A stretch of DNA of 64,000 bases. It comes from Pseudochryseolinea flava (GTDB lineage: Bacteria > Bacteroidota > Bacteroidia > Cytophagales > Cyclobacteriaceae). Below the pieces are notes generated by a model. That model did not search any database. It had not been told where the DNA came from and was given only the letters and a program-made list of their open reading frames with translations. Shown here piece after piece: positions 1 through 64,000 of this stretch. Position 1 is the first letter of the stretch; the number at the start of each line of letters is the position of its first letter. The DNA is taken from the NCBI RefSeq assembly GCF_003286915.1, contig NZ_QMFY01000016.1, positions 1-64,000 on the forward strand, given 5' to 3'. Position numbers and translations under genes: made by a program.

Positions 1-57
1 CGTTAACTTGTTCAGTCTGAATTGTTCGTCAAATAGACCTTTCGCCTTGTTTTTCAT
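1..57 (-). CDS. N-terminal fragment of a probable IS5-family transposase, cut by the window edge
   Basis: The minus strand opens with ATG at 57 and stays open for 19 codons to the window edge, giving a peptide that begins MKNKAKGLFDEQFRLNKL. The segment KGLFDEQFRLxKL resembles the start of IS5-type transposases, which usually follow it with a DPL-like segment that would lie outside this window. Identification rests on 19 residues and memory of the family, so it is tentative. The candidate element end at 107-123 lies about 50 bases upstream of this start, a normal leader length for such elements. Confidence 0.45.
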   Translation of the reverse strand, partial: MKNKAKGLFDEQFRLNKLT

Positions 58-123
58 TTCCCTTACTTTGAAAGCAAGTACGCAAATCTTTACCGCTTTT
101 CACTGAGGTTTTTAGAGATGCCC
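1..123. mobile_element. Possible end of an IS5-type insertion sequence
   Basis: The putative transposase start at 57 is preceded on the minus strand by a short leader and by GGTTTTTAGAGATGCCC (107-123, plus strand), which has the look of a terminal inverted repeat. A TTAA follows at 124-127, and the stop codon of the neighbouring NFACT gene lies at 135-137. The element would therefore have landed just past that gene without damaging it. The other end is outside the window, so neither the repeat pair nor a target duplication can be checked here. Confidence 0.4.
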
Positions 124-134
124 TTAACGATTAA

Positions 135-1685
135 CTACAATCCAGGAACAACCATCACAACCGTCTCCTTCTCCACCACAACCATTCCCGCGGGGTCACC
201 CTTTCGCTTTCTGACAAATTTTTTAGGCGTTACGATTACCGGGCACAGCGATTCTGTTTTTCTTTTTGAATTATACGCTGCAAGTTGCGCAGCGCGTTCA
301 ATAACATCCTTCGGAAACGTTTTACCGGATTGATGCTTGATCAGTACATGAGACCCAGGAACGTCTTTTGCGTGAAGCCATAAATCTTCTTTGTAACTGT
401 ATTTTAATGTAAGCTCGTCGTTACGCTGAGCATCTTTTCCTACCCAAATTCTGAATCCCTTAAATTCGAATTCGTGATAAGGAAGACTAATGTCTTTTTT
501 ACGGTCTTGTGATGATTCAATCGCTCCCGAAACTTGACGAATCGATTTCAAGTCGCTTGCCGATTCCAATCGCTCCAGCTTTTCTGTCAACGATACGATA
601 AGCTTTTCTTTGCTGGCGATTGCCTCCTGCAACGTCGTGATTTCGATGTGCTGATTTTTTGCCTTTCTGTAGAAGGCTTCTGCATTCTTTTGTGCATTCA
701 GATCTTTCTTCAATTTGATTTCAAGCGGCTTATTCTCGTTATAGAAATTTTCAAGCGTTACTTTTTCTTGTCCTTGACGAATTTGGTGGAGGTTTGCCAT
801 GATCAAATCTGCCCAAACCTTGTAATGGTTGTCGCTTTCTATTTCGTCGAGCTTCGATTTATTCTTTTTGATGAAACTTTCGCTCGATGAGATTTTTGTT
901 CGGATCGCTTGTAACGCATCGGCATGTTCTGAAAGATATGCGTTCTGTTGCACAAACTTAAAGTAAAACTGTGTTGCCGCTTTTAGGGGATCATCAAGCG
1001 TTTCGATTGCATTGTTAGTAGGAAGCATCCATAGCGATATTGTTTTATCGATGATGATGCTGAAAGATTGCGTTTCTTCAAGTGCTTTCTTTACCGCCTG
1101 AATTGAAGACCATTGCACTGATTTATCCTGATCGGCAAATCCTTGTTGATTCAAATATTTCCAAACGGATTTTCCGAATGTAAAGTACAACGCTTGAAGA
1201 TTGTGATAATGTGCCTCAAAGGCTTCATAACTGAAATCTATCTGACGATCTAACGTTTTGAAATTGGCATCCTCATCATCGGTAATGTTTTTCCTGAACG
1301 CATCGATAACATTGCTTTCTTTGACAAGAATGATGTTCGATCGATTGCCATGCATCTTAAACAGTAACGCGAAGCCATCGGTCATGGTTAGCGCAAACGC
1401 CCTTTCGTTTTCAAACTGCCTTACATCCGTGACGTGAAGTCCGATGAGTGATGGGAACAGATCGATATTGTTTTTTCTTGACCGTTGGTGATCCTCCGGG
1501 AACGATAATGTCGATAACGTTGGTGAGAGCGTGGCTTTGATATAAAACGACTTTTGCTTCGTCTCAAAGCGAATAATCAACTCATCTTTCTGTTGACTGT
1601 AACACTCGGAAACAACAGCTGATCCGACGAGAATATCTTTTAACCGCGAACTGACCTTGCGTAGGAAGTAGAAATTATTGTGCAC
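135..1685 (-). CDS. NFACT-family protein (RqcH/Tae2-like)
   Basis: This 516-residue protein has the order of an NFACT protein: an NFACT-N domain over about residues 1-190, a lysine/glutamate-rich coiled coil near 250-390, and a C-terminal NFACT-R RNA-binding domain with DLWLHAKDVPGSHV near residue 435. Family members such as RqcH bind the 60S/50S subunit with peptidyl-tRNA and add alanine tails during ribosome rescue. The Asp-Arg pair important in RqcH seems to read Glu-Arg here (NER, in FENERAF near residue 93), but that alignment is by eye. The start is GTG at 1685; the first residues MHNNFYFLR fit the family start. It is a single gene, 42 bases downstream of the metallo-hydrolase gene. The family call is firm; tailing activity is not shown. 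Confidence 0.85.
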   Translation of the reverse strand: MHNNFYFLRKVSSRLKDILVGSAVVSECYSQQKDELIIRFETKQKSFYIKATLSPTLSTLSFPEDHQRSRKNNIDLFPSLIGLHVTDVRQFENERAFALTMTDGFALLFKMHGNRSNIILVKESNVIDAFRKNITDDEDANFKTLDRQIDFSYEAFEAHYHNLQALYFTFGKSVWKYLNQQGFADQDKSVQWSSIQAVKKALEETQSFSIIIDKTISLWMLPTNNAIETLDDPLKAATQFYFKFVQQNAYLSEHADALQAIRTKISSSESFIKKNKSKLDEIESDNHYKVWADLIMANLHQIRQGQEKVTLENFYNENKPLEIKLKKDLNAQKNAEAFYRKAKNQHIEITTLQEAIASKEKLIVSLTEKLERLESASDLKSIRQVSGAIESSQDRKKDISLPYHEFEFKGFRIWVGKDAQRNDELTLKYSYKEDLWLHAKDVPGSHVLIKHQSGKTFPKDVIERAAQLAAYNSKRKTESLCPVIVTPKKFVRKRKGDPAGMVVVEKETVVMVVPGL

Positions 1686-1727
1686 GGAGCAATATAGCGA
1701 ATCGCATGTAGATTGCTTGCGATTTAA

Positions 1728-2489
1728 TTACAGCGATAGCTGAAGTCCGTCGTAGCTTAAGTGAATGCCCTTTGGAAGGGTTCTTTCAACATCAGCATGC
1801 AAGCCGAGTTTGTGACTGATGTGTGTAAAGTATGCCTTCTTCGGTTTGATACGGTTAACCATTTCGATCGCTTCAGATAAATTGAAATGAGAAATGTGTG
1901 GTTCGTTTTGTAGCGCGTTGAGAACAAGGATCTCGGTGCCTGCTAATGCGGCCATCGTTTCATCCGGAATGAAATTCGCATCGGTGATGTAGCTAAAATT
2001 ACCAAGGCGAAATCCGAGCACGGGTAGTCTCATGTGCATCACAGGCAATGGAAGGATCCCTACGCCGTCAATGTTAAAAGGTGCGTGACCGATCTCATGA
2101 AGTTGCAATCGTGGAATACCAGGATAATTATGCTCGGCAAACGCGTACGCGTACTCCACACGAAGCTGCTCAAGCACAGGCAGCGTACCATACACAGGCA
2201 TATCCATTTGCTGCATGAAGTTGTACGCCCTCACATCGTCGAGACCAGCGGTATGATCCCGGTGCGCATGCGTAAAGAGAACAGCATCAAGTTTGTTGAT
2301 TTGCTCCCGAAGCATTTGCTGTCGGAAATCTGGTCCAGTATCGATCACAAAACTTTTACCGGACACTTCAATATGGATCGATGTTCGGAGACGTTTATCG
2401 CGATAGTCGAGAGAACGGCAAACAGCGCACTGGCACCCAATTACGGGCACTCCTTGTGAAGTACCGGTACCAAGAAAAGTTACGTTCAA
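1728..2489 (-). CDS. MBL-fold metallo-hydrolase, PhnP-like
   Basis: This 253-residue metallo-beta-lactamase-fold protein carries the HxHxDH motif as THAHRDH near residue 75, followed by GLDDVR, a later ITDAN and a C-terminal HISHKLG. The cysteines in GCQCAVC near residue 20 match the structural zinc site of PhnP-type enzymes. PhnP cleaves cyclic ribose phosphates, but related proteins act on other phosphodiesters, so the substrate is open. The start ATG overlaps the stop of the upstream 104-codon gene by four bases (ATGA), which indicates translational coupling. No phosphonate genes are nearby. Confidence 0.85.
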   Translation of the reverse strand: MNVTFLGTGTSQGVPVIGCQCAVCRSLDYRDKRLRTSIHIEVSGKSFVIDTGPDFRQQMLREQINKLDAVLFTHAHRDHTAGLDDVRAYNFMQQMDMPVYGTLPVLEQLRVEYAYAFAEHNYPGIPRLQLHEIGHAPFNIDGVGILPLPVMHMRLPVLGFRLGNFSYITDANFIPDETMAALAGTEILVLNALQNEPHISHFNLSEAIEMVNRIKPKKAYFTHISHKLGLHADVERTLPKGIHLSYDGLQLSL

Positions 2490-2800
2490 GCAGCGGAAGA
2501 TTCAGTAGGCTCCGGAGATTCAGCAGGAGGTGTCTGTGGCTGTTGGGCAATTAATTCTTCCCAAAGCTTAAGACTTTTTTCCGTGAAGCGCGTCGTGTCG
2601 AGCTGCACACCTTTAAGGATATCAAGCAGTGTGTTAATCTTTCCTTCTGTTGTGAAGAACTTATTGATAATCATGATCTTTTGATCTTTTAAAAGGCAAT
2701 ATCCGCTCTTAAAATTGCCCTTTTCATAGCGGAGTGTGTAGTCCGATTCGGCAACCATATCTTCCAGTTTCAGGAGGAATTGTGGCGTATATTTGATCAT
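2486..2800 (-). CDS. Conserved-looking small protein of unknown function
   Basis: The 104-residue product is soluble and has no signal peptide. Residues 1-75 look like a small alpha/beta domain, and the C-terminus is a low-complexity tail rich in Pro, Glu, Ser and Ala (APAESPEPTE-like). I do not recognise the family. It is the first gene of a two-gene operon with the PhnP-like hydrolase, which it overlaps by four bases, and it faces miaA across an intergenic stretch of about 80 bases. The coupling suggests a shared role with the hydrolase, but no function can be assigned. Confidence 0.7.
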   Translation of the reverse strand: MIKYTPQFLLKLEDMVAESDYTLRYEKGNFKSGYCLLKDQKIMIINKFFTTEGKINTLLDILKGVQLDTTRFTEKSLKLWEELIAQQPQTPPAESPEPTESSAA

Positions 2801-2880
2801 GATCGTGGTTGATTTCCGGGCAAGTTACTTTGAAAATCGGAAGATTGAAAGTTGGAAAATTGTATTTTGCCGGCCGTTTT

Positions 2881-3789
2881 ATGGTCGCTAAAAGTAAAAA
2901 ACTTGTCGTTGTCGCTGGCCCTACTGCCGTCGGCAAAACTGCTACGGCCATCCGTATCGCACAACATTTTTATACCGAAATTATCTCGGCGGATTCAAGA
3001 CAGATTTTCAAAGAGTTGACCATCGGTACCGCTAAACCAGATGAGGTAGAACTGGCGGCTGTGCCACATCATTTTATCAATAGCCACACCATCAGCCAAC
3101 AGTATGACGCCGCCACATTTGCAACTGAGGCATTGGCCGTAATTCAAAATCTTTTTTTGAAAAATGATCACGTGATCCTCTGCGGTGGATCAGGATTGTA
3201 TATCAAAGCGCTCTGCGATGGCTTTGATGATATTCCCGCAGTCGATGAAAATATCAGAAAAGGCCTCGTTTCCAAATTCGAAGCATTGGGTATCGAATGG
3301 CTTCAACACGAAATGGAACGTCTCGACCCCGAACATTACAAAACGCTCGATAAGTTAAATCCACATCGACTAATTCGGGCGTTGGAAATTAAGATCGGAA
3401 CGGGCAATTCAATCGCCAGCTACCGGACGAATTCAAAACGTAAACATGATTTTGATATTGTTAAAATCGGACTAACGTTGCCACGCGAAGTTTTGTATGA
3501 AAGAATTGATTTACGCATGGATAAAATGATAGAAGCAGGATTGTTTCAAGAAGCGAAGGAGATGCTCCCTTTTGAACAACACCAAGCGTTGCAGACAGTA
3601 GGGTATCAAGAAATTTTCGGCTACTTCCATGGGGCGTACGACAAAGAGGAAGCTATTCGATTACTGAAAAGAAATTCACGCCATTATGCTAAGCGGCAAC
3701 TTACGTGGTTTAAAAGGGATGAAGAATTTAAGTGGTTTCAACCGACTCAATTAGACGACATACTTCACCATATAAACAGTTACAAGTAA
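2881..3789 (+). CDS. miaA: tRNA dimethylallyltransferase
   Basis: MiaA transfers a dimethylallyl group to N6 of A37 in tRNAs that read codons starting with U. The 302-residue product has the P-loop GPTAVGKT near residue 15, followed by SADSRQIF and GTAKP, and the late motif TVGYQEIFGY, all typical of the family. The reading frame is open further upstream to an ATG at 2809, but the extra 24 residues do not fit the family. ATG 2881 gives the normal N-terminus, a few residues before the P-loop. A weak promoter-like TATTTTG lies at 2863-2869. Confidence 0.95.
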   Translation: MVAKSKKLVVVAGPTAVGKTATAIRIAQHFYTEIISADSRQIFKELTIGTAKPDEVELAAVPHHFINSHTISQQYDAATFATEALAVIQNLFLKNDHVILCGGSGLYIKALCDGFDDIPAVDENIRKGLVSKFEALGIEWLQHEMERLDPEHYKTLDKLNPHRLIRALEIKIGTGNSIASYRTNSKRKHDFDIVKIGLTLPREVLYERIDLRMDKMIEAGLFQEAKEMLPFEQHQALQTVGYQEIFGYFHGAYDKEEAIRLLKRNSRHYAKRQLTWFKRDEEFKWFQPTQLDDILHHINSYK

Positions 3790-3834
3790 TACTTCGTATC
3801 TAACGCGAATACTTTGAACACCTGATCACGGCTC

Positions 3835-5136
3835 ATGCAAACAAAAAAAGTACTCATCATTGCTTATTACTGGCCCCCGAGTGGCGGAAGTGGCGTTCAG
3901 CGTTGGCTGAAGTTTGTCAAGTATCTGCCAACGGTAGGTGTAAAACCATACGTGTTCACACCCGCTAACCCTTCATTCGCCATTAAAGATGAATCGCTAT
4001 TACTCGATGTGCCGCGCGAGGCAGAAGTGATCCGGTATCCAATATGGGAACCATATGAAATTTTCTTTAAGCTCTCTTCGTTGTTTGGAAAAAAGAAAAC
4101 AGCGAAGCCAACGGACGTAGTCTCTTTGAAGTCCGAATCCATTTTTCAGCGGCTGAGCACTTGGGTTCGTGGAAATTTGTTCATTCCTGACCCACGCAAA
4201 TTTTGGGTGAAACCATCCGTTAAATTTCTTGAGCATTATCTGCGTGAACATAATATCGGCACGGTTATCACAACAGGCCCGCCACACAGCATGCACCTCA
4301 TCGGCTTGAAACTAAAACAGCGAAATTCATCGCTTAAATGGATTGCCGATTTTCGTGATCCTTGGAGCGAGTGGGGATTTCTCGATAGCATTCGTGCGGG
4401 TGAACGCGCGAAAAATAAACATCGTAAACTTGAAAGGCTAGTGACGACAACTGCGGATGAGGTGCTGACCATCACACCATTCTACGTGCGCCAGTTTGAA
4501 AGATTGTCCGGTAGAAAAGTTCAATTGCTGACAAACGGTTTTGATGAGGATGATTTCAAAAATCTGGTGGTGAAGAAATCGTCGAGCTTTATCATTCGAC
4601 ATGTCGGAATCATCAACGAAAAGTGCAATCCCAGACCTTTCATGCGCGCCATCGAGAAAGTGCTCCAGGATTATCCGCAAATGAAACAACACCTTGTGGT
4701 TGATTTTATTGGTGATGTCCATCCGGCTTTTAGAGCGTTTGTTGTTTCTAACCCATCGTTGAAGGCAGCGACTACCTTTACGCCAAGTATCCCACACAAA
4801 CAACTTATAGCGAAGTATGGTGAAGCGTCGGTGTTGTTACTCGTGCTCACCGGTTACAAGGATGCTGAAGGGTACATGCCGGGTAAGTTGTTCGAATACA
4901 TTGCTACGTCACTTCCTGTACTTGGGGTGGGACCCGAAGTAGGTGATGCTGCCGATCTTTTACATCGCGCGCAATGTGGTCGCATGATTGACGGCGAGAA
5001 CACCAATGATATTGCTGATTTTATTGTGAAGCAATATCGACGCTGGGAAACAGAACAGTCGATGCAACTGACGACGTCAGCAGGATTGACGTATTCGCGT
5101 CGAAAAATTGCCGAGTCGTTGGCAGCGCTGCTGTAG
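3835..5136 (+). CDS. Glycosyltransferase, GT4-like (GT-B fold)
   Basis: The 433-residue protein begins with YYWPPSGGSGVQRW near residue 10, the glycine-rich N-terminal motif of a large group of Bacteroidota GT4-like transferases. The C-terminal half holds MPGKLFEYIATSLPVLG near residue 350, matching the donor-nucleotide region of GT-B enzymes. It probably adds a sugar to a cell-surface glycan or lipid; donor and acceptor cannot be read from the sequence. No polysaccharide cluster surrounds it. It follows miaA by 45 bases on the same strand, so the two may be co-transcribed. Confidence 0.85.
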   Translation: MQTKKVLIIAYYWPPSGGSGVQRWLKFVKYLPTVGVKPYVFTPANPSFAIKDESLLLDVPREAEVIRYPIWEPYEIFFKLSSLFGKKKTAKPTDVVSLKSESIFQRLSTWVRGNLFIPDPRKFWVKPSVKFLEHYLREHNIGTVITTGPPHSMHLIGLKLKQRNSSLKWIADFRDPWSEWGFLDSIRAGERAKNKHRKLERLVTTTADEVLTITPFYVRQFERLSGRKVQLLTNGFDEDDFKNLVVKKSSSFIIRHVGIINEKCNPRPFMRAIEKVLQDYPQMKQHLVVDFIGDVHPAFRAFVVSNPSLKAATTFTPSIPHKQLIAKYGEASVLLLVLTGYKDAEGYMPGKLFEYIATSLPVLGVGPEVGDAADLLHRAQCGRMIDGENTNDIADFIVKQYRRWETEQSMQLTTSAGLTYSRRKIAESLAALL

Positions 5137-5146
5137 CATCGTACGT

Positions 5147-5863
5147 TTATTTCCGTGTGATACTTTTTAGCGAGAAGAAATGCAACGTATAGGCTAGTGG
5201 CACCAGAAAGCCTGGTAGCAATATGAATGGAAATGTTGCTACAATAGTGTTAGCGGGTTCATTCATAAATACACGGAATGGCGTCGGCATCGAGAGTATT
5301 GCTGTTGTGACGATGTTCACAAGTAGCGCTAGGCAACAAACATTCCACAGTACCACAATTGCTTTCGACACTTTCTGTTTATAAACAAGCCACGCCATCA
5401 TGGGTGCCGTGAGTCCGGAGATGATATCAAAGTTTCGACCATCGAAGGTCATTTGTTCCGGCAGTAACCCTTGGATAAAAAGCGCCCACAACAATATTTC
5501 AACAAATACGCGAAACACTTGCAGGGTGATGAGTTTATGTGGTGTTATCGCATGAATGACGATTGACGCCGTGTCATTATTGAGAAGCCAGATGACAACG
5601 GCAAGCGGAACGATGAGCACAATAAAAAGTACCGGTGGCATTGTACTGAAGTCGTTGAAGATTCCCATCAACGATAAGACTGAGATGATGATTAGCCATG
5701 AAAGAAGCGAGAATAATGTCGTGTAAAAAATGCGTCGCTGCCTTGTTTGATCAAAGTCAGTGCGGGCAAGTGCGTGCTTGATTTCGCGTAGAAGGAGGAT
5801 TCCAAACACGACGGTGAGCGAAATAAATCCGAATTGGGTAAAGAGGAAGTTGAGGGTATTCAT
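5147..5863 (-). CDS. Seven-helix membrane protein of unknown function
   Basis: The 238-residue product contains about seven hydrophobic segments (near residues 8-26, 45-70, 76-95, 113-133, 150-163, 170-190 and 208-230) and short loops, so it is an integral inner-membrane protein. I see no catalytic motif and do not recognise the family. It converges with the glycosyltransferase, leaving ten bases between the stops, and is transcribed alone. It could be a sensor-domain-like or transport-related protein, but nothing in the sequence decides this. Confidence 0.65.
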   Translation of the reverse strand: MNTLNFLFTQFGFISLTVVFGILLLREIKHALARTDFDQTRQRRIFYTTLFSLLSWLIIISVLSLMGIFNDFSTMPPVLFIVLIVPLAVVIWLLNNDTASIVIHAITPHKLITLQVFRVFVEILLWALFIQGLLPEQMTFDGRNFDIISGLTAPMMAWLVYKQKVSKAIVVLWNVCCLALLVNIVTTAILSMPTPFRVFMNEPANTIVATFPFILLPGFLVPLAYTLHFFSLKSITRK

Positions 5864-6159
5864 AAGGTGATGGAAAATTACGCCTTTGCATCATTTAAGC
5901 GGATGCGAGTTATGTATAAATGATGTAAGGTTGTACGTATATTTACCGATATTGGTGTGTCAGGATTTAACTGATTTTAGAATTTTTTCCCAAAATGAAA
6001 ATGAGTAATTAGGCTGGATGGCATAATTCGGCTTAATTTGCCAAATAAATTAAGGTTCAAACAGTCAATTTCGATGTTTTCTCTTGATTCCGGCCGCATT
6101 GGCAATGTAAGGTATGAATTGGAATTTCATTTGCAGTTGAAAAGGTATAAGAGACACAT
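5864..6159. other. Intergenic region between divergent genes
   Basis: These 296 bases separate the minus-strand membrane protein from the plus-strand TerB-like gene and should hold both promoters. The region is AT-rich. I found no clear TTTG-N19-TAnnTTTG promoter, no hairpin with a T-run, no repeat and no short reading frame with coding character. Confidence 0.5.
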
Positions 6160-6606
6160 ATGACAACATTCTTTGAACATCAGCGAACCAGTTTCAAGAG
6201 AAACTACCTGAGCAATCTTATCGCCTTAGCATCATCGGATGGGAATTTGGATGAACTCGAAAGACAACTCATTCATAAGATCGGAAAGAAGCGTGGTTTA
6301 AAAGAATGGCAAATCAATGAGCTTTTGGAGGATCAAACACCGAAGCAAGCTTTCGTTCCGGATTCGATTCACAACCGGATGGAGATGCTATACGATTTGA
6401 TGCAGATCATTTATGCCGATGAGAAAGTAACTGACGATGAGGTTGACTTTATCACCGACATCGTGCGCGCGTATAAACTTAAACTTGAAATCGTTGACCA
6501 TCTCATCGCGATGTTCAGTACGGGCACACCTCTTGCCTATGAATGGAAGGAGTTTGTCGATAGGGTAACACTCGAAACATACGAGCCTCGACCTACGATT
6601 CTCTAA
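6160..6606 (+). CDS. TerB-like protein
   Basis: The 148-residue, all-helical protein has two acidic helix-loop segments, ASSDGNLDELE near residue 25 and YADEKVTDDEVD near residue 88, the pattern of TerB-type domains that may bind metal through acidic residues. TerB was named from tellurite-resistance operons, but most TerB-like proteins in Bacteroidota stand alone and have unknown roles. A TerC homologue lies 48 kb away at 54348, with no other ter genes, so a tellurite role is not implied. It is followed after 71 bases by a glycosyltransferase gene on the same strand. Confidence 0.75.
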   Translation: MTTFFEHQRTSFKRNYLSNLIALASSDGNLDELERQLIHKIGKKRGLKEWQINELLEDQTPKQAFVPDSIHNRMEMLYDLMQIIYADEKVTDDEVDFITDIVRAYKLKLEIVDHLIAMFSTGTPLAYEWKEFVDRVTLETYEPRPTIL

Positions 6607-6677
6607 AAGATTTTCGCATCATAACATAAAGTGATTTCTCGATTTGAATAACTTGGTGCTTTATCAACAAGCATCAC

Positions 6678-7412
6678 GTGAACAACCCCTTCGTTTCCGC
6701 TATCTGCATCACGGAAAAACGTCCGCACCTTCTCGAACGCGCCGTGACGTGTTTTCAAGCTCAGTATTATCAGAATAAGGAACTCATCATTCTTTTTCTC
6801 AGCGACGACATTGCAACGGCTGCCTATGTTCGCACGATAGAAGATCCTTCGATTAAGATCATGTCGATACCGGCTCCCATGACTTTGGGCGAGAGGCGTA
6901 ACTTGGCCATTCGTGTAAGTCAAGGGGAATACTTTTGTGCTTGGGATGATGATGATTGGTATCACCCATCGCGGATCAGTGAACAGATGAATCACATCCA
7001 ACGGACGAATCTACCCGCTTGCACATTGAGCCGGATAATTTTAATGAACGTGGTTTTAGAGAAGGCATATTTGTCTTTTCATAGGCCTTGGGAAGGATCA
7101 CTGATTTGCGCGCGCCGTACCTTTGATGAAGGATTTGTATACGGTAACTACAACCGGGGCGAAGATTCAATTCTTGTTCAAGCACTCCTCGACCAAAGTC
7201 TAGTAGCTATTCATCATAACCCCGTGCTCTACATTTACAATTACCATGGAACCAATATTTCTGGAAAAGATCATTGGGACAATAATATTTTCCAACACGG
7301 AATGCCGCTCGGACAAGAAGCGAGAGACCTGGCATTGTCTATGTTGAAGAATGAAGATGTTATCAATTTATCAAACCAATTGCGCCCCTTTGTCGATGCG
7401 CTGATTGGATAA
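6678..7412 (+). CDS. Family 2 glycosyltransferase
   Basis: The 244-residue product is a GT-A fold transferase. The N-terminus SAICITEKRPHLLERAV matches the nucleotide-binding start of GT2 enzymes, GERRNLAI near residue 73 is typical, and AWDDDDWYHPSR near residue 93 is the metal-binding DxD region. A later NRGEDS near residue 160 fits the catalytic-base region. The start is GTG at 6678, because no ATG precedes the first beta strand. It has no transmembrane segment and no polysaccharide neighbours, so donor and acceptor are unknown. Confidence 0.85.
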   Translation: MNNPFVSAICITEKRPHLLERAVTCFQAQYYQNKELIILFLSDDIATAAYVRTIEDPSIKIMSIPAPMTLGERRNLAIRVSQGEYFCAWDDDDWYHPSRISEQMNHIQRTNLPACTLSRIILMNVVLEKAYLSFHRPWEGSLICARRTFDEGFVYGNYNRGEDSILVQALLDQSLVAIHHNPVLYIYNYHGTNISGKDHWDNNIFQHGMPLGQEARDLALSMLKNEDVINLSNQLRPFVDALIG

Positions 7413-7449
7413 GTTATTTATATTGAGGTCGAACTAAATATAGTTTTGT

Positions 7450-9171
7450 ATGAATGTGATTGAAGTGCCGAAACGCCCAGTGCGTAAATTTCTACCTGAA
7501 AAATTTGAAGTGACCACATGGGAAAATCTAAAGCCCTATTTCGATAATCTCCTTGCGCGTGAGATCAGCGCCATGAACGATCTCAAAAAATGGTTGCAGG
7601 ATCGCAGTGAACTTGAGTCCATCATTTCCGAAGATATGGCATGGCGCTATATCCGAATGACGTGCTATACGGAAAATGAATCTTACAGGAATGCATATCA
7701 AGATTTTGTTGAAAACATCCAGCCGCAAATTGCACCGATTGCCGATCAACTTAACAAAAAGGCTGCGGCCTCTCCATCGCTCGATGCGCTGGCAAAAGTT
7801 GAAGGATACGATATCCTGATCCGGTCACTGAAAAAAGAGATCGAAATTTTCCGCGAGAAGAATGTCCCGCTTTACACGGCGCTGAACACGGAAACGCAAA
7901 AGTATGCTCAGATTTCAGGCGCGATGACGATCACGTGGGAGGGTAAGGAAATTACGCTTCAACAAGCATCTGTATTACTCATGTCTACCGACCGTGAGCT
8001 CCGCGAAAAAGTATATCACAAAATCTCCGAACGACGTCTCAAAGATAAAGACGCGTTGGACGAATTGTTTACCAAACTCATCGGACTTCGTCATCAGGTT
8101 TCGGTGAATGCTGATTTTAAAAATTTCAGAGACTACATGTTTAAATCGCTTGGGAGATTTGACTACACACCCCAAGATTGTTTTAATTTTCATGAGGCTA
8201 TTCAACAGGAAGTTGTGCCCTTGTTAAATGCGTTTACGCAGGAAAGAAAAAAAGCGTTGAAGGTAGACAGCCTTCGTCCATGGGATAAAGCCGTTGACGC
8301 TGACGGCAGAGATGCATTGAAACCATTTACAACCGGAAAGGAGCTTACAGAAAAAACAATTGAAGTTTTTCAACGTCTAGATCCGTATTTAGGCCAATGC
8401 CTTTCGATCATGAAAGAAATGGGGCACCTCGATCTTGAGTCAAGAAAGGGAAAAGCTCCAGGAGGATACAACTATCCTCTTGCCGAAATCGGCGTGCCGT
8501 TCATTTTTATGAATGCAACTTCGACGTTGCGTGACATGGTAACGATCATGCACGAAGGCGGCCATGCTATTCACAATTTCCTCACGCGTGATCTTGAATT
8601 AAATGATTTCAAATCAACACCGTCGGAAGTAGCTGAGTTAGCGTCAATGTCGATGGAGTTGATCTCAATGGACCATTGGGATGTATTCTTCACCGATCCC
8701 GTGGAGCTTAAACGTGCGAAACGAGAGCACCTTGAAGATATCATCGAAACACTGCCATGGGTTGCTACGATCGATAAATATCAACATTGGGTTTACGAAA
8801 ATCCCAACCATACCCATGAAGAGCGAAAAGCTGCATGGAATAAAATCTTCGACTCGTTCGCTGATACCATCACCGATTGGAGTGGTCTGCAAGAAGCAAA
8901 AGACTATTTGTGGGAAAAGCAATTACACTTGTACGAGGTACCATTCTACTACATCGAATATGGTATGGCTCAGTTAGGCGCAGTTGCGGTCTGGCGTAAC
9001 TTTAGAAAAGACCCGAAGCGTGGGCTAGCGGGGTACCAAAACGCATTGAAGTTAGGATACCTCAGAAGTATTCCCGAGATCTACAAAGCTGCTGACATTC
9101 GTTTTGATTTTAGCAGGGCCTATATCAAGGAACTCATGGACTTTGTAAAAGACGAGCTCAAAAAGATTTAG
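7450..9171 (+). CDS. M3-family oligoendopeptidase (PepF-like)
   Basis: This 573-residue cytoplasmic metallopeptidase belongs to family M3, which degrades short peptides. The zinc motif HEGGH (HExxH-type with E and H positions kept) lies near residue 368, and the third ligand is expected in SEVAELASMSMEL about 25 residues later. Length and arrangement match the M3B oligoendopeptidase F group, and there is no signal peptide. A TAGTTTTG directly before the start (7441-7448) resembles a promoter -7 element but lies too near the ATG to serve it. The stop overlaps the convergent MarR gene stop by four bases. Confidence 0.92.
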   Translation: MNVIEVPKRPVRKFLPEKFEVTTWENLKPYFDNLLAREISAMNDLKKWLQDRSELESIISEDMAWRYIRMTCYTENESYRNAYQDFVENIQPQIAPIADQLNKKAAASPSLDALAKVEGYDILIRSLKKEIEIFREKNVPLYTALNTETQKYAQISGAMTITWEGKEITLQQASVLLMSTDRELREKVYHKISERRLKDKDALDELFTKLIGLRHQVSVNADFKNFRDYMFKSLGRFDYTPQDCFNFHEAIQQEVVPLLNAFTQERKKALKVDSLRPWDKAVDADGRDALKPFTTGKELTEKTIEVFQRLDPYLGQCLSIMKEMGHLDLESRKGKAPGGYNYPLAEIGVPFIFMNATSTLRDMVTIMHEGGHAIHNFLTRDLELNDFKSTPSEVAELASMSMELISMDHWDVFFTDPVELKRAKREHLEDIIETLPWVATIDKYQHWVYENPNHTHEERKAAWNKIFDSFADTITDWSGLQEAKDYLWEKQLHLYEVPFYYIEYGMAQLGAVAVWRNFRKDPKRGLAGYQNALKLGYLRSIPEIYKAADIRFDFSRAYIKELMDFVKDELKKI

Positions 9172-9638
9172 TCTTCAAACACTTCCGAATTAACATTGCG
9201 GCATTTGTCGAGGAGGTCGCTTAATAAGACGGCCTCTTCTTCAGATAAATTCATGACGCGATCGCGCTGTGGTAGAAATTTCTCCATCGACTTCAACAGA
9301 TCCATTCCTTCGTCTGTGATGATAACGTCGAATGCACGTTTGTCTTTCGGACAGGTGCGTTTAATGATGAGATTTTTGGCTATCAAACGATCCAACATCC
9401 TGGAGACGTCTGAGTTTTTGTCTAGCATTCTCGATTTGATTTCTGTAGCAGAAATGCTTTGTGGATGCTGCCCTTTAAGAATTCGAAGAATGTTGAATTG
9501 ATGTGCAGTAATGCCATAGTTCTTAAAAAACTCTTGGTTCTGACTCTGCATCCAACTTGCCGTAAAAAGTAGATTGATCACGGCTTTTTGAAATGGATCG
9601 CGAAACTTTGGCTGCTTGATTTCTTCTTCAATTTTCAT
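9168..9638 (-). CDS. MarR-family transcriptional regulator
   Basis: The 156-residue protein has the winged-helix arrangement of MarR regulators: a dimerisation helix at the N-terminus, NILRILKGQHPQ near residue 50, a recognition-helix region with DKNSDVSRMLDRL near residue 73, and the wing RTCPKDKRAFDVIIT near residue 93. MarR proteins are usually repressors released by small ligands. It lies downstream of yceI on the same strand, but a strong terminator (9663-9701) separates them, so it likely has its own promoter. Its target is unknown; yceI is the nearest candidate. Confidence 0.9.
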   Translation of the reverse strand: MKIEEEIKQPKFRDPFQKAVINLLFTASWMQSQNQEFFKNYGITAHQFNILRILKGQHPQSISATEIKSRMLDKNSDVSRMLDRLIAKNLIIKRTCPKDKRAFDVIITDEGMDLLKSMEKFLPQRDRVMNLSEEEAVLLSDLLDKCRNVNSEVFED

Positions 9639-9662
9639 AACGGGTGGAATAACGGATAAAAC

Positions 9663-9701
9663 AAAAAAAAGGCAGGCAATGGATGAGAGATCATTGCCTG
9701 C
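9663..9701 (-). terminator. Rho-independent terminator of the yceI-like gene
   Basis: Read on the minus strand, GCAGGCAATG (9692-9701) pairs perfectly with CATTGCCTGC (9672-9681) around a ten-base loop, followed by a run of eight T residues (A-run 9663-9670 on the plus strand). It lies just after the yceI stop and before the MarR start. Confidence 0.9.
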
Positions 9702-9714
9702 TTTATAATTTCAA

Positions 9715-10284
9715 TTAGTCTTTTGCAAATTCAGTCTTCGCGTTAAGCGTTACTTCGTCGCCAACCACAGCGCTTGAAGTGCTCGCACCTACGCCGAAGT
9801 CAGAGCGTTTGATGATACCGCCAACTTTAAAGCCAGCAATTGTCTTTTTGTTGTAAGGGTGAACAGCCGTGCCACCAAATGTAACGTCAAGCTCTACTTG
9901 CTTTGTAACGCCGTGCATCGTGAGGTCACCAATAACTTTATACTTTTTAGCATCAAGTTTTTTGATTGATTTACTCTTGAAAGTGATCTTCTCGAATTTT
10001 TGCGCATCGAAGAAATCAGCACCTTTCAAGTGACCGTCGCGTTGTTCGTTATCGGTAGAAATGCTTGCAACTTCAGCAGTGAAGTCGATTACGGCATCCG
10101 TAAAATCTTCTTTTGATGAAGTGATCTTAGCGTCGAAATTTTTGAAAGAACCATCTACTTCTGAAACCATTAAGTGACTTACAGAGAAGCCCAAATTAGA
10201 GTGTGCTTTGTCAAGGCTCCAAGTTTGTGCGAACGATACAGTTCCTGCCAACAGGAATAAAATGAGGAAGTTGAGTTTTTTCAT
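9715..10284 (-). CDS. YceI-family periplasmic lipocalin-like protein
   Basis: The 189-residue product starts with a signal peptide (MKKLNFLILFLLAGTVSFAQ, cleavage likely after Ala19). The mature part matches the YceI family: WSLDKAHSNLGFSVSHL at its start, a middle GDLTMHGVTK, and KVGGIIKRSDFGVG near residue 150. YceI proteins form a lipocalin-like barrel that holds a long isoprenoid chain; their cell role is poorly defined. It has its own terminator. A -7-like TATACTTG (CAAGTATA at 10305-10312) lies 20 bases upstream of the start, which would give a short leader. Confidence 0.92.
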   Translation of the reverse strand: MKKLNFLILFLLAGTVSFAQTWSLDKAHSNLGFSVSHLMVSEVDGSFKNFDAKITSSKEDFTDAVIDFTAEVASISTDNEQRDGHLKGADFFDAQKFEKITFKSKSIKKLDAKKYKVIGDLTMHGVTKQVELDVTFGGTAVHPYNKKTIAGFKVGGIIKRSDFGVGASTSSAVVGDEVTLNAKTEFAKD

Positions 10285-10394
10285 TGTTTGTTTATTTTAT
10301 GATGCAAGTATAACGCAAAGTGCAATTTACATGTTCCAACAAATAAAAAAGTTACGCTAACTTGCTGATCGACAGCGATTAATTTTTATTGACT

Positions 10395-10410
10395 ACCGGA
10401 TTTGTCCGGT
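10395..10410 (-). terminator. Short hairpin downstream of the tRNA methyltransferase gene
   Basis: ACCGGA (10395-10400) pairs with TCCGGT (10405-10410) around a four-base loop. On the minus strand it is followed by an AT-rich segment with an interrupted A-run rather than a clean T-run. It could act as a weak terminator for the methyltransferase gene ending at 10430. Confidence 0.35.
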
Positions 10411-10429
10411 GTTTTAACACTTAAATCGG

Positions 10430-11146
10430 TCACAGTTTAAGATAAAAATCGCGTGTGAGCGCGCGATATTCAGAAGACCAGTCATTATCGCCGTTATACA
10501 GCAATATTTCCCCATGATCGACAGCTGTCATTTGTAGCGAGAATGTCAGTAATAAACGCTCGATCGGTTTGTCGGCCCGCGTTCGAAAATTCCATTGCTT
10601 CACACAATATAAATCGTGACGCAACGCTAGGGCTATGCATTGATGCCCCTCAGTGTATGGAAGAATAACTGAAAAATGTCCCGATGGTTTTAATAATCTT
10701 GCCACAGCTTGCAGCATGGCGTCGTGAGAAAGCAATGTTGTATGGCGCGCCTCAACACGGCGTGCATCTGGAGGTATCTGACTATTGTTAAAGTACGGCG
10801 GATTGGAAACGATGAGATCGTATTGTATACCTGGATAAAAATCTTGAATAGGTGATTGAACGACATGAACTTTCTTCGGCCATCGCGACAAAGAAACATT
10901 TTCACGCGCCTGCAATGTATCTGCACTTTCAATCTCCACAGCATCGATAAACGCATCGGTTGCGCTGCGTTGTGCAAGCATTAATGCAATCACGCCTGAT
11001 CCCGTGCCGATATCGAGGATCGATTTAACATCATTGACATCCGCCCAAGCACCTAGTAACACACCATCTGTTCCCACTTTCATGGTAGATTGATCATGTC
11101 TGATAGAAAACTGCTTAAAATGAAAGTGCGATGCACTACGCGACAT
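10430..11146 (-). CDS. trmN6: tRNA1(Val) A37 N6-methyltransferase-like protein
   Basis: The 238-residue class I methyltransferase has the SAM-binding motif DIGTGSGVIALML near residue 40 and the N6-adenine motif SNPPYF near residue 110. The N-terminal FHFKQFSIRHDQSTMKVGTDGVLLG matches TrmN6 (YfiC), which methylates A37 of tRNA1(Val). The frame extends to a TTG at 11176, but a perfect -7 element (TAATTTTG on the minus strand, 11174-11181) overlaps that codon, so ATG 11146 is the better start. It faces the Gfo/Idh/MocA gene divergently. Confidence 0.88.
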   Translation of the reverse strand: MSRSASHFHFKQFSIRHDQSTMKVGTDGVLLGAWADVNDVKSILDIGTGSGVIALMLAQRSATDAFIDAVEIESADTLQARENVSLSRWPKKVHVVQSPIQDFYPGIQYDLIVSNPPYFNNSQIPPDARRVEARHTTLLSHDAMLQAVARLLKPSGHFSVILPYTEGHQCIALALRHDLYCVKQWNFRTRADKPIERLLLTFSLQMTAVDHGEILLYNGDNDWSSEYRALTRDFYLKL

Positions 11147-11173
11147 TGATTCCTTATTGCTTAATTTGAAAAA

Positions 11174-11181
11174 CAAAATTA
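11174..11181 (-). promoter_or_regulatory. -7 promoter element for the tRNA methyltransferase gene
   Basis: On the minus strand this reads TAATTTTG, a full match to the Bacteroidota TAnnTTTG element. It lies 27 bases upstream of ATG 11146, a suitable leader length. No clear TTTG is seen 19 bases further upstream. Confidence 0.5.
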
Positions 11182-11231
11182 CGCTTTATGGCTGAAGCGG
11201 AAAGCTGCTGCTGGCCTCAACAATTACACAA

Positions 11232-12215
11232 ATGAAGAAAATAAACTGGGGGATACTAGGTGCTGGGAAAATAGCCAACAAGTTTGCTAACGACCTCAAA
11301 CTTGTTGAAGACGCTACATTGGTTGCCGTTGCGTCACGTGATGATGCGAAAGGAAATGAGTTTGCCGCGCAGTACGGAATTCCTGTGGTGTTTAATACCT
11401 ATGAGGCGCTAGCATCTTCTCCAGAGATTGATGTTATCTACGTAGCAACGCCACATAGCTTTCATCGCGAGCACACATTGCTTTGTTTGAATCATGGTAA
11501 AGCGGTGCTATGCGAAAAAGCATTCGCCCTCAACAGCAGGGAAGTTTCGGATATGGTTCGTGTGGCGCGCGAAAAGAAAATATTCTTGATGGAAGCTTTT
11601 TGGACGAAGTTCTTACCTCAATTTGATAAAGTCAGGCAATTGATTGCCGAAGACGCTATCGGCGATATCCGATGGATTCAAGCTGACTTCGGGTTCATTT
11701 CCGATCCGCCGGCACCGCGATTATTTGATCCCGGTTTAGGTGGAGGATCACTACTCGACATCGGCATTTATCCTGTCTTTTTAGCGCAGACGCTTCTTGG
11801 CGTACCTAAACATGTGCAGGCTACGATTGTACCTTTTTCCTCTGGTGTTGACCAACAATGTAGCATCACGTTTACTTATGACAATGGGGCAATGGCTTCG
11901 TTGTTCTCAACACTAACAGCAGATACGCCTGTGGAGGCAGTTATTGCAGGAACAAAAGGAAGAATCGAGATGAGAAATAGATTTCACAACGCCGTGGGAA
12001 AATTGTTTCTAATAGGCGATAAAGATGAACCAAAAGAAATTGAAGTATATCGCGAAAGCGGATATGGTTATCAATTTGAAGCGCGACATGTTACGGCGTG
12101 CTTACAAAAGGGTTTAACCGAAAGCCCAATCATGACACTAGACGATTCTATTCAACTCATCAAAACGTTGGATAATATTCGTCGCGTGGCGGGCATAAAA
12201 TATAGCGTAGATTGA
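11232..12215 (+). CDS. Gfo/Idh/MocA-family NAD(P)-dependent dehydrogenase
   Basis: The 327-residue protein has a Rossmann N-terminus with GILGAGKIANKFA near residue 6, the strand YVATPHSFH near residue 73 and CEKAF near residue 97, where family members carry the catalytic lysine. The C-terminal half is the alpha/beta domain with GGGSLLDIGIYP near residue 172, including the Asp often used with the lysine. Substrates in this family are sugars, inositols or diols; none can be chosen here. The fdhD start follows its stop by one base, so they are very likely co-transcribed, although no shared pathway is obvious. Confidence 0.9.
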   Translation: MKKINWGILGAGKIANKFANDLKLVEDATLVAVASRDDAKGNEFAAQYGIPVVFNTYEALASSPEIDVIYVATPHSFHREHTLLCLNHGKAVLCEKAFALNSREVSDMVRVAREKKIFLMEAFWTKFLPQFDKVRQLIAEDAIGDIRWIQADFGFISDPPAPRLFDPGLGGGSLLDIGIYPVFLAQTLLGVPKHVQATIVPFSSGVDQQCSITFTYDNGAMASLFSTLTADTPVEAVIAGTKGRIEMRNRFHNAVGKLFLIGDKDEPKEIEVYRESGYGYQFEARHVTACLQKGLTESPIMTLDDSIQLIKTLDNIRRVAGIKYSVD

Positions 12216-12216
12216 T

Positions 12217-13050
12217 ATGAAGCCATTTGTCGTTCCTGCGAAGGTAAAGCGTCTCGACGGTAAAAGGATCACTGCCGATGCAGACCTGCTCGCTGTTGAA
12301 GAGCCATTGGAAATTAAAATAGGGTACGGGGCTGCAGACGATCGCGATCAATTCAATCTGGCCGTTACGATGCGCACGCCCGGAAACGATTTTGAACTCG
12401 CCGTGGGATTTTTATACGCAGAGGGCGTCATTCGGAAATACACAGATATTGAAGCGATTCACTATTGTCCGACGGCGAAAGACGAAGAAAAAGATAATGT
12501 TGTCCGTGTCGAACTAAAGCCAGCCATACAAATTGATTTCACCAAGCTGCAGCGGAATTTTTATACGACGTCGAGCTGTGGCGTCTGCGGCAAATCATCG
12601 ATTGACGCGATCGTAACGCAAACGCATACGGTCATCGGTAACCATTCAGTAAGTGATGTTGTTATTAAGTCACTGCCGGAAAAGTTGAAAAAAGCACAGA
12701 CGATATTTGAGCACACCGGAGGACTACACGGCGTTGCACTGTTTGATCTTGAGGGCACATTGCTTTCAGTTCATGAAGACGTCGGCAGGCACAATGCGTT
12801 TGATAAGGTGGTGGGGGAGGTGCTGATCGCGAGTAAAATTCGACTCACGGAAACCATTGTCTTGCTCAGTGGACGCGCAAGCTTCGAGTTAATCCAGAAA
12901 GCAGCGATGGCCGGTATCGCGGTTGTCGTGGCGATCGGCGCACCTTCAAGTCTTGCTGTGAAATTAGCCCAAGCATCCGGGATCACCTTGATAGGTTTTG
13001 TGAGAGGCGACAAGTTCAATGTCTATCATGGCGATGTGATTGTTGCGTAG
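12217..13050 (+). CDS. fdhD: FdhD sulfurtransferase for bis-MGD enzymes
   Basis: FdhD moves sulfur from IscS-type cysteine desulfurases to the molybdenum cofactor of formate-dehydrogenase-like enzymes. The 277-residue product has the family motif TTSSCGVCGKSSIDA near residue 112 with the two catalytic cysteines (CxxC), then TGGLHGVAL near residue 168, HEDVGRHNAFDK near residue 187 and SGRASFEL near residue 212. It overlaps the longest reading of the following oxidoreductase gene by 11 bases. The adjacent oxidoreductase is its evident client. Confidence 0.95.
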   Translation: MKPFVVPAKVKRLDGKRITADADLLAVEEPLEIKIGYGAADDRDQFNLAVTMRTPGNDFELAVGFLYAEGVIRKYTDIEAIHYCPTAKDEEKDNVVRVELKPAIQIDFTKLQRNFYTTSSCGVCGKSSIDAIVTQTHTVIGNHSVSDVVIKSLPEKLKKAQTIFEHTGGLHGVALFDLEGTLLSVHEDVGRHNAFDKVVGEVLIASKIRLTETIVLLSGRASFELIQKAAMAGIAVVVAIGAPSSLAVKLAQASGITLIGFVRGDKFNVYHGDVIVA

Positions 13051-13096
13051 CGCCGCTGGAAAAAGATTTTATCATTCGCATTTATTTCAACTCAGT

Positions 13097-15391
13097 ATGA
13101 ACGCAGCCCAAGAAGATGATCATCTTAAAATAACAAAGCCTCAGAAATCAGCAGGTGGATTACAAGCTGTGATTCAATCGGCCAAGCATGTCTTTTCAGA
13201 AGTAGGCGTCGTGAATGGAACAAAGGCGTTGCTTGAATTGAATCAGTTCGATGGCTATGATTGTCCAGGGTGCGCATGGCCAGACCCGGATCATGAACGC
13301 TCTGCTGTGGAGTTTTGTGAGAACGGCGCAAAAGCCGTAGCAGAAGAAGCGACGACAGAGAAATGTGATCGTGACTTCTTTCAGCAGTACAGCGTAAAGG
13401 ATATGGCAACCTGGACCGATTTCCAAATCGGTAAACGTGGGAGAGTAACGGAGCCGTTCTTACTCGAAGAAGGTGACACTCATTATAAACCTATCGCTTG
13501 GCATGATGCGTTTAAGATGATCGCGGAACATCTTCATAAACTAGCAACACCAGACGAAGCGATATTTTATACGTCAGGAAGAACCAGTAACGAAGCGGCC
13601 TTTCTGTATCAATTAATGGTGCGCATGTATGGTACGAACAACCTACCGGATTGCTCCAACATGTGCCATGAATCTAGCGGCGTCGCGTTGAATGAAACTG
13701 TTGGCATTGGGAAGGGCTCAGTCAAATTAGAAGATTTCAATTATGCTGAGGTGATCATCATCATTGGACAAAACCCAGGAACAAATCATCCAAGAATGCT
13801 TACAGCTTTGCAGCAGGCAAAAAAACATGGTGCAAAGATTATCACGATCAATCCACTGGAAGAAGCAGGGCTGATCGGATTTAAACATCCACAGCACGTG
13901 ATGGATTTTGTTGGTAAGGCCTCGCCCATTACAGACTTATGGTTGCAAGTAAGGATCAATGAAGATGTTTCTTTACTCAAAGCAATGTTGAAACTCCTGT
14001 GGCATGAAGAGCAACGACATGTAGGGACAGTCTTTGATCATGCATTCATCAAAGCCAATACTACCGGATATGATGCACTCATCAACGATTTGGAGAAGTA
14101 TAAGCTTAGCGACCTCATGGCAAGATCCGGTGTGCCGTCGGAAAAAATATTAGCGGCGGTGCAGATGATTGCCAACAGCAAAAAAATTATCGCGTGCTGG
14201 GCGATGGGGCTCACACAACATAAAAACGCTGTCGATAATATTCGCGAAGTGGTAAACCTCTTGTTGCTAAAAGGAAGTATTGGTAAGCAAGGCGCCGGTA
14301 CGTGTCCTGTGCGAGGTCATTCAAATGTGCAAGGTGATCGCACCATGGGCATCTACGAAAAACCTTCTGCTGCATTTCTAGATAGCCTAAAACAAGTTTT
14401 TGATTTTGAGCCACCGCGTCATCACGGCTATGATACTGTTGAGTCAATTAAAGCAATGCACGATGGAAAGGCAAAAGTGTTTTTCGCCATGGGTGGCAAC
14501 TTCTTGTCGGCAACACCTGACACAAATTTCACCGCGTCTGCATTGAAGAATTGTGAACTCACGGTGCATGTGTCTACAAAATTGAACCGTAGCCATGTCG
14601 TTCACGGACGGCGCGCAATCATTCTTCCTTGCCTGGGGAGAACAGAAGAAGATGCTCAACGCTCGGGAATGCAATTTGTAACCGTTGAAAATTCAGCGGG
14701 TGTTGTGCATCAATCGAAAGGTAATTTGCCACCCATATCGCGTGAACTTTGGAGCGAGCCAAAAATCGTGGCTGGCATTGCGAAGGTACTCTTACAAAAA
14801 AGCAAGTTAGACTGGGATATGTTGACGTCTAACTATGATCATATACGCGATTTGATTGAACAATCGATACCTGGATTTGAGCACTACAATGAGCGTGTTC
14901 GAAAACCTGGGGGATTCTATCTCCCTAACGCAGCACGCGAAGGCAAGTTCAACACCACTACCGCGAAAGGTATTTTTAGTATCAATGTCTTGGCATCACA
15001 TCATTTAAAGGACGATGAATTTTTGATGATGACGATACGGAGTCATGATCAATACAATACAACAATCTATGGATTGAATGACCGATACCGTGGTGTTCAT
15101 CATGGTAGGAGAGTTGTATTCATGAATGCCAACGACGTCAGCAAACATGATTTGAAGGCCGGAGATCGCGTAAACTTATACAGCTACTATGATCTTGTGG
15201 AGCGTCGCGCTGAATCGTTTGTGGTGATACCGTACAACATACCATCTAAGAATATTGCAACATATTTTCCAGAGGCAAATGCTTTGATCCCTTACAACCG
15301 ATATGCGGATAAAAGTCAGACGCCGATATCAAAGTCTGTGGTGGTAAAGATTAAATCAAAACCAGTAGCAACTATTGAATGCCGGCAATGA
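13097..15391 (+). CDS. YdeP/FdhF-type molybdopterin oxidoreductase
   Basis: The 764-residue product is a bis-MGD oxidoreductase of the YdeP branch of the formate-dehydrogenase superfamily. It has CPGCAWPDP near residue 56, the DCSNMCHESSGVAL motif near residue 190, IIIGQNPGTNHPRML near residue 230, GTCPVRGHSNVQGDRT near residue 412 and a C-terminal molydopterin-binding domain with IRSHDQYNTTIYG. It lacks the long Cys-rich N-terminus of respiratory formate dehydrogenases. YdeP proteins have been linked to acid resistance in E. coli, but the substrate is unknown. ATG 13097 is preferred over a TTG at 13040. Its last 20 bases overlap the convergent hydrolase gene. Confidence 0.88.
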   Translation: MNAAQEDDHLKITKPQKSAGGLQAVIQSAKHVFSEVGVVNGTKALLELNQFDGYDCPGCAWPDPDHERSAVEFCENGAKAVAEEATTEKCDRDFFQQYSVKDMATWTDFQIGKRGRVTEPFLLEEGDTHYKPIAWHDAFKMIAEHLHKLATPDEAIFYTSGRTSNEAAFLYQLMVRMYGTNNLPDCSNMCHESSGVALNETVGIGKGSVKLEDFNYAEVIIIIGQNPGTNHPRMLTALQQAKKHGAKIITINPLEEAGLIGFKHPQHVMDFVGKASPITDLWLQVRINEDVSLLKAMLKLLWHEEQRHVGTVFDHAFIKANTTGYDALINDLEKYKLSDLMARSGVPSEKILAAVQMIANSKKIIACWAMGLTQHKNAVDNIREVVNLLLLKGSIGKQGAGTCPVRGHSNVQGDRTMGIYEKPSAAFLDSLKQVFDFEPPRHHGYDTVESIKAMHDGKAKVFFAMGGNFLSATPDTNFTASALKNCELTVHVSTKLNRSHVVHGRRAIILPCLGRTEEDAQRSGMQFVTVENSAGVVHQSKGNLPPISRELWSEPKIVAGIAKVLLQKSKLDWDMLTSNYDHIRDLIEQSIPGFEHYNERVRKPGGFYLPNAAREGKFNTTTAKGIFSINVLASHHLKDDEFLMMTIRSHDQYNTTIYGLNDRYRGVHHGRRVVFMNANDVSKHDLKAGDRVNLYSYYDLVERRAESFVVIPYNIPSKNIATYFPEANALIPYNRYADKSQTPISKSVVVKIKSKPVATIECRQ

Positions 15392-16751
15392 TGCCGCGCA
15401 CCAAGGCTTCGAGATCAAAGTTCTTATTGTGTGTAACACCCAACCGCACCACGACAAGTTTTTTCGAGGGCACGACGACAACGAAATTATGTTCGAATCC
15501 GTCGAAGAGAAATGTGTCTTGTGGTAGTGTGGGATACAGTCTATTCTCGGGGTCATTTGGAGCACCATGATTCAACCAAACTTGTGCACCGTACTCTCCA
15601 CGGGGCGCCACTGCCGAAGGTGTCGTCGAGTACTTTACCCAACCCTCGGGAAGAATCCGTTCGCCCTGCACCACACCATCATTGAGGTAAAGCAGTCCAA
15701 ACCGGGCCCAATCACGAGCGGAAGCATAACTATACGAAGATGCGACAAACGTTCCAGATGCATCGGGCTCCATAATGGCGCGACTCATTCCAACTTTGAA
15801 GAATAGTTTTTCATACGGGAATTTGTAATACTGGTCGTCACCAACAGTTTGTCTGATGATACGAGACAAAATATTCGTACTACCGCTAGAGTATTGAAAG
15901 AAAGTACCGGGATCTACCTTCTGCTTCATGCTCGCGGCATAGGCAGCTTTGTCATCGCGGTGAATGAACATCGTATGGAAATCTGCTGATGGATTGAAGT
16001 AAGATTCATCCCATGCCAGGCCCGTGGTGGCTTGAAGTAAGTTATTGAGTGTTATATTTTTTCGAATGTCGTCCTCCCATTCCGGCACAGGCGCACCGGC
16101 CTCTACCGTTAGCTTGCCCTCTTTGACCAATATCCCAATCAACGCGTTAGTGATGCTCTTCGTCATCGACCATCCCATCATGCGTGATTGCTTGTCGAAT
16201 CCGTCGGCATACTTTTCCGCAATAATTTTTCCATCGTAAACAACAACGACGGCATGTGTAAAAATTGGATTCTCTGGATCTTTATCGAAGAATGCTTTGT
16301 CGACAGCATTTTTAATGGAATCGTATTGCACGCCTGTTATTGCACCTTGTGCTGTGAGATCATCACCTAAAGGCCATGCGACTGAATCGCGGTTGACGTT
16401 GGGAGCAGTAGACAAAACCGGTTGCTGTGATCGAACCTCTTCTTCCGTTCGTTCCGATAGTAGGATACAGCCTAATCCTTTTCTATAGATAGCCTTCCGT
16501 GTCGTGCCAAGAAACGATGCCGATACGCTAGCATCTTCGATCAACATGTCCATACTTGAAAGCCCAGGGAACACTTGCAATTCTTTGTCGCGAATACTTT
16601 GTTCAGAACGTTCTGCAACAAATAAGCATGAGCACATGGTTTTCGCGGCCATGCCTGTCATTACCGGCGGGAAATAAATTCCGACGTAAACGACAGCAGC
16701 TAAAATGATGATAATGATGAGTACCGTGAGGAAGCGAAAGAGTTTTTTCAT
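15372..16751 (-). CDS. Membrane-anchored serine hydrolase (beta-lactamase/class C fold)
   Basis: The 459-residue protein begins with one membrane helix (residues 5-28) and continues with a class-C beta-lactamase/penicillin-binding fold. The SxxK nucleophile motif is SMTK near residue 195, and the second motif is the YSSGS segment near residue 295. The third motif region contains FDGFEHNFVVVVPSKKLVVVRLG near the C-terminus. Homologues are annotated as esterases, D-Ala peptidases or 6-aminohexanoate-dimer hydrolases, so the substrate is open. It overlaps the convergent YdeP-type gene by 20 bases within both coding regions. Confidence 0.85.
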   Translation of the reverse strand: MKKLFRFLTVLIIIIILAAVVYVGIYFPPVMTGMAAKTMCSCLFVAERSEQSIRDKELQVFPGLSSMDMLIEDASVSASFLGTTRKAIYRKGLGCILLSERTEEEVRSQQPVLSTAPNVNRDSVAWPLGDDLTAQGAITGVQYDSIKNAVDKAFFDKDPENPIFTHAVVVVYDGKIIAEKYADGFDKQSRMMGWSMTKSITNALIGILVKEGKLTVEAGAPVPEWEDDIRKNITLNNLLQATTGLAWDESYFNPSADFHTMFIHRDDKAAYAASMKQKVDPGTFFQYSSGSTNILSRIIRQTVGDDQYYKFPYEKLFFKVGMSRAIMEPDASGTFVASSYSYASARDWARFGLLYLNDGVVQGERILPEGWVKYSTTPSAVAPRGEYGAQVWLNHGAPNDPENRLYPTLPQDTFLFDGFEHNFVVVVPSKKLVVVRLGVTHNKNFDLEALVRGIIAGIQ

Positions 16752-16882
16752 GGGTGGCAGTTAACGCGACAGTGGCACTAAAATAACGAAATTCAGGTTG
16801 ACGAGATCACATACCGACGTCTGCGGCATATTAATAATTCACTAGTTTATTTAATGACGATGGTGTAGTTTACTGGCACGAT

Positions 16883-17695
16883 ATGGAGTACCGACAATAT
16901 CAGCCACCGAGAGTTTTAGAGCGCTACGTGCGCTACTTTTGGAGCTTTGATTCGTTTCAGAACCCCAACGCCACACTGCAAATCAAAAGTTTTGCCGACA
17001 AATATCCGCGACTCATTTTCCAGAATCTTGACGGCTTTGAGGCCCTCACAAATCTCAGTGGCGACAAGCTCCCGGCATGTTACCTTAGTGGTATCGACAC
17101 GAAACACACCGAGGCGATCATAAACGGAAATTTTTCGCACTTCGGTGTAAGCTTTTACCCGCATGGATTGGCAGCTTTCTTCGGCGAATCGCCCGTCGCT
17201 TTGATCAATCAAATGCCTGACATCAGATTGATTTGTCCCGCTGAAATTCAATCACAATTGCAACGCGCCACTAACCATCATGCGCGTGTGAGTTTGATTT
17301 CTAAGTTCCTATACGAGCGTCTTCGGGCCATGCGTCAAGATCAGCTCATCAACAAAATTGTCCACCACCATGGCCTCGATCGTGATATATCCCTCGATGA
17401 GCTTGGACGTCATTACCGCATTTCAACGCGGAGTTTGCAGCGACGATTTAAAGCTGTTGTGGGTATCTCTCATAAAAAGTACCAGCGTATCTTACGCTTC
17501 GAAGAATCTTTGAAGCAATTGGCCAATGCGTCGTTTGCGGACCTGGGCGTAGTTGCCTACGACTTGAAGTTCACCGATCAATCGCACTTCATCAAAGATT
17601 TTTCTGCATTCTCAGGTATGTCGCCTTACGCTTTTGCCAAAAGAAAAAGTGTCGGATCTGAAAGTTCCTCCTTTATCTATACGAAAGATGCCTGA
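16883..17695 (+). CDS. AraC-family transcriptional regulator
   Basis: The 270-residue regulator has an N-terminal domain of the DUF6597 type (MEYRQYQPPRVLERYVRYFW) and a C-terminal AraC DNA-binding domain. The latter shows a first helix-turn-helix with STRSLQRRFKAVVGISHKKY near residue 185 and a second with FTDQSHFIKDFSAFSGMSPYAF near residue 232. It is divergent from the serine hydrolase gene (131 bases apart) and lies before a small lipoprotein gene, so either may be its target. Confidence 0.9.
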   Translation: MEYRQYQPPRVLERYVRYFWSFDSFQNPNATLQIKSFADKYPRLIFQNLDGFEALTNLSGDKLPACYLSGIDTKHTEAIINGNFSHFGVSFYPHGLAAFFGESPVALINQMPDIRLICPAEIQSQLQRATNHHARVSLISKFLYERLRAMRQDQLINKIVHHHGLDRDISLDELGRHYRISTRSLQRRFKAVVGISHKKYQRILRFEESLKQLANASFADLGVVAYDLKFTDQSHFIKDFSAFSGMSPYAFAKRKSVGSESSSFIYTKDA

Positions 17696-17729
17696 CGTTT
17701 TTTTACAATTTTGAATTTTGAGTAGGCTT

Positions 17730-17737
17730 TACTTTTG
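17730..17737 (+). promoter_or_regulatory. -7 promoter element before the small lipoprotein gene
   Basis: TACTTTTG matches TAnnTTTG exactly and lies 23 bases before ATG 17761. The in-frame GTG at 17740 falls only two bases after it, which argues that GTG is not the start. A TTTG at 17710-17713 is spaced 16 bases upstream, shorter than ideal. Confidence 0.5.
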
Positions 17738-17760
17738 GCGTGGTTCAAACAGTAAAACTT

Positions 17761-18150
17761 ATGAAAAATAGACTAGCAATGTATGGTTTGGTATGGGTGT
17801 TGGCAATGGTAGCAATGGCTTGCTCAAGCGACGATGGCGACGATAACGCAGGAAGTCGTGAAGTAAAATTCGAGGTAACAGGTAATTTCACAGGTCAGTT
17901 AAATGCCGTATTAATAACCGCGAGCGGAGGAGGTACTAGTGAGTCGATAAACGCTTTGCCCTGGTCAAAAACGATCACGTACGAATCCAACGTTCCAACG
18001 ACCCAGATTTCAATAGCCGGCGCGGGAGGAGACCCTGGTGAGACGATTACGGTAAAAGTTATCGTGGGTGGAAAAGAAAAGTCTTCGACGCCAGGTACAG
18101 CGACAAATTCGGGAACGATCGCCGTAGCCGCCCCGTCTTATGCATTCTAA
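17761..18150 (+). CDS. Small lipoprotein of unknown function
   Basis: The 129-residue product has a type II signal peptide ending in the lipobox AMAC (Cys about residue 21), followed by an acidic linker SSDDGDDN. The mature region is rich in Thr, Ser, Gly and Val and reads like a beta-sandwich. I do not recognise a family. ATG 17761 is chosen over an in-frame GTG at 17740 because of the -7 element at 17730 and the normal signal peptide. A DoxX-like gene follows after nine bases, so they are probably co-transcribed. Confidence 0.7.
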   Translation: MKNRLAMYGLVWVLAMVAMACSSDDGDDNAGSREVKFEVTGNFTGQLNAVLITASGGGTSESINALPWSKTITYESNVPTTQISIAGAGGDPGETITVKVIVGGKEKSSTPGTATNSGTIAVAAPSYAF

Positions 18151-18159
18151 AATCAACAT

Positions 18160-18564
18160 ATGATCGATACCATCAAGAACTATTTACGCCATGATGCGAC
18201 CATCGTTTTACGCATCACCCTTGCAGCGATTTTGATCATGCATAGTATTCCCGGAATGCTGGATGGTGGCGTAAATCTTTTTGGTAACGAATATTTAAAC
18301 AAAGTCGGCTTTGCACCTTTTGGTCTTGCCATAGCGTGGGCGATTAAGTTGTCCCATGTCGCCTGCGCTATCCTGCTGCTTCTAAACCGTTATATCGTCG
18401 TGACTGGTGTGGTAACGATATTCATTCTGGTCGCTGGCATTGTGATGGTACATTACCCGGAAGGGTGGTACGTTGTTGGGGGCGGAAGGAATGGTGTTGA
18501 ATTCAACGTATTGCTGATTGCTGTATTCCTCTATCTCATCATTGTCCATCGGCGCGTGCGTTGA
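18160..18564 (+). CDS. DoxX-like small membrane protein
   Basis: The 134-residue protein has four hydrophobic segments (near residues 15-32, 52-75, 78-98 and 112-130) and the N-terminal pattern LRITLAAILIMHSIPGML seen in DoxX-type proteins. These four-helix membrane proteins are linked in other bacteria to redox or thiosulfate metabolism, but most members have no known role. The glycine-rich loop VVGGGRNGVEFN before the last helix is typical. It follows the lipoprotein gene closely. Confidence 0.75.
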   Translation: MIDTIKNYLRHDATIVLRITLAAILIMHSIPGMLDGGVNLFGNEYLNKVGFAPFGLAIAWAIKLSHVACAILLLLNRYIVVTGVVTIFILVAGIVMVHYPEGWYVVGGGRNGVEFNVLLIAVFLYLIIVHRRVR

Positions 18565-18630
18565 TTATCAAAAGACACCTGTGCCCGGTTTTCTCCCGAC
18601 TATCCTTACCTTTCGACTTTTACGTTAAGG

Positions 18631-19446
18631 ATGGCAAAGAAAACCCAACGCCTGCTCGACCTGAAAGATTTCCTCGATGAGAAAGTGTCGCGCTACAATC
18701 AACCTGGTTTTATCGCGAATGATCCGATCTCGATACCACACCTCTTTAGAAAGAAACAAGACATTGAAATTGCGGGCCTGTTTGCCGCCGTTCTGGCGTG
18801 GGGACAACGTGTGACCATCATCCGTAAATGTCATGAACTAATGAACATGATGGACAACGCGCCCCATCAGTTCGTACTTGGTCATAGCAAAAAAGATCTA
18901 AAACCACTCTTAGAATTCAAACATCGCACATTCAATACCGTCGACACATTATACTTTATTGAATGGCTGAAGTGGTTTTATAAGAAAAACGAAAGCCTTG
19001 AAAGTGCTTTCGCAACCTTACCCGGCGACGATACCATTGAAGGAGGGCTCAATCGCTTTCGCGATTTGTTCTTTAGTTTAAAAGATTCACCACAACGAAC
19101 ACGTAAACATATCCCTTCACCCGAACGCAATGCTACCTGTAAGCGCATGAGCATGTACCTGCGCTGGATGGTTCGCAGCGATGGGCAAGGGGTCGACTTC
19201 GGTATTTGGAAAAACATCTCGATGGCACAGCTCGTGTGTCCGTGTGATTTGCATGTGGATCGCGTCGCCCGCCACCTGAAGTTTATTACCCGTAAACAAA
19301 CTGATTGGCAGACCGCCCTCGAACTGACAAAGAACCTCCGGCGCTTAGATCCAAAAGACCCAGTGAAGTATGATTTTGCACTCTTTGGGCTGGGGATTGA
19401 AGAGAAGTTTGGGAAGGAGAAGCAAGGAGTAAGAAGTAAGGAGTAA
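18631..19446 (+). CDS. TIGR02757 (DUF2400) family protein
   Basis: The 271-residue protein matches the TIGR02757/DUF2400 family common in Bacteroidota: an AAVLAWGQRV segment near residue 50, GHSKKDL near residue 90, and RMSMYLRWMVRSDGQGVDFGIW near residue 170 followed by CPCDLHVDRVARHL. The function is unknown; the last motif resembles the helix-hairpin-helix region of DNA glycosylases. The natural protein appears to end around LFGLGIEEKFG. The last ten or so residues (KEKQGVRSKE) are encoded by an intergenic repeat (19427-19504) that has run into the stop region. Confidence 0.85.
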   Translation: MAKKTQRLLDLKDFLDEKVSRYNQPGFIANDPISIPHLFRKKQDIEIAGLFAAVLAWGQRVTIIRKCHELMNMMDNAPHQFVLGHSKKDLKPLLEFKHRTFNTVDTLYFIEWLKWFYKKNESLESAFATLPGDDTIEGGLNRFRDLFFSLKDSPQRTRKHIPSPERNATCKRMSMYLRWMVRSDGQGVDFGIWKNISMAQLVCPCDLHVDRVARHLKFITRKQTDWQTALELTKNLRRLDPKDPVKYDFALFGLGIEEKFGKEKQGVRSKE

Positions 19447-19504
19447 GGAGGGATTGACTCCTGACAACTCCAACTACTGACTCCTGACTTCTTACTTCTT
19501 ACTC
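19427..19504. repeat. Imperfect inverted repeat built from GTAAGGA-type units
   Basis: GAGTAAGAAGTAAG (19427-19440) is the perfect reverse complement of CTTACTTCTTACTC (19491-19504). Inside, more copies of near-7-base units (GAGTAAG, GGAGTCA-like) continue the partial complementarity. The left arm forms the last codons and stop of the TIGR02757 gene. Such short repeats are typical of multi-copy intergenic elements. Confidence 0.8.
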
Positions 19505-20061
19505 TAGGCATTCAGTAGACATTCGCGGGTGGTAGATGAAGCGCGAACGATGGTTGGTTTCGAAAAGTTTAATCAATTTTTAATGCCGCCAAATTTAAGG
19601 GCGAGCGGCGCCGAGTTGTCGCATGATTAGACGATAAAACGTGAGCATGTTTGAAACGTTGAAGGGTATTTTTCAAGTGATCGAGCATTGGTGACATCTT
19701 TTGATGCCGTGCTTTGAGGATTCAGGTATTTACCCAGCTCAGATCGATGCAGGCAGCTAGGCATTTGCAAAATGCGTGGAAGGCCTCGCGAGAATTCATC
19801 GATTAAAAGATAAAAACGAAGATAAGTTAGAAGGCGAGATCATTTGCAGCAGTGAAAATGTAATCGCAATGTTGGTGATAGCGTAATGAAAAGATAACGA
19901 TCTGACTGCAGCGAGAGATTAATTTAAAATGATTCTAAATTACAATTTAGAAGCAGCATCGATTCATTCCGTGATTACCTTTCGAGCCGTTTACCAGAGG
20001 CCAATTATCCGCGAATAGAGGGTAATTTCCTCATTATTTATTGTGCAACGACCTAAATTAA
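19505..20061. other. Gene-free region upstream of the respiratory operon
   Basis: About 560 bases without a convincing gene. It contains only very short open frames (for example 19 codons from an ATG near 19747) with no coding character, and no hairpin with a T-run. It may carry regulatory sites for the act-cox operon, but I could not recognise a repeat or operator. The identifiable promoter is at its right end. Confidence 0.5.
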
Positions 20062-20092
20062 TTTGAAAAAATGAGTTCCGATAGTAGATTTG
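20062..20092 (+). promoter_or_regulatory. Promoter of the act-cox respiratory operon
   Basis: TTTG (20062-20065), 19 bases, then TAGATTTG (20085-20092) is a full match to the Bacteroidota TTTG-N19-TAnnTTTG promoter. Transcription would begin near 20098-20100, about 30 bases before the preferred actA ATG at 20128. The element lies inside a longer reading frame that could start at 20071, so that start is unlikely. Confidence 0.82.
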
Positions 20093-20127
20093 CGCTGCTT
20101 GTTTTGAAAACGGACATTGAACCTCAC

Positions 20128-21375
20128 ATGATAAAAAACTTTACTTCCGCTTGCAAGTTCTTCATTCTAGTCTTCGTTTTCGCATTCGTCTCTAGCACCT
20201 CCAGCGCCCAGGAAATCTCTACAGATCCGGCTGCGATTAAGGCAGGTGAAGGGATCTTCAATGCGAACTGTAAGTCTTGTCACAAAGTAAAAGAGAAATT
20301 GGTTGGTCCAGCCTTGGCCGGTGTTGATGAAAGAGCACCATCCATCGACTGGATCAAGTCTTTTATTAAGAACCCTCCCGGTATGATTGCCAGCGGAGAT
20401 GCATACGCAAACAACCTCTACAAGGACTACAAACCTACAATGATGACTGCCTTCTCTTCTTTGAAGGATGAAGACATCATGAATGTTCTTGCTTACGTGA
20501 AAGCAAAGGAAGCAGAGGTTCCGAAAGATGATGTCATTAAAGATCCTGTCCCTGGTGGCGAAAATACTGAAGCCGGTGGCAGCGACCTGTTGAACCTGGT
20601 TGCTATTGGTGTTGTAATCGTTCTACTCCTTCTCGTCGTTACACTCGCCCTTCTTATTTCTTCACTCAAACGCTTCCTCGATCAGAAGAATCTTAACGAA
20701 GAAGAAAAAGAAGTTGTACACTCGCCAATCACATTGAAGTCTGCTTTGAGCAGCCCGGCGTTTATCTTCATCGTTGCTTTCTTGGTAGCAGCGCTCGGAT
20801 TCAAAACTGTCATCAACAACTTGTTCGCCATCGGTGTTCAACAAGGATATGCGCCTAAACAGCCAATCGCGTTCTCACACAAAATTCACGCAGGTGATCT
20901 TGAAATCGACTGTAAGTATTGCCACGTAGGCGTTACGAAAGGGAAGAGTGCGACGATTCCTTCTGTGAACATCTGTATGAACTGTCACAACCAGATCAAA
21001 GAAGGTGCGCAGACTGGTGCTTCTCAGATTAAACAAATCACGGATGCTTATGCGAACAACGAACCTATCAAGTGGGTGCGTATCCATAACCTTCCTGACT
21101 TAGCATACTTCAACCACGCGCAACACGTCGTAGTTGGTGGTGTTGAGTGTCAGACTTGCCACGGTCCAATTCAAGAAATGGAAGTTGTAAAACAGCACTC
21201 TTTATTAACGATGGGTTGGTGTATCGACTGTCACCGCAAGACAGACATCGATACGACCCGCAATGCGGAATACTACGACAAGATGTTGAAGATCCACGCA
21301 GAGAAGAAGGGTAGCAAAGCTCCTTTCAAAGTGGAAGACATCGGCGGTTTGGAATGTTCAAAATGCCACTATTGA
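20128..21375 (+). CDS. actA: Alternative complex III subunit ActA, multihaem cytochrome c
   Basis: ActA is the multihaem cytochrome of alternative complex III, which passes electrons from quinol toward cytochrome oxidase. The 415-residue product has a signal peptide (about residues 1-28, SSTSSA before QEIS), a monohaem region with CKSCH near residue 48, two membrane helices near 158-185 and 208-230, and a C-terminal domain with CKYCH, CMNCH, CQTCH, CIDCH and CSKCH at about 262, 283, 341, 365 and 410. That is six CxxCH motifs, whereas ActA is usually described as pentahaem. ATG 20128 is chosen over 20071 because it gives a normal signal peptide and sits downstream of the promoter. First gene of the operon. 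Confidence 0.93.
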   Translation: MIKNFTSACKFFILVFVFAFVSSTSSAQEISTDPAAIKAGEGIFNANCKSCHKVKEKLVGPALAGVDERAPSIDWIKSFIKNPPGMIASGDAYANNLYKDYKPTMMTAFSSLKDEDIMNVLAYVKAKEAEVPKDDVIKDPVPGGENTEAGGSDLLNLVAIGVVIVLLLLVVTLALLISSLKRFLDQKNLNEEEKEVVHSPITLKSALSSPAFIFIVAFLVAALGFKTVINNLFAIGVQQGYAPKQPIAFSHKIHAGDLEIDCKYCHVGVTKGKSATIPSVNICMNCHNQIKEGAQTGASQIKQITDAYANNEPIKWVRIHNLPDLAYFNHAQHVVVGGVECQTCHGPIQEMEVVKQHSLLTMGWCIDCHRKTDIDTTRNAEYYDKMLKIHAEKKGSKAPFKVEDIGGLECSKCHY

Positions 21376-21435
21376 TCTACCGATCAATTACTTGAAGAGA
21401 ATTAAAAATAGAATCACGCTTCGCGATTAATATAT

Positions 21436-24400
21436 ATGGAAGAATCTAATAAGAAGGTTTACTGGAAAGGCTTAGAGCAATTGACAAACAGTCCTGAGTT
21501 TGTGAAGCATGCTCATCAGGAATTTGCTCAGCCGGGTCCGGAAGAAGATTTGGGGCATTCCCGCAGGGATTTCTTAAAGATGATGGGTTTCGGTATGTCG
21601 GCGGTAGCGCTGGCAGCTTGCGAGGCTCCAATCCGTAAAGCGATCCCGTATGTGAACAAGCCAGTAGATGTGGACCCTAGCGTTCCTAACTACTACGCAT
21701 CGACCTATATTAATGGCGGCGACTACGCGAGCGTTGTCGTGAAAGTTCGTGAAGGTCGTCCGATCAAAATCGATGGTAACGCATTGTCATCAGCTACGAA
21801 AGGTGGTGTGAGCGCGCAAGTAGAAGCATCGGTTCTTTCCCTCTATGATAACGATCGTCTTCGTGGTGCTAAAATTGACAAGAAGCGTGTTGATTGGAAA
21901 GACCTCGATCGTGAGGTAATAGCAAAACTCAACGCAATCGCTGCGCAAGGTGGCCAAATCAGAATCGTGAGCAACACGATCCTCAGCCCAAGCACAAAAG
22001 CTGTTATTGAGAAATTCAAAGCAAAATTCCCAACAACGCAACATATCCAGTACGATCAGTCATCTGCGTACGGCATTCTGAAAGCAAACGAAGAATCTTT
22101 CGGTTCTGCTTTCATTCCAACGTATGACTTCAGCAAAGCGAAAACTATCGTTAGCGTTGCTGCTGATTTCATCGGAAGCTGGATCGCACCAATCGAGTTC
22201 ACAAAAGGTTACGCGCTGGGTCGTGAAGTGAATGAAGAAAAAACAGACATGTCGCGTCACTATCAGTTTGAATCGATTCTATCGATCACTGGTGCGAACG
22301 CTGATTATAGAACACAAATCAAACCTTCGGAAGAAGGTGCGGTAGTAGCACAACTTTACAACTTGATCGCAGCAAAAGCTGGTCGCGCAACTGTTACAGG
22401 CGGCGTTGAGAAAGCAAACCTTGCAAAAGCTGCTGACGATCTTTGGGCAACGAAAGGAAGCTCACTCGTTGTAGCCGGCTCAAATGATAAAGCCATCCAA
22501 GTATTGGTTAATGGTATCAACGACATGCTCGGATCTTATGGAACGACAATCGATCCATCATTGACTGTCAACTACAGACAAGGTGACGATCAAGCAATGT
22601 CTGCATTTGTTGGCGAACTTGAAGCTGGCAAAGTAGAAGGCGTTATCTTCTACAACTGTAACCCTGTTTACGATCATCCACAAGGCAAGAAGATCGGTGC
22701 TGCATTGAAAAATGTAACGTTATCTATTGCTACTGGCTATAAAGAAGAAGAGACTGGCGACTTGGTGAAATACCTTGCTCCAGATCATCACTACCTCGAA
22801 TCATGGAACGATGCTGAGCCTAAGAAAAACTTGTTCAGCTTATCGCAGCCAACCATTACACCAATTTTCAAAACACGTTCAGCGCAATCAAGCTTCTTGA
22901 CTTGGGCGGGAGAGTCTGAAACAGACTACTTCGAAGTGGTGAAAGCAAACTGGTCTACATGGTTTGGTGCATCTGCAGGTGTTAACCTCCAAACGTTCTG
23001 GGATAAGTGCCTGTACGATGGTGTTTACGAGAAGCCAGTAGAAGCAAAGTCGGTTTACTTCTCAGGTGATGTAGGCGCTGCAGCAAATGCTATATCGAAC
23101 AACTACAAAGCTGCTGCAAGTGGACAGAAAGAATTGGTGATCTACGAAAGTGGTAACATCGGTAATGGTTCACAAGCGAATAACCCACTTCTTCAAGAGT
23201 TGCCAGATCCAATCACAAAAGCTGTTTGGGATCACTACGTAACGGTTGCACCGAAAGAAGCTGAAGGCATCAAGTTCTTTGAAAGCAATACACGGAAAGC
23301 AAAGATCACAGTAGAAGGTCAAGAGCCAGTGATCGTTGCAATCCTTCCGCAGCCTGGTCAAGCCGCTGGTACAATCGGACTTCCATTAGGATACGGTCGT
23401 ACGAAGGCAGGTAAAGTAGCTGACGGTAGAGGCGCTAATGCGTATCCACTGATCGGATTATTGAATGGAAGCCTTAGCTATGGTGCTAATGTGAAATTCG
23501 AAATCATCGAAGAAGAATATCAAATCGCGCAGACACAAACGCACAATACAGCAATGGGTCGTGCCGCGGTTATTCAAGAAACAATACTCTCTAAGTTCAA
23601 GAAAGATCCATCAGCAGATAGCTATCAGCCGAAGGTTACGACTTGGAATGGAACAGAAGATAAGATCGATCCAGAAACAGCAACGCTCTGGAAGAACCAC
23701 GATTATACCAACCATCATTGGGGTATGTCAATCGACTTGAACACCTGTACAGGTTGTGCGGCTTGCGTGGTAGCATGTAACGTAGAGAACAACGTAGCGC
23801 TTGTCGGACGTGAAGAGGTAATCAACCGTCGCGAAATGCACTGGTTGCGCATCGACCGTTACTACAGCAGCGATGCACCAGTGACAGATTGGAAAGGACT
23901 TGAAGAAGCTTCAGACAATCCTGAAGTTGTATTCCAGCCGATGCTTTGCCAACACTGTAACAACGCACCTTGCGAAACAGTATGTCCGGTAGCAGCAACA
24001 ACACACAGCACGGAAGGTCTCAACCAAATGACGTATAACCGTTGCATCGGTACACGTTATTGCGCGAACAACTGTCCATATAAAGTACGTCGCTTCAACT
24101 GGTTCAAATATCATGACAACAAGCAGTTCCAGGATGTTAACACAGCCATGAACACAGACCTTGGTAAGATGGTATTGAATCCAGATGTAACCGTACGTTC
24201 ACGCGGTGTGATGGAGAAATGTTCATTCTGCGTACAGCGTATCCAAGCTGGTAAACTTACAGCGAAGAAAGAGAAGCGTAGAGTAGCCGATGGCGAAGTA
24301 AACGTAGCTTGTGCGGCAGCATGTTCTACGGGTGCTATTGTGTTCGGTGACTTGAACGATAAGGATAGCAAGATTTCTAAGTTGTTGAAAGTGCGTCCTA

Positions 24401-24537
24401 CGTTCGCTGATCGTCCAACGGTTAACGATAAAGACGCAGACAACCCACGTGCTTACCAGGTGATCGAAGAAATTGGTGTAAGACCAAACATCTGGTATCT
24501 CAAGAAGGTTAGAAATAAGGATGCGGCAAAAGCTTAA
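21436..24537 (+). CDS. actB: Alternative complex III subunit ActB (molybdopterin-oxidoreductase-like, iron-sulfur)
   Basis: The 1033-residue protein fuses a molybdopterin-oxidoreductase-like domain, which in ActB has no cofactor, to a four-cluster ferredoxin domain. A Tat signal (SRRDFLKMMGFG near residue 47) leads to LAAC, a lipobox-like Cys at about residue 61. Cluster motifs are CTGCAACVVAC (near 772), CQHCNNAPCETVCP (near 838), CIGTRYCANNCP (near 871) and CSFC plus CAAAC (near 929-963). In known complexes ActB relays electrons between the membrane part and the haem subunits. It follows actA by 60 bases. Confidence 0.95.
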   Translation: MEESNKKVYWKGLEQLTNSPEFVKHAHQEFAQPGPEEDLGHSRRDFLKMMGFGMSAVALAACEAPIRKAIPYVNKPVDVDPSVPNYYASTYINGGDYASVVVKVREGRPIKIDGNALSSATKGGVSAQVEASVLSLYDNDRLRGAKIDKKRVDWKDLDREVIAKLNAIAAQGGQIRIVSNTILSPSTKAVIEKFKAKFPTTQHIQYDQSSAYGILKANEESFGSAFIPTYDFSKAKTIVSVAADFIGSWIAPIEFTKGYALGREVNEEKTDMSRHYQFESILSITGANADYRTQIKPSEEGAVVAQLYNLIAAKAGRATVTGGVEKANLAKAADDLWATKGSSLVVAGSNDKAIQVLVNGINDMLGSYGTTIDPSLTVNYRQGDDQAMSAFVGELEAGKVEGVIFYNCNPVYDHPQGKKIGAALKNVTLSIATGYKEEETGDLVKYLAPDHHYLESWNDAEPKKNLFSLSQPTITPIFKTRSAQSSFLTWAGESETDYFEVVKANWSTWFGASAGVNLQTFWDKCLYDGVYEKPVEAKSVYFSGDVGAAANAISNNYKAAASGQKELVIYESGNIGNGSQANNPLLQELPDPITKAVWDHYVTVAPKEAEGIKFFESNTRKAKITVEGQEPVIVAILPQPGQAAGTIGLPLGYGRTKAGKVADGRGANAYPLIGLLNGSLSYGANVKFEIIEEEYQIAQTQTHNTAMGRAAVIQETILSKFKKDPSADSYQPKVTTWNGTEDKIDPETATLWKNHDYTNHHWGMSIDLNTCTGCAACVVACNVENNVALVGREEVINRREMHWLRIDRYYSSDAPVTDWKGLEEASDNPEVVFQPMLCQHCNNAPCETVCPVAATTHSTEGLNQMTYNRCIGTRYCANNCPYKVRRFNWFKYHDNKQFQDVNTAMNTDLGKMVLNPDVTVRSRGVMEKCSFCVQRIQAGKLTAKKEKRRVADGEVNVACAAACSTGAIVFGDLNDKDSKISKLLKVRPTFADRPTVNDKDADNPRAYQVIEEIGVRPNIWYLKKVRNKDAAKA

Positions 24538-24549
24538 TCCAACGAAAAA

Positions 24550-24569
24550 GATAACTGATAACGAATAAC
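24550..24569 (+). repeat. Short GATAAC-type repeat in the actB-actC gap
   Basis: GATAACTGATAACGAATAAC consists of three near-7-base units. Similar units recur in the actE-actF gap (around 27282-27305) and at 52101-52175. It is short, and its role, if any, is unknown. Confidence 0.45.
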
Positions 24570-24579
24570 TTTTAAATAA

Positions 24580-25974
24580 ATGCAGGTAACGTCAGTAGTT
24601 CGCGATCCCCTGGTAACCGGTGGCAAAACGGTTAAGGATGTGTCGCACGACATCAGCCGACAAGTAGAAGGAAAACCAACAAGATCATGGTGGATTGCCA
24701 TGGCCATTTCAGTAGTGCTATTTGCATACGGCTTTTATTGCGTGTGCACAGTTCTCTGGAACGGTATCGGCGTCTGGGGTCTTAACAAAACTGTAGGTTG
24801 GGCGTGGGATATCACCAACTTCGTATGGTGGGTTGGTATCGGTCACGCAGGAACGCTGATCTCTGCGATCCTCTTGCTCTTCAGACAGAAATGGAGAATG
24901 TCCATTAACCGTGCTGCGGAAGCGATGACGATCTTCGCCGTTATTTGCGCGGCTACATTCCCGCTGATCCACATGGGCCGTCTCTGGCTCGGGTTCTACT
25001 GGGCATTGCCACTGCCAAACGCTTTCGGTTCTCTTTGGGCAAACTTCAACTCGCCGCTTCTTTGGGACGTGTTCGCGATCTCAACATACTTCACCGTGTC
25101 GCTTGTATTCTGGTACATCGGTCTTATTCCTGACTTTGCTACAATCCGCGACCGCGCTGTAGTACAAGGCAATAACATCCGCGCTCAGATTTACAACGCC
25201 CTTAGCTTCGGATGGCAGGGTGGTGCTAAAACTTGGATGCGTTACGAATCCGTTGCATTGATCCTCGCAGGTCTTTCAACACCACTCGTACTTTCTGTTC
25301 ACACGATCGTATCGATGGACTTCGCTACATCGGTTATCCCAGGATGGCACACAACAATCTTCCCGCCATACTTCGTTGCGGGTGCGATCTTCTCTGGCTT
25401 CGCCATGGTATTAACACTCCTCTTGGTTACACGTGTCGTATTTAAACTTGAAGATTATATCACGATCTATCACATTGAATTGATGAACATCATCATCATC
25501 GTGACAGGTTCCGTAGTAGGTATCGCATACATCACCGAGCTCTTCATCTCTTGGTACTCGGGTGTTGAATATGAAGGATATGCTTTCTACAACCGTGTAC
25601 AAGGTCCATTCGCATGGTCATACTGGTCTATGATGACTTGTAACGTGATTTCGCCACAACTTTTCTGGATCAAGAAAATCAGAACAAGCATTGCTGCGAC
25701 ATTCGTGCTCTCGATCATCGTGAATATCGGTATGTGGTTCGAGCGTTTCGTGATCATCGTGACCTCACTTCACCGCGATTACATTCCATCAAGCTGGACG
25801 GGATTCCATCCAACCATGTTTGATATTGGAGAATATGTATTCACGTTCGGATTGTTCTTTACCGCTTTCTTACTCTTCGCGAAGTTCTTCCCAGTGATCA
25901 ACATGGCCGAGGTGAAAAGCATTGTAAGATCAGATTCTGAAAAGCCACACCACAAGGAAGGTTTGGGAGCATAA
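24580..25974 (+). CDS. actC: Alternative complex III subunit ActC (NrfD/PsrC-like)
   Basis: The 464-residue integral membrane protein has about ten hydrophobic segments and belongs to the NrfD/PsrC family. The motif VWWVGIGHAGTLISA near residue 83 and HMGRLWLGFYW near residue 130 are typical of ActC, and the C-terminal half holds WFERFVIIVTSLHRDYIPSSW. ActC anchors the complex and contains a quinol site and a possible proton path. It follows actB by 42 bases, with a short repeat in the gap. Confidence 0.95.
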   Translation: MQVTSVVRDPLVTGGKTVKDVSHDISRQVEGKPTRSWWIAMAISVVLFAYGFYCVCTVLWNGIGVWGLNKTVGWAWDITNFVWWVGIGHAGTLISAILLLFRQKWRMSINRAAEAMTIFAVICAATFPLIHMGRLWLGFYWALPLPNAFGSLWANFNSPLLWDVFAISTYFTVSLVFWYIGLIPDFATIRDRAVVQGNNIRAQIYNALSFGWQGGAKTWMRYESVALILAGLSTPLVLSVHTIVSMDFATSVIPGWHTTIFPPYFVAGAIFSGFAMVLTLLLVTRVVFKLEDYITIYHIELMNIIIIVTGSVVGIAYITELFISWYSGVEYEGYAFYNRVQGPFAWSYWSMMTCNVISPQLFWIKKIRTSIAATFVLSIIVNIGMWFERFVIIVTSLHRDYIPSSWTGFHPTMFDIGEYVFTFGLFFTAFLLFAKFFPVINMAEVKSIVRSDSEKPHHKEGLGA

Positions 25975-26018
25975 GGTGAATTAGAAACTATTAAAGGATA
26001 CAACTCATTCGAAATACA

Positions 26019-26546
26019 ATGGATGCAGACAAGAATTTTCTGGTAGGTGTTTTTGACGACGAAGATGCCGTATTGAAAGGCATCAAGAAAGTGCGCGGCG
26101 CCGGCCTCAAGATACACGATGTGTTTTCGCCATTCCCAGTTCACGGAATCGACGACGCACTCGGCATTAAGAAATCAAGATTGCCAATCGCAGCATTCCT
26201 TTTTGGTCTAACAGGAACATCACTTGCATTGACCATGCAAATCTGGATGCTGGGTTACGACTGGCCGATGATTATCGGTGGTAAGAACTTCGTATCACTA
26301 CCCCCATTCATTCCTGTAACGTTCGAGCTTACCGTGCTCTTGGCAGCACTTGGTATGGTGGCAACGTTCATGATTGCCAGCAACCTGAAGCCTTACAGCT
26401 GGCCACGTCAGTTCGACGTGAGAAGCACGGACGATAAACACGTGATGGCGATCGACCTTGACCTTAACGGCAAGAGCAAAGCTGAGATCAGCCAGATATT
26501 GAAAGATGCAGGTGCATCTGAAGTGAATGAAAAGAACTTTGAATAA
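26019..26546 (+). CDS. actD: Alternative complex III subunit ActD (DUF3341)
   Basis: The 175-residue protein has the DUF3341 arrangement: a soluble N-terminus with FLVGVFDDEDAVLKGIKKVR and VFSPFPVHGID, then two membrane helices near residues 57-80 and 100-123, and a soluble tail. ActD is a structural subunit between the membrane part and other subunits. The next gene, actE, starts 16 bases after its stop; a longer upstream reading of actE would overlap actD by 20 bases, but is not preferred. Confidence 0.95.
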   Translation: MDADKNFLVGVFDDEDAVLKGIKKVRGAGLKIHDVFSPFPVHGIDDALGIKKSRLPIAAFLFGLTGTSLALTMQIWMLGYDWPMIIGGKNFVSLPPFIPVTFELTVLLAALGMVATFMIASNLKPYSWPRQFDVRSTDDKHVMAIDLDLNGKSKAEISQILKDAGASEVNEKNFE

Positions 26547-26562
26547 TCGGAGAACAATAGAT

Positions 26563-27261
26563 ATGCGTTTAGTGAAAAATTTGTTCGTAGGGATTTCAGC
26601 GGCTGCATTGTTAACGGCATGCGGCGCTGGTGGAAATGACCAGGGTACAGAGTATGCGCCCAACATGTACCACTCAGTAGCTTACGAACCATACTCACAG
26701 ATTGACGATTGGGAAGCTGGACGTTGGGTGACTTCCATCGAATATCCAAAATTGGATTCGGTAACGGAAGGTCACGCTGAGTATTACAACTCAAACAACT
26801 TCAATCCGCACAAAATGAATATGCGCGATCCTGCTCCGAATACAGTAAGTAGAAACAAGCAAGGATGGTTGCCATACCGCCTTGGTAAAGATAGTCTTGC
26901 GTATGCTGCAGCAACGTTGAAAAATCCATTGGATTCTACAGCGTCTGTTATCGCCGACGGAAAGATTTTGTATGAGACCTATTGCGATCATTGCCATGGC
27001 GCGAAAGGTAACGGCGATGGTAAAGTTGCCGGTGGCGCAGAAGGAGAGGGTATCAAAGTTGTGGTTAACGGTGAAACAAAAACACGTAACACATACAATG
27101 GTATCGCCAACTTGAGAAGCGATGCGCTTAAAGGTATTTCAGAAGGTCATATCTTCCACGTAATCACACAAGGCAAAGGTTTGATGTGGGCTCACGGCTC
27201 GCAGATCAGCCCTGAAGATCGCTGGAAGATCGCGAAATACGTGAAGACGCTTCAGAAGTAA
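26563..27261 (+). CDS. actE: Alternative complex III subunit ActE, monohaem cytochrome c lipoprotein
   Basis: The 232-residue product has a lipoprotein signal peptide with lipobox LTAC (Cys near residue 20) and a class I cytochrome c domain with CDHCH near residue 145. The distal methionine is probably in GLMWAHGSQ near residue 207. ActE passes electrons to the oxidase, and no separate soluble cytochrome c gene is seen here. ATG 26563 is preferred over 26527 because it starts a clean signal peptide. Confidence 0.93.
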   Translation: MRLVKNLFVGISAAALLTACGAGGNDQGTEYAPNMYHSVAYEPYSQIDDWEAGRWVTSIEYPKLDSVTEGHAEYYNSNNFNPHKMNMRDPAPNTVSRNKQGWLPYRLGKDSLAYAAATLKNPLDSTASVIADGKILYETYCDHCHGAKGNGDGKVAGGAEGEGIKVVVNGETKTRNTYNGIANLRSDALKGISEGHIFHVITQGKGLMWAHGSQISPEDRWKIAKYVKTLQK

Positions 27262-27311
27262 TAACAGGAATTAAGATTAGATTTTAACGATAACCGCGAA
27301 CGGATAAGACA

Positions 27312-28811
27312 ATGGCTCATCATCACGCAGAAGTTCAAGAAGAACATTATATTTTCAAGCCGGAGACTAAACGCAAACTCTTCATGCTCCTTATTGCTGG
27401 AGTGGTATTGTTTGCTTTGGGTCTATTCATGGCCATCTCTTCAGAAGGAAAACATGAAGGTGGTGATCATCATGCGGCAACAAACAGTCATCAACTGGTG
27501 GCGAGTGTTGCGCAAGATTCTGTTGCATCCGATAGCGTTGCAGCAACCGATCATCATGCTACTGAAAACCCTTCCGATAAGTCTGCGGAACACAGCGATG
27601 CGCATGCTGCAGAACATGCTGCACCTGCTCACGGTGGAGAACACCATGCCGCTGGCGGTCATCATGACGAAACACCAACGTGGAAGAAACGTCTTTTCTC
27701 GACGCTTTGGCATAACAACGTATTCTTCGCAGGTCTCGGTATCATCGGCCTTTTCTTCGTGGCGATTCAATACGCAGCGCAAGCAGGTTGGTCAGTAGGC
27801 GTGAAGCGCGTTGGACTAGCTTTAGGAAGCTGGATTCCATTCGCCGGTATCCTCATGTTAGGTCTTTACTTTTTAACACACCACGATATTTTCCACTGGA
27901 CGCACAGCTATCTCTATGGTGAGAAACTTGCTGATGGTTCAGTGAATCCTGGTCACGACGAAATCATCGACGGCAAAGCACCGTTCTTCTTCTGGCCATT
28001 GGCTGGTGGTACTTTCCCATTGTTCTTCATCGTTCGTATGGTAGTATTCTTCGGTGGTTGGTATATTTTCTTCAACGTGATCAAAAAGAACATGTTGAAA
28101 GAAGATCTCGAAAACACAACTGCATACTGGTTTAAAATCAGAGGTATTTCAGCATGGTTCCTAATCTTCTTTGCGGTGAGCTCTTCAGTAGCGGCATGGG
28201 ATTGGGTAATGAGTATTGATACACACTGGTTCTCAACGATGTTCGGCTGGTATGTATTTGCGAGCTGGTGGGTAACAGGTTTGGCGACGATCACACTCAT
28301 CGTTGTGTTGTTGAAAAATGCTGGCTACCTCAAAATTGTGAACTCAAATCACCTTCACGATCTTGGTAAATTCTGCTTTGCATTTTCTATTTTCTGGACA
28401 TACATCTGGTTTGGTCAGTTCCTCTTGATTTACTATGCAAACATTCCGGAAGAAGTAACATACTTCATGGAAAGAATGCGTAATAGTCCTTATAGCTGGA
28501 TCTTCTACCTGAACTTGATTGTAAACTTCGTGTTGCCATTCTTGATGTTGATGACACGCGATGCAAAACGTCAGCTCTCGATGTTGCGCGTGGTATGTCC
28601 AATCATCATTATCGGTCACTGGTTCGATTTCTTCAACATGGTTACACCGGGTGTAATGAAAGAGAATGGCGTCCTCGGTTTGCTTGAAATAGGTACAGCA
28701 TTGATTTTCGCCGCTACCTTCCTGTTGGTAGTGTTAGGCGCGCTGTCTAAAATGCCATTGTTTGGTAAGCATGATCCAATGTTACAGGAAAGTATTAATC
28801 ACCACATTTAA
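27312..28811 (+). CDS. actF: Alternative complex III subunit ActF (second NrfD-like) with His-rich loop
   Basis: The 499-residue membrane protein is the second NrfD-like subunit and carries about ten helices. Typical segments are FFFWPLAGGTFPLFFIVRM near residue 220 and FLIYYANIPEEVTYFMERM near residue 375. Between the first helix (about 22-41) and the second (about 135-155) lies a loop of about 80 residues with 14 histidines, alanine and acid residues. Such a region is not needed for the fold and may be an exported metal-binding or flexible segment. Last of the act genes, 17 bases before coxB. Confidence 0.92.
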   Translation: MAHHHAEVQEEHYIFKPETKRKLFMLLIAGVVLFALGLFMAISSEGKHEGGDHHAATNSHQLVASVAQDSVASDSVAATDHHATENPSDKSAEHSDAHAAEHAAPAHGGEHHAAGGHHDETPTWKKRLFSTLWHNNVFFAGLGIIGLFFVAIQYAAQAGWSVGVKRVGLALGSWIPFAGILMLGLYFLTHHDIFHWTHSYLYGEKLADGSVNPGHDEIIDGKAPFFFWPLAGGTFPLFFIVRMVVFFGGWYIFFNVIKKNMLKEDLENTTAYWFKIRGISAWFLIFFAVSSSVAAWDWVMSIDTHWFSTMFGWYVFASWWVTGLATITLIVVLLKNAGYLKIVNSNHLHDLGKFCFAFSIFWTYIWFGQFLLIYYANIPEEVTYFMERMRNSPYSWIFYLNLIVNFVLPFLMLMTRDAKRQLSMLRVVCPIIIIGHWFDFFNMVTPGVMKENGVLGLLEIGTALIFAATFLLVVLGALSKMPLFGKHDPMLQESINHHI

Positions 28812-28827
28812 TTTATAAGACACTGCT

Positions 28828-29901
28828 ATGATGAGTTTGATTATTGGTCTTGGTGCGATACTGGTACTTGGGGTCCTGTACATGATCTTCAGAGTAACCA
28901 ATCTCGTTGCCATTGCAAAAGGAGTTAAAGATGATAAGGTAGGCCCTAACAATAGCCTTCACGGTGTATTGTTCATCATCTTCATGGTCGTGAGTCTGGT
29001 AGCTTTCTTCTGGTACTCTTTCGCCCATTTCGATGGTTACACCCTTCCAATTGCCTCTGTGCATGGTAAGGAAACCGACCACTTATTCTGGGTAACCATG
29101 GCGATCACAGTGGCAGCATTTGTGATCATCAGTATCATCATGTTTGTATTCATCTATCAATACAGATATAAAGAAGGTCGTCGTGCGAAATTCTATCCAG
29201 ATAATCACTATTTGGAATTGACTTGGACGGTTGTACCGGCGATCGTATTGACCGTGTTGATCTTCACAGGTCTTAGCACTTGGAACGATATTACCAGCCC
29301 TGCAAAGAAGAATGCTGAAGTAATTGAGATCGTCGGTCAACAATTCGCTTGGACAGCGCGCTACCCTGGCGTGAAGGACAACCAACTTGGTAAGGTGAAT
29401 TTTAAACTCATCGATAACTTCGGAAATGAATTCGGACTTGACCTCGCGGATAAGAACTCATACGATGACTTTAAGTCGTTGGAGTTACACATTCCAAAAG
29501 GAAAAGAAGTGTTGTTGAAAATTCGTGCGAAGGACGTGTTACACAGTGTATTCTTGCCACACTTCCGCGTGAAGATGGATGCGGTACCAGGTATGCAAAC
29601 ACAATTCAAGTTTGTAGCAACCAAGACAACAAAGGAAATGCGTCTTGAAACCAGCAACCCTGACTTTAACTACGAACTCGCATGTACTGAAATTTGCGGA
29701 CAAGGTCACTTCTCGATGAAGATGCCAGTCGTAGTTGACGAGTGGGATGACTATGTGAAGTGGAAGCAAGCGCAAGAGACGTGGTTGAAGCAGAACCCGA
29801 AATATCTCGACAAGGTACCAGCTGACTTAAGAGAAGCTGCGATGATCAAAGCAGGTTTGGAGAAAGATCCAGGCGCTACAGTAGCATCCGTGAACGAATA
29901 A
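28828..29901 (+). CDS. coxB: Cytochrome c oxidase subunit II
   Basis: Subunit II carries the CuA centre that accepts electrons from cytochrome c. The 357-residue product has four hydrophobic segments near residues 3-23, 48-68, 88-110 and 127-150, so two more than the usual pair, as is common in Bacteroidota. The CuA site is CTEICGQGHFSM near residue 285, containing the two Cys, His and Met ligands, and the upstream His is likely in VLHSVFLPH near residue 237. There is no cytochrome c domain at the C-terminus, in line with direct electron transfer from ActE. It precedes coxA by 31 bases. Confidence 0.95.
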   Translation: MMSLIIGLGAILVLGVLYMIFRVTNLVAIAKGVKDDKVGPNNSLHGVLFIIFMVVSLVAFFWYSFAHFDGYTLPIASVHGKETDHLFWVTMAITVAAFVIISIIMFVFIYQYRYKEGRRAKFYPDNHYLELTWTVVPAIVLTVLIFTGLSTWNDITSPAKKNAEVIEIVGQQFAWTARYPGVKDNQLGKVNFKLIDNFGNEFGLDLADKNSYDDFKSLELHIPKGKEVLLKIRAKDVLHSVFLPHFRVKMDAVPGMQTQFKFVATKTTKEMRLETSNPDFNYELACTEICGQGHFSMKMPVVVDEWDDYVKWKQAQETWLKQNPKYLDKVPADLREAAMIKAGLEKDPGATVASVNE

Positions 29902-29932
29902 GAAGCAGTAAGAACTAAGATTTAACAACGAC

Positions 29933-31819
29933 ATGGCAACAACTGATATTCACATTCACTCAGACGTTCATCATCACGGTGATCATGATCACGAGCATGA
30001 GCATCATGAAGGTAACTTCTGGACAACTTATATCTTCAGCCAGGACCACAAGGTAATTGCGAAGCAGTTCCTTATTACCGGTATTTTCTGGGCATTGATT
30101 GGTGGTGTTCTTTCCGTGATCTTCCGCCTGCAGCTTGGATTTCCGGAGTCTAATATTTCATGGTTGAAACCACTTCTTGGCGGCTGGATTACAGCGGATG
30201 GTAAACTCGATCCTCAATTCTACCTTGCATTGGTTACGATGCACGGTACCATCATGGTGTTCTTCGTATTGACAGCCGGCTTGAGCGGTACGTTCTCAAA
30301 CTTCCTTATTCCGTTGCAAATCGGAGCCCGCGATATGGCGTCAGGATTCTTGAACATGCTTTCTTACTGGTTCTTCTTTATCTCAAGCGTGTTGATGTTC
30401 ATCTCGTTGTTCATTTCTACTGGCCCTGCTAGTGGTGGTTGGACTGTTTACCCGCCTTTGAGCGCGTTAGAACAAGCGATTAGCGGTTCTGGATTAGGGA
30501 TGACCCTATGGCTTGTTGCCATGGCTTTCTTTATCGCTAGCTCTTTGTTGGGAAGTATCAACTATATCTCAACAGTCATCAATATGCGTACTCGCGGTAT
30601 GTCGTTTACAAAACTCCCACTCACAATTTGGGCGTTCTTCTTCACGGCGATCATCGGTGTGCTTTCATTCCCAGTACTATTTGCAGCAGCATTGTTATTG
30701 ATCTTCGACAGAAGTTTCGGTACAAGCTTCTTCTTATCCGATATCTACATCAACGGTGAGCCATTGGCGCACGAAGGTGGTAGCCCAATTTTGTTCCAGC
30801 ACTTGTTCTGGTTCCTTGGTCACCCTGAAGTGTACATCGTATTGCTTCCAGCACTTGGAATTTCATCTGAGATCATTGCCACGAATTCGCGTAAGCCAAT
30901 CTTCGGTTATAAGGCCATGATCGGTTCGATGCTCTTCATTGCGATCTTATCGTTCATCGTGTGGGCTCACCACATGTTTGTAACGGGTATGAATCCATTC
31001 TTAGGATCAATCTTCATGTTGTTGACGCTTATCATTGCGGTACCTTCTGCGGTGAAGATCTTCAACTATGTGACAACACTGTGGAAGGGTAACATTCGCT
31101 TTACACCTGCGATGCTCTTCTCGATCGGTCTTGTTTCATTCTTCTTGACTGGTGGTATTACCGGTATTTTCCTTGGTAACTCTGCGATCGATATTCAATT
31201 ACACGATACATACTTCGTAGTAGCTCACTTCCACTTGGTAATGGGTAGCGCCTCTTTCTTCGGTATGCTTGCTGGTATCTACCACTGGTTCCCGAAAATG
31301 TTCGGCAGAATGATGAACGAAGGTCTTGGTCAATTGCACTTCTGGTTGACGTTCATCGGTGTTTACCTCGTCTTCTTCCCGATGCACTATATTGGTATCG
31401 CTGGTTTCCCAAGAAGATACTACTCATGGACAAATTTTGATACATTCTCAGGCTTTACCGATTTGAATATGTTGGTAAGTTCTGCGGCGATTGCAACATT
31501 GGCTGCGCAGTTCATCTTCTTGTTTAACTTCTTCTACAGCATGTTCCGTGGTCGCTTGGCGCCCATTAACCCTTGGAATGCGACTACGCTTGAGTGGACA
31601 ACACCACGTAATCCAGGTCACGGAAACTGGCCGGGCGAAATCCCTGCCGTATATCGTTGGCCATACGACTACAGCAAGCCTGGTGCAAAAGAAGACTTCA
31701 TTCCTCAGACTGTTCCTTACTCGGAAACACCTGAGTCTAACCTTCCGCATGAAACTAAATTGATCAAGTTAGAGTCATCCAATGGCGATAACGCGATCAT
31801 TGTAGAAGGAAGTCACTAA
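29933..31819 (+). CDS. coxA: Cytochrome c oxidase subunit I with His-rich N-terminus
   Basis: CoxA holds the haem a and the haem a3-CuB centre where oxygen is reduced. The 628-residue product has 12 or so helices and the motifs LVTMHGTIMVFF (haem a His), GHPEVYIVLLP near residue 298 with the His-Tyr crosslink, WAHHMF near residue 344 for CuB, and HDTYFVVAHFHLVMG near residue 424. The first 26 residues contain ten histidines mixed with Asp and Glu. The gene is followed by a hairpin (31835-31888) before ctaA. Confidence 0.96.
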   Translation: MATTDIHIHSDVHHHGDHDHEHEHHEGNFWTTYIFSQDHKVIAKQFLITGIFWALIGGVLSVIFRLQLGFPESNISWLKPLLGGWITADGKLDPQFYLALVTMHGTIMVFFVLTAGLSGTFSNFLIPLQIGARDMASGFLNMLSYWFFFISSVLMFISLFISTGPASGGWTVYPPLSALEQAISGSGLGMTLWLVAMAFFIASSLLGSINYISTVINMRTRGMSFTKLPLTIWAFFFTAIIGVLSFPVLFAAALLLIFDRSFGTSFFLSDIYINGEPLAHEGGSPILFQHLFWFLGHPEVYIVLLPALGISSEIIATNSRKPIFGYKAMIGSMLFIAILSFIVWAHHMFVTGMNPFLGSIFMLLTLIIAVPSAVKIFNYVTTLWKGNIRFTPAMLFSIGLVSFFLTGGITGIFLGNSAIDIQLHDTYFVVAHFHLVMGSASFFGMLAGIYHWFPKMFGRMMNEGLGQLHFWLTFIGVYLVFFPMHYIGIAGFPRRYYSWTNFDTFSGFTDLNMLVSSAAIATLAAQFIFLFNFFYSMFRGRLAPINPWNATTLEWTTPRNPGHGNWPGEIPAVYRWPYDYSKPGAKEDFIPQTVPYSETPESNLPHETKLIKLESSNGDNAIIVEGSH

Positions 31820-31834
31820 TTCGAAAAACATCAT

Positions 31835-31888
31835 AAGGTTTCAGATAAAGGTCCCTTACCATGTCGGTAAGCCTTCGTCTGAAACCTT
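31835..31888 (+). terminator. Extended hairpin between coxA and ctaA
   Basis: AAGGTTTCAGA (31835-31845) pairs perfectly with TCTGAAACCTT (31878-31888). Inside, AAGG (31848-31851) pairs with CCTT (31872-31875) and TTACC (31856-31860) with GGTAA (31866-31870), making one long stem-loop. It is followed by AATCTTTT rather than a strong T-run, so it may be a partial terminator or an mRNA-processing or stabilising structure. No separate promoter for ctaA is visible after it. Confidence 0.7.
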
Positions 31889-31903
31889 AATCTTTTAATA
31901 GGC

Positions 31904-32911
31904 ATGCGATCATTTAGAAAACTCACACTGTCGACGCTCGTTGCTGTGTACATCCTCATCCTCGTGGGTGGCATTGTGCGTAGTACTGGCTCTGGTATGG
32001 GATGTCCGGATTGGCCGCGTTGCTTTGGAAGTTGGGTTCCACCTACAAGCGTAGAAGAACTTCCGGCGAACTATAAAGAGATTTATTCTGAACATCGTAA
32101 TAAGAAAAATCAGAAGTTCGCGAAGTACCTCACGGCTTTTGGAATGGAAGATACCGCTGCGAAGATCTTGAACGATCCCAACGTATTGGAGGAAGCGGAT
32201 TTCAACCCCGTGAAGACATTGATCGAGTACATCAATCGCATTGTCGGCGTCATTATTGGCTTTCTGATTTTTGCTGTCTTTATATCGTCATTGAAGTTTA
32301 GAAAGTTTGAGGTACGTCTTACGATCATCGCCTTTCTTACATTTTTATTGGTAGGCATCCAAGGGTGGATTGGATCCGTTGTGGTGTCTACAAACTTGAC
32401 ACCTTGGGTGATCACCGTGCATATGTTTCTGGCGTTGGTGATTGTGGCGCTTTTGATTTACCTCTATCATGAAGCTGGGGAAATTTATTCGATTAAATCT
32501 ACCATCGGATTTTGGTGGTTATTATCGTGTATCGTTGTGTTGCTTGTGCAAATTCTTTTAGGCACACAGGTGCGAGAGGGGATAGATGTTGTGGCGACCC
32601 TGTTAGCACGAGAGCAGTGGATAGAAAATTTAGGTCAATCGTTTAGAATACATCGTTCGTTCTCATGGTTGGTATTACTGCTTCATGTAGGACTTATTTT
32701 GAGATTGCTGAAAACTGGGGGGCCAAAAGTTTTCCCTCTAACCCTAATCCTGTTAATTTTGGGAACAATTTTGACGGGTCTTGGAATGGCTTTTTTTGCA
32801 GTTCCGCCCTTTCTTCAACCGGTACATTTGCTGCTCGCCACCATTACCTTCGGCATGCAGTTTCTGCTCTTGTTGAAGGTAAATCGTAAAGAAGAACCTG
32901 TAGGAATTTAA
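31904..32911 (+). CDS. ctaA: Haem A synthase
   Basis: CtaA (COX15) oxidises a methyl group of haem O to make haem A. The 335-residue membrane protein has eight hydrophobic segments. Conserved family segments include VGGIVRSTGSGMGCPDWPRCFG near the N-terminus, EYINRIVGV near residue 109 with the key Glu, TVHMFLALV near residue 170, RIHRSFSW near residue 250 and PVHLLLATI near residue 307, giving the paired haem-ligand histidines. It lies three bases before ctaB and after the oxidase genes it serves. Confidence 0.94.
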   Translation: MRSFRKLTLSTLVAVYILILVGGIVRSTGSGMGCPDWPRCFGSWVPPTSVEELPANYKEIYSEHRNKKNQKFAKYLTAFGMEDTAAKILNDPNVLEEADFNPVKTLIEYINRIVGVIIGFLIFAVFISSLKFRKFEVRLTIIAFLTFLLVGIQGWIGSVVVSTNLTPWVITVHMFLALVIVALLIYLYHEAGEIYSIKSTIGFWWLLSCIVVLLVQILLGTQVREGIDVVATLLAREQWIENLGQSFRIHRSFSWLVLLLHVGLILRLLKTGGPKVFPLTLILLILGTILTGLGMAFFAVPPFLQPVHLLLATITFGMQFLLLLKVNRKEEPVGI

Positions 32912-32914
32912 GAC

Positions 32915-33820
32915 ATGGTAGCCGGACAAACCGACCAACTTTCAGGACTTGCCCTCGTAGGCTTAAAAAGCAGAGCTTATTTCGAGCTGTTAAAATTCAG
33001 ACTTTCCTTTTTGGTATCGTTTTCTTGTGCATTCGGTTATGTGTTAGCCTCACCGTCCTTTGCAAGTATCAACCTGTTGGACTTGGCCATGGTTTTCATC
33101 GGTGGATTCCTGGTGTCTGGTGCTTCTGTAACGATCAATCAGATTATCGAAATAGAACTTGATAAAGTGATGACCCGCACCATGACAAGACCGCTTCCCA
33201 CAGGACGTCTGTCAATCCAAGAAGCAATGGTGTTTGCTGTGATTTGCTTCGTTGCCGGTATCGCGATTCTCATCACTTTCACAAATGTGCTCACCACGAT
33301 GCTTTCCGTGGTATCGATGATTTTATACAGCTTTGTATACACACCATTAAAGCGTGTTGGACCGATCGCCGTTTTTGTTGGCGCAATTCCTGGAGCGCTA
33401 CCACCACTCTTAGGTTGGACTGCTGCTACAGGAAGTATCACGCACGAGGCACTTATCATTTTTGGAATACAATTCATCTGGCAGTTTCCGCACTTCTGGG
33501 CTATTGCCTGGGTTGCGGATGATGATTATAAAAAAGCGGGATTCAAATTGCTTCCTTCCGGTGGGCAAAAAGATCTGAATACTGCGATTCAAATTATGAT
33601 CTACACGATGTTCCTTATTCCACTGGGGCTGTTACCAGCAACATTTGGGATTACAGGTACGGCGTCCGCCATCGTGGCCACCGTATGCGGCGTGCTTTTC
33701 TTCGCGCAGACTTTTTCATTGATGAAATCCGGTGACCGTAAGTCGGCGCTGAAGATTATGTTTGGATCATTCTTGTATTTGCCGATTGTACAAATCGCTT
33801 ATTTGTTGAATAAGATTTGA
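32915..33820 (+). CDS. ctaB: Protohaem IX farnesyltransferase (haem O synthase)
   Basis: CtaB/CyoE attaches a farnesyl group to haem B to make haem O, the substrate of CtaA. The 301-residue prenyltransferase has about eight helices, the first active-site motif as NQIIEIELDKVMTRTMTRPLP near residue 70 (the usual form has more Asp residues) and the second acidic motif VADDDYKKAGFKLLP near residue 195. It follows ctaA by three bases, and coxC follows 27 bases after it. Confidence 0.94.
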   Translation: MVAGQTDQLSGLALVGLKSRAYFELLKFRLSFLVSFSCAFGYVLASPSFASINLLDLAMVFIGGFLVSGASVTINQIIEIELDKVMTRTMTRPLPTGRLSIQEAMVFAVICFVAGIAILITFTNVLTTMLSVVSMILYSFVYTPLKRVGPIAVFVGAIPGALPPLLGWTAATGSITHEALIIFGIQFIWQFPHFWAIAWVADDDYKKAGFKLLPSGGQKDLNTAIQIMIYTMFLIPLGLLPATFGITGTASAIVATVCGVLFFAQTFSLMKSGDRKSALKIMFGSFLYLPIVQIAYLLNKI

Positions 33821-33847
33821 GGGGTTGAATAAATAAAAATAGAAGAG

Positions 33848-34441
33848 ATGGCTATCGATATTAAAATAGTTGAAGAAGCGAAGAAGCCCATTGCCATGCA
33901 TCCGAAGAAGTTTGCATTGTGGCTTTTCATTGCAACCGTAGTAATGGTTTTTGCTGCGCTTACAAGTGCATATATCGTTAGACAGTCTAACGGAAGCTGG
34001 CTTGTGTTTGACTTGCCCAATATGTTTTGGGTAAATACAGCCATCATCTTGGCGAGTAGTCTCACGATGCATTGGGCCTATGTATCGGCCAAGCAGGATA
34101 AGATCGACGTCACGAAATTGGCGATTACACTCACGACGATACTAGGTACTGCATTTCTTGTGGGACAGTTCTTTGCGTGGGGTCAACTGGTGGATAATCA
34201 AATTTACCTTCGCGGAAAGGATGCCACAGCAGTGTCGGGATCCTTCCTATACGTGATCTCATGGCTCCATTGGCTTCACGTGATCAGTGGTGTTGTTGTG
34301 CTGGTGGTGTCTACAACCTCTGTTTTTAGGCTAAAAGCGAACTCAAAAAACCTTTTGGGGCTAGAAATGTGCGCAACGTATTGGCATTTTTTGGATGTTC
34401 TTTGGCTATATTTGTTCGTCTTTTTATTATTGAACCGTTAA
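33848..34441 (+). CDS. Cytochrome c oxidase subunit III, short paralogue
   Basis: The 197-residue protein has five hydrophobic segments (near residues 22-42, 60-78, 93-115, 138-158 and 175-195). WLHWLHVISGVVVL near residue 138 and YWHFLDVLWLYLFVF near residue 178 match subunit III. The family norm is seven helices, so this is a five-helix form. It is followed after 72 bases by a second subunit III gene; such pairs occur in other Bacteroidota oxidase loci. The division of labour between them is not known. Confidence 0.9.
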   Translation: MAIDIKIVEEAKKPIAMHPKKFALWLFIATVVMVFAALTSAYIVRQSNGSWLVFDLPNMFWVNTAIILASSLTMHWAYVSAKQDKIDVTKLAITLTTILGTAFLVGQFFAWGQLVDNQIYLRGKDATAVSGSFLYVISWLHWLHVISGVVVLVVSTTSVFRLKANSKNLLGLEMCATYWHFLDVLWLYLFVFLLLNR

Positions 34442-34513
34442 TGGGAAGGCGAGTGGAGAGCCGGTAGTGTAGCATTAGAACTTGATTAATTGAAATAACT
34501 TTTAAAACGTAAT

Positions 34514-35257
34514 ATGGCAAGTACTTCAGTGGCAACAGCTCCCGGTAGGAGCGAATGGGATGGTGGATCATCACCAATGGGCGCCAGCTATGGCAAACTC
34601 ATGATGTGGTTTTTCTTATTGTCCGATGCTTTTACTTTCTCTGCACTCCTGATCACTTATGGTTTGGTACGCTCTGCACATAAAGCATTTGATTACACTG
34701 GCGAGTTTGTGTTTTCGCAGAACTACTGGCCAGTACCTGAAAAAGTTTATGAAGCTGTACCTTTTCTAGAAGGTTATGCTTTGCCACTGGTATTCGTTGG
34801 TATCATGACATTCATTTTGATCATGAGCTCTGTAACGATGGTGTTGGCTGTTGAAGCTGGTCACCGTATGGATCGTAAAGCTGTTGAAAAATGGATGCTC
34901 TGGACCATCCTCGGTGGTGTTGCCTTCTTGAGCTGCCAAGCTTGGGAGTGGGCTCACTTTATCCACGGATCACACCACGGATCAGCTGTTGCAGAAGGAA
35001 CTACATTCTTTGGTGCGAACCTCGTTCAAAACCAATACGGACCTCCTGCGTTTGCTGACTTCTTCTTCTTCATCACAGGTTTCCACGGCTTCCACGTATT
35101 TAGCGGGGTTTGCTTAAACTTTCTCATCTACTACAATACGGTAATGGGTGTTTACGATCGTCGTGGCCACTATGAAATGGTAGAAAAAGTAGGTCTCTAC
35201 TGGCACTTTGTAGATTTGGTGTGGGTATTCGTATTTACCTTCTTCTACCTTGTCTAA
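34514..35257 (+). CDS. Cytochrome c oxidase subunit III, long paralogue
   Basis: The 247-residue protein has five to six hydrophobic segments, and the segments WEWAHFIHGS near residue 145, GFHGFHVFSGVCLNF near residue 192 and YWHFVDLVWVFVFTFFYL at the C-terminus mark subunit III. Compared with the paralogue just upstream it has a longer loop between the second and third helices (about residues 55-90). Subunit III stabilises the oxygen centre during turnover. It is followed by the subunit IV gene after 44 bases. Confidence 0.92.
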   Translation: MASTSVATAPGRSEWDGGSSPMGASYGKLMMWFFLLSDAFTFSALLITYGLVRSAHKAFDYTGEFVFSQNYWPVPEKVYEAVPFLEGYALPLVFVGIMTFILIMSSVTMVLAVEAGHRMDRKAVEKWMLWTILGGVAFLSCQAWEWAHFIHGSHHGSAVAEGTTFFGANLVQNQYGPPAFADFFFFITGFHGFHVFSGVCLNFLIYYNTVMGVYDRRGHYEMVEKVGLYWHFVDLVWVFVFTFFYLV

Positions 35258-35301
35258 TTTGATTGATTAAAAGATTACAGAAATTATAAAGCTTACTAAA
35301 G

Positions 35302-35631
35302 ATGGCTCATTCTGAAGAAACGGTTCATATCAATGTTCTTCCACCAGATAAAGAGAAGATCAAAAAACTGTGGATGACAGCGCTATGGATGTTGATCATT
35401 ACAATTGTTGAATTTATCATCGCGTTCACGATGGATCACGGCCAATTCAAAGTTTGGCTCTTCATCGGGTTGACGATCGTAAAAGCAGCTTTCATCGTGG
35501 GTGAATTCATGCACTTACGTTACGAAGTGAAAGTACTATTCTGGTCTATCCTTATTCCTTTGGTATTCATCGTTTGGATGCTTGTTGCTTTCGTCTACGA
35601 AGGCGTTGCAATCGGAAATGCAAGATTCTAA
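35302..35631 (+). CDS. Cytochrome c oxidase subunit IV (CyoD-like)
   Basis: The 109-residue protein has three hydrophobic segments near residues 24-43, 50-65 and 76-98, and MHLRYEVKVLFW near residue 70 is typical of the prokaryotic subunit IV/CyoD family. It is a small structural subunit of haem-copper oxidases. It closes the ctaA-to-cox4 run, and a strong terminator follows 24 bases after its stop. Confidence 0.9.
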   Translation: MAHSEETVHINVLPPDKEKIKKLWMTALWMLIITIVEFIIAFTMDHGQFKVWLFIGLTIVKAAFIVGEFMHLRYEVKVLFWSILIPLVFIVWMLVAFVYEGVAIGNARF

Positions 35632-35654
35632 TAGTCCACTATAATATTATCTGG

Positions 35655-35691
35655 AAAAGGCTTAGGTGGTCACTTAAGCCTTTTTCTTTTT
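35655..35691 (+). terminator. Rho-independent terminator after the oxidase genes
   Basis: AAAAGGCTTA (35655-35664) pairs perfectly with TAAGCCTTTT (35675-35684), with a ten-base loop, followed by TCTTTT. It closes the transcription unit ending with the subunit IV gene. The next gene starts ten bases later, so its promoter would have to overlap this hairpin or it relies on readthrough. Confidence 0.88.
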
Positions 35692-35701
35692 AGTCCGTCA
35701 C

Positions 35702-36187
35702 ATGAAAAGTAAATTCATATACTTATTCTTAGCGCTCCTTCTACCAGGATGCATCTTTGTATTTCTCAAGCTATTTGGGCGAAATGAATTTGCCGTAGCA
35801 CCACTATATCAGTCAGCTCCTCCAACTGTTACGGGATGCTCGAATGTTACGTTACCCTATTCCGTACCCGATACTGTTTTATCGACATTGAATTTTGGTC
35901 GCGACAAGCTTGTTGTCGTTATCTTTGATGAAACGACAGTCGATGGACGAGCACAGATAGATCGTGTTACTGACGAGATCAAAGACGATGCAGTACACAT
36001 CATTCATCACACATCATTAGATGTAAAAACGTCGTCGTGGAAGCGTTGTACATTCTTCCTTGCCGAGCCTCGTAATACCGTATTGGTTGACGCGCAGGGA
36101 AAAATTCGTGGCGAATACACCATGAGCGATCGGGAAGAGGTTGATCGCTTATTAACAGAAATAACAATCATACTTAAGAAATATTAG
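35702..36187 (+). CDS. SCO-like lipoprotein lacking the copper-binding cysteines
   Basis: SCO proteins deliver copper to, or reduce, the CuA site of CoxB. This 161-residue protein looks like a shortened SCO: a lipobox LPGC (Cys about residue 17), LPYSVPDTVLSTLN before the thioredoxin-like core, and the C-terminal VLVDAQGKIRGEYTMSDREEVDRLL, which matches the SCO end. The segment where SCO has CxxxC reads IFDETTVDGR, and no later SCO-type His ligand is seen. It is also about 50 residues shorter than usual. Its place beside the cox genes supports the family call; copper binding through the normal site does not seem possible. Confidence 0.72.
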   Translation: MKSKFIYLFLALLLPGCIFVFLKLFGRNEFAVAPLYQSAPPTVTGCSNVTLPYSVPDTVLSTLNFGRDKLVVVIFDETTVDGRAQIDRVTDEIKDDAVHIIHHTSLDVKTSSWKRCTFFLAEPRNTVLVDAQGKIRGEYTMSDREEVDRLLTEITIILKKY

Positions 36188-36189
36188 AC

Positions 36190-36729
36190 ATGGATAAATT
36201 GGAGATGTCTCCATCAGTGAAAGGGGAGAAGTATAAAAAACTAATTGTCGCGGTTTCGATCATCATTCCGGTTGCGGTAGCCGCCTTGTTTAAGGTAAAA
36301 ATTCCCGGATACGATTTATCTTTCCTTCCACCGATTTACGCTGGGATAAATGCGGCAACGGCCATATTGCTGGTGATCGCGGTCGTGGCGATCAAAAACA
36401 AAAAGCAAATACTGCACGAAACGTTAATGAAGGTTTGCATCGGCCTATCTATTTGTTTTTTAGTCATGTACGTCGCGTACCACATTACTAGCGAAACAAC
36501 GCATTTTGGTGGCCAAGGCGGGATCAGAATCGTTTATTTTGTATTACTCATCACCCACATCGTACTGTCGGTTGCCATCATTCCATTGGTGTTATTCACT
36601 TACGTAAGGGCTTGGTCGGGCGACTTTGTAAGACATCGGCGATTGGCTAAATTTACATTTCCGCTATGGCTGTATGTGGCTGTAACCGGCGTAGTAGTGT
36701 ACTTGATGCTTAGTCCATACTACAAGTAG
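36190..36729 (+). CDS. DUF420 membrane protein
   Basis: The 179-residue protein has five hydrophobic segments (near residues 17-35, 52-72, 83-102, 115-140 and 155-175) and the DUF420 features YAGINAATAILLV and TEMAH-like histidine positions, here HITSETTHFGGQGG near residue 97. DUF420 proteins are found beside cytochrome oxidase genes and are thought to help in assembly; the function is not established. It follows the SCO-like gene by two bases, so they are co-transcribed. Confidence 0.85.
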   Translation: MDKLEMSPSVKGEKYKKLIVAVSIIIPVAVAALFKVKIPGYDLSFLPPIYAGINAATAILLVIAVVAIKNKKQILHETLMKVCIGLSICFLVMYVAYHITSETTHFGGQGGIRIVYFVLLITHIVLSVAIIPLVLFTYVRAWSGDFVRHRRLAKFTFPLWLYVAVTGVVVYLMLSPYYK

Positions 36730-36768
36730 ATTGAGATGTTCACGACGGCGAAAATGAAAGACGTGCTT

Positions 36769-37023
36769 ATGAAAAGAATTGTGGTCTTGATCGGAATACT
36801 GATCCTTGCTATTTCCAACGTAAACGGACAATGCGCGATGTGTCGCTCAACGTTAGAGAATAACTTTTCTAATGGAGATCCAGGTCTTGCTGCGGGTATA
36901 AATACAGGCATCCTTTATCTTCTGGTGATGCCTTACCTGGCTGTAATGGTGATTGGATATTTCTGGTATAAATCGAGTAAGCATGGTCAAAAGGGGGTAT
37001 CTCACGGGACTACTGCTCGGTAA
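36769..37023 (+). CDS. Small membrane protein with a CxxC motif
   Basis: The 84-residue product has an N-terminal hydrophobic segment that looks like a signal peptide ending in NVNG, then QCAMCRSTLENN and a membrane helix near residues 50-70. The CxxC is not followed by His, so it is not a haem site; a metal or thiol role is possible. I do not recognise the family. ATG 36769 is preferred over an earlier ATG at 36736 because it starts a normal signal sequence. It overlaps the next gene by 41 bases in a different frame. Confidence 0.65.
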   Translation: MKRIVVLIGILILAISNVNGQCAMCRSTLENNFSNGDPGLAAGINTGILYLLVMPYLAVMVIGYFWYKSSKHGQKGVSHGTTAR

Positions 37024-37366
37024 ATGTCCCCGATGTCGTGAGGGCTCAATGTTTCGATACCCGTTAACAAAAGTGTCGAAGTTCAACCTCATGAACGATA
37101 CCTGTCCACATTGTGGAATTAAGCTCGAGCCGGAGCCAGGTTATTATCAAGGAGCCATGTTCGTGAGTTATGCTTATGCGGTGATTCTCATCGGTATCGT
37201 GAGCGCCGTACTATATTTTCTCTTCGATGATCCGTCCGAATGGACGTACATTACGACATGCATCGTTGGCATTCTGGTGGTCGTGCCGTTGAACTATCGT
37301 TACGCACGCATCTTATTCCTTTATCTTTTTGGAGGCCCGCGCTATCGTCCGGGTGAAACAGAATAA
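36983..37366 (+). CDS. DUF983 protein with zinc-ribbon cysteines
   Basis: The 127-residue protein begins with GLLLGKCPRCREG near residue 10 and has CPHCG about 25 residues later, forming a zinc-ribbon-like set, then two membrane helices near residues 55-80 and 88-115. This matches DUF983, often found near cytochrome oxidase genes with an unproven assembly role. ATG 36983 is chosen, overlapping the preceding small gene by 41 bases. An 8-base AT-rich inverted repeat (37363-37385) covers its stop codon. Confidence 0.82.
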   Translation: MVKRGYLTGLLLGKCPRCREGSMFRYPLTKVSKFNLMNDTCPHCGIKLEPEPGYYQGAMFVSYAYAVILIGIVSAVLYFLFDDPSEWTYITTCIVGILVVVPLNYRYARILFLYLFGGPRYRPGETE

Positions 37367-37385
37367 AGTTTATTGTTAACTTTAT
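37363..37385. repeat. AT-rich inverted repeat before the sensor kinase gene
   Basis: ATAAAGTT (37363-37370) pairs with AACTTTAT (37378-37385) around a seven-base loop. It covers the DUF983 stop codon and ends 12 bases before the kinase TTG start. It may be an operator or chance; it has no T-run. Confidence 0.35.
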
Positions 37386-37397
37386 CGATGACCTGAG

Positions 37398-40300
37398 TTG
37401 AATTTGAAAGTGAAATCATCGATAGCGCTTATTGTATCGGTCGTGCTCTTCGCAGCAGGATGTGCGTTGCTATACTGGACAAAAACGAATGATGATCCGC
37501 AAATCATTGCGACGAAATTGTCGGAACGTCTTCAACAGGAAATTCAACTTGTTGATGACGACGTAAAGCGCATTGAAGGTAAGGTATCCTCTGGGAAATA
37601 CGTAGACGAATGTCAGTATCCATATTATATCTACCAGTTTCAAAGTCTTAAATATTGGTCTGATCACACATTCGTCCCGTCATACCCTGCGGTTGCAGAT
37701 TCATTTAAACTGAAACTTCTCAAGTATGGAAATAGCGAGTACGTTGCCGTGAAGCACGAACTCAAAAACGGCTACACGTTGGTTGCGATCATTCCTTTGT
37801 ACCGTAAATACAGTATAACGAACGACTACCTTCAGACAACGTGGAATGAAAAGATATTTCCCTCGCGAAGTTTTGTTATTCATGAGGCTAACGCATCGCA
37901 AGGAGAACCGATCATCGTTGATAAGCAGGTTGTATTTCGTGTGAGTTTTGTGAATGGTGAATTCACTTTTGGGCATGCGCTGAGTTGGATTGGCGTTGCC
38001 CTCATTCTTGCATCACTGTGTTATGCGGTGTACAGATTGATGCGTTTCTTTTCTGCACTTCGCTATGCAGATGTCGGGTTCGTCGCGCTGTTCTTGACCC
38101 TTCGGCTTCTTCGCCACGTGATGATCACGTTTAATTTCCCGAATGATTATCTCCATTCGGATTTGTTCAATCCTGGCGAATTTGCATCGTCAAATCTCAA
38201 TGGTTCCCTCGGAGATTTGTGGCTCAATGAGCTCGCACTTCTGGTATTGTGCCTGTTTATTTTTCAACACTACCCGAAATTATTTCTTCTTCGTGTTCAG
38301 CGCAGGAGCGCCTTGCTAAATTGGACGATCTCCGTTTTTTATGCGTTAGCGGTTTTGTTTGCTTTTATGTTTCCATTCATTGTTATCCAGACACTGGCTA
38401 ACAATTCATCTATTGTACTCGATGTTTCACATTCGCTAAGTTTTGATACGCCACGCGTCGCGGCCCTCGGAGCTGTACTGCTCGCAGGTATATGCTCGTT
38501 CCTCTTTGCGCATGCTTTTATCCGTCTACTCATTGGTGATAAAAAGCGCACGCGAATCATGATTAGTTTTTTCATCGCCGTAATTTTCTTCGTCGGTATT
38601 AATGAGTGGACAGGGCAACGGTATATCTCCTCTGTTATACTCGGTACAATTTACATTGGCGTAGTATATGTTGCAGGGTTCTCAAGCAGCTTAATGCGTT
38701 TACGGTTTTCTACCTTCGGGTATTTATTCGCGTGTATTTTTTTCTTTTCCGTAAATGGAGCGTATGCGATTTACCACTACAGCTGGCAGCAGAAAATCGA
38801 CGATCAATTTCGATTTGCAAATGAATTTCTAATCGATCGCGATATTTTTGGTGAATACCTGTTGCAAGAGACAGCTGCAAAAATCTCTCGTGACGTGTTT
38901 ATTCAAACACGTGTAGCCAGTCCGTTTTTGAATCGCGACGCCATTCGCCAAAAGATCAGACAAGTTTTCCTCCCAGGATACTTTAATAAATATGATGTTG
39001 AAATCTTTTTGTTCAACAGTTCTGGAGGTTCCCTTGACGAAGGCGTGTCCATCACTTTTGCTGAGTTGATTCGAAATAACAAAGCGGCGACGCAAACGGG
39101 CTATGGCGATGTGTATTACCTAAATAGCATAGATGGTACGGTAGCGCAGCAATACGTGGTAGCCGTTCCTGTAAAGCGTTCCAGCTCAATTGCAGGATAT
39201 GTCGTTCTTACACTAGGCTTGAAACGCGTGATTCCACAAAATGTGTATCCTGAACTTTTAGTCGACAATCGTGCACAGCAAGTCTTTCGTGAGCAAGATT
39301 TGAGTTACGTGGTTTTTTCTAGAGAAGGAATTCTTTACAGCGCCGGGGATTTTAATTACGAACAATTCGACCGCGAATGGCTTGGTAGTATCGATATTCA
39401 CACGCAAGGATTTAATGCCGCGGGGTACGATCACATCGCAGAAGAAGATGACAATGGCAGGGTTGCTGTAGTATCTTCCCCTGAAACCACGAAGACCTAT
39501 GCGCTGGGAATCTTTTCATTTTTAATGGTGCTTGGATTGATGTTGGTACTCGTGTTTATTCTCATTCAAGGCCTCGTTAACTACTTCCGTGGCGATAAGT
39601 TATATTTCTCTGCACGCGTGCAGTTATACTTGAATCTAGCGTTTTTCTTGCCGTTGATTGTTGTCAGCATAAGCACGTTAAGTCTTACCAATAGATTCTC
39701 ACAGAATCAATTGAATCAAGAATATCTCGATAAGGCTCGCGCTTTTGGTGACCAACTTTCGGTCACATTGAGTGAGGTACTTGAGTCGGATGACGTAAAT
39801 ATTCCGACGTTCAATAGTTCCGTGGGAGATTTGGCGAAGCTCACCAACATGGACGCCAATGTGTATGACAAGTTCGGTGTACTGATGGCGACAAGTCAAC
39901 CGCTTATTTTTGAGAACAATTTATTGAGTGATTACATCAATCAATCTGCTTTACAGAAAGTCCGCATTGGTGATAATGCTTTTATACGAACAGAGCAAGC
40001 CGGTAAATTGATGTATTATGTTGCTTACGCGGCATTGAAGAAACCCTCGAGTGGTGAGTTGATCGGCATCGTGGGGATACCTTTTTTTCGATCGGCATTC
40101 TCGCTAGAGAAAGTTCAGATCGGAATATTTGTGAACATCCTCAATACATTCTGTTTGATCTTTATTGCGCTTGTTATTCTCTCATATTTTGTTTCGCAGT
40201 GGCTTACGTTTCCGTTGAAGTTTATCACCCAAAGCTTGCGGCGAACTTCGCTTACGAAGACAAACCAACCTTTGGTATGGAAGGCCGATGACGAAATTGG

Positions 40301-41036
40301 TTTGATGGTACGAGAGTACAACCAGATGTTATTTTCTTTGAGCGAGAGTAAGGCTGAATTGGAGCAGACGCAACGCGAGCGGGCATGGCGAGAAATCGCC
40401 CAACAAGTAGCACATGAGATCAAGAATCCCCTGACGCCCATGAAGCTGACGCTTCAGCAACTGGAACGCGCGCTTCAATCCGGAAAAAGTTCCGAGGAAA
40501 AAACACAGAAGGCAGTTTCATCATTGCTAACACAAGTCGATACGCTCAATGAAATAGCGTCTTCATTCAGTTCGTTTGCCAAGATGCCGGAACCGGTTAT
40601 TCAAAAACTTGAGATCACCTCATTGATCAAGCGAATTGTAGACCTGCATAGTCCGACGGGAGATCTTTCTGTTCGGTTACCACATCGGGAACTGTACGTG
40701 ATGGGTGATGAACAACTTCTGGGGCGAACGTTCTCTAACATCATTCTCAACGCTTTTCAAGCCGCCATTCCGGGGAGAAGTAATCCCGTGGTCGTTGATG
40801 TCGATGTTGCAAACAAGCAATGCGTTGTAAGTATAGCGGATCGCGGAAAAGGGATCGAGCCCGCGATCGCCGAGCGGATTTTCATTCCTTATTTTACGAC
40901 AAAAAAATCAGGCTCAGGATTAGGTCTTGCAATTGCAAAACAGGGAATCGAGCAAATGAAGGGTAAGTTGTGGTTTGAAACAAAGCCCGGGTTAGGCACG
41001 GCCTTTTTTATTGAATTGCCGCTGATTGAATCGTAA
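37398..41036 (+). CDS. Large multi-domain sensor histidine kinase
   Basis: The 1212-residue kinase has an unusual layout: helix 7-27, an exported segment to about 190, some eight helices between 190 and 460, a second exported segment to about 700, helices near 701-727 and 740-766, a third exported segment, and a final helix near 903-935. HAMP (about 935-985) and a HisKA H-box with VAHEIKNPL near residue 1005 follow, then an ATPase domain with NAFQAAIPG, DRGKGIEP and GSGLGLAI. The catalytic part resembles NtrY-type kinases. The start is TTG 37398. No response regulator gene is adjacent, so it is an orphan. Confidence 0.9.
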   Translation: MNLKVKSSIALIVSVVLFAAGCALLYWTKTNDDPQIIATKLSERLQQEIQLVDDDVKRIEGKVSSGKYVDECQYPYYIYQFQSLKYWSDHTFVPSYPAVADSFKLKLLKYGNSEYVAVKHELKNGYTLVAIIPLYRKYSITNDYLQTTWNEKIFPSRSFVIHEANASQGEPIIVDKQVVFRVSFVNGEFTFGHALSWIGVALILASLCYAVYRLMRFFSALRYADVGFVALFLTLRLLRHVMITFNFPNDYLHSDLFNPGEFASSNLNGSLGDLWLNELALLVLCLFIFQHYPKLFLLRVQRRSALLNWTISVFYALAVLFAFMFPFIVIQTLANNSSIVLDVSHSLSFDTPRVAALGAVLLAGICSFLFAHAFIRLLIGDKKRTRIMISFFIAVIFFVGINEWTGQRYISSVILGTIYIGVVYVAGFSSSLMRLRFSTFGYLFACIFFFSVNGAYAIYHYSWQQKIDDQFRFANEFLIDRDIFGEYLLQETAAKISRDVFIQTRVASPFLNRDAIRQKIRQVFLPGYFNKYDVEIFLFNSSGGSLDEGVSITFAELIRNNKAATQTGYGDVYYLNSIDGTVAQQYVVAVPVKRSSSIAGYVVLTLGLKRVIPQNVYPELLVDNRAQQVFREQDLSYVVFSREGILYSAGDFNYEQFDREWLGSIDIHTQGFNAAGYDHIAEEDDNGRVAVVSSPETTKTYALGIFSFLMVLGLMLVLVFILIQGLVNYFRGDKLYFSARVQLYLNLAFFLPLIVVSISTLSLTNRFSQNQLNQEYLDKARAFGDQLSVTLSEVLESDDVNIPTFNSSVGDLAKLTNMDANVYDKFGVLMATSQPLIFENNLLSDYINQSALQKVRIGDNAFIRTEQAGKLMYYVAYAALKKPSSGELIGIVGIPFFRSAFSLEKVQIGIFVNILNTFCLIFIALVILSYFVSQWLTFPLKFITQSLRRTSLTKTNQPLVWKADDEIGLMVREYNQMLFSLSESKAELEQTQRERAWREIAQQVAHEIKNPLTPMKLTLQQLERALQSGKSSEEKTQKAVSSLLTQVDTLNEIASSFSSFAKMPEPVIQKLEITSLIKRIVDLHSPTGDLSVRLPHRELYVMGDEQLLGRTFSNIILNAFQAAIPGRSNPVVVDVDVANKQCVVSIADRGKGIEPAIAERIFIPYFTTKKSGSGLGLAIAKQGIEQMKGKLWFETKPGLGTAFFIELPLIES

Positions 41037-41046
41037 CGAATATATT

Positions 41047-41142
41047 TTATTTCCGCTGTAACCATTCGTAGAAGGCTAAGTATCCTTCATGCAACATCTC
41101 TTTTGTTGGGTTGTCATTAGTACTGCTAATCGCTTTTATCAT
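41047..41142 (-). other. Short antisense reading frame between kinase and permease genes, possible gene remnant
   Basis: On the minus strand, a 31-codon frame starts at 41142 and ends at 41047. Its second half, reading NPTKEMLHEGYLAFYEWLQRK, has a balanced, protein-like composition unlike most shadow frames. It lies in the otherwise empty gap between the kinase stop and the permease start. It may be the C-terminal remnant of a lost gene; I do not recognise it. Confidence 0.25.
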
Positions 41143-43501
41143 GGTTAAAAACTATTTTACTATTGCTTTTCGAAACATTTTTCGAAATAAGCTTTTCTCA
41201 ACTGTCAATATACTTGGCTTAGCACTCGGTATCTGCAGCACACTACTGATTCTGCTGTGGGTGAATGATGAATTGAAAGTCGATCAGTTCCACCGCGATG
41301 TGGAGCGACTATACATCGTCAGAGAAAATCAGACCTACACTGATGGGAAGCTCTTTACGTTCAATTCCACACCGGCGCCCATGGCTCCATTTATTAAGGA
41401 GAAGTATTCTGAAATAGAACGGACATCTCGTTTTACGTGGCCAGTTACCCATTTAATGCAATTTGAAGAAAAGGCTTTTTACGAAGAGGGTTTTTATGTT
41501 GATCAGGATTTTGTAGAAATGTTCAGCTTTGAGCTAAAAGCAGGCAATGTAAAAACTGCCTTGGTGAATAAGAATAGTATTGTGATCAGCGAGAAGATGG
41601 CGAAAAAATATTTTGGTGACGATAATCCACTTGGGAAGATTATCGTAATGGATACCAAGAATACATTTGCCGTTACTGGCGTTCTTAAACCTATTCCGAC
41701 TAACTCATCTATTCGCTTTGAATATCTGCTGCCATTTCAATTTTTCTTTGATGAGAATAAAAGCTGGTTAGATGAGTGGGGTAATAATAACGTGAGGACT
41801 TTCCTTCAGCTACGTGCTGGAGCAGATGTCGAAGGATTTTCAAAACGATTCAAAGATGAAATTCGAGCGCACGAAGAGAAGACCAATGTAGAGCTACTGA
41901 TTCAACCTTTCAAAGATGGTTACTTGCACGGCGACTACGAGAACGGGGTACAGTCGGGAGGTAGAATTGAGAACGTTAAGATATTCTTCGTTCTATCAAT
42001 TTTTGTGTTGATCATCGCCTGTATCAACTTTATGAATCTCGCCACAGCACAAGCGACGAAGAGAGCAAAAGAAGTTGGGTTGCGTAAAGCTATCGGGGCC
42101 TCGCCGAGCCAGTTGTTTAGGCAATTTATGGGAGAGTCTTTTCTGACCGTTTTGCTGGCATCGATCATTGCATTGGTGATGGCTTTTGTTTTGATGCCGA
42201 TGTTTAATCAGATCACCTCGAAGGATATCGCATTAGATTTTTCTAATGAGTATGTGATTTTGACTTTTGTTGGAATCGTGTTTATCACAGCTTTTATCGC
42301 GGGAAGTTATCCTGCTATATTTATTTCAGAATTTAAACCAGCGCAAGTCCTAAAAGGTCAGTTGAAGAGTGGTAGTCGCGCAGCAACGTTTAGAAAAGCA
42401 CTCGTAGTTGTACAGTTTTCGCTGTCAATCATTTTGATCATCAGTACTACGGTTGTCTTTCGCCAGATGAGTTTCATGAATAACCACGAGATTGGTTTTG
42501 ATCGTAATAATTTATTCACGCTGTGGATGGAAGGGGATATGCCTAAAAAGTTTGAGACCTTTCGTGCGCGGCTGTTGCAGATGCCAGGCATTGAGAGTGT
42601 AACGGCCTCCAGTCAATCGCCCATTCAAGTTGGTAATTCGACCTATGGTTTAGATTGGGAAGGAAAAAGTCCAGATGATCGAATTTTGTTTTCTAACATG
42701 AACGTAGATTTTGACTTTATCCAAACGATGAAAATGGAAATGGCAGAGGGGAGGCCATTCGATCGCAATCAAATTACGGATAGCTCGAACTACATCGTGA
42801 ACGAAAAGGCTGCGGCGAAGTTTGGTTTTAAGGATGGTGTTGCCGGAAAGGATCTCACCATGTGGGAAGAGAAGGGAAAGATTATTGGTGTGGTGAAGGA
42901 TTTTAATTTCGGTTCTTTGCATAGCGAGATCGAACCAATCATTATGCGCATCGACCCGTCATGGATGAATTGCTTAATTGTAAGGGCACGCGACGGTCAG
43001 AATGAAGCGGCGATCGCATCGGTTGAGAAAATCTGGAAAGAATATGCGCCGGCCTATCCGTATCGTTACACTTTTATGAATCAAGATTGGGAGAAATTTT
43101 ATAAGGACGAGGGTCAACGCGGACAGTTGTTTAATGCACTTGCTATACTCTCAATTTTTATTTCGTGTTTAGGACTCTTTGGACTGTCAGCATTCTCAGC
43201 TGAACGACGGACAAAAGAACTTGGTATACGCAAAGCGTTGGGTGCTTCTGTGCCAGGGCTTGTACGTTTGATGGGAAAAGAGTTCGCTGTTTTAGTAATG
43301 ATTGCCGCGTGTATCGGTTGTCCTGCTGGATGGTATTTTATGTCGTATTGGCTGGGAACGTATGCCTATCGCGTTGATATCGGAATCGCGACTTTGCTTT
43401 TTGCGACATCGATTTGTCTGTTGATCTCGATGATTACCATTTCTTATCATTCGTTAAAAGTGGCATCAAGTGATCCCGTGAAAAGTTTACGATACGAATA
43501 G
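41141..43501 (+). CDS. ABC transporter permease, FtsX/MacB-like
   Basis: The 786-residue protein has the common Bacteroidota permease layout: MVKNYFTIAFRNIFRNKLFS at the N-terminus, helix 1 near 20-42, a MacB-type periplasmic domain to about 275, three helices near 280-400, KALVVVQFSLSIILI near 420-440, a second periplasmic domain, and a final FtsX domain with three helices including RTKELGIRKALGAS near 700. Such proteins often work with a separate ATPase, none of which is adjacent. An earlier TTG at 41111 is in frame, but ATG 41141 gives the typical start. Confidence 0.9.
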   Translation: MVKNYFTIAFRNIFRNKLFSTVNILGLALGICSTLLILLWVNDELKVDQFHRDVERLYIVRENQTYTDGKLFTFNSTPAPMAPFIKEKYSEIERTSRFTWPVTHLMQFEEKAFYEEGFYVDQDFVEMFSFELKAGNVKTALVNKNSIVISEKMAKKYFGDDNPLGKIIVMDTKNTFAVTGVLKPIPTNSSIRFEYLLPFQFFFDENKSWLDEWGNNNVRTFLQLRAGADVEGFSKRFKDEIRAHEEKTNVELLIQPFKDGYLHGDYENGVQSGGRIENVKIFFVLSIFVLIIACINFMNLATAQATKRAKEVGLRKAIGASPSQLFRQFMGESFLTVLLASIIALVMAFVLMPMFNQITSKDIALDFSNEYVILTFVGIVFITAFIAGSYPAIFISEFKPAQVLKGQLKSGSRAATFRKALVVVQFSLSIILIISTTVVFRQMSFMNNHEIGFDRNNLFTLWMEGDMPKKFETFRARLLQMPGIESVTASSQSPIQVGNSTYGLDWEGKSPDDRILFSNMNVDFDFIQTMKMEMAEGRPFDRNQITDSSNYIVNEKAAAKFGFKDGVAGKDLTMWEEKGKIIGVVKDFNFGSLHSEIEPIIMRIDPSWMNCLIVRARDGQNEAAIASVEKIWKEYAPAYPYRYTFMNQDWEKFYKDEGQRGQLFNALAILSIFISCLGLFGLSAFSAERRTKELGIRKALGASVPGLVRLMGKEFAVLVMIAACIGCPAGWYFMSYWLGTYAYRVDIGIATLLFATSICLLISMITISYHSLKVASSDPVKSLRYE

Positions 43502-43579
43502 AATCGTGAGGTGCTATGAAGATATTGGTTAAAAAATTATATTCGACAGTCGTTCTGCGAATCAATATTTTCTACCGAC

Positions 43580-44374
43580 GTGTTCATAGCACCTTTTACA
43601 AAATCAGATTTATCGTCATTGGCTGCGCTTCAGCCCGAGGGTTGGGGTGATATCACGCAGGCGTTTGAGTGGTATCTCGCTTCATCGTTCTGTACACCGA
43701 TGAAAGTAGAAGCGCAGGGAACGATCATCGGCGTAGGGACCATCATCAACCATGGGAAAACAGCGTGGCTCGGGCACATTATCGTCGCTTCAAACCAACG
43801 CGGTAGAGGTGTGGGTACCTTCATCACGTCGGCACTTGTTGCCGAGCTACGGCACACATCGTGTGAGACGATCATGCTCCTCGCAACGACGTTAGGCGAA
43901 CCGGTGTATAAGAAAGTTGGTTTTGTTGCTGAATCAACCTATACATTTTTAAAAGGTGGCATACTTCCAACATCACCATCGACGAACATTGAAAGATTTG
44001 AAAGCAATAGACGGGACGAATTGTTGTCGGTAGATTTTAGCGTTGTCGGAGAAGATCGTTCTCGATTGATCTTACCACATTTGAAAGAAGCGTCCCTTTA
44101 TCTTGAGCATGGAAAAATAAGCGGCTACTATTTGCCGACGATCGCTGATGGCCCCATTGTTGCGACGACCAAGGAAGCAGGTTGTGCCCTTTTGACAACA
44201 CGAAGTATCAATCAAACGAAGAGTGTCATTCCTTCAGAGAACGAAGTAGCGATAAACTATTTACTTGAACGAGGTTATCAAGTAAGCAACCAAGGTACAC
44301 GAATGCGTCTGGGAAAGTCGTTCTCATGGCAACCCCAAGCGGTCTATAACAGAATAGCAGGAAACGTCGGTTAG
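43580..44374 (+). CDS. GNAT-family N-acetyltransferase
   Basis: The 264-residue protein has an N-terminal GNAT domain: the acetyl-CoA motif VASNQRGRGVGTFI near residue 72 and GEPVYKKVGFVAEST near residue 110. The C-terminal 120 residues form a second domain of the type found in two-domain GNAT proteins. The start is GTG, with no ATG nearby. The acceptor substrate cannot be read. It is followed by mtgA on the same strand after a gap of about 75 bases with a weak promoter-like TATTTTCG (44426-44433). Confidence 0.82.
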   Translation: MFIAPFTKSDLSSLAALQPEGWGDITQAFEWYLASSFCTPMKVEAQGTIIGVGTIINHGKTAWLGHIIVASNQRGRGVGTFITSALVAELRHTSCETIMLLATTLGEPVYKKVGFVAESTYTFLKGGILPTSPSTNIERFESNRRDELLSVDFSVVGEDRSRLILPHLKEASLYLEHGKISGYYLPTIADGPIVATTKEAGCALLTTRSINQTKSVIPSENEVAINYLLERGYQVSNQGTRMRLGKSFSWQPQAVYNRIAGNVG

Positions 44375-44450
44375 TAGATTACATATCTCTTTTCACAAGC
44401 GAGTACAGCCGGTCAAAACTTTTCCTATTTTCGCGCACACAATCTACACC

Positions 44451-45176
44451 ATGCAGCGGCTTAAGGCTCTTGTCGAATTTTTACAGAAGACATTTATCAT
44501 TCTGTTCGTAGCGCAACTTTTATACATCATCGCTTTGCGCTGGGTAGATCCGCCGATTACGGTCATTCAATTGATGAGCTGGATTGAAGGCGATGGTTTG
44601 AAGCGCGACTACGTTGCTTACGAAGATATTTCTCCCAATGCTCCTTTGGCTGTGATGGCGGCAGAGGATCAAATTTTCCCTGACCACAATGGGTTCGATT
44701 GGAAGAGTATCGAGAAGGCGATGGAGAATAACAAAACCAAAAAGCGTATTCGTGGTGCATCGACGATTAGTCAACAAGTGGCGAAAAATGTGTTCCTGTG
44801 GCAGGGGCAATCGGTGTATACGAAGTGGTTTCGAAAAGGTCTGGAGGCGTATTTTACTTTTATGATTGAAGCTGTGTGGGGAAAGAAACGCATATTGGAA
44901 GTATACCTTAACGTATCAGAGATGGGCAAAGGAGTATTTGGTATTGAAGCAGCGTCAAGAAAATATTTTAAGAAATCGGCCAAAAAACTCACGCAGACGG
45001 AAGCTGCAATGATCGCTGCGTCGCTGCCGAATCCAAAGAAATATACCGTAAAACCTCAATCACGATACATCAGCAAACGGTATCCATGGGTACTGCAGCA
45101 GATGAACAATTTGCGTGGTGATCCGGAGATTGATGCGCTACTGGAGCCAGCCAACAATGGGAAGACGAAGAAATAG
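44451..45176 (+). CDS. mtgA: Monofunctional peptidoglycan glycosyltransferase
   Basis: MtgA polymerises lipid II into glycan strands in the periplasm. The 241-residue protein has one N-terminal membrane helix (about residues 12-30) and the GT51 motifs AAEDQIFPDHNGFDW near residue 62 with the catalytic Glu, RGASTISQQVAKN near residue 97, KKRILEVYLNVSEMGKGVFGIE near residue 142 and AAMIAASLPNPKKY near residue 182. There is no transpeptidase domain. It converges on mlaF, leaving seven bases between the stops. Confidence 0.95.
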   Translation: MQRLKALVEFLQKTFIILFVAQLLYIIALRWVDPPITVIQLMSWIEGDGLKRDYVAYEDISPNAPLAVMAAEDQIFPDHNGFDWKSIEKAMENNKTKKRIRGASTISQQVAKNVFLWQGQSVYTKWFRKGLEAYFTFMIEAVWGKKRILEVYLNVSEMGKGVFGIEAASRKYFKKSAKKLTQTEAAMIAASLPNPKKYTVKPQSRYISKRYPWVLQQMNNLRGDPEIDALLEPANNGKTKK

Positions 45177-45183
45177 GGATTCT

Positions 45184-45933
45184 TTATTTTCCACGTAATC
45201 CACTCATGACTTTATTTGAAAACACAAAGTCATCGAGTTCTTTAACGTTCGAGTGCGTGATGTTGTCTTTTGTCCCTTCCCAAAGTTTCTGTCCTTTGAA
45301 AATGAACATGATGCGCTCACCGATACCCATCACTGAGTTCATGTCGTGCGTAACGACTATGGTAGTGATATCAAATTCTTCGGAAATATCTTGAATCAAA
45401 TCATCGATGAGTACCGATGTTTGAGGATCTAACCCGGAGTTTGGTTCATCGCAGAATAGGTAGTTGGGGTTATTGACAATTGCGCGCGCAATGCCGACGC
45501 GTTTTTTCATACCACCGCTAATTTCAGATGGCATTTTCCGATTGACGTTCTCGAGACCAACGCGCTTCAGACAAAAATTCACCCGGTCGAGTTTCTCTTC
45601 GCTCGACATTTTCGTGAGGACATCGAGGGGAAACATTACGTTTTGCTCTACTGTCTTTGAATCGAACAAAGCTCCACCTTGGAACAGCATCCCCATCTCT
45701 CTGCGGATTTCGATTTTTAGATCACGGTCGCCTTCGTAGAAATCGCGACCATCATAGAACACTTGACCGAAGTCTGGTTTCGATAACCCGACGATACATT
45801 TCAAGAGCACACTCTTCCCTGTACCACTGGCCCCAATGATGAGATTAGGCTTACCTTTTTCAAACGTACCACTCACGTCGTTGAGGATCATTCGATCGTG
45901 AAATGATTTGGTAATACTTTGTATTTTGATCAT
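45184..45933 (-). CDS. mlaF: ABC transporter ATPase, MlaF-like
   Basis: The 249-residue ATPase has a Walker A GASGTGKS near residue 34, the signature SGGMKKRV near residue 140, and Walker B YLFCDEPNSGLDP near residue 160, the MlaF/Ttg2A form. With MlaE it drives phospholipid transport between the membranes to keep the outer membrane asymmetric. The start overlaps the mlaE stop by four bases (ATGA). The substrate-binding MlaD and the other Mla parts are not next to it. Confidence 0.92.
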   Translation of the reverse strand: MIKIQSITKSFHDRMILNDVSGTFEKGKPNLIIGASGTGKSVLLKCIVGLSKPDFGQVFYDGRDFYEGDRDLKIEIRREMGMLFQGGALFDSKTVEQNVMFPLDVLTKMSSEEKLDRVNFCLKRVGLENVNRKMPSEISGGMKKRVGIARAIVNNPNYLFCDEPNSGLDPQTSVLIDDLIQDISEEFDITTIVVTHDMNSVMGIGERIMFIFKGQKLWEGTKDNITHSNVKELDDFVFSNKVMSGLRGK

Positions 45934-46667
45934 TGCGCGAGAAGTAGTTGTGCTAGTAAATAATCTGAAATCAGAATCGCGATCACGCTATTGGTAACGG
46001 CTTTTGTACTCGACACGCCCACTTCCAATGCACCACCATGGGTGTAGTATCCTTGATAACATGAAATGGAAGACACGAGGAATGCAAAAACAACTGACTT
46101 TATCAGCGCAAAGGTAATCGTGAATGGATTGAAAGAATATCGTAGTCCGACAACGTAATCATTAGGCGTGATTACCTCTGCGAATATGCCGACAATGTAA
46201 CCGCCGAGCAATGCACAAACACCCGCGACGATAACCAGCATTGGATACATTAAGATTGATGCAATGATCTTGGGGAGGACGAGATACGATACGGAATTAA
46301 TTCCCATCACTTCGAGTGCATCGATCTGTTCGGTGATGCGCATCGTTCCCAAAAGGCCCGACATACTTGACCCTACTTTACCGGCAAAAATGATGGCGAT
46401 GATTGTTGGCGCGAGTTCCAATACAGTCATCTCACGAACAACTTGAGAAATCACAAATTTAGGAATCAGTGGGCTCACCATATTGAAGGCGGTTTGAACC
46501 GTGGTCACGGCACCCATGAATGTGGCAACCAGGGCAACGAGAAAGAGCGATCCTAATCCGATGCTCACGCATTCTTCCATCACCAGCCTATAGTACGTTC
46601 GGAACGCTTCGCGATTCACGAAGAGGTTTCCGAGGAACATAAAATACTTACCAATCTCAGCGATCAT
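45930..46667 (-). CDS. mlaE: ABC transporter permease, MlaE-like
   Basis: The 245-residue membrane protein has about five hydrophobic segments and the MlaE family signatures VREMTVLELAPTIIAIIFAGKVGSSMSG near residue 75 and GTMRITEQIDALEVMGINS just after. It is the permease partner of MlaF in lipid transport. It is first in its operon, followed by mlaF with a four-base overlap. On the minus strand a TATCTTTA (46702-46709) lies near the expected promoter site. Confidence 0.93.
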   Translation of the reverse strand: MIAEIGKYFMFLGNLFVNREAFRTYYRLVMEECVSIGLGSLFLVALVATFMGAVTTVQTAFNMVSPLIPKFVISQVVREMTVLELAPTIIAIIFAGKVGSSMSGLLGTMRITEQIDALEVMGINSVSYLVLPKIIASILMYPMLVIVAGVCALLGGYIVGIFAEVITPNDYVVGLRYSFNPFTITFALIKSVVFAFLVSSISCYQGYYTHGGALEVGVSSTKAVTNSVIAILISDYLLAQLLLAQ

Positions 46668-46708
46668 ACCTGCAAGAAAATAAAGGCAATCATTATCTTG
46701 CTAAAGAT

Positions 46709-46728
46709 AGTTGAAAATTAATTCAACT
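46709..46728. repeat. Inverted repeat in the mlaE/SDR divergent promoter region
   Basis: AGTTGAA (46709-46715) and TTCAACT (46722-46728) are perfect reverse complements around AATTAA. The site sits between two divergent genes, about 40 and 25 bases from their starts, where a regulator could bind. No regulator is known to use it. Confidence 0.4.
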
Positions 46729-46753
46729 GTGAATATTCGCATTTTAGGAGATT

Positions 46754-47458
46754 ATGAACAAACTGATTGTTGTTACGGGCGGGACGAAGGGAATTGGAAG
46801 GGCGATTATTGAAAAGTTTGCCCGTGAGGGATTTGATGTTGTTACTTGTGCGCGGAAAGAAGTGGATCTTCGTCAGCTGGTCGCGCATGTTGAGAATACG
46901 TATGATGTTCGTTGCCATGCGCATGTGGCCGATATGTCGGAGCCTGAGCAAGTGAAGTTGTTCTGTGAAAAGGTTTTACTTCTTCGGCAGCCCATCAACG
47001 TGTTGGTTAATAATGCAGGCTTTTTTATTCCTGGCGAGATTGCGACAGAGCCGGCAGGGACGCTGGAAAAAATGATCGAAGGAAATCTGTACAGTGCTTA
47101 TTATACCACCCGTGGACTGGTGCATGTTATGAAAGACTTGCGGCAAGGGCATATTTTCAATATCTGTTCCATAGCCAGTATCCAAGCGTACGCGAATGGC
47201 GGGTCTTATGCGATCTCGAAATTCGCATTGCTGGGTTTTTCCAAGTGTTTGCGTGAGGAGTTAAAGCAACATCAGGTGAAAGTCACAGCTGTTTTACCCG
47301 GTGCCACACGTACCGCGAGTTGGGATGGTACGACGTTGCCAGACGAGCGCTTTATGCCTTCCGAAGACATCGCGGAAACCATTTATTCGACGTATTCCCT
47401 TTCGGACAGGACGGTGATCGAAGAGATCCTAATCCGACCACAACTTGGCGATATTTGA
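46754..47458 (+). CDS. Short-chain dehydrogenase/reductase
   Basis: The 234-residue protein is a classical SDR: TGGTKGIGRAI near residue 9 for NAD(P) binding, NNAGFF near residue 85, and the catalytic Ser (CSIAS near 137) with YAISK near residue 151. ARK after the second strand hints at NADP. The substrate is unknown. AGGAG lies close before the start, one of the few Shine-Dalgarno-like sites in the window. The stop abuts the stop of the convergent unknown gene with no gap. Confidence 0.9.
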   Translation: MNKLIVVTGGTKGIGRAIIEKFAREGFDVVTCARKEVDLRQLVAHVENTYDVRCHAHVADMSEPEQVKLFCEKVLLLRQPINVLVNNAGFFIPGEIATEPAGTLEKMIEGNLYSAYYTTRGLVHVMKDLRQGHIFNICSIASIQAYANGGSYAISKFALLGFSKCLREELKQHQVKVTAVLPGATRTASWDGTTLPDERFMPSEDIAETIYSTYSLSDRTVIEEILIRPQLGDI

Positions 47459-48286
47459 TTATGCGCGTAGCCTGTTCTCGCGTACAAAACTTTCTTTCCA
47501 CTTGATCCATGGTTCAGCTTCGCTCTCCATGCGGATCAATTCATCTTTGGAATCACCAAGAATGATACGCTTCCAGTCGCTTTTGCTGAAATAAGAATTC
47601 ACCAAAGGGACATCGAAGGTGTTCTTTACGAACATGGATTGTTCGTAGCGAGGGTCATACACGGGATAGATATGTGGAATGACGATCGGGTTGCTGCAAT
47701 GATCACGGAAGAAGTAATCAAAGCGCGAGATGAAACGTTTTCTTTTCTGAAAATACTCGTCGTTGATTTGATCGGTGAGATTCCAATCTTCCGCGACGAT
47801 AAAGCTAAAGTCTTCAAAGTCGGAAAAGTATTGACGATAGTAGTCTGTCACACGGAGATATAGACTGCGTTCGAGACGTTTTTCAAGTTTTGCGCGCATG
47901 GCAGGCTCGCCGGCATAAAGGCCAGTGAGGGCTACCACGATACATTCCATCACGTTCTTCTGAGTAGAAAATCGAAGAAACTGGTGCAGCCAATCCGGCA
48001 GCATGATGATAAAATATTTATGGTCGTAATTAAGGGCGTTGGAATTGCCGTTGACAAATTCCCAAATTTTGTTGTTACGCTCAAGGTCTTTCGCAGACGT
48101 TGGAAGAAAAGAAAATTTCAGTTGTCGTGAGGTTCGAATACGTTGAACCAATTTTACTTTTTCAAGAAACACATCGGGTTGGAGATTTTCCTCTTCATAG
48201 ATGCGCGTGTTGTAAAGTATGACGTTTCCTTTGACCTGCATGGGTGAAATGGTTTTTTGACACTTCAATTTTAGGAGGTTTTTCAC
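47459..48286 (-). CDS. Protein of unknown function
   Basis: The 275-residue product is soluble, without signal peptide or membrane segment, rich in aromatic and charged residues, and has no motif I can name. A hydrophobic stretch YFIIMLPDWLHQFLRF lies near residue 92. It may start at the internal Met16. It is a single minus-strand gene between an SDR and ispG; the gap to ispG is about 195 bases and holds the ispG promoter. I cannot suggest a function. Confidence 0.65.
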   Translation of the reverse strand: MKNLLKLKCQKTISPMQVKGNVILYNTRIYEEENLQPDVFLEKVKLVQRIRTSRQLKFSFLPTSAKDLERNNKIWEFVNGNSNALNYDHKYFIIMLPDWLHQFLRFSTQKNVMECIVVALTGLYAGEPAMRAKLEKRLERSLYLRVTDYYRQYFSDFEDFSFIVAEDWNLTDQINDEYFQKRKRFISRFDYFFRDHCSNPIVIPHIYPVYDPRYEQSMFVKNTFDVPLVNSYFSKSDWKRIILGDSKDELIRMESEAEPWIKWKESFVRENRLRA

Positions 48287-48455
48287 GCGTAAACTTGGGT
48301 ATTGATAAGCGGATTTTGCTTATGTAATTTTTATTCAGAAACATGCGGAATAATGCCAGACGACCGAAGGAAAAATTGCATTTCGTGGGGCAATTATTTA
48401 GCCGTTTGGCCGAAGAATCTTCCGGTGTGCGAAAACAAAATCGGCATTTTAAAGT

Positions 48456-48463
48456 TATTTTTG
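48456..48463 (+). promoter_or_regulatory. -7 promoter element of ispG
   Basis: TATTTTTG is a full match to TAnnTTTG and lies 18 bases before GTG 48482. No TTTG is present 19 bases upstream. It argues against translation from starts further upstream in the same frame. Confidence 0.5.
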
Positions 48464-48481
48464 TCAGATAAAATCTCATCT

Positions 48482-50440
48482 GTGAACGCCGAAATCGCAG
48501 CCCTCAAGCAATACTGCAACAGCCTGGTTCAATACAGCCGCCGCAAAACCATCGAAGTGAAAATTGGAGATGTACCCATGGGGGGCATTAATCCTATTCG
48601 CATTCAATCGATGACGACCATCGATACCATGGATACGCAGGGTTCTATCGAACAAACGATACGCATGGTAGATGCTGGCTGTGAGTATGTTCGGATCACA
48701 GCACCCAGTATTAAAGAAGCGCAGAATCTTGACGAGATTAAGAAAGGGCTTCGCTTAAGAGGATATAACGTACCGCTCGTAGCCGATATTCATTTTACGC
48801 CGAACGCAGCGGAGCTTGCTGCGCGTATCGTTGAGAAGGTTCGAATCAATCCGGGCAACTATGCCGACAAGAAAAGATTTGAAACAATCGATTATACAGA
48901 GGCTTCGTATCAGGCGGAACTTGATCGTATCCGTAAGAAATTTGTGCCGTTGATCAAGATTTGTAAGGAATATGGAACAGCTATGCGTATCGGTACAAAC
49001 CATGGATCCCTTTCAGACCGTATTATGAGTCGCTATGGCGACAACCCAGCGGGAATGGTTGAGTCTGCCTTGGAGTTTTTGCGCATTTGTGAGGATGAGC
49101 AATTTTACAACATTGTCATCTCCATGAAATCGAGTAACCCACAAGTGATGGTGCAAGCATATCGTTTGTTGGTGCAGAAATTAGAAGAGGAGGGACTGAA
49201 ACCATATCCACTTCATTTAGGCGTTACCGAGGCGGGCGATGGCGAAGATGGTCGTGTGAAGTCTGCAGTCGGGATCGGAACATTACTCGAAGATGGCCTG
49301 GGCGACACGATTCGCGTTTCCCTCACCGAGGAGCCTGAAGCTGAAGTTCCGGTTGCGCGCGAGTTAGCCAAACGTTATGATGATCGTGTGGGACATGAAC
49401 CAATAGCCGCGATTCAACACTATCCGATTACGCCGTTTGATTACAACCGACGGAAAACACGTGAGGTTGTAAACTTTGGTGGATCGCATCCGATTCCAAG
49501 AGTAATCGCAGATTTCTCGACGAAAGAAAAAATTACGCCAGCATCATGCTTTGCGTTAGGGTATCACTATGCAGTCGCGCTCGATAAGTGGAATATCACT
49601 GATACAGCATGTGACTATATTTTTCTGGGCGACAAGACCATTGAGTTTGAAATTCCAGGTACACTGGGATTGATCTTCAATCATCAGACATGGCAGACAC
49701 AACGACATCGAGATAGAGCTTATCCGTTGATTAAGGCTTCTGATTATCATAAGGGAGAAGTTGAATTATCGGATCGATTGAATTTTATTTACACGCTCTT
49801 GAAAGATATTGATGAAGCTTTTCTCGAGAAAGTAAAAAATGAACCAACAGCAGTTTTGTTTATCAACACGTACAATAAACACGGCCTCGCAGAACAGCGT
49901 CGTTTGTTTGTTGAATTAATGAATGGGCGATGTGATGTACCTGTTGTTATAGGGCGTGCATACGCAGACCTTACCAGTGATCAACTGCAACTGTATGCTG
50001 CGACCGATCTAGGAGGGTTGCTTGTCGATGGATTAGGTGATGGTGTTTTTATTGCTGCCGAGCATTGTGGATCTGATAAATTTATCAACGATACAGCGTT
50101 CAATATTCTCCAGGCGACGCGAACAAGAATTTCAAAAACAGAATACATCTCTTGTCCATCGTGTGGGCGTACTTTGTTTGACCTCCAGGAAACGACTGCT
50201 AAAATTCGTGTGCGTACCAGTCATTTGAAAGGTATCAAGATTGGCATCATGGGATGTATTGTGAACGGACCTGGAGAGATGGCCGATGCGGATTACGGAT
50301 ATGTTGGTTCCGGGCCAGGACGGATAACCTTATATAAAGGCAAGGAAGTTGTTCGTCGGAACGTTCCTACCGCTGAAGCTGTTGACGAATTGGTTGATTT
50401 AATCCGCGAACATGGCGACTGGATTGAACCAGCATCTTAA
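48482..50440 (+). CDS. ispG: 4-hydroxy-3-methylbut-2-enyl-diphosphate synthase, long form
   Basis: IspG carries out the next-to-last step of the MEP pathway to isoprenoids using a 4Fe-4S cluster. The 652-residue protein is the long form with an extra middle domain, known from Bacteroidota, Chlamydiae and plants. The TIM-barrel N-terminus has VKIGDVPMGGINPIRIQSM near residue 30. The cluster cysteines are SCPSCGRT near residue 558 and MGCIVNGPGE near residue 592. GTG 48482 is chosen because the frame upstream is unlike the family and contains a promoter element. Confidence 0.93.
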   Translation: MNAEIAALKQYCNSLVQYSRRKTIEVKIGDVPMGGINPIRIQSMTTIDTMDTQGSIEQTIRMVDAGCEYVRITAPSIKEAQNLDEIKKGLRLRGYNVPLVADIHFTPNAAELAARIVEKVRINPGNYADKKRFETIDYTEASYQAELDRIRKKFVPLIKICKEYGTAMRIGTNHGSLSDRIMSRYGDNPAGMVESALEFLRICEDEQFYNIVISMKSSNPQVMVQAYRLLVQKLEEEGLKPYPLHLGVTEAGDGEDGRVKSAVGIGTLLEDGLGDTIRVSLTEEPEAEVPVARELAKRYDDRVGHEPIAAIQHYPITPFDYNRRKTREVVNFGGSHPIPRVIADFSTKEKITPASCFALGYHYAVALDKWNITDTACDYIFLGDKTIEFEIPGTLGLIFNHQTWQTQRHRDRAYPLIKASDYHKGEVELSDRLNFIYTLLKDIDEAFLEKVKNEPTAVLFINTYNKHGLAEQRRLFVELMNGRCDVPVVIGRAYADLTSDQLQLYAATDLGGLLVDGLGDGVFIAAEHCGSDKFINDTAFNILQATRTRISKTEYISCPSCGRTLFDLQETTAKIRVRTSHLKGIKIGIMGCIVNGPGEMADADYGYVGSGPGRITLYKGKEVVRRNVPTAEAVDELVDLIREHGDWIEPAS

Positions 50441-50456
50441 CATTAATACAAACGCA

Positions 50457-50654
50457 ATGGAAAATACGAAGCCTCGTAAAAGCTCATGGAAAGATTTTTT
50501 TAGACTTGGTGAAGTTGGCACTTACTTCTTTCGCAAGCGTGATGCATCACGTCCAGCCAATGTTAACCTGCGCATGATGCATGGTGTGAATAAGTTTTCA
50601 ATCGTTGTGTTTATCATCGCGGTGTTTTACCTCGTTCTGAAACGCATCCTCTAG
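50457..50654 (+). CDS. Small single-helix membrane protein (DUF6728-like)
   Basis: The 65-residue product has a basic N-terminus (NTKPRKSSWKDFFRL), GEVGTYFFRKRD, then NLRMMHGVNKFS and a C-terminal membrane helix (about 45-63). It resembles a family of small Bacteroidota proteins I recall as DUF6728; the name is uncertain and the function unknown. ATG 50457 is preferred to an in-frame ATG at 50412 that overlaps ispG. It is three bases before the YjbR-type gene, so it probably shares the ispG transcript. Confidence 0.7.
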   Translation: MENTKPRKSSWKDFFRLGEVGTYFFRKRDASRPANVNLRMMHGVNKFSIVVFIIAVFYLVLKRIL

Positions 50655-50656
50655 CC

Positions 50657-51010
50657 ATGAATATTGAATCGTTTCGCGCTTATTGTTTGAATAAGAAGGG
50701 CGTGACCGAAGAATTTCCATTTGGCGAAGAAGTGTTGGTGTTTAAGGTGATGGGCAAGTTATTTGCCTTAACGGACGTAGAGAGTTTCGCCAGCATTAAC
50801 CTTAAGGTTGATCCCGAAAAAGGGGCTGAGCTTAGAGAGACCTATCCAGCCGTACAACCTGGGTACCACATGAATAAGAAACATTGGAACACCGTGCTGA
50901 TGGATGGATCTTTGCCCGATAAGCTTGTCCGTCAATGGATTGACGATTCTTATGCTTTAGTGGCGTCGAAACTCACTAAAAGTCAAAAATCAGCGTTAGA
51001 ATCGATGTAA
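50657..51010 (+). CDS. MmcQ/YjbR-family protein
   Basis: The 117-residue protein matches the MmcQ/YjbR (CyaY-like fold) family: YCLNKKGVTEEFPFGEEVLVFKVMGKLFAL near the start, NLKVDPEKGAELRE near residue 48, GYHMNKKHWNTV near residue 69 and LVRQWIDDSYALV near residue 96. Members are often described as DNA-binding, but the role is not known. It directly follows the small membrane protein gene. Confidence 0.9.
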   Translation: MNIESFRAYCLNKKGVTEEFPFGEEVLVFKVMGKLFALTDVESFASINLKVDPEKGAELRETYPAVQPGYHMNKKHWNTVLMDGSLPDKLVRQWIDDSYALVASKLTKSQKSALESM

Positions 51011-51048
51011 ATTGATAGTCAAAAGGTTATAAATGATGCTAAAATCTT

Positions 51049-51056
51049 TATTTTTG
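51049..51056 (+). promoter_or_regulatory. -7 promoter element before the Lys-rich lipoprotein gene
   Basis: TATTTTTG fully matches TAnnTTTG and lies 17 bases before the ATG at 51074. No TTTG at the ideal distance is seen. Confidence 0.45.
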
Positions 51057-51073
51057 TTTGAATTAGCCTGTCC

Positions 51074-52099
51074 ATGATTAGGGCATTTTTTGTAATCTTC
51101 ATTGCGAACCTCCTTTTAAGTGGCTGTACACAGCGCATGATATGCCCTGCCTATCAGAGTGCGTACATCTACGATAAAGACGAGCTACGCAAGAAATTCA
51201 GCTATTTTGAGAACGACACCATGCCTAAGGTGTACACTGCGAGCAAGAATAAATATCTCGTCGCAGAAGATGTTTCCTATAAAAAGAAATTAAGACAGTT
51301 ACAGACTGTCGTCATGAAACCGGTAAACGTGGTCGTACCAGATTCGCTACAGCCGGGCTATGTGCCTGGTATGGACGAAGACGGGGTGGTTCCTGGCGCT
51401 GAGCTCGACCTCGCGGCGCGTTCTGTAATCGACAGCACATATATCGTTGATGTGCCAACCGATAGCGTTGCAGCACCAGAAGAGGACAGCGTTTATATGA
51501 TCTCTAAAGACAAAGAAGTTCGCGTACTACGATACAATTTCCCCGATAGCTTAGTGTACGATTCTGCGTCTGGAAAATATGGTCGGGAGACTCCCACGTA
51601 CTACGTGGAGGAAGTAAAATTCAATGTTGATCAGGATAACTACATGTGGTATCTCCGTGATTACCTCGTGTTGCCTGATGTTCGCTTAGCGCATTTAGGA
51701 CAACAAGAACAAGCTTCCGGAGCATCCGCAAAGAAGAAGAAGGAAAAGAAAGGCTTCTTTGGATTCTTTAAGAATTTGTTCAAGAAGAAAGATAAATCTG
51801 CTGCAACGGATTCCACGGATGTTGCCGAGCCACCAGTCAAATCAGAGGACGACTTTGATTATGTAGACGAAGATTCGGTGCAGCAAGCAACGACTGCTAC
51901 CCAGGTGGCCCCTAAAGCAGAAAAGAAAGAGAAGAAAGGACTATTCGGACGTAAGAAAAAGGCAGATCAAGATCAACCTGCGGAAACATCTGACGAGAAA
52001 CCAGCACGTCGTAAGAAGGACAAGAAAAAGAAATCAGAAGAGACTGAAGAAGCGCCTACCGAAGAAGAAAAGCAGAAGGAAGAGGAAGACGGATTCTAG
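51074..52099 (+). CDS. Lipoprotein with a Lys/Glu-rich C-terminus
   Basis: The 341-residue protein has a lipobox LLSGC (Cys near residue 18) followed by CTQRMICPAY, so a second Cys within CPxY. Residues 30-215 look like a globular region with short beta strands. From about residue 215 the chain becomes repetitive, with blocks of KKKEKKGFFGFFK, KKEKKGLFGRKKK and RRKKDKKKK separated by acidic segments, ending in EEEDGF. This part is probably disordered. I do not recognise the family. A very small lipoprotein at 61120 shares the Cys...CPxY start. Confidence 0.75.
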   Translation: MIRAFFVIFIANLLLSGCTQRMICPAYQSAYIYDKDELRKKFSYFENDTMPKVYTASKNKYLVAEDVSYKKKLRQLQTVVMKPVNVVVPDSLQPGYVPGMDEDGVVPGAELDLAARSVIDSTYIVDVPTDSVAAPEEDSVYMISKDKEVRVLRYNFPDSLVYDSASGKYGRETPTYYVEEVKFNVDQDNYMWYLRDYLVLPDVRLAHLGQQEQASGASAKKKKEKKGFFGFFKNLFKKKDKSAATDSTDVAEPPVKSEDDFDYVDEDSVQQATTATQVAPKAEKKEKKGLFGRKKKADQDQPAETSDEKPARRKKDKKKKSEETEEAPTEEEKQKEEEDGF

Positions 52100-52100
52100 T

Positions 52101-52175
52101 GTTAACGGATAACAGTTCACGGTAACAGTTCACGGTTCACGGATAACAGTTTACAAGATAACCGATAACCGATAT
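52101..52175. repeat. Short-repeat cluster of GATAAC and TTCACGG units
   Basis: Between two convergent genes lie several copies of ACGGATAACAGTTCACGG-like units: GATAACAGTT at three places and TTCACGG at two, ending in ATAACCGATAACCGATATAAC. Units of about seven bases resemble known short tandemly repeated repetitive sequences. Such sequence may occur elsewhere in the genome. Confidence 0.75.
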
Positions 52176-52177
52176 AA

Positions 52178-52876
52178 CTAATCAAAAAGTGTAAGGTTCC
52201 CGTGTTGATCGGCAGGAGGCGTAGGATGTATAAGGGACGGCACATCTAAAGCTGGATTACTGATTCTCGGAGAAATGGAATATAGATTTAATTGGTTCGC
52301 GGGTATCGCTGTGAGCACCGAAACCAATTCTTCTTCTTTAGTTTCTTTGTTGAGCCATTGAGCCTCCGTTTCAGGAGAAAGAATGACAGGCATACGATCG
52401 TATATGGGAGTCACCAGTTCATTAGCGGGCACCGTAATAATTGAGAAAGTCTGAAGCTCGTTGCCATCGGTATCTTCAAACTCTTCCCATATCGCAGCGA
52501 AAGAGAATATTCCTTCATTCTTATCAACAAAACGATAAGGGATCATTGATTTTTTTCCGGCCTTTTTCCAGGCATAAAAACCATCAGCAGGCACAATACA
52601 TCGACCACGCATCATGGAGCGTTTGATAGCCGGTTTTTCAAGAATCACTTCAGCACGAACGTTGATGATTTTTTCACTAAGCGTTTTATTCTTGGCCCAT
52701 TCGGGAGAAGTTCCCCAATAGAAATTAGAAAGTCCTTCTGGAGCGTTGCTTGTAATCACGCCGATCAACTGAGTAGGTGCTGCGTTGTACTTCGGGGTAT
52801 AGAAATCAGGAACTTCAACGGAGAATCGCTCCGCTATTTTCGTTGCGCTGGCGGTTATGGTGAAACGGTCGATCAT
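52178..52876 (-). CDS. SRAP (YedK/HMCES)-family protein with all catalytic residues replaced
   Basis: SRAP proteins use Cys2 to form a covalent bond with abasic sites in single-stranded DNA, assisted by a Glu and a His. This 232-residue protein keeps the fold motifs (YNAAPTQ at 30-36, NVRAE at 72-76, RCIVPADGFYxW at 92-103, DRMPVIL at 160-166). However, residue 2 is Ile (MIDRF, not MCGRF), the Glu of GFYEW is Ala102 (GFYAW), and the His of HDRMP is Tyr159 (YDRMP). The start is fixed by a four-base ATGA overlap with yheT and by the lack of any better upstream start. It looks like a non-catalytic member, last in the terC-yfiT-yheT operon. Confidence 0.88.
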   Translation of the reverse strand: MIDRFTITASATKIAERFSVEVPDFYTPKYNAAPTQLIGVITSNAPEGLSNFYWGTSPEWAKNKTLSEKIINVRAEVILEKPAIKRSMMRGRCIVPADGFYAWKKAGKKSMIPYRFVDKNEGIFSFAAIWEEFEDTDGNELQTFSIITVPANELVTPIYDRMPVILSPETEAQWLNKETKEEELVSVLTAIPANQLNLYSISPRISNPALDVPSLIHPTPPADQHGNLTLFD

Positions 52877-53808
52877 GATTGCGTAAAAAATTTGATAGCA
52901 CGCTCTTCACTCCAATATAGTCCATTTTTATTGAACTGGGCGAAGCCTACATGTCCGCCAAAGATAGGTGTCTCTAGCGTAACCACAGGATGATCTGTCA
53001 ATATATCCTCAGGAAAACAATCAGAACTTAGGAAGGGGTCGTTCTTTGCGTTTACGATGAGGGTAGGAATATTGATATGCTTCAGAAAGTAGAGTGAACT
53101 ACACGCCTCGTAATAAGCGATCGCATCTTTAAATCCATGGAGTGGTGCTGTGTATTGATCGTCGAAAGTTTTTAGGTCAGTAATGGCCATCAACTTCCGC
53201 GTGTCGAGTTCGGGATAGAACTTCGCTTTGGCCAACACTTTTTTCTTTAAAGAATTCAGGAAACGTCTTTCGTAGATCCAGTTCGATCGCTCGCCAATGC
53301 GTTGACAACTCGTGTGAAGGTTGAGTGGTACGGAGAAGACAACAGCCTTCTTGATGTGACTGTGGTCGACCGGCTCTCCCAAAAATTTTAGTGTTAGGTT
53401 TCCGCCAAGACTAAATCCCGCGAGATAAATCTCATTGTACTGTAGCCGTGCATGATTCACGATAGTGAGAAGATCGTCGGTGGCGCCACTATGATAAAAA
53501 CGAAGTTGCTTGTTAATCTCACCACTGCAGCCTCGGAAATTCCACGCGAGAATGTCGAAGCCAGCAAGATATCCTGCACGTGCGAGTCCCAGCACATAGG
53601 TGCGCGTTGAATTTCCTTCTAAGCCGTGAGAAATGATCAGCAACTTTTTGGAATTCTGCCGATACCAATCAAGATCGAGGAAGTCATTATCGGGTGTAAC
53701 GATACGTTCGCGCTGCGCTTGCTGGAAACTTACCTTACGAAGAAGCGATGGAAAAATTGTTTCCAGGTGAGCGTTGAAGAGAATGGTAGGTGGTTGATAT
53801 GGATTCAT
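52873..53808 (-). CDS. YheT-like alpha/beta hydrolase
   Basis: The 311-residue hydrolase has the nucleophile elbow GFSLGGN near residue 145, the oxyanion-region SHGLEGNS near residue 60, and NFRGCSGE near residue 92 typical of YheT/ABHD1-3 proteins. The acid is probably Asp in NAKNDPF near residue 253 and the base His in GGHVGF near residue 285. Substrates are likely lipid or short-chain esters but unknown. The ATG lies 22 bases after yfiT; the stop overlaps the SRAP start. Confidence 0.9.
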   Translation of the reverse strand: MNPYQPPTILFNAHLETIFPSLLRKVSFQQAQRERIVTPDNDFLDLDWYRQNSKKLLIISHGLEGNSTRTYVLGLARAGYLAGFDILAWNFRGCSGEINKQLRFYHSGATDDLLTIVNHARLQYNEIYLAGFSLGGNLTLKFLGEPVDHSHIKKAVVFSVPLNLHTSCQRIGERSNWIYERRFLNSLKKKVLAKAKFYPELDTRKLMAITDLKTFDDQYTAPLHGFKDAIAYYEACSSLYFLKHINIPTLIVNAKNDPFLSSDCFPEDILTDHPVVTLETPIFGGHVGFAQFNKNGLYWSEERAIKFFTQS

Positions 53809-53830
53809 TTCTCTTCAGCGGTTAGTTTTA

Positions 53831-54355
53831 TCATTTCGTGGCCACGAGGTTAAGGTGCCCGAGGTGGTGCTCACCATGCCACGCATACATGGCGATTGCC
53901 TGATCGAGCCGCACGTGTTTCTTAGACTCAGGATGAAAATACTGTCGACTGTAGTCAGCCGCAGGTATTGCCCGTAACAAAGCTACCCATTTTACATGTA
54001 TTGCTTTCAGCAGGTTTATAGATATTACCGGGTCTAACGCGTTTTCAGGTGTTGTAGACCACGCGCCTTCATTGTAAGGTTTTATCGTCGGAACATCCTC
54101 CGTAAGCATGAGCTTGATGCGTACATATGCGTTAAGGTGGCTATCCGGAATGTGATGGATCACTTGAAGCGCAGTCCAACCGCCATCGCGATAGGGTAGT
54201 TGAAGTTGCTTCGGCGGTAATGTTTTTACTAGCGTTTCTACTTTAATCGGTAGTGCTTCGATGCGGTCAATGCACAGACTGATTTCATCTGCACGATAAC
54301 TTTCTTTCGACTTATGCTTACCAATTGGGAAGCGTAGTGCGTCGTCACTACTCAT
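53831..54355 (-). CDS. YfiT/DinB-like metal-dependent transferase
   Basis: The 174-residue four-helix protein resembles YfiT/BstA, a DinB-superfamily enzyme that in Firmicutes is linked to bacillithiol transfer. Metal-binding His residues appear in HHIPDSH near residue 60 and HGEHHLGH near residue 160. RYRDGGWTALQV (QLPYRDGGW) is a family motif. Start ATG 54355 is preferred over 54394; it overlaps the terC stop by eight bases. The thiol used here is not known; Bacteroidota often have bacillithiol. Confidence 0.88.
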   Translation of the reverse strand: MSSDDALRFPIGKHKSKESYRADEISLCIDRIEALPIKVETLVKTLPPKQLQLPYRDGGWTALQVIHHIPDSHLNAYVRIKLMLTEDVPTIKPYNEGAWSTTPENALDPVISINLLKAIHVKWVALLRAIPAADYSRQYFHPESKKHVRLDQAIAMYAWHGEHHLGHLNLVATK

Positions 54356-55100
54356 GGAATTCTTCTTTTGCCTTCTTTCGTCTATTCCGAACACGAATGT
54401 TGATCATTTCGATGATCATGGAGAATACGATCGCAAAATAGATATATCCTTTTGGCACTTCTTTGCCGAGACCTTCGAGGAAGATCATGAAGCCAATCAA
54501 AATCAAGAAGCCTAATGCAAGCACCTCCATGGATGGATGTTTGTGAATGAACTCACTGATGCGGCCTGAGAAGATGATCATGATACCGATGGAGAGGACA
54601 ACGGCAATAATCATGATGATGATTTCGCTGGTCAATCCAACCGCGGTAAGAATGGAGTCGAATGAGAAAATGATATCTAAGAGAATGATCTGCACGATCA
54701 CGCCTGTAACTTTTGATTTGCCACTGGCTTCAGGTTGGTCGTCCTCGTCTTCACCTTCCATTTCGTGATTGATCTCACGGGTACTTTTCGCAATCAAGAA
54801 CATACCCCCGAAAATGAGGATGAGGTCTCGTCCGCTGATGGCGCCATCTTCGGCAATCCAATGGGGAACATTGAACAAGGGTTCGGTGAATTTCATCACC
54901 CATGTGATGGTGAGGAGGAGTAGGATTCTAACGCCCATGGCGAGCAGAAGACCCATATTCCGTGTTTTGGCCCTGATCTCAATTGGCAACTTGTTGGAGA
55001 CAATGGAGATAAAGATGATATTATCAATACCTAAAACAACTTCGAAAAATGTGAGGGTTAACAGGGCAAGCCAGGTTTCCGCGTGAAGGAATATTTCCAT
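54348..55100 (-). CDS. TerC-family membrane protein
   Basis: The 250-residue protein has about seven hydrophobic segments, with the TerC motifs LGIDNIIFIS near residue 23 and FSFDSILTAVG near residue 147, whose Asp residues sit inside the membrane. TerC-like proteins are implicated in metal (Mn, tellurite) handling; some help to metallate exported enzymes. An acidic cytoplasmic loop (MEGEDEDDQPEAS) sits near residue 115. It is first in the four-gene operon terC-yfiT-yheT-SRAP, with a promoter upstream. Confidence 0.9.
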   Translation of the reverse strand: MEIFLHAETWLALLTLTFFEVVLGIDNIIFISIVSNKLPIEIRAKTRNMGLLLAMGVRILLLLTITWVMKFTEPLFNVPHWIAEDGAISGRDLILIFGGMFLIAKSTREINHEMEGEDEDDQPEASGKSKVTGVIVQIILLDIIFSFDSILTAVGLTSEIIIMIIAVVLSIGIMIIFSGRISEFIHKHPSMEVLALGFLILIGFMIFLEGLGKEVPKGYIYFAIVFSMIIEMINIRVRNRRKKAKEEFHE

Positions 55101-55130
55101 GCAGAGGGGTTTCAGAATTTGTTTAAGCTT

Positions 55131-55162
55131 TAAAAATAGAATAAGTATTGCGATCCACCAAA
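55131..55162 (-). promoter_or_regulatory. Promoter of the terC operon
   Basis: On the minus strand TTTG (CAAA at 55159-55162), 20 bases, then TATTTTTA (55131-55138) resembles TTTG-N19-TAnnTTTG with one mismatch. The -7 element lies 30 bases before the terC ATG. Confidence 0.55.
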
Positions 55163-55216
55163 ATCGCAGGGTGCCCAGGATGATTTATATTCACTGTTGC
55201 ACCTCACTTTTCCAGT

Positions 55217-55244
55217 AAAAAAGCCGTACATGAATACGGCTTTT
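55217..55244 (-). terminator. Rho-independent terminator of ald
   Basis: AAAAGCCGTA (55219-55228) pairs perfectly with TACGGCTTTT (55235-55244) around a six-base loop. Read on the minus strand it is followed by a T-run (A-run from 55217). It ends 12 bases after the ald stop. Confidence 0.88.
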
Positions 55245-55256
55245 CTATTGTTCTTG

Positions 55257-56369
55257 TTATAAAAATTTCTTGACGTCGGTGTACGGAAGGTTAAAGGCTT
55301 CTGCAACAGCCTTGTAAACAACTTCTCCTTCAATCACATTCAGTCCACTACGCAACTCCATGCTTTCTTGACATGCTTTTTTCCAGCCAAGATTAGCCAG
55401 TTTAATGGCATAAGGCAATGTTGCGTTGGTAAGTGCAAGGGTAGAAGTGTATGGAACGGCACCAGGCATATTGGCTACACAATAGTGCACAACGTCATCG
55501 ATGATAAACGTTGGATCTTCGTGCGTAGTAGGTTTACAAGTTTCAATACAACCACCTTGGTCAACCGCCACATCCACTAGCACTGTTCCTGGCCGCATTG
55601 TTTTCAGCATATCGCGGGTAATTAGTTTTGGTGCTTTTGCGCCAGGCACCAATACACCACCAATGATGAGATCAGATTCCTTAACCAGTTCGCGAATTGT
55701 GTAGTCGTTCGATACGACGGTATGCACATTCTTCGGCATGACGTCATCTAAATAACGAAGCCGATTTAGGTTGAGGTCCATGATGGTTACATCGGCACCC
55801 ATACCCGCTGCGATTTTTGCAGCATTTGTTCCCACAACACCACCGCCGAGGATGAGCACCTTTGCGGGCTTCACACCAGGGACACCGCCTAACAAGATGC
55901 CACGACCTTTCAATGGCTTCTCAAGATATTTAGCACCTTCTTGGATTGACATTCTTCCCGCGACCTCTGACATTGGTACCAGCAACGGAAGACTTCCATC
56001 GACGCGCTCAACAGTTTCGTAAGCAAGGCAAACACCTCCACTGGCAACCATGGCTTTCGTTAGTGGCTCGTAAGAAGCGAAGTGAAAATACGTGAATACC
56101 AGTTGGCCTTTTTTGATCAGTTTATATTCTTGCTCAATAGGTTCTTTTACTTTCATGATCATCTCTGCAACGTCGAAGATAGCAGCTGCATCAGCCAACA
56201 ACTTGGCGCCCGCTTTTGCATACTCTTCATCGCTAAAACCACTACCAACACCTGCTGTTTGTTGAACGTAAACGGTGTGTCCACGCTTCACGAGTTCCTG
56301 CGTGCCAGCAGGGGTGAGCGCAACACGGTTTTCATTGTTTTTGATTTCCTTAGGAACACCTATTATCAT
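55257..56369 (-). CDS. ald: Alanine dehydrogenase
   Basis: Ald interconverts L-alanine and pyruvate plus ammonia using NAD. The 370-residue protein starts MIIGVPKEIKNNENRVALTPAG and has KVKEP near residue 74 with the substrate lysine, FTYFHFAS near residue 95 with the catalytic His, the NAD motif LGGGVVGTNAAKIA near residue 173 and DVAVDQGGCIE near residue 268. Length and motifs are normal. It has its own promoter element and terminator and diverges from the E1 gene. Confidence 0.95.
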   Translation of the reverse strand: MIIGVPKEIKNNENRVALTPAGTQELVKRGHTVYVQQTAGVGSGFSDEEYAKAGAKLLADAAAIFDVAEMIMKVKEPIEQEYKLIKKGQLVFTYFHFASYEPLTKAMVASGGVCLAYETVERVDGSLPLLVPMSEVAGRMSIQEGAKYLEKPLKGRGILLGGVPGVKPAKVLILGGGVVGTNAAKIAAGMGADVTIMDLNLNRLRYLDDVMPKNVHTVVSNDYTIRELVKESDLIIGGVLVPGAKAPKLITRDMLKTMRPGTVLVDVAVDQGGCIETCKPTTHEDPTFIIDDVVHYCVANMPGAVPYTSTLALTNATLPYAIKLANLGWKKACQESMELRSGLNVIEGEVVYKAVAEAFNLPYTDVKKFL

Positions 56370-56390
56370 GTTTCAATCGATTTAGTCGTG

Positions 56391-56398
56391 CAAATATA
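56391..56398 (-). promoter_or_regulatory. -7 promoter element of ald
   Basis: On the minus strand this reads TATATTTG, a full TAnnTTTG match, 21 bases before the ald start. The expected upstream TTTG is not clear. Confidence 0.5.
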
Positions 56399-56574
56399 GC
56401 ATGGCTTTTTATCGGAAATTCTGACCGATCCAATATGATTTTTTGGCAGAATAAACCTCCGTGATCGAATTTTATTGTCCCTAATTATTTCGATGAATGT
56501 GTTTTTACGAAAGAAAATTCGTGACCGCAAAACTTGCGTGTGGTTCACGGTCGCCCGTGTACCGTCGCTTAGCT

Positions 56575-56604
56575 TTTGAAACCTTAAACTATTGTCTATT
56601 TTTG
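56575..56604 (+). promoter_or_regulatory. Promoter of the E1 fusion gene
   Basis: TTTG (56575-56578), 18 bases, then TATTTTTG (56597-56604) matches the Bacteroidota promoter. The -7 element lies 30 bases before the TTG start at 56635. Confidence 0.75.
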
Positions 56605-56634
56605 GCTGAACGGTCTAAATAAATCCCACATATT

Positions 56635-59046
56635 TTGAGCGCAACCAAAGAAGTGAAAGCAAGATTCTCGCAGGTGAAAGTGAAAGAGATTTTATCGGAT
56701 TACCGCCTGGCTGTAGAGAGTCGTGAAGCCAGTCTTATTGGCCGTAAAGAGGTGTTCATGGGCAAAGCCAAGTTCGGTATTTTCGGCGACGGAAAGGAGC
56801 TTGCCCAAATCGCCATGGCGCGTGTATTTAAGAATGGTGACTTTCGCTCGGGATATTATCGTGATCAAACGTTCATGTTTGCTATCGGCGAACTCACCAT
56901 ACAGCAATTCTTCGCTCAACTCTATGCGCATACGGACCTAGAAGCGGATCCATCAACGGCAGGACGATTGATGACGGGACACTTTGGTACGCGCACGCTC
57001 GATGAATATGGTAAGTTTAAAGCGTTAAGCGATATCAAAAATAGCAGCGCTGACATTTCACCGACAGCAGGACAAATGCCGCGGTTACTTGGGCTAGCGT
57101 ACGCTTCTAAGTTGTATCGTCAGAATGATGCACTCCATGCTTATGAAAACTTTTCGAAGAATGGAAACGAGATAGCTTTCGGTACAATCGGAAACGCATC
57201 AACTTCCGAAGGAATGTTCTTCGAAGCCATAAACGCTGCAGGTGTATTACAAGTCCCGATGTTGATGTCTATTTGGGACGACGATTATGGGATTTCTGTT
57301 CCGCAAGAATATCATACAACAAAAGGAAGTATTTCTAAATTGTTGGCTGGTCTACAGCGAAACGAAAATGAAAAAGGCTTTGAAATTTTCACCGTAAAAG
57401 GTTGGGATTACATGGCGCTGGTAGACACCTATCAGAGAGCGGAGAAAGTATGCCGTGAAGAACATGTACCGGTATTGTTGCATGTGCAGGAGATGACACA
57501 GCCGCAAGGACATTCAACTTCGGGATCACATGAGCGTTATAAATCGAAAGAGCGCCTTGCTTGGGAAGCTGACCACGATTGCGTTAAGAAAATGCGGGAG
57601 TGGATCATCGACGAAGTCAATATTCTACCTGAAGAAGTAGAAGCTATTGAACGCGAAGCAAAGCAAGCCGCGAAAGAAGCGCGTGATAAAGCATGGCGCG
57701 CGTTTACAGATGATGTAAAGAAAGATCAGCATATCATCACCGGCATCCTCGATAAAATTGTGGGAGAAGGAAAGTCGTCTGACTCACTTGAGAACATCAA
57801 GAATGATCTATTGACGACCATCAATCCGACGCGTCTTGATACGATGAAAGCTGCAAAAAAGGCGCTTCGCTATCTACGAGACGAGTCGAGTGATGCCAAG
57901 CTGGAACTTTTAGCATGGCTTGCATCGGCAGAAGGTGATAATTATAGTCGTTACAGTTCACACGTATATAGTGCTTCTGATGACTCAGCGTTTAAAGTGG
58001 AAATTGTCCCTGCACAATATAGTGAGTCTTCTTCGATCGTTGATGGAAGAGAAGTGTTGCAAGCGTGTTTCGATGCTGCGTTGACACGCAATCCACTAGT
58101 ACTCGCTTTTGGTGAAGACGTTGGAAAAATAGGGGACGTAAATCAAGGTTTTGCCGGTCTTCAAGCGAAGCACGGCGAACTGCGTGTTACGGATACCGGT
58201 ATTCGCGAGTGTACAATTATCGGGCAAGGTATCGGAGCTGCATTACGCGGCTTAAGACCGATCGCCGAAATACAATATCTCGACTATTTCATTTATGCAT
58301 TGCCAACACTCTCTGATGATTTGGCGTGTTTACAATACAGAACAAAAGGAGGGCAAAAGGCACCCTTGATTATCCGTACGCGCGGACATCGCTTAGAAGG
58401 TGTATGGCATGCCGGGTCGCAAATTGGGATGTTGCTCCATAGTTTGCGCGGTATTATGATACTCGTGCCTCGGAATATGACACAAGCAGCAGGTTTTTAC
58501 AATACGATGTTGCGCGCCGATGATCCTGCGGTCATCATTGAATGTTTGAATGGTTATCGATTGAAAGAAAGAGTTCCAGATAACATTGGAGAGTTTACTT
58601 TGCCAGTTGGTGTTCCAGAGGTATTGAAAGAAGGTTCAGATGTAACGGTTGTGACCTATGGTTCTATGTGCCGCGTAGTAATGGAAGCGGCTAATGAACT
58701 TGAGCACTTTGGTATTTCTTGCGAAGTAATTGATGTTCAATCGCTGCTGCCATTTGATATTCATCATCGTATTGTTGAATCGATCAAGAAGACAAACCGC
58801 GTTATATTTGCGGATGAAGATATTCCTGGTGGAGCGACGTCGTTCATGATGCAGCAAGTCTTGGAGGTCCAAGACGGATATCAATATCTTGATTCAAAGC
58901 CAATAACAATTACAGCAAAAGAGCACCGTCCAGCGTACGCATCGGATGGGGATTATTTCTCGAAGCCTAATGCTGAGGAAGTGTTTGAGAATGTTTACCA
59001 ACTAATGGTAGAAGTAAATCCGCAGCGGTTCCCTTCGTTATATTAG
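56635..59046 (+). CDS. Fused alpha/beta E1 subunit of a 2-oxo acid dehydrogenase
   Basis: The 803-residue protein joins an E1 alpha domain (about 1-350) and an E1 beta domain (about 460-803), as in the branched-chain/pyruvate dehydrogenase family, which decarboxylates a 2-oxo acid with thiamine diphosphate. TSEGMFFEAINAAG near residue 188 marks the cofactor loop, and AFGEDVGKIGDVNQGF near residue 490 the beta part. The metal-site residues look swapped: GNAS for GDGA near residue 182 and DDDYGIS for ENNxYxIS near residue 216. The start is TTG 56635. No E2 or E3 gene is adjacent. Confidence 0.88.
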   Translation: MSATKEVKARFSQVKVKEILSDYRLAVESREASLIGRKEVFMGKAKFGIFGDGKELAQIAMARVFKNGDFRSGYYRDQTFMFAIGELTIQQFFAQLYAHTDLEADPSTAGRLMTGHFGTRTLDEYGKFKALSDIKNSSADISPTAGQMPRLLGLAYASKLYRQNDALHAYENFSKNGNEIAFGTIGNASTSEGMFFEAINAAGVLQVPMLMSIWDDDYGISVPQEYHTTKGSISKLLAGLQRNENEKGFEIFTVKGWDYMALVDTYQRAEKVCREEHVPVLLHVQEMTQPQGHSTSGSHERYKSKERLAWEADHDCVKKMREWIIDEVNILPEEVEAIEREAKQAAKEARDKAWRAFTDDVKKDQHIITGILDKIVGEGKSSDSLENIKNDLLTTINPTRLDTMKAAKKALRYLRDESSDAKLELLAWLASAEGDNYSRYSSHVYSASDDSAFKVEIVPAQYSESSSIVDGREVLQACFDAALTRNPLVLAFGEDVGKIGDVNQGFAGLQAKHGELRVTDTGIRECTIIGQGIGAALRGLRPIAEIQYLDYFIYALPTLSDDLACLQYRTKGGQKAPLIIRTRGHRLEGVWHAGSQIGMLLHSLRGIMILVPRNMTQAAGFYNTMLRADDPAVIIECLNGYRLKERVPDNIGEFTLPVGVPEVLKEGSDVTVVTYGSMCRVVMEAANELEHFGISCEVIDVQSLLPFDIHHRIVESIKKTNRVIFADEDIPGGATSFMMQQVLEVQDGYQYLDSKPITITAKEHRPAYASDGDYFSKPNAEEVFENVYQLMVEVNPQRFPSLY

Positions 59047-59067
59047 TGACGAGTCGTTATCGGAAAT

Positions 59068-59101
59068 AAAAAAAGGAAAGTAGAGTTGCTTTCCTTTTTT
59101 T
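59068..59101. terminator. Bidirectional terminator between convergent genes
   Basis: AAAAAAAGGAAAG (59068-59080) pairs with CTTTCCTTTTTTT (59089-59101) around an eight-base loop. The A-run and T-run on either side allow it to serve both the E1 gene and the minus-strand lipoprotein gene. Confidence 0.9.
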
Positions 59102-59121
59102 ATTGCAGGCTGTTGAATGTT

Positions 59122-60006
59122 TTAGGGCCTCAACTCGTCGAGCGTGTAGACTTTGGTTTCTATTACGTTTGATTGGTTAAGAGCTCGATCTACAATGGAT
59201 ATTTCAAATTTGAACAACCTTGGAGAAAGGACGGTAAGAAGTCCGAACGATTTCAAGGAATATGAAAGGTCACCTTCTAATGGTGAATTGGTGTCGTCCT
59301 TTAAAACGGGGAATCTACCGTCAAATGGAGAGTAGCATATTTCGTTGTTCTCACTGGACAAGAATATTTCTTCAAATTTATTAGTTGCCACTTGCTCAAG
59401 TATTCGTACGTGGTAATTGTTAACATATTTGTTTCGTGTAAAGTAAAGGTTGCCCTTCAAAAGCTTATAGGAGGTTGGTCCAATGGTTGTGTCTTTAAGA
59501 TGGAATTCATCAGGGACGCGGTCAATATCGCCCATTCGTACCAAGAGCTTCATAAGCCGTCTGTCGCTGCCAATAAGCATGTAGCGATTACAATTGCTAC
59601 TTGGGTCGAAGGGCGGAAGAACATTGGTGTATTGCGGGTGGGAAGCGAGATCGGACATGACTAACCGTCCAGTCGTATTTCCGAAATCGAGGACTAGTAG
59701 ATCAGTTCTGGTTGGGAATAGCTTAGGCACAAGGATAGGCTTAATGACACCGTTATCAGCCACATAGGCTTGGTATGTCTGATAGGGAGGTACCGTGTCG
59801 CTGTCGTTAAGACCTAAGTCACCGTCGCCATCTCTAAACGATAAATCAATGACGATCGAGTCTTGTACTTCGGAACTCAGGGATTCTGTGAATGTGATGG
59901 AGTTCAGCGAAATTTGTGGCACTGTCGAAAATTCTGGCGGGTCGAAGCACGAGCTGATCGAAATGACAATACTTGCAAACAGTATCAATCCCTTTATTGC
60001 TTTCAT
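59122..60006 (-). CDS. Lipoprotein with an acidic Ca-binding-like segment
   Basis: The 294-residue protein has a lipobox SISSC (Cys near residue 20) and then FDPPEFSTVP. Near residue 60 is RDGDGDLGLNDSD, an Asp-rich loop like a calcium site, seen in a set of Bacteroidota secreted proteins of unknown role. The rest has beta-strand-like alternation and no catalytic motif. It diverges from the LuxE/PaaK-like gene, 35 bases apart, and ends before a bidirectional terminator. Confidence 0.72.
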   Translation of the reverse strand: MKAIKGLILFASIVISISSCFDPPEFSTVPQISLNSITFTESLSSEVQDSIVIDLSFRDGDGDLGLNDSDTVPPYQTYQAYVADNGVIKPILVPKLFPTRTDLLVLDFGNTTGRLVMSDLASHPQYTNVLPPFDPSSNCNRYMLIGSDRRLMKLLVRMGDIDRVPDEFHLKDTTIGPTSYKLLKGNLYFTRNKYVNNYHVRILEQVATNKFEEIFLSSENNEICYSPFDGRFPVLKDDTNSPLEGDLSYSLKSFGLLTVLSPRLFKFEISIVDRALNQSNVIETKVYTLDELRP

Positions 60007-60010
60007 TCTG

Positions 60011-60018
60011 TATTTTTG
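60011..60018 (+). promoter_or_regulatory. -7 promoter element before the LuxE/PaaK-like gene
   Basis: TATTTTTG fully matches TAnnTTTG and lies 23 bases before the TTG start at 60042. It sits in the short gap between divergent genes. No TTTG 19 bases upstream is seen. Confidence 0.45.
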
Positions 60019-60041
60019 ATGCTGGACAAGTTACTTAACAC

Positions 60042-61031
60042 TTGGAGACTTTTAAAAGTTTTAAATCGAATTTATACAACGTTAACGCTGACAGCTTCGC
60101 GGATATTGCTTTGGCAGTATTTCGTTATCAAGCGGTTCAGAATGCGCCATATCACGCATTTCTCCAGCATCTGGGTGTGAATGTCACTGATGTTCGCAAG
60201 ATTGACGATATTCCGTTCATGCCTATTTCTTTCTTTAAATCGCAAACGATGATGAGTGGGAAATGGGAGCCGGAAGTAACTTTTACCAGTAGCGGAACTA
60301 CGGGGGCGCAAACCAGCAGGCACCCAGTACGAGATTTGCAATTCTACCTTCGTCATTCTAAGCGATGTTTCGAGTATTTTTTTGGAGCGCTCACCAACTA
60401 CAATTTTCTGGCGCTTCTACCTTCGTATCTGGAGCGGTCTGGATCATCGCTGATCGCCATGATGGACTATTTCATTCAAGAAAGCCGTTCTCCGTTTTCG
60501 GGTTTTTATCTGTATGATGTAGACCGTTTATTGCGTGACATTGAAGCGACAAAGACTGATGCTCGTAAGACTGTCGTGTGGGGTGTATCATTTGCGCTTA
60601 CGGATTTAGTCGAACAATTTAGTCCCGATCTTAGCCACTGTTTGATCTTTGAAACTGGTGGCATGAAGGGACGGCGTAAGGAGATGACGCGGTATGAACT
60701 TCATGAGAAGTTGACTCGCGCATTTGGTGTACAGCAGATTTATTCGGAATATGGCATGACCGAGTTGTTGTCTCAGGCTTATTTGTTAACTAACGAAGGA
60801 TTTCAATTGCCACCTTGGATGTCGGTAACAATTCGAGATTTGACGGACCCTTTTGCGAAGGGGTTACAAAGTCAGACAGGCGGTATTAATGTCATCGATC
60901 TGGCGAATTGGAACACCATCTCTTTTATTGAGACGGAAGATCTAGGTCGATTGCATCCGAATGGTAGTTTTGAGGTGTTGGGACGAATGGACAATAGTGA
61001 CGTTCGGGGGTGTAATTTGCTAGTTGGGTAA
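60042..61031 (+). CDS. LuxE/PaaK-family acyl-adenylating protein
   Basis: The 329-residue protein has the adenylate-forming motif FTSSGTTGAQTS near residue 81 and, near residue 230, YSEYGMTELLSQAY, the YGxTE motif of LuxE/PaaK-type enzymes, followed by EDLGRLHPNGSFEVLGRMD near the end. LuxE activates fatty acids for luciferase substrate supply, but no luxCDAB genes are here; many Bacteroidota have such orphan proteins, possibly acting in acyl transfer for surface glycans. The start is TTG 60042, supported by the -7 element. Confidence 0.85.
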   Translation: METFKSFKSNLYNVNADSFADIALAVFRYQAVQNAPYHAFLQHLGVNVTDVRKIDDIPFMPISFFKSQTMMSGKWEPEVTFTSSGTTGAQTSRHPVRDLQFYLRHSKRCFEYFFGALTNYNFLALLPSYLERSGSSLIAMMDYFIQESRSPFSGFYLYDVDRLLRDIEATKTDARKTVVWGVSFALTDLVEQFSPDLSHCLIFETGGMKGRRKEMTRYELHEKLTRAFGVQQIYSEYGMTELLSQAYLLTNEGFQLPPWMSVTIRDLTDPFAKGLQSQTGGINVIDLANWNTISFIETEDLGRLHPNGSFEVLGRMDNSDVRGCNLLVG

Positions 61032-61068
61032 TAAAAATTTCGAACTAACGACTTAAGGCACCTGTTCG

Positions 61069-61099
61069 TTTGTTTTCTTGATAAGAAATTCTATTTTTG
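61069..61099 (+). promoter_or_regulatory. Promoter of the 42-residue lipoprotein gene
   Basis: TTTG (61069-61072), 19 bases, then TATTTTTG (61092-61099) is an exact match to the Bacteroidota promoter. The ATG at 61120 is 20 bases downstream. Confidence 0.85.
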
Positions 61100-61119
61100 T
61101 TTTAATCAAAGCCAGTGAA

Positions 61120-61248
61120 ATGAAAAAGATCGTAGCGTTTGTCCTTCTTGCCGCCTTTATTTCAGCGTGCAGTCAGTATACATGTCCAACGTATACAAAA
61201 AAGGAAACTCCTAAGCCTACAAAATCTGCTACACAACAGCGGATCTAA
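61120..61248 (+). CDS. Very small lipoprotein, 42 residues
   Basis: The frame starts at ATG 61120 and ends with TAA 61246-61248. The product has a type II signal peptide ending in ISAC (Cys17), then SQYTCPTYTKKETPKPTK and a short basic, Pro/Thr-rich tail. The mature peptide would be about 26 residues carrying lipid on Cys17 with a second Cys in CPxY. A full promoter and a terminator frame the gene, so it is a real single-gene unit. The larger lipoprotein at 51074 has the same Cys...CPxY start. The function is unknown. Confidence 0.85.
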   Translation: MKKIVAFVLLAAFISACSQYTCPTYTKKETPKPTKSATQQRI

Positions 61249-61275
61249 GGTATAGCGATATAGCATCAGATATTC

Positions 61276-61302
61276 AGGAAACCGTTACTGGTTTCCTTTT
61301 TT
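61276..61302 (+). terminator. Terminator of the small lipoprotein gene, overlapping the permease 3' end
   Basis: AGGAAACC (61276-61283) pairs with GGTTTCCT (61290-61297), followed by a T-run to 61302. The loop contains the stop codon of the convergent permease gene (61285-61287), and the right arm encodes its last residues. Confidence 0.85.
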
Positions 61303-62721
61303 ATTTACACGTCTGAAGTACCAGTACAAAGGAATTCCAGTGCCCGTCAGTGCCAGTCCAAGTACCGAATGAATGATGCTGGTATTTCCTGCGTTGTAAT
61401 TCGAAATGTCGTTCACCAATGTGATGATTAAAAACGTCGCAGTAAACACGACAAAAATCGCGGGCACGACAGGGTATCCCCAAGCTTTGTAAGGACGCAA
61501 CTCGTTCGGCATTTTTCGCCGTAGTATAAAAATTCCAAACGCGCTAAGGCCATAGAAAACCCAGCTGATAAATATCAGCATATCGGTCAGCATGTCAAAC
61601 GAGCCACTAATGATCAATACACACGTCCAGACTGCATGTAGCCAAAGCGCTTTCGCAGGTGTATTAAAAATAGAATGCACGTCGCCGATACTTTTGAAAA
61701 ACATTCTTTCTTGTGCCATAGCGAAAGAGACTCGTGCCGTCGCCAATATATTCCCATTAGTGGTTCCGAAGGTTGAGATGATCACCATCAGTGCGATCAA
61801 TGCGCCGCCGATACCACCCAACACAACAGCGATTGCATCTGTGGCCACCATCTCCGATTGGGCAATGCGATCAACGGGAAGGATGTACAAATACGCGAGG
61901 TTCATCAACGTGTAAATCAGAATGCAAATCGTTACACCAACAACTAACGCTCTCGGAATGTTGCGCTGTGGATTCTTGATTTCTCCTGCGATGAACGTGA
62001 TGTTATTCCATCCATCATAACCCCAAAACGCGCCCGACATAGCCATCATGATCGCCATCACTAAAGCCCATCCCTCAGGATGAATGGTGCTGCTGTTTGT
62101 GAAGAAGTAGGTACTACTTCCTGCACCCGAAAAAAGTAATCCGAAGATCAATAACAAGATTGCGATAACTTTGATGATCGTCAACACAACTTGCACGTTC
62201 CCCGCAGTACGTGTGCTCCTGTAATTTATCCAAGTCAGGAACACGACCACCAAGATCGTTATCGACTTAACGCCAATATTTTCCAGGGGAAAAATCTTTC
62301 CGAGATAGGGGATGTGTACGAATATTTCTTGCTCTATCGCTGTTGGAAATCGAGGAAGTATAATGAAGTATTCCGTGTAAATTCCCAGCATGTATGCGAT
62401 AGATGCGACACCAGCAGTGTTAAAAACGATGAAGCCTGCCCATCCGTAAAGGAACGCAACCATATCACCATACATTTTCTGAAAGAACACATACTGCCCG
62501 CCAGTTTCAGGAATCATCGTGGCAACCTCTGCGTTGCTAAGTGCTCCAAATAGTGTAATGACTCCCGCGAAGATCCACACGCCAATCAGTAGCGTAGGTG
62601 ATCCAAGGACTCCAGCCATGCTTGCTGGCTTCATGAAAATTCCTGAACCAATAATGCCGCCGATAACCATCGACACACTGGTCCACAAGCCGAGCGTTGG
62701 AAGGAGGTTTCGATTCGTCAT
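61285..62721 (-). CDS. Amino acid permease, APC superfamily
   Basis: The 478-residue protein has 12 to 13 hydrophobic segments and the APC N-terminal motif VSMVIGGIIGSGIFMKP near residue 17, and FAGVITLFGALSNAEVATMIPETGG near residue 52. The layout fits LAT/APC-type amino-acid transporters, possibly exchangers; the substrate is not defined. Its start codon overlaps the stop of the upstream Rieske oxygenase gene by one base (TAATG), so the two are translationally coupled. Its 3' end is inside a terminator for the opposite strand. Confidence 0.9.
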   Translation of the reverse strand: MTNRNLLPTLGLWTSVSMVIGGIIGSGIFMKPASMAGVLGSPTLLIGVWIFAGVITLFGALSNAEVATMIPETGGQYVFFQKMYGDMVAFLYGWAGFIVFNTAGVASIAYMLGIYTEYFIILPRFPTAIEQEIFVHIPYLGKIFPLENIGVKSITILVVVFLTWINYRSTRTAGNVQVVLTIIKVIAILLLIFGLLFSGAGSSTYFFTNSSTIHPEGWALVMAIMMAMSGAFWGYDGWNNITFIAGEIKNPQRNIPRALVVGVTICILIYTLMNLAYLYILPVDRIAQSEMVATDAIAVVLGGIGGALIALMVIISTFGTTNGNILATARVSFAMAQERMFFKSIGDVHSIFNTPAKALWLHAVWTCVLIISGSFDMLTDMLIFISWVFYGLSAFGIFILRRKMPNELRPYKAWGYPVVPAIFVVFTATFLIITLVNDISNYNAGNTSIIHSVLGLALTGTGIPLYWYFRRVNKKGNQ

Positions 62722-63806
62722 TACATATCAATCAATTTGGCTAACAAGCGATGGAAGTGATGGGTGCCTTTTTCCATCTTCGCCGAGTAACGACCGTGAT
62801 GATAGAAGCGAGAGCGAATTCCTTTTTGCACTTGTTGTACAACGTCTTCGTCTTCCATTTCAACTTGATGAAGATTCGCACCTGCGCCTTGCCGCAATTT
62901 GTTTTCATCCCACACATATGAAAGAAATGAAACTTTGCTTTGCGATGGGGATATTGGTTTTACAACATTGATTGATAGTCCCCATGGATAGAAGTTGAAC
63001 ATCATGTTTGGAAAAATCCAGAAGTAGTAGCCCGCGACTTTTTTACCATAGTCGGGAGAGTTTTCTGGTAGGTCGAACACGTCATCATCGTCTTTGGCCA
63101 GTCCGAGTTGCAGTGAAGCGTAAGGATAGAGTTCGGTAGTGTAGTTACCGTAGTCGATTACAGCATTAAGTCCGGCATGAACAAACGGAATGTGAAAACC
63201 TTCGAGATAATTTTCGCAGTACAATGCCCAATGTGCATTCACTATATAGTCGCGTGAAAGCTCCGGGCGGAAATGAAAATCCTGCAAGGGAAGCCATGAC
63301 ATTCGCGTTTGCATTTCTTTGAAGAAAGATTCCGCAGGTGCAAGCGGAGAGAGCGATGTGAAAAGAAATTTTCCCCACTGCGATAATGGAACGTTGGTGA
63401 GATTGTCAGTCTCCGCAGGAAAGTTTTCGACCTCCTTAAATTCAGGCATCGATAGAAATTTGCCATCAAGTTTGAATCTACGTCCGTGATATTTGCAGCG
63501 GAGATCTTTTGTTTTGCATGGGCGCTCAATGATTAGATTCGCGCGGTGTGTGCACACGTTAGAAAGACATCGGATGGCGTTGTCTTGATCGTGCGCGAGA
63601 AGGAGAGGTTCGTCTACAAAATTTTCGAGGAAGGTTAGCGGCGTTACCCAGCCTGCTTCTTTAACCCGGTCGGTATCACCCATAAATTGCCAGGTACTGG
63701 GAAATAACTTTTGTTGTGTGTATTCGAAATATTCGGTTTGAAGATAAAAATCGGTCGGGATCGTAGTCGCTTTAGCGATATCAGGATGAATATCGAACTT
63801 CGGCAT
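62721..63806 (-). CDS. Rieske-type ring-hydroxylating or demethylating oxygenase, alpha subunit
   Basis: The 361-residue protein has a Rieske [2Fe-2S] domain with CTHRAN near residue 86 and CKYHGRRFKLDG near residue 104 (CxH and CxxH). A C-terminal catalytic domain follows with ENYLEGFHIPFVH near residue 193, giving two His ligands of the mononuclear iron. It resembles choline/betaine-type monooxygenases and aromatic-ring dioxygenases; the family includes N-demethylases. The reductase partner is not adjacent. The coupled permease gene suggests an amino acid or N-methyl amine substrate. Confidence 0.88.
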   Translation of the reverse strand: MPKFDIHPDIAKATTIPTDFYLQTEYFEYTQQKLFPSTWQFMGDTDRVKEAGWVTPLTFLENFVDEPLLLAHDQDNAIRCLSNVCTHRANLIIERPCKTKDLRCKYHGRRFKLDGKFLSMPEFKEVENFPAETDNLTNVPLSQWGKFLFTSLSPLAPAESFFKEMQTRMSWLPLQDFHFRPELSRDYIVNAHWALYCENYLEGFHIPFVHAGLNAVIDYGNYTTELYPYASLQLGLAKDDDDVFDLPENSPDYGKKVAGYYFWIFPNMMFNFYPWGLSINVVKPISPSQSKVSFLSYVWDENKLRQGAGANLHQVEMEDEDVVQQVQKGIRSRFYHHGRYSAKMEKGTHHFHRLLAKLIDM

Positions 63807-63887
63807 AGGCTAATGGTTATATGGCAAAATACAAAAATGAAATTGTAACTGCGATAACGATAATTCGGTGCCTGATGGTGTAGGTGC

Positions 63888-63926
63888 AAAAAAAGAATGG
63901 CATCGATTAAATCAATGCCATTCTTT
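63888..63926 (-). terminator. Rho-independent terminator of the gene at the right edge
   Basis: AAAGAATGGCAT (63892-63903) pairs perfectly with ATGCCATTCTTT (63915-63926). On the minus strand the hairpin is followed by a T-run (A-run 63888-63894 on the plus strand). It lies 22 bases after the stop codon of the cut gene at 63949. Confidence 0.88.
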
Positions 63927-63948
63927 CGTGTTTTATCAAGCTGCGAAT

Positions 63949-64000
63949 CTATTGAATTTCCTTCAACGCGGCTTCAAGTTCAGGTTGAATTTCTGGTGCT
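63949..64000 (-). CDS. C-terminal end of a gene cut by the window edge
   Basis: The minus strand is open from 64000 to a TAG at 63949-63951, ending in the residues PELEAALKEIQ. The frame is supported by its helical, coding-like composition and by the terminator just after it. Too little is present to name the product. Confidence 0.6.
   Translation of the reverse strand, partial: APEIQPELEAALKEIQ

Follow-up and report, generated by a model that had tools for sequence, protein, structure and literature searches.

A conserved SRAP-fold protein of Bacteroidota that lacks the catalytic Cys, Glu and His residues and ends in a candidate clamp-binding tail

Genes and features of the locus

The window, by which we mean the whole stretch of 64,000 nucleotides analysed here (Pseudochryseolinea flava, contig NZ_QMFY01000016.1, positions 1 to 64,000), carries on its minus strand a gene for a SRAP-fold protein in which the catalytic triad of the family is absent. 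The gene, its relevant codons and its upstream neighbours are the following:

52178..52876, minus strand: gene for the SRAP-fold protein without the triad (ORF of 232 amino acids; Pfam, AlphaFold2 model, Foldseek)
52871..52873, minus strand: codon for Ile2, which is Cys2 in YedK and HMCES (read from the sequence)
52571..52573, minus strand: codon for Ala102, which is Glu105 in YedK (read from the sequence)
52400..52402, minus strand: codon for Tyr159, which is His160 in YedK (read from the sequence)
52181..52210, minus strand: C-terminal tail DQHGNLTLFD, a candidate clamp-binding motif (invariant columns in relatives)
52873..53808, minus strand: yheT, alpha/beta hydrolase, directly upstream, overlapping the SRAP start by four bases
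53831..54394, minus strand: yfiT-like gene (NCBIfam 'YfiT family bacillithiol transferase'), for which the GTG given as the start probably lies too far upstream
54348..55100, minus strand: gene for a TerC family membrane protein (ORF and domain match)

The protein scores 191.6 bits with the Pfam SRAP profile (PF02586; cut-off 27.1), over profile positions 1-213 of 214, and every SRAP motif quoted in the first-pass annotation of this DNA is found in the ORF translation. E. coli YedK and human HMCES, SRAP proteins that crosslink to abasic sites, share with it the fold, the Pfam family and the ADGFYxW and DRMP motifs, but differ from it in Cys2, Glu105 and His160. The first-pass annotation had claimed that these three residues are replaced by Ile2, Ala102 and Tyr159, and reading the codons directly proves the triple replacement genuine, so that none of the three residues of a crosslinking enzyme is in place. 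The active-site Asn (Asn75 in YedK) is present as Asn72. Arg4 and what we take, from motif positions, to be the equivalents of Asn75, Trp106 and Thr149 of YedK and HMCES are likewise found in the window SRAP.

The ATG of the 232-residue ORF overlaps the yheT stop codon in the sequence ATGA, an arrangement that was taken from the outset to fix the start. None of the ten in-frame codons from this ATG back to the previous stop (an open frame of 242) is ATG, GTG or TTG, and although one of them encodes Cys, no start codon stands in front of it. As there is no start between the ATG and the preceding in-frame stop, Cys2 cannot be restored by another start; since the relatives agree as well, an annotation error behind the missing Cys2 is ruled out and the start holds as first proposed.

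An AlphaFold2 model of the window SRAP, built from 38 sequences, has a mean pLDDT of 89.4. Its Foldseek matches include 2f20 (E 1.4e-19), HMCES (5ko9, 6.8e-17) and the YedK-DNA complexes 6kbz (1.5e-16) and 6nua (3.5e-16), and the 21 matches with E <= 0.001 are all chains of 2f20, HMCES, YedK, 1zn6, 2bdv and 2aeg, structures that are SRAP entries according to their entry titles or to PMC3765255. By model and structural matches together, the window protein has the SRAP fold.

On the other side of the gene, a convergent ORF of 341 amino acids (51074-52099, plus strand) is without a Pfam match; its product starts like a lipoprotein and finishes in a long stretch rich in Lys and Glu. The gap between the two convergent genes is filled by a short array (52101-52154) of a repeated unit (approximately GTTCACGGATAACA), a 16-base piece of which, when up to one mismatch is allowed, has 13 matches in the genome, an array at G000:C43:331117-331244 among them.

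Relatives and intact orthologues at the same locus

Scanning a single genome for each species yielded 37 relatives with 45-66% identity to the window SRAP, labelled Ohtaekwangia, Chryseolinea, Chryseosolibacter, Chryseotalea, Cyclobacteriaceae, Flammeovirgaceae, Cytophagales or Bacteroidetes MAGs; two MAG relatives are labelled Bacteroides sp. and Chitinophaga sp. None of the 37 has the full triad. Residue 2 is Ile in 33, Phe in two, Val in one and Cys in one (L038), the Glu position is occupied by Ala in 34 and by Gly, Cys and Val in one each, and the His is retained once (L013), while the open frames span 228-233 residues in all 37. The first-pass annotation had named, as evidence that would speak against it, close homologues that all start MCGR next to a decaying window copy; with Cys2 absent in 36 of the 37 relatives and a low dN/dS (see below), the opposite is found. 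An ORF similar to the convergent one of the window occurs in 26 of the 37 loci, with variable adjacency.

The gene yheT lies upstream of the SRAP gene in all 37 relatives, and terC and yfiT are found in 35 and 33 of their loci, respectively (L023 stops at a contig end). The same partner accompanies SRAPs with an intact triad: yheT is located beside 21 of the 22 intact SRAPs that carry the C-terminal tail and have flanking sequence (it is absent at L043, and L120 comes without flanks). The intact yheT-linked SRAPs, which read MCGR...GF(Y/F)EW...HDRMP, belong to other genera of the same GTDB family. The operon had been described as an unusual setting for a SRAP, a claim that has to be abandoned, as the pairing of yheT and the SRAP gene is common in this lineage. 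In locus, length (232-233 residues) and tail (DQ(F/H)GNYTLFG), the intact MCGR SRAPs (L045, L047, L100-L114, L116-L119) resemble the window SRAP, from which they differ in keeping Cys2, Glu and His and in having Gly as residue 3. Because yheT adjoins both triad-less and intact SRAPs, the chemistry disappeared from a SRAP that already occupied this locus and not from a spare copy; the triad-less SRAP is an in-place descendant of an ordinary intact SRAP of this family. Among the tail-bearing members with a broken triad outside the window's relatives, L049, L051, L055, L062, L068, L097 and L098 also have yheT; it is absent at L057 and L065, and L067 lies at a contig end. One further tail-bearing SRAP (L115) has Cys2 and Glu but, like the window SRAP, Tyr in place of the His, and is a possible intermediate.

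It had been suggested to look for a normal MCGR-type SRAP elsewhere in the genome. This search succeeded in part: the genome of the window encodes three further SRAPs, all of which have Cys2, but none of which starts MCGR. In five of six congeners, one of them 90% complete in 280 contigs, the triad-less SRAP is the only match, so that the view that a normal copy backs up a triad-less paralogue holds only in part. At one locus (L040, 6584-7822, minus strand), a second SRAP (MCFH inside the listed ORF, GFFEW) is encoded approximately 0.9 kb downstream of the triad-less one.

Distribution and number of losses

The census comprises 167 distinct SRAPs. The tail is carried by 109 of them, 74 of which lack all three catalytic residues, 23 have all three and 12 are mixed in several combinations; among the 58 tail-less SRAPs, 47 have all three. 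Besides the loci given, 60 and 40 hand-chosen sequences were taken from the match listings of two profile searches, and as many of the 40 were chosen for starting at profile position 4, the latter sample leans towards Cys-less proteins and its shares are not frequencies. The choice of starts favoured a nearby Met-Cys, a bias that runs against detecting loss of the Cys.

A tree of 122 rows was built without the trait columns. It leaves out L077, L080, L084, L085, L088 and L089, which are divergent or partial, near-copies that are more than 86% identical and, from the 49 tail-less rows still left that do not start like MCGRY, 18. On this tree the Cys2 state requires 11 changes (bootstrap range 10-12), with at least five changes forced by starred branches, and the intact triad requires seven, with at least four so forced. 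A single origin of the loss is therefore not upheld. On a tree of 87 hand-picked rows, Cys2 requires eight changes, and one set of broken members, held together with weak support (81/87), is the sister of the intact tail-bearing SRAPs. The main clade may thus have seen a single onset of erosion, with Cys2 then disappearing several times. A single clade of all tail-bearing members is poorly supported, with three changes on the 122-row tree and one change, at a support of 14/66, on the 87-row tree.

Thirteen of the triad-less sequences belong to one family (f8), whose assemblies measure 1.0-1.6 Mb and are listed as 54-93% complete, so that the real genome sizes may exceed these values. A second triad-less lineage (family code f41) belongs to another class of this phylum. 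Its members start with M(E/K)RY, MNRF, MIER, MSDR, MAER or MAKR and have K, L, I, V, M or Q at the Glu position. The 16 f41 members included in the tree group together (100/99), separately from the tail-bearing clade, and of these 16 all have Arg4, Asn31 and Trp103 and 14 have Thr148. At the f41-lineage loci L239-L252, L254, L259-L262 and L272, the proteins have endings such as IQ(P/A)IPKLR followed by acids, or LIQPIPK; the N-terminus of L253 is uncertain (artificial TTG start). In the five genomes read (G354, G380, G409, G427 and G470), an MCGR copy is present alongside the f41-type SRAP.

Selection and residue conservation

For triad-less pairs with at least 75% identity, the median dN/dS (Nei-Gojobori) is 0.064 (25 unsaturated of 32 pairs, largest value 0.23), and for intact tail-bearing pairs it is 0.069 (11 unsaturated of 145); these pairs share branches and are not independent. 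The view that the gene is not decaying is borne out by a dN/dS of about 0.06 and the full-length frames of all 37 relatives, and selection for something besides covalent crosslinking, also put forward in the first-pass annotation, is upheld by the low dN/dS and the conserved loss of the triad. That the chemistry was lost while selection kept the protein is well supported.

The three catalytic columns change near the median rate of the protein on the tree (47th, 52nd and 62nd percentile). Asn31, Trp54, Gly55, Pro163 and Trp174 are unchanged over 91 tail-bearing rows, and Trp103 and Arg4 change once and three times, respectively. The window SRAP keeps Arg4, Asn31, Asn72, Arg74, Glu76, Trp103, Thr148 and Arg161. 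By motif position, we take Arg74, Arg161, Trp103 and Thr148 to be Arg77, Arg162, Trp106 and Thr149 of YedK; Arg74 is a presumed DNA contact. In the window's group of 41 sequences, Arg4, Asn31, Asn72, Glu76 and Arg161 are found in all 41, Trp103 and Thr148 in 40 and Arg74 in 28. Given that Arg74 occurs in none and Arg161 in ten of the 34 other triad-less tail-bearing members, DNA binding, too, may be lost in some of them. The 23 intact tail-bearing SRAPs have Lys (16) or Arg (seven) at position 74. The mean net charge is -0.8 for triad-less and 0.7 for intact tail-bearing proteins and the window SRAP has a charge of -6; the triad-less proteins are not more basic. In raw counts, residue 3 is Gly in all 23 intact and Asp or Glu in 59 of the 74 triad-less members. 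As the shift is non-significant in independent pairs (four pairs, starred branches), a convergent acid at residue 3 was rejected as an adaptive signature.

The C-terminal tail

The tail pattern DQ(F/H)GN(L/Y)(T/S)LF hardly varies and is among the least variable parts of the protein. D223, Q224, G226, N227, L230 and F231 are invariant in all 38 rows of an alignment (A1) gathered by similarity to the window SRAP with the tail disregarded; conservation of the tail in the 109-member group, which was defined by the pattern, is partly circular, that in the 38 rows is not. In the AlphaFold2 model, residues 221-230 have a mean pLDDT of 71 and residues 231-232 of 41, all of 230-232 are below 50, and residues 227-230 form a short helix. 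As modelled, the tail is not clearly disordered, with low confidence at 230-232 only. Such a well-kept tip of low model confidence suggests a binding peptide.

The consensus of peptides that bind the bacterial sliding clamp is QL[S/D]LF, or more loosely QxxLF, and its first position reportedly matters for binding (PMC12309361, in part). HMCES, in turn, has been suggested to travel bound to PCNA via a C-terminal PIP box (PMC8053108, in part). Like these motifs, the tail of the window SRAP is short, C-terminal and LF-ending, with Leu and Phe at motif positions 4 and 5 (L230 F231). It differs from QL[S/D]LF in having Asn instead of Gln first, and its model confidence is only partly low; we regard it as a candidate motif. 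Across the 109 tail-bearing members the first residue is Asn in 107, Ser in two and never Gln, and Gln224 sits three residues too far away to serve as motif position 1.

Similar endings are found in DinB. In five loci, one DinB type of the window's genus has the ending PADQLTLF, DQLRLF or DQLKLF, compared with ADQxGNLTLFD in the SRAP, and the other type (L201, L205, L206) has no such peptide at its end; DinB ends were read for genes on the plus strand of their own locus, in 30 loci. In three Ohtaekwangia loci of the window's genus group, dinB is convergent to the triad-less SRAP gene past a lipoprotein-like ORF (L005 6854-7993, L006 6854-7993, L007 7983-9095), at a distance of approximately 1.2-2.3 kb, with a product ending DQLRLF or DQLKLF. 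The ORF list of the window contains no dinB at the corresponding place. Among 240 other ORFs of the 37 loci, LF followed by at most two residues occurs in four, three of which are DinB.

LF tips are also frequent in SRAPs that keep the Cys. When related sequences are each counted singly, LF followed by at most three residues is present in 47 of 95 Cys2 SRAPs outside the tail-bearing group and f41 (shuffled mean 2.5, maximum 9), and a QxxLF tip in 20 of the 95 (shuffled mean 0.17, maximum 3). A later sample of 44 Cys2 SRAPs from the phylum gave QxxLF in none and LF in 16, and none of 21 proteins of the triad-less f41 lineage has an LF tip.

Discussion

We propose, with a probability of a little under one half (about 0.48), that the window SRAP is a non-covalent pseudoenzyme that binds single-stranded or abasic DNA and is tethered to the beta clamp at the replication fork. 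On this reading, an ordinary SRAP that crosslinked to abasic sites has lost the chemistry of Cys2, Glu and His in place, with the protein being kept by selection. Its DNA face (Arg4, Asn31, Asn72, Arg74, Trp103, Thr148 and Arg161) could still grip single-stranded or abasic DNA, now without a covalent bond, and the C-terminal tip GNLTLFD, which may be flexible, might dock in the pocket with which the beta clamp receives peptides. At the fork, such a protein might serve as a reversible shield, a sensor or a recruitment platform. Active-site mutations in YedK and HMCES are reported not to disrupt DNA binding in vitro (PMC9436759, in part), and the laboratory mutants YedK C2A and E105Q, which reportedly keep binding in vitro as well (same source), lack the same residues as the window SRAP. 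Unlike in these mutants, the loss in the triad-less proteins is natural, combined and common to many species. More tentatively, one might speculate that in Bacteroidota a suicide crosslinker has turned into a reversible fork protein more than once, held at the clamp by the GN(L/Y)(T/S)LF tail in one lineage, and that tethering by an LF tip is old in bacterial SRAPs and outlived the chemistry, in parallel to the PCNA tail of HMCES.

Other readings of the same observations can be entertained. The protein might work off DNA as a clamp-bound adaptor or competitor, its fold displaying surfaces to other proteins and its tail competing with DinB and other clamp clients. This is rather unlikely in our view: in family f8 and other members without the triad, tail and core do persist where arginines presumed to contact DNA are lost, and the product of the dinB gene found near three Ohtaekwangia-group loci has a similar end peptide, but the window's group retains Arg4, Asn72, Arg161, Trp103 and Thr148 in at least 40 of its 41 sequences, which is more than an adaptor seems to need, and dinB is nearby in only three of the 37 loci (flanks of at most 5 kb). 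Less likely still is a pocket rebuilt for another reaction or a small ligand via Arg4, Asn31, Asn72, Trp103 and Lys104. In its favour, most of these residues persist although the triad does not, Gly at residue 3 gives way to an acid, and the operon encodes a predicted bacillithiol transferase and a hydrolase; yet no single new nucleophile or acid has become fixed, since position 102 may be A, V, L, F, D, G or C and position 159 varies as well (T, S, Q, Y, A and others), yheT also accompanies the intact orthologues, and the acid at residue 3 fails in the independent pairs.

There is little to recommend a residual abasic-site lyase that uses the free N-terminal amine, as YedK C2A does. Given the specificity of methionine aminopeptidase, Ile2 should block removal of Met1, and with Met1 held in place no N-terminal amine would be exposed at position 2. 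YedK C2A does cut abasic DNA through a Schiff base on its N-terminal amine, but C2A E105Q is 25-fold slower than C2A (PMC9436759, in part), and the window SRAP has Ala at this Glu position. That three catalytic residues are altered in one gene could also point to a decaying gene or an annotation artefact, an explanation to which we give almost no credence: decay is ruled out by the intact frames of the relatives and the low dN/dS, there is no alternative start, and the gene is retained in the 13 sequences from assemblies of 1.0-1.6 Mb. The non-covalent, clamp-tethered pseudoenzyme is the reading that we prefer.

The Cys2 of SRAP proteins has been called invariant (PMC9436759, in part) and absolutely conserved (PMC3765255, in part). 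Our literature search, beyond the reach of which most subscription papers lay, found no paper on natural Cys2-less SRAPs, and in the literature so covered no link between SRAP or YedK and DnaN, the beta clamp. The triad-less SRAPs are a conserved natural subfamily, and the observation on their C-terminal tail is new here. As for the overall interpretation given in the first-pass annotation, the triple replacement, the start, the absence of decay and selection for a role other than crosslinking all stood, and the unusual operon did not; the intact orthologues at the locus, the repeated loss and the near-invariant tail had been missed.

Taken together, a large natural set of Cys2-less proteins at the locus of their intact orthologues provides a ready comparison for dissecting roles of SRAP proteins beyond crosslinking. 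The label 'SOS response-associated peptidase' is misleading for the triad-less genes, because their products lack the residues to which peptidase chemistry has been ascribed. In addition, our results suggest a connection of bacterial SRAPs with the sliding clamp that can be tested, and the parallel with HMCES and PCNA is worth testing.
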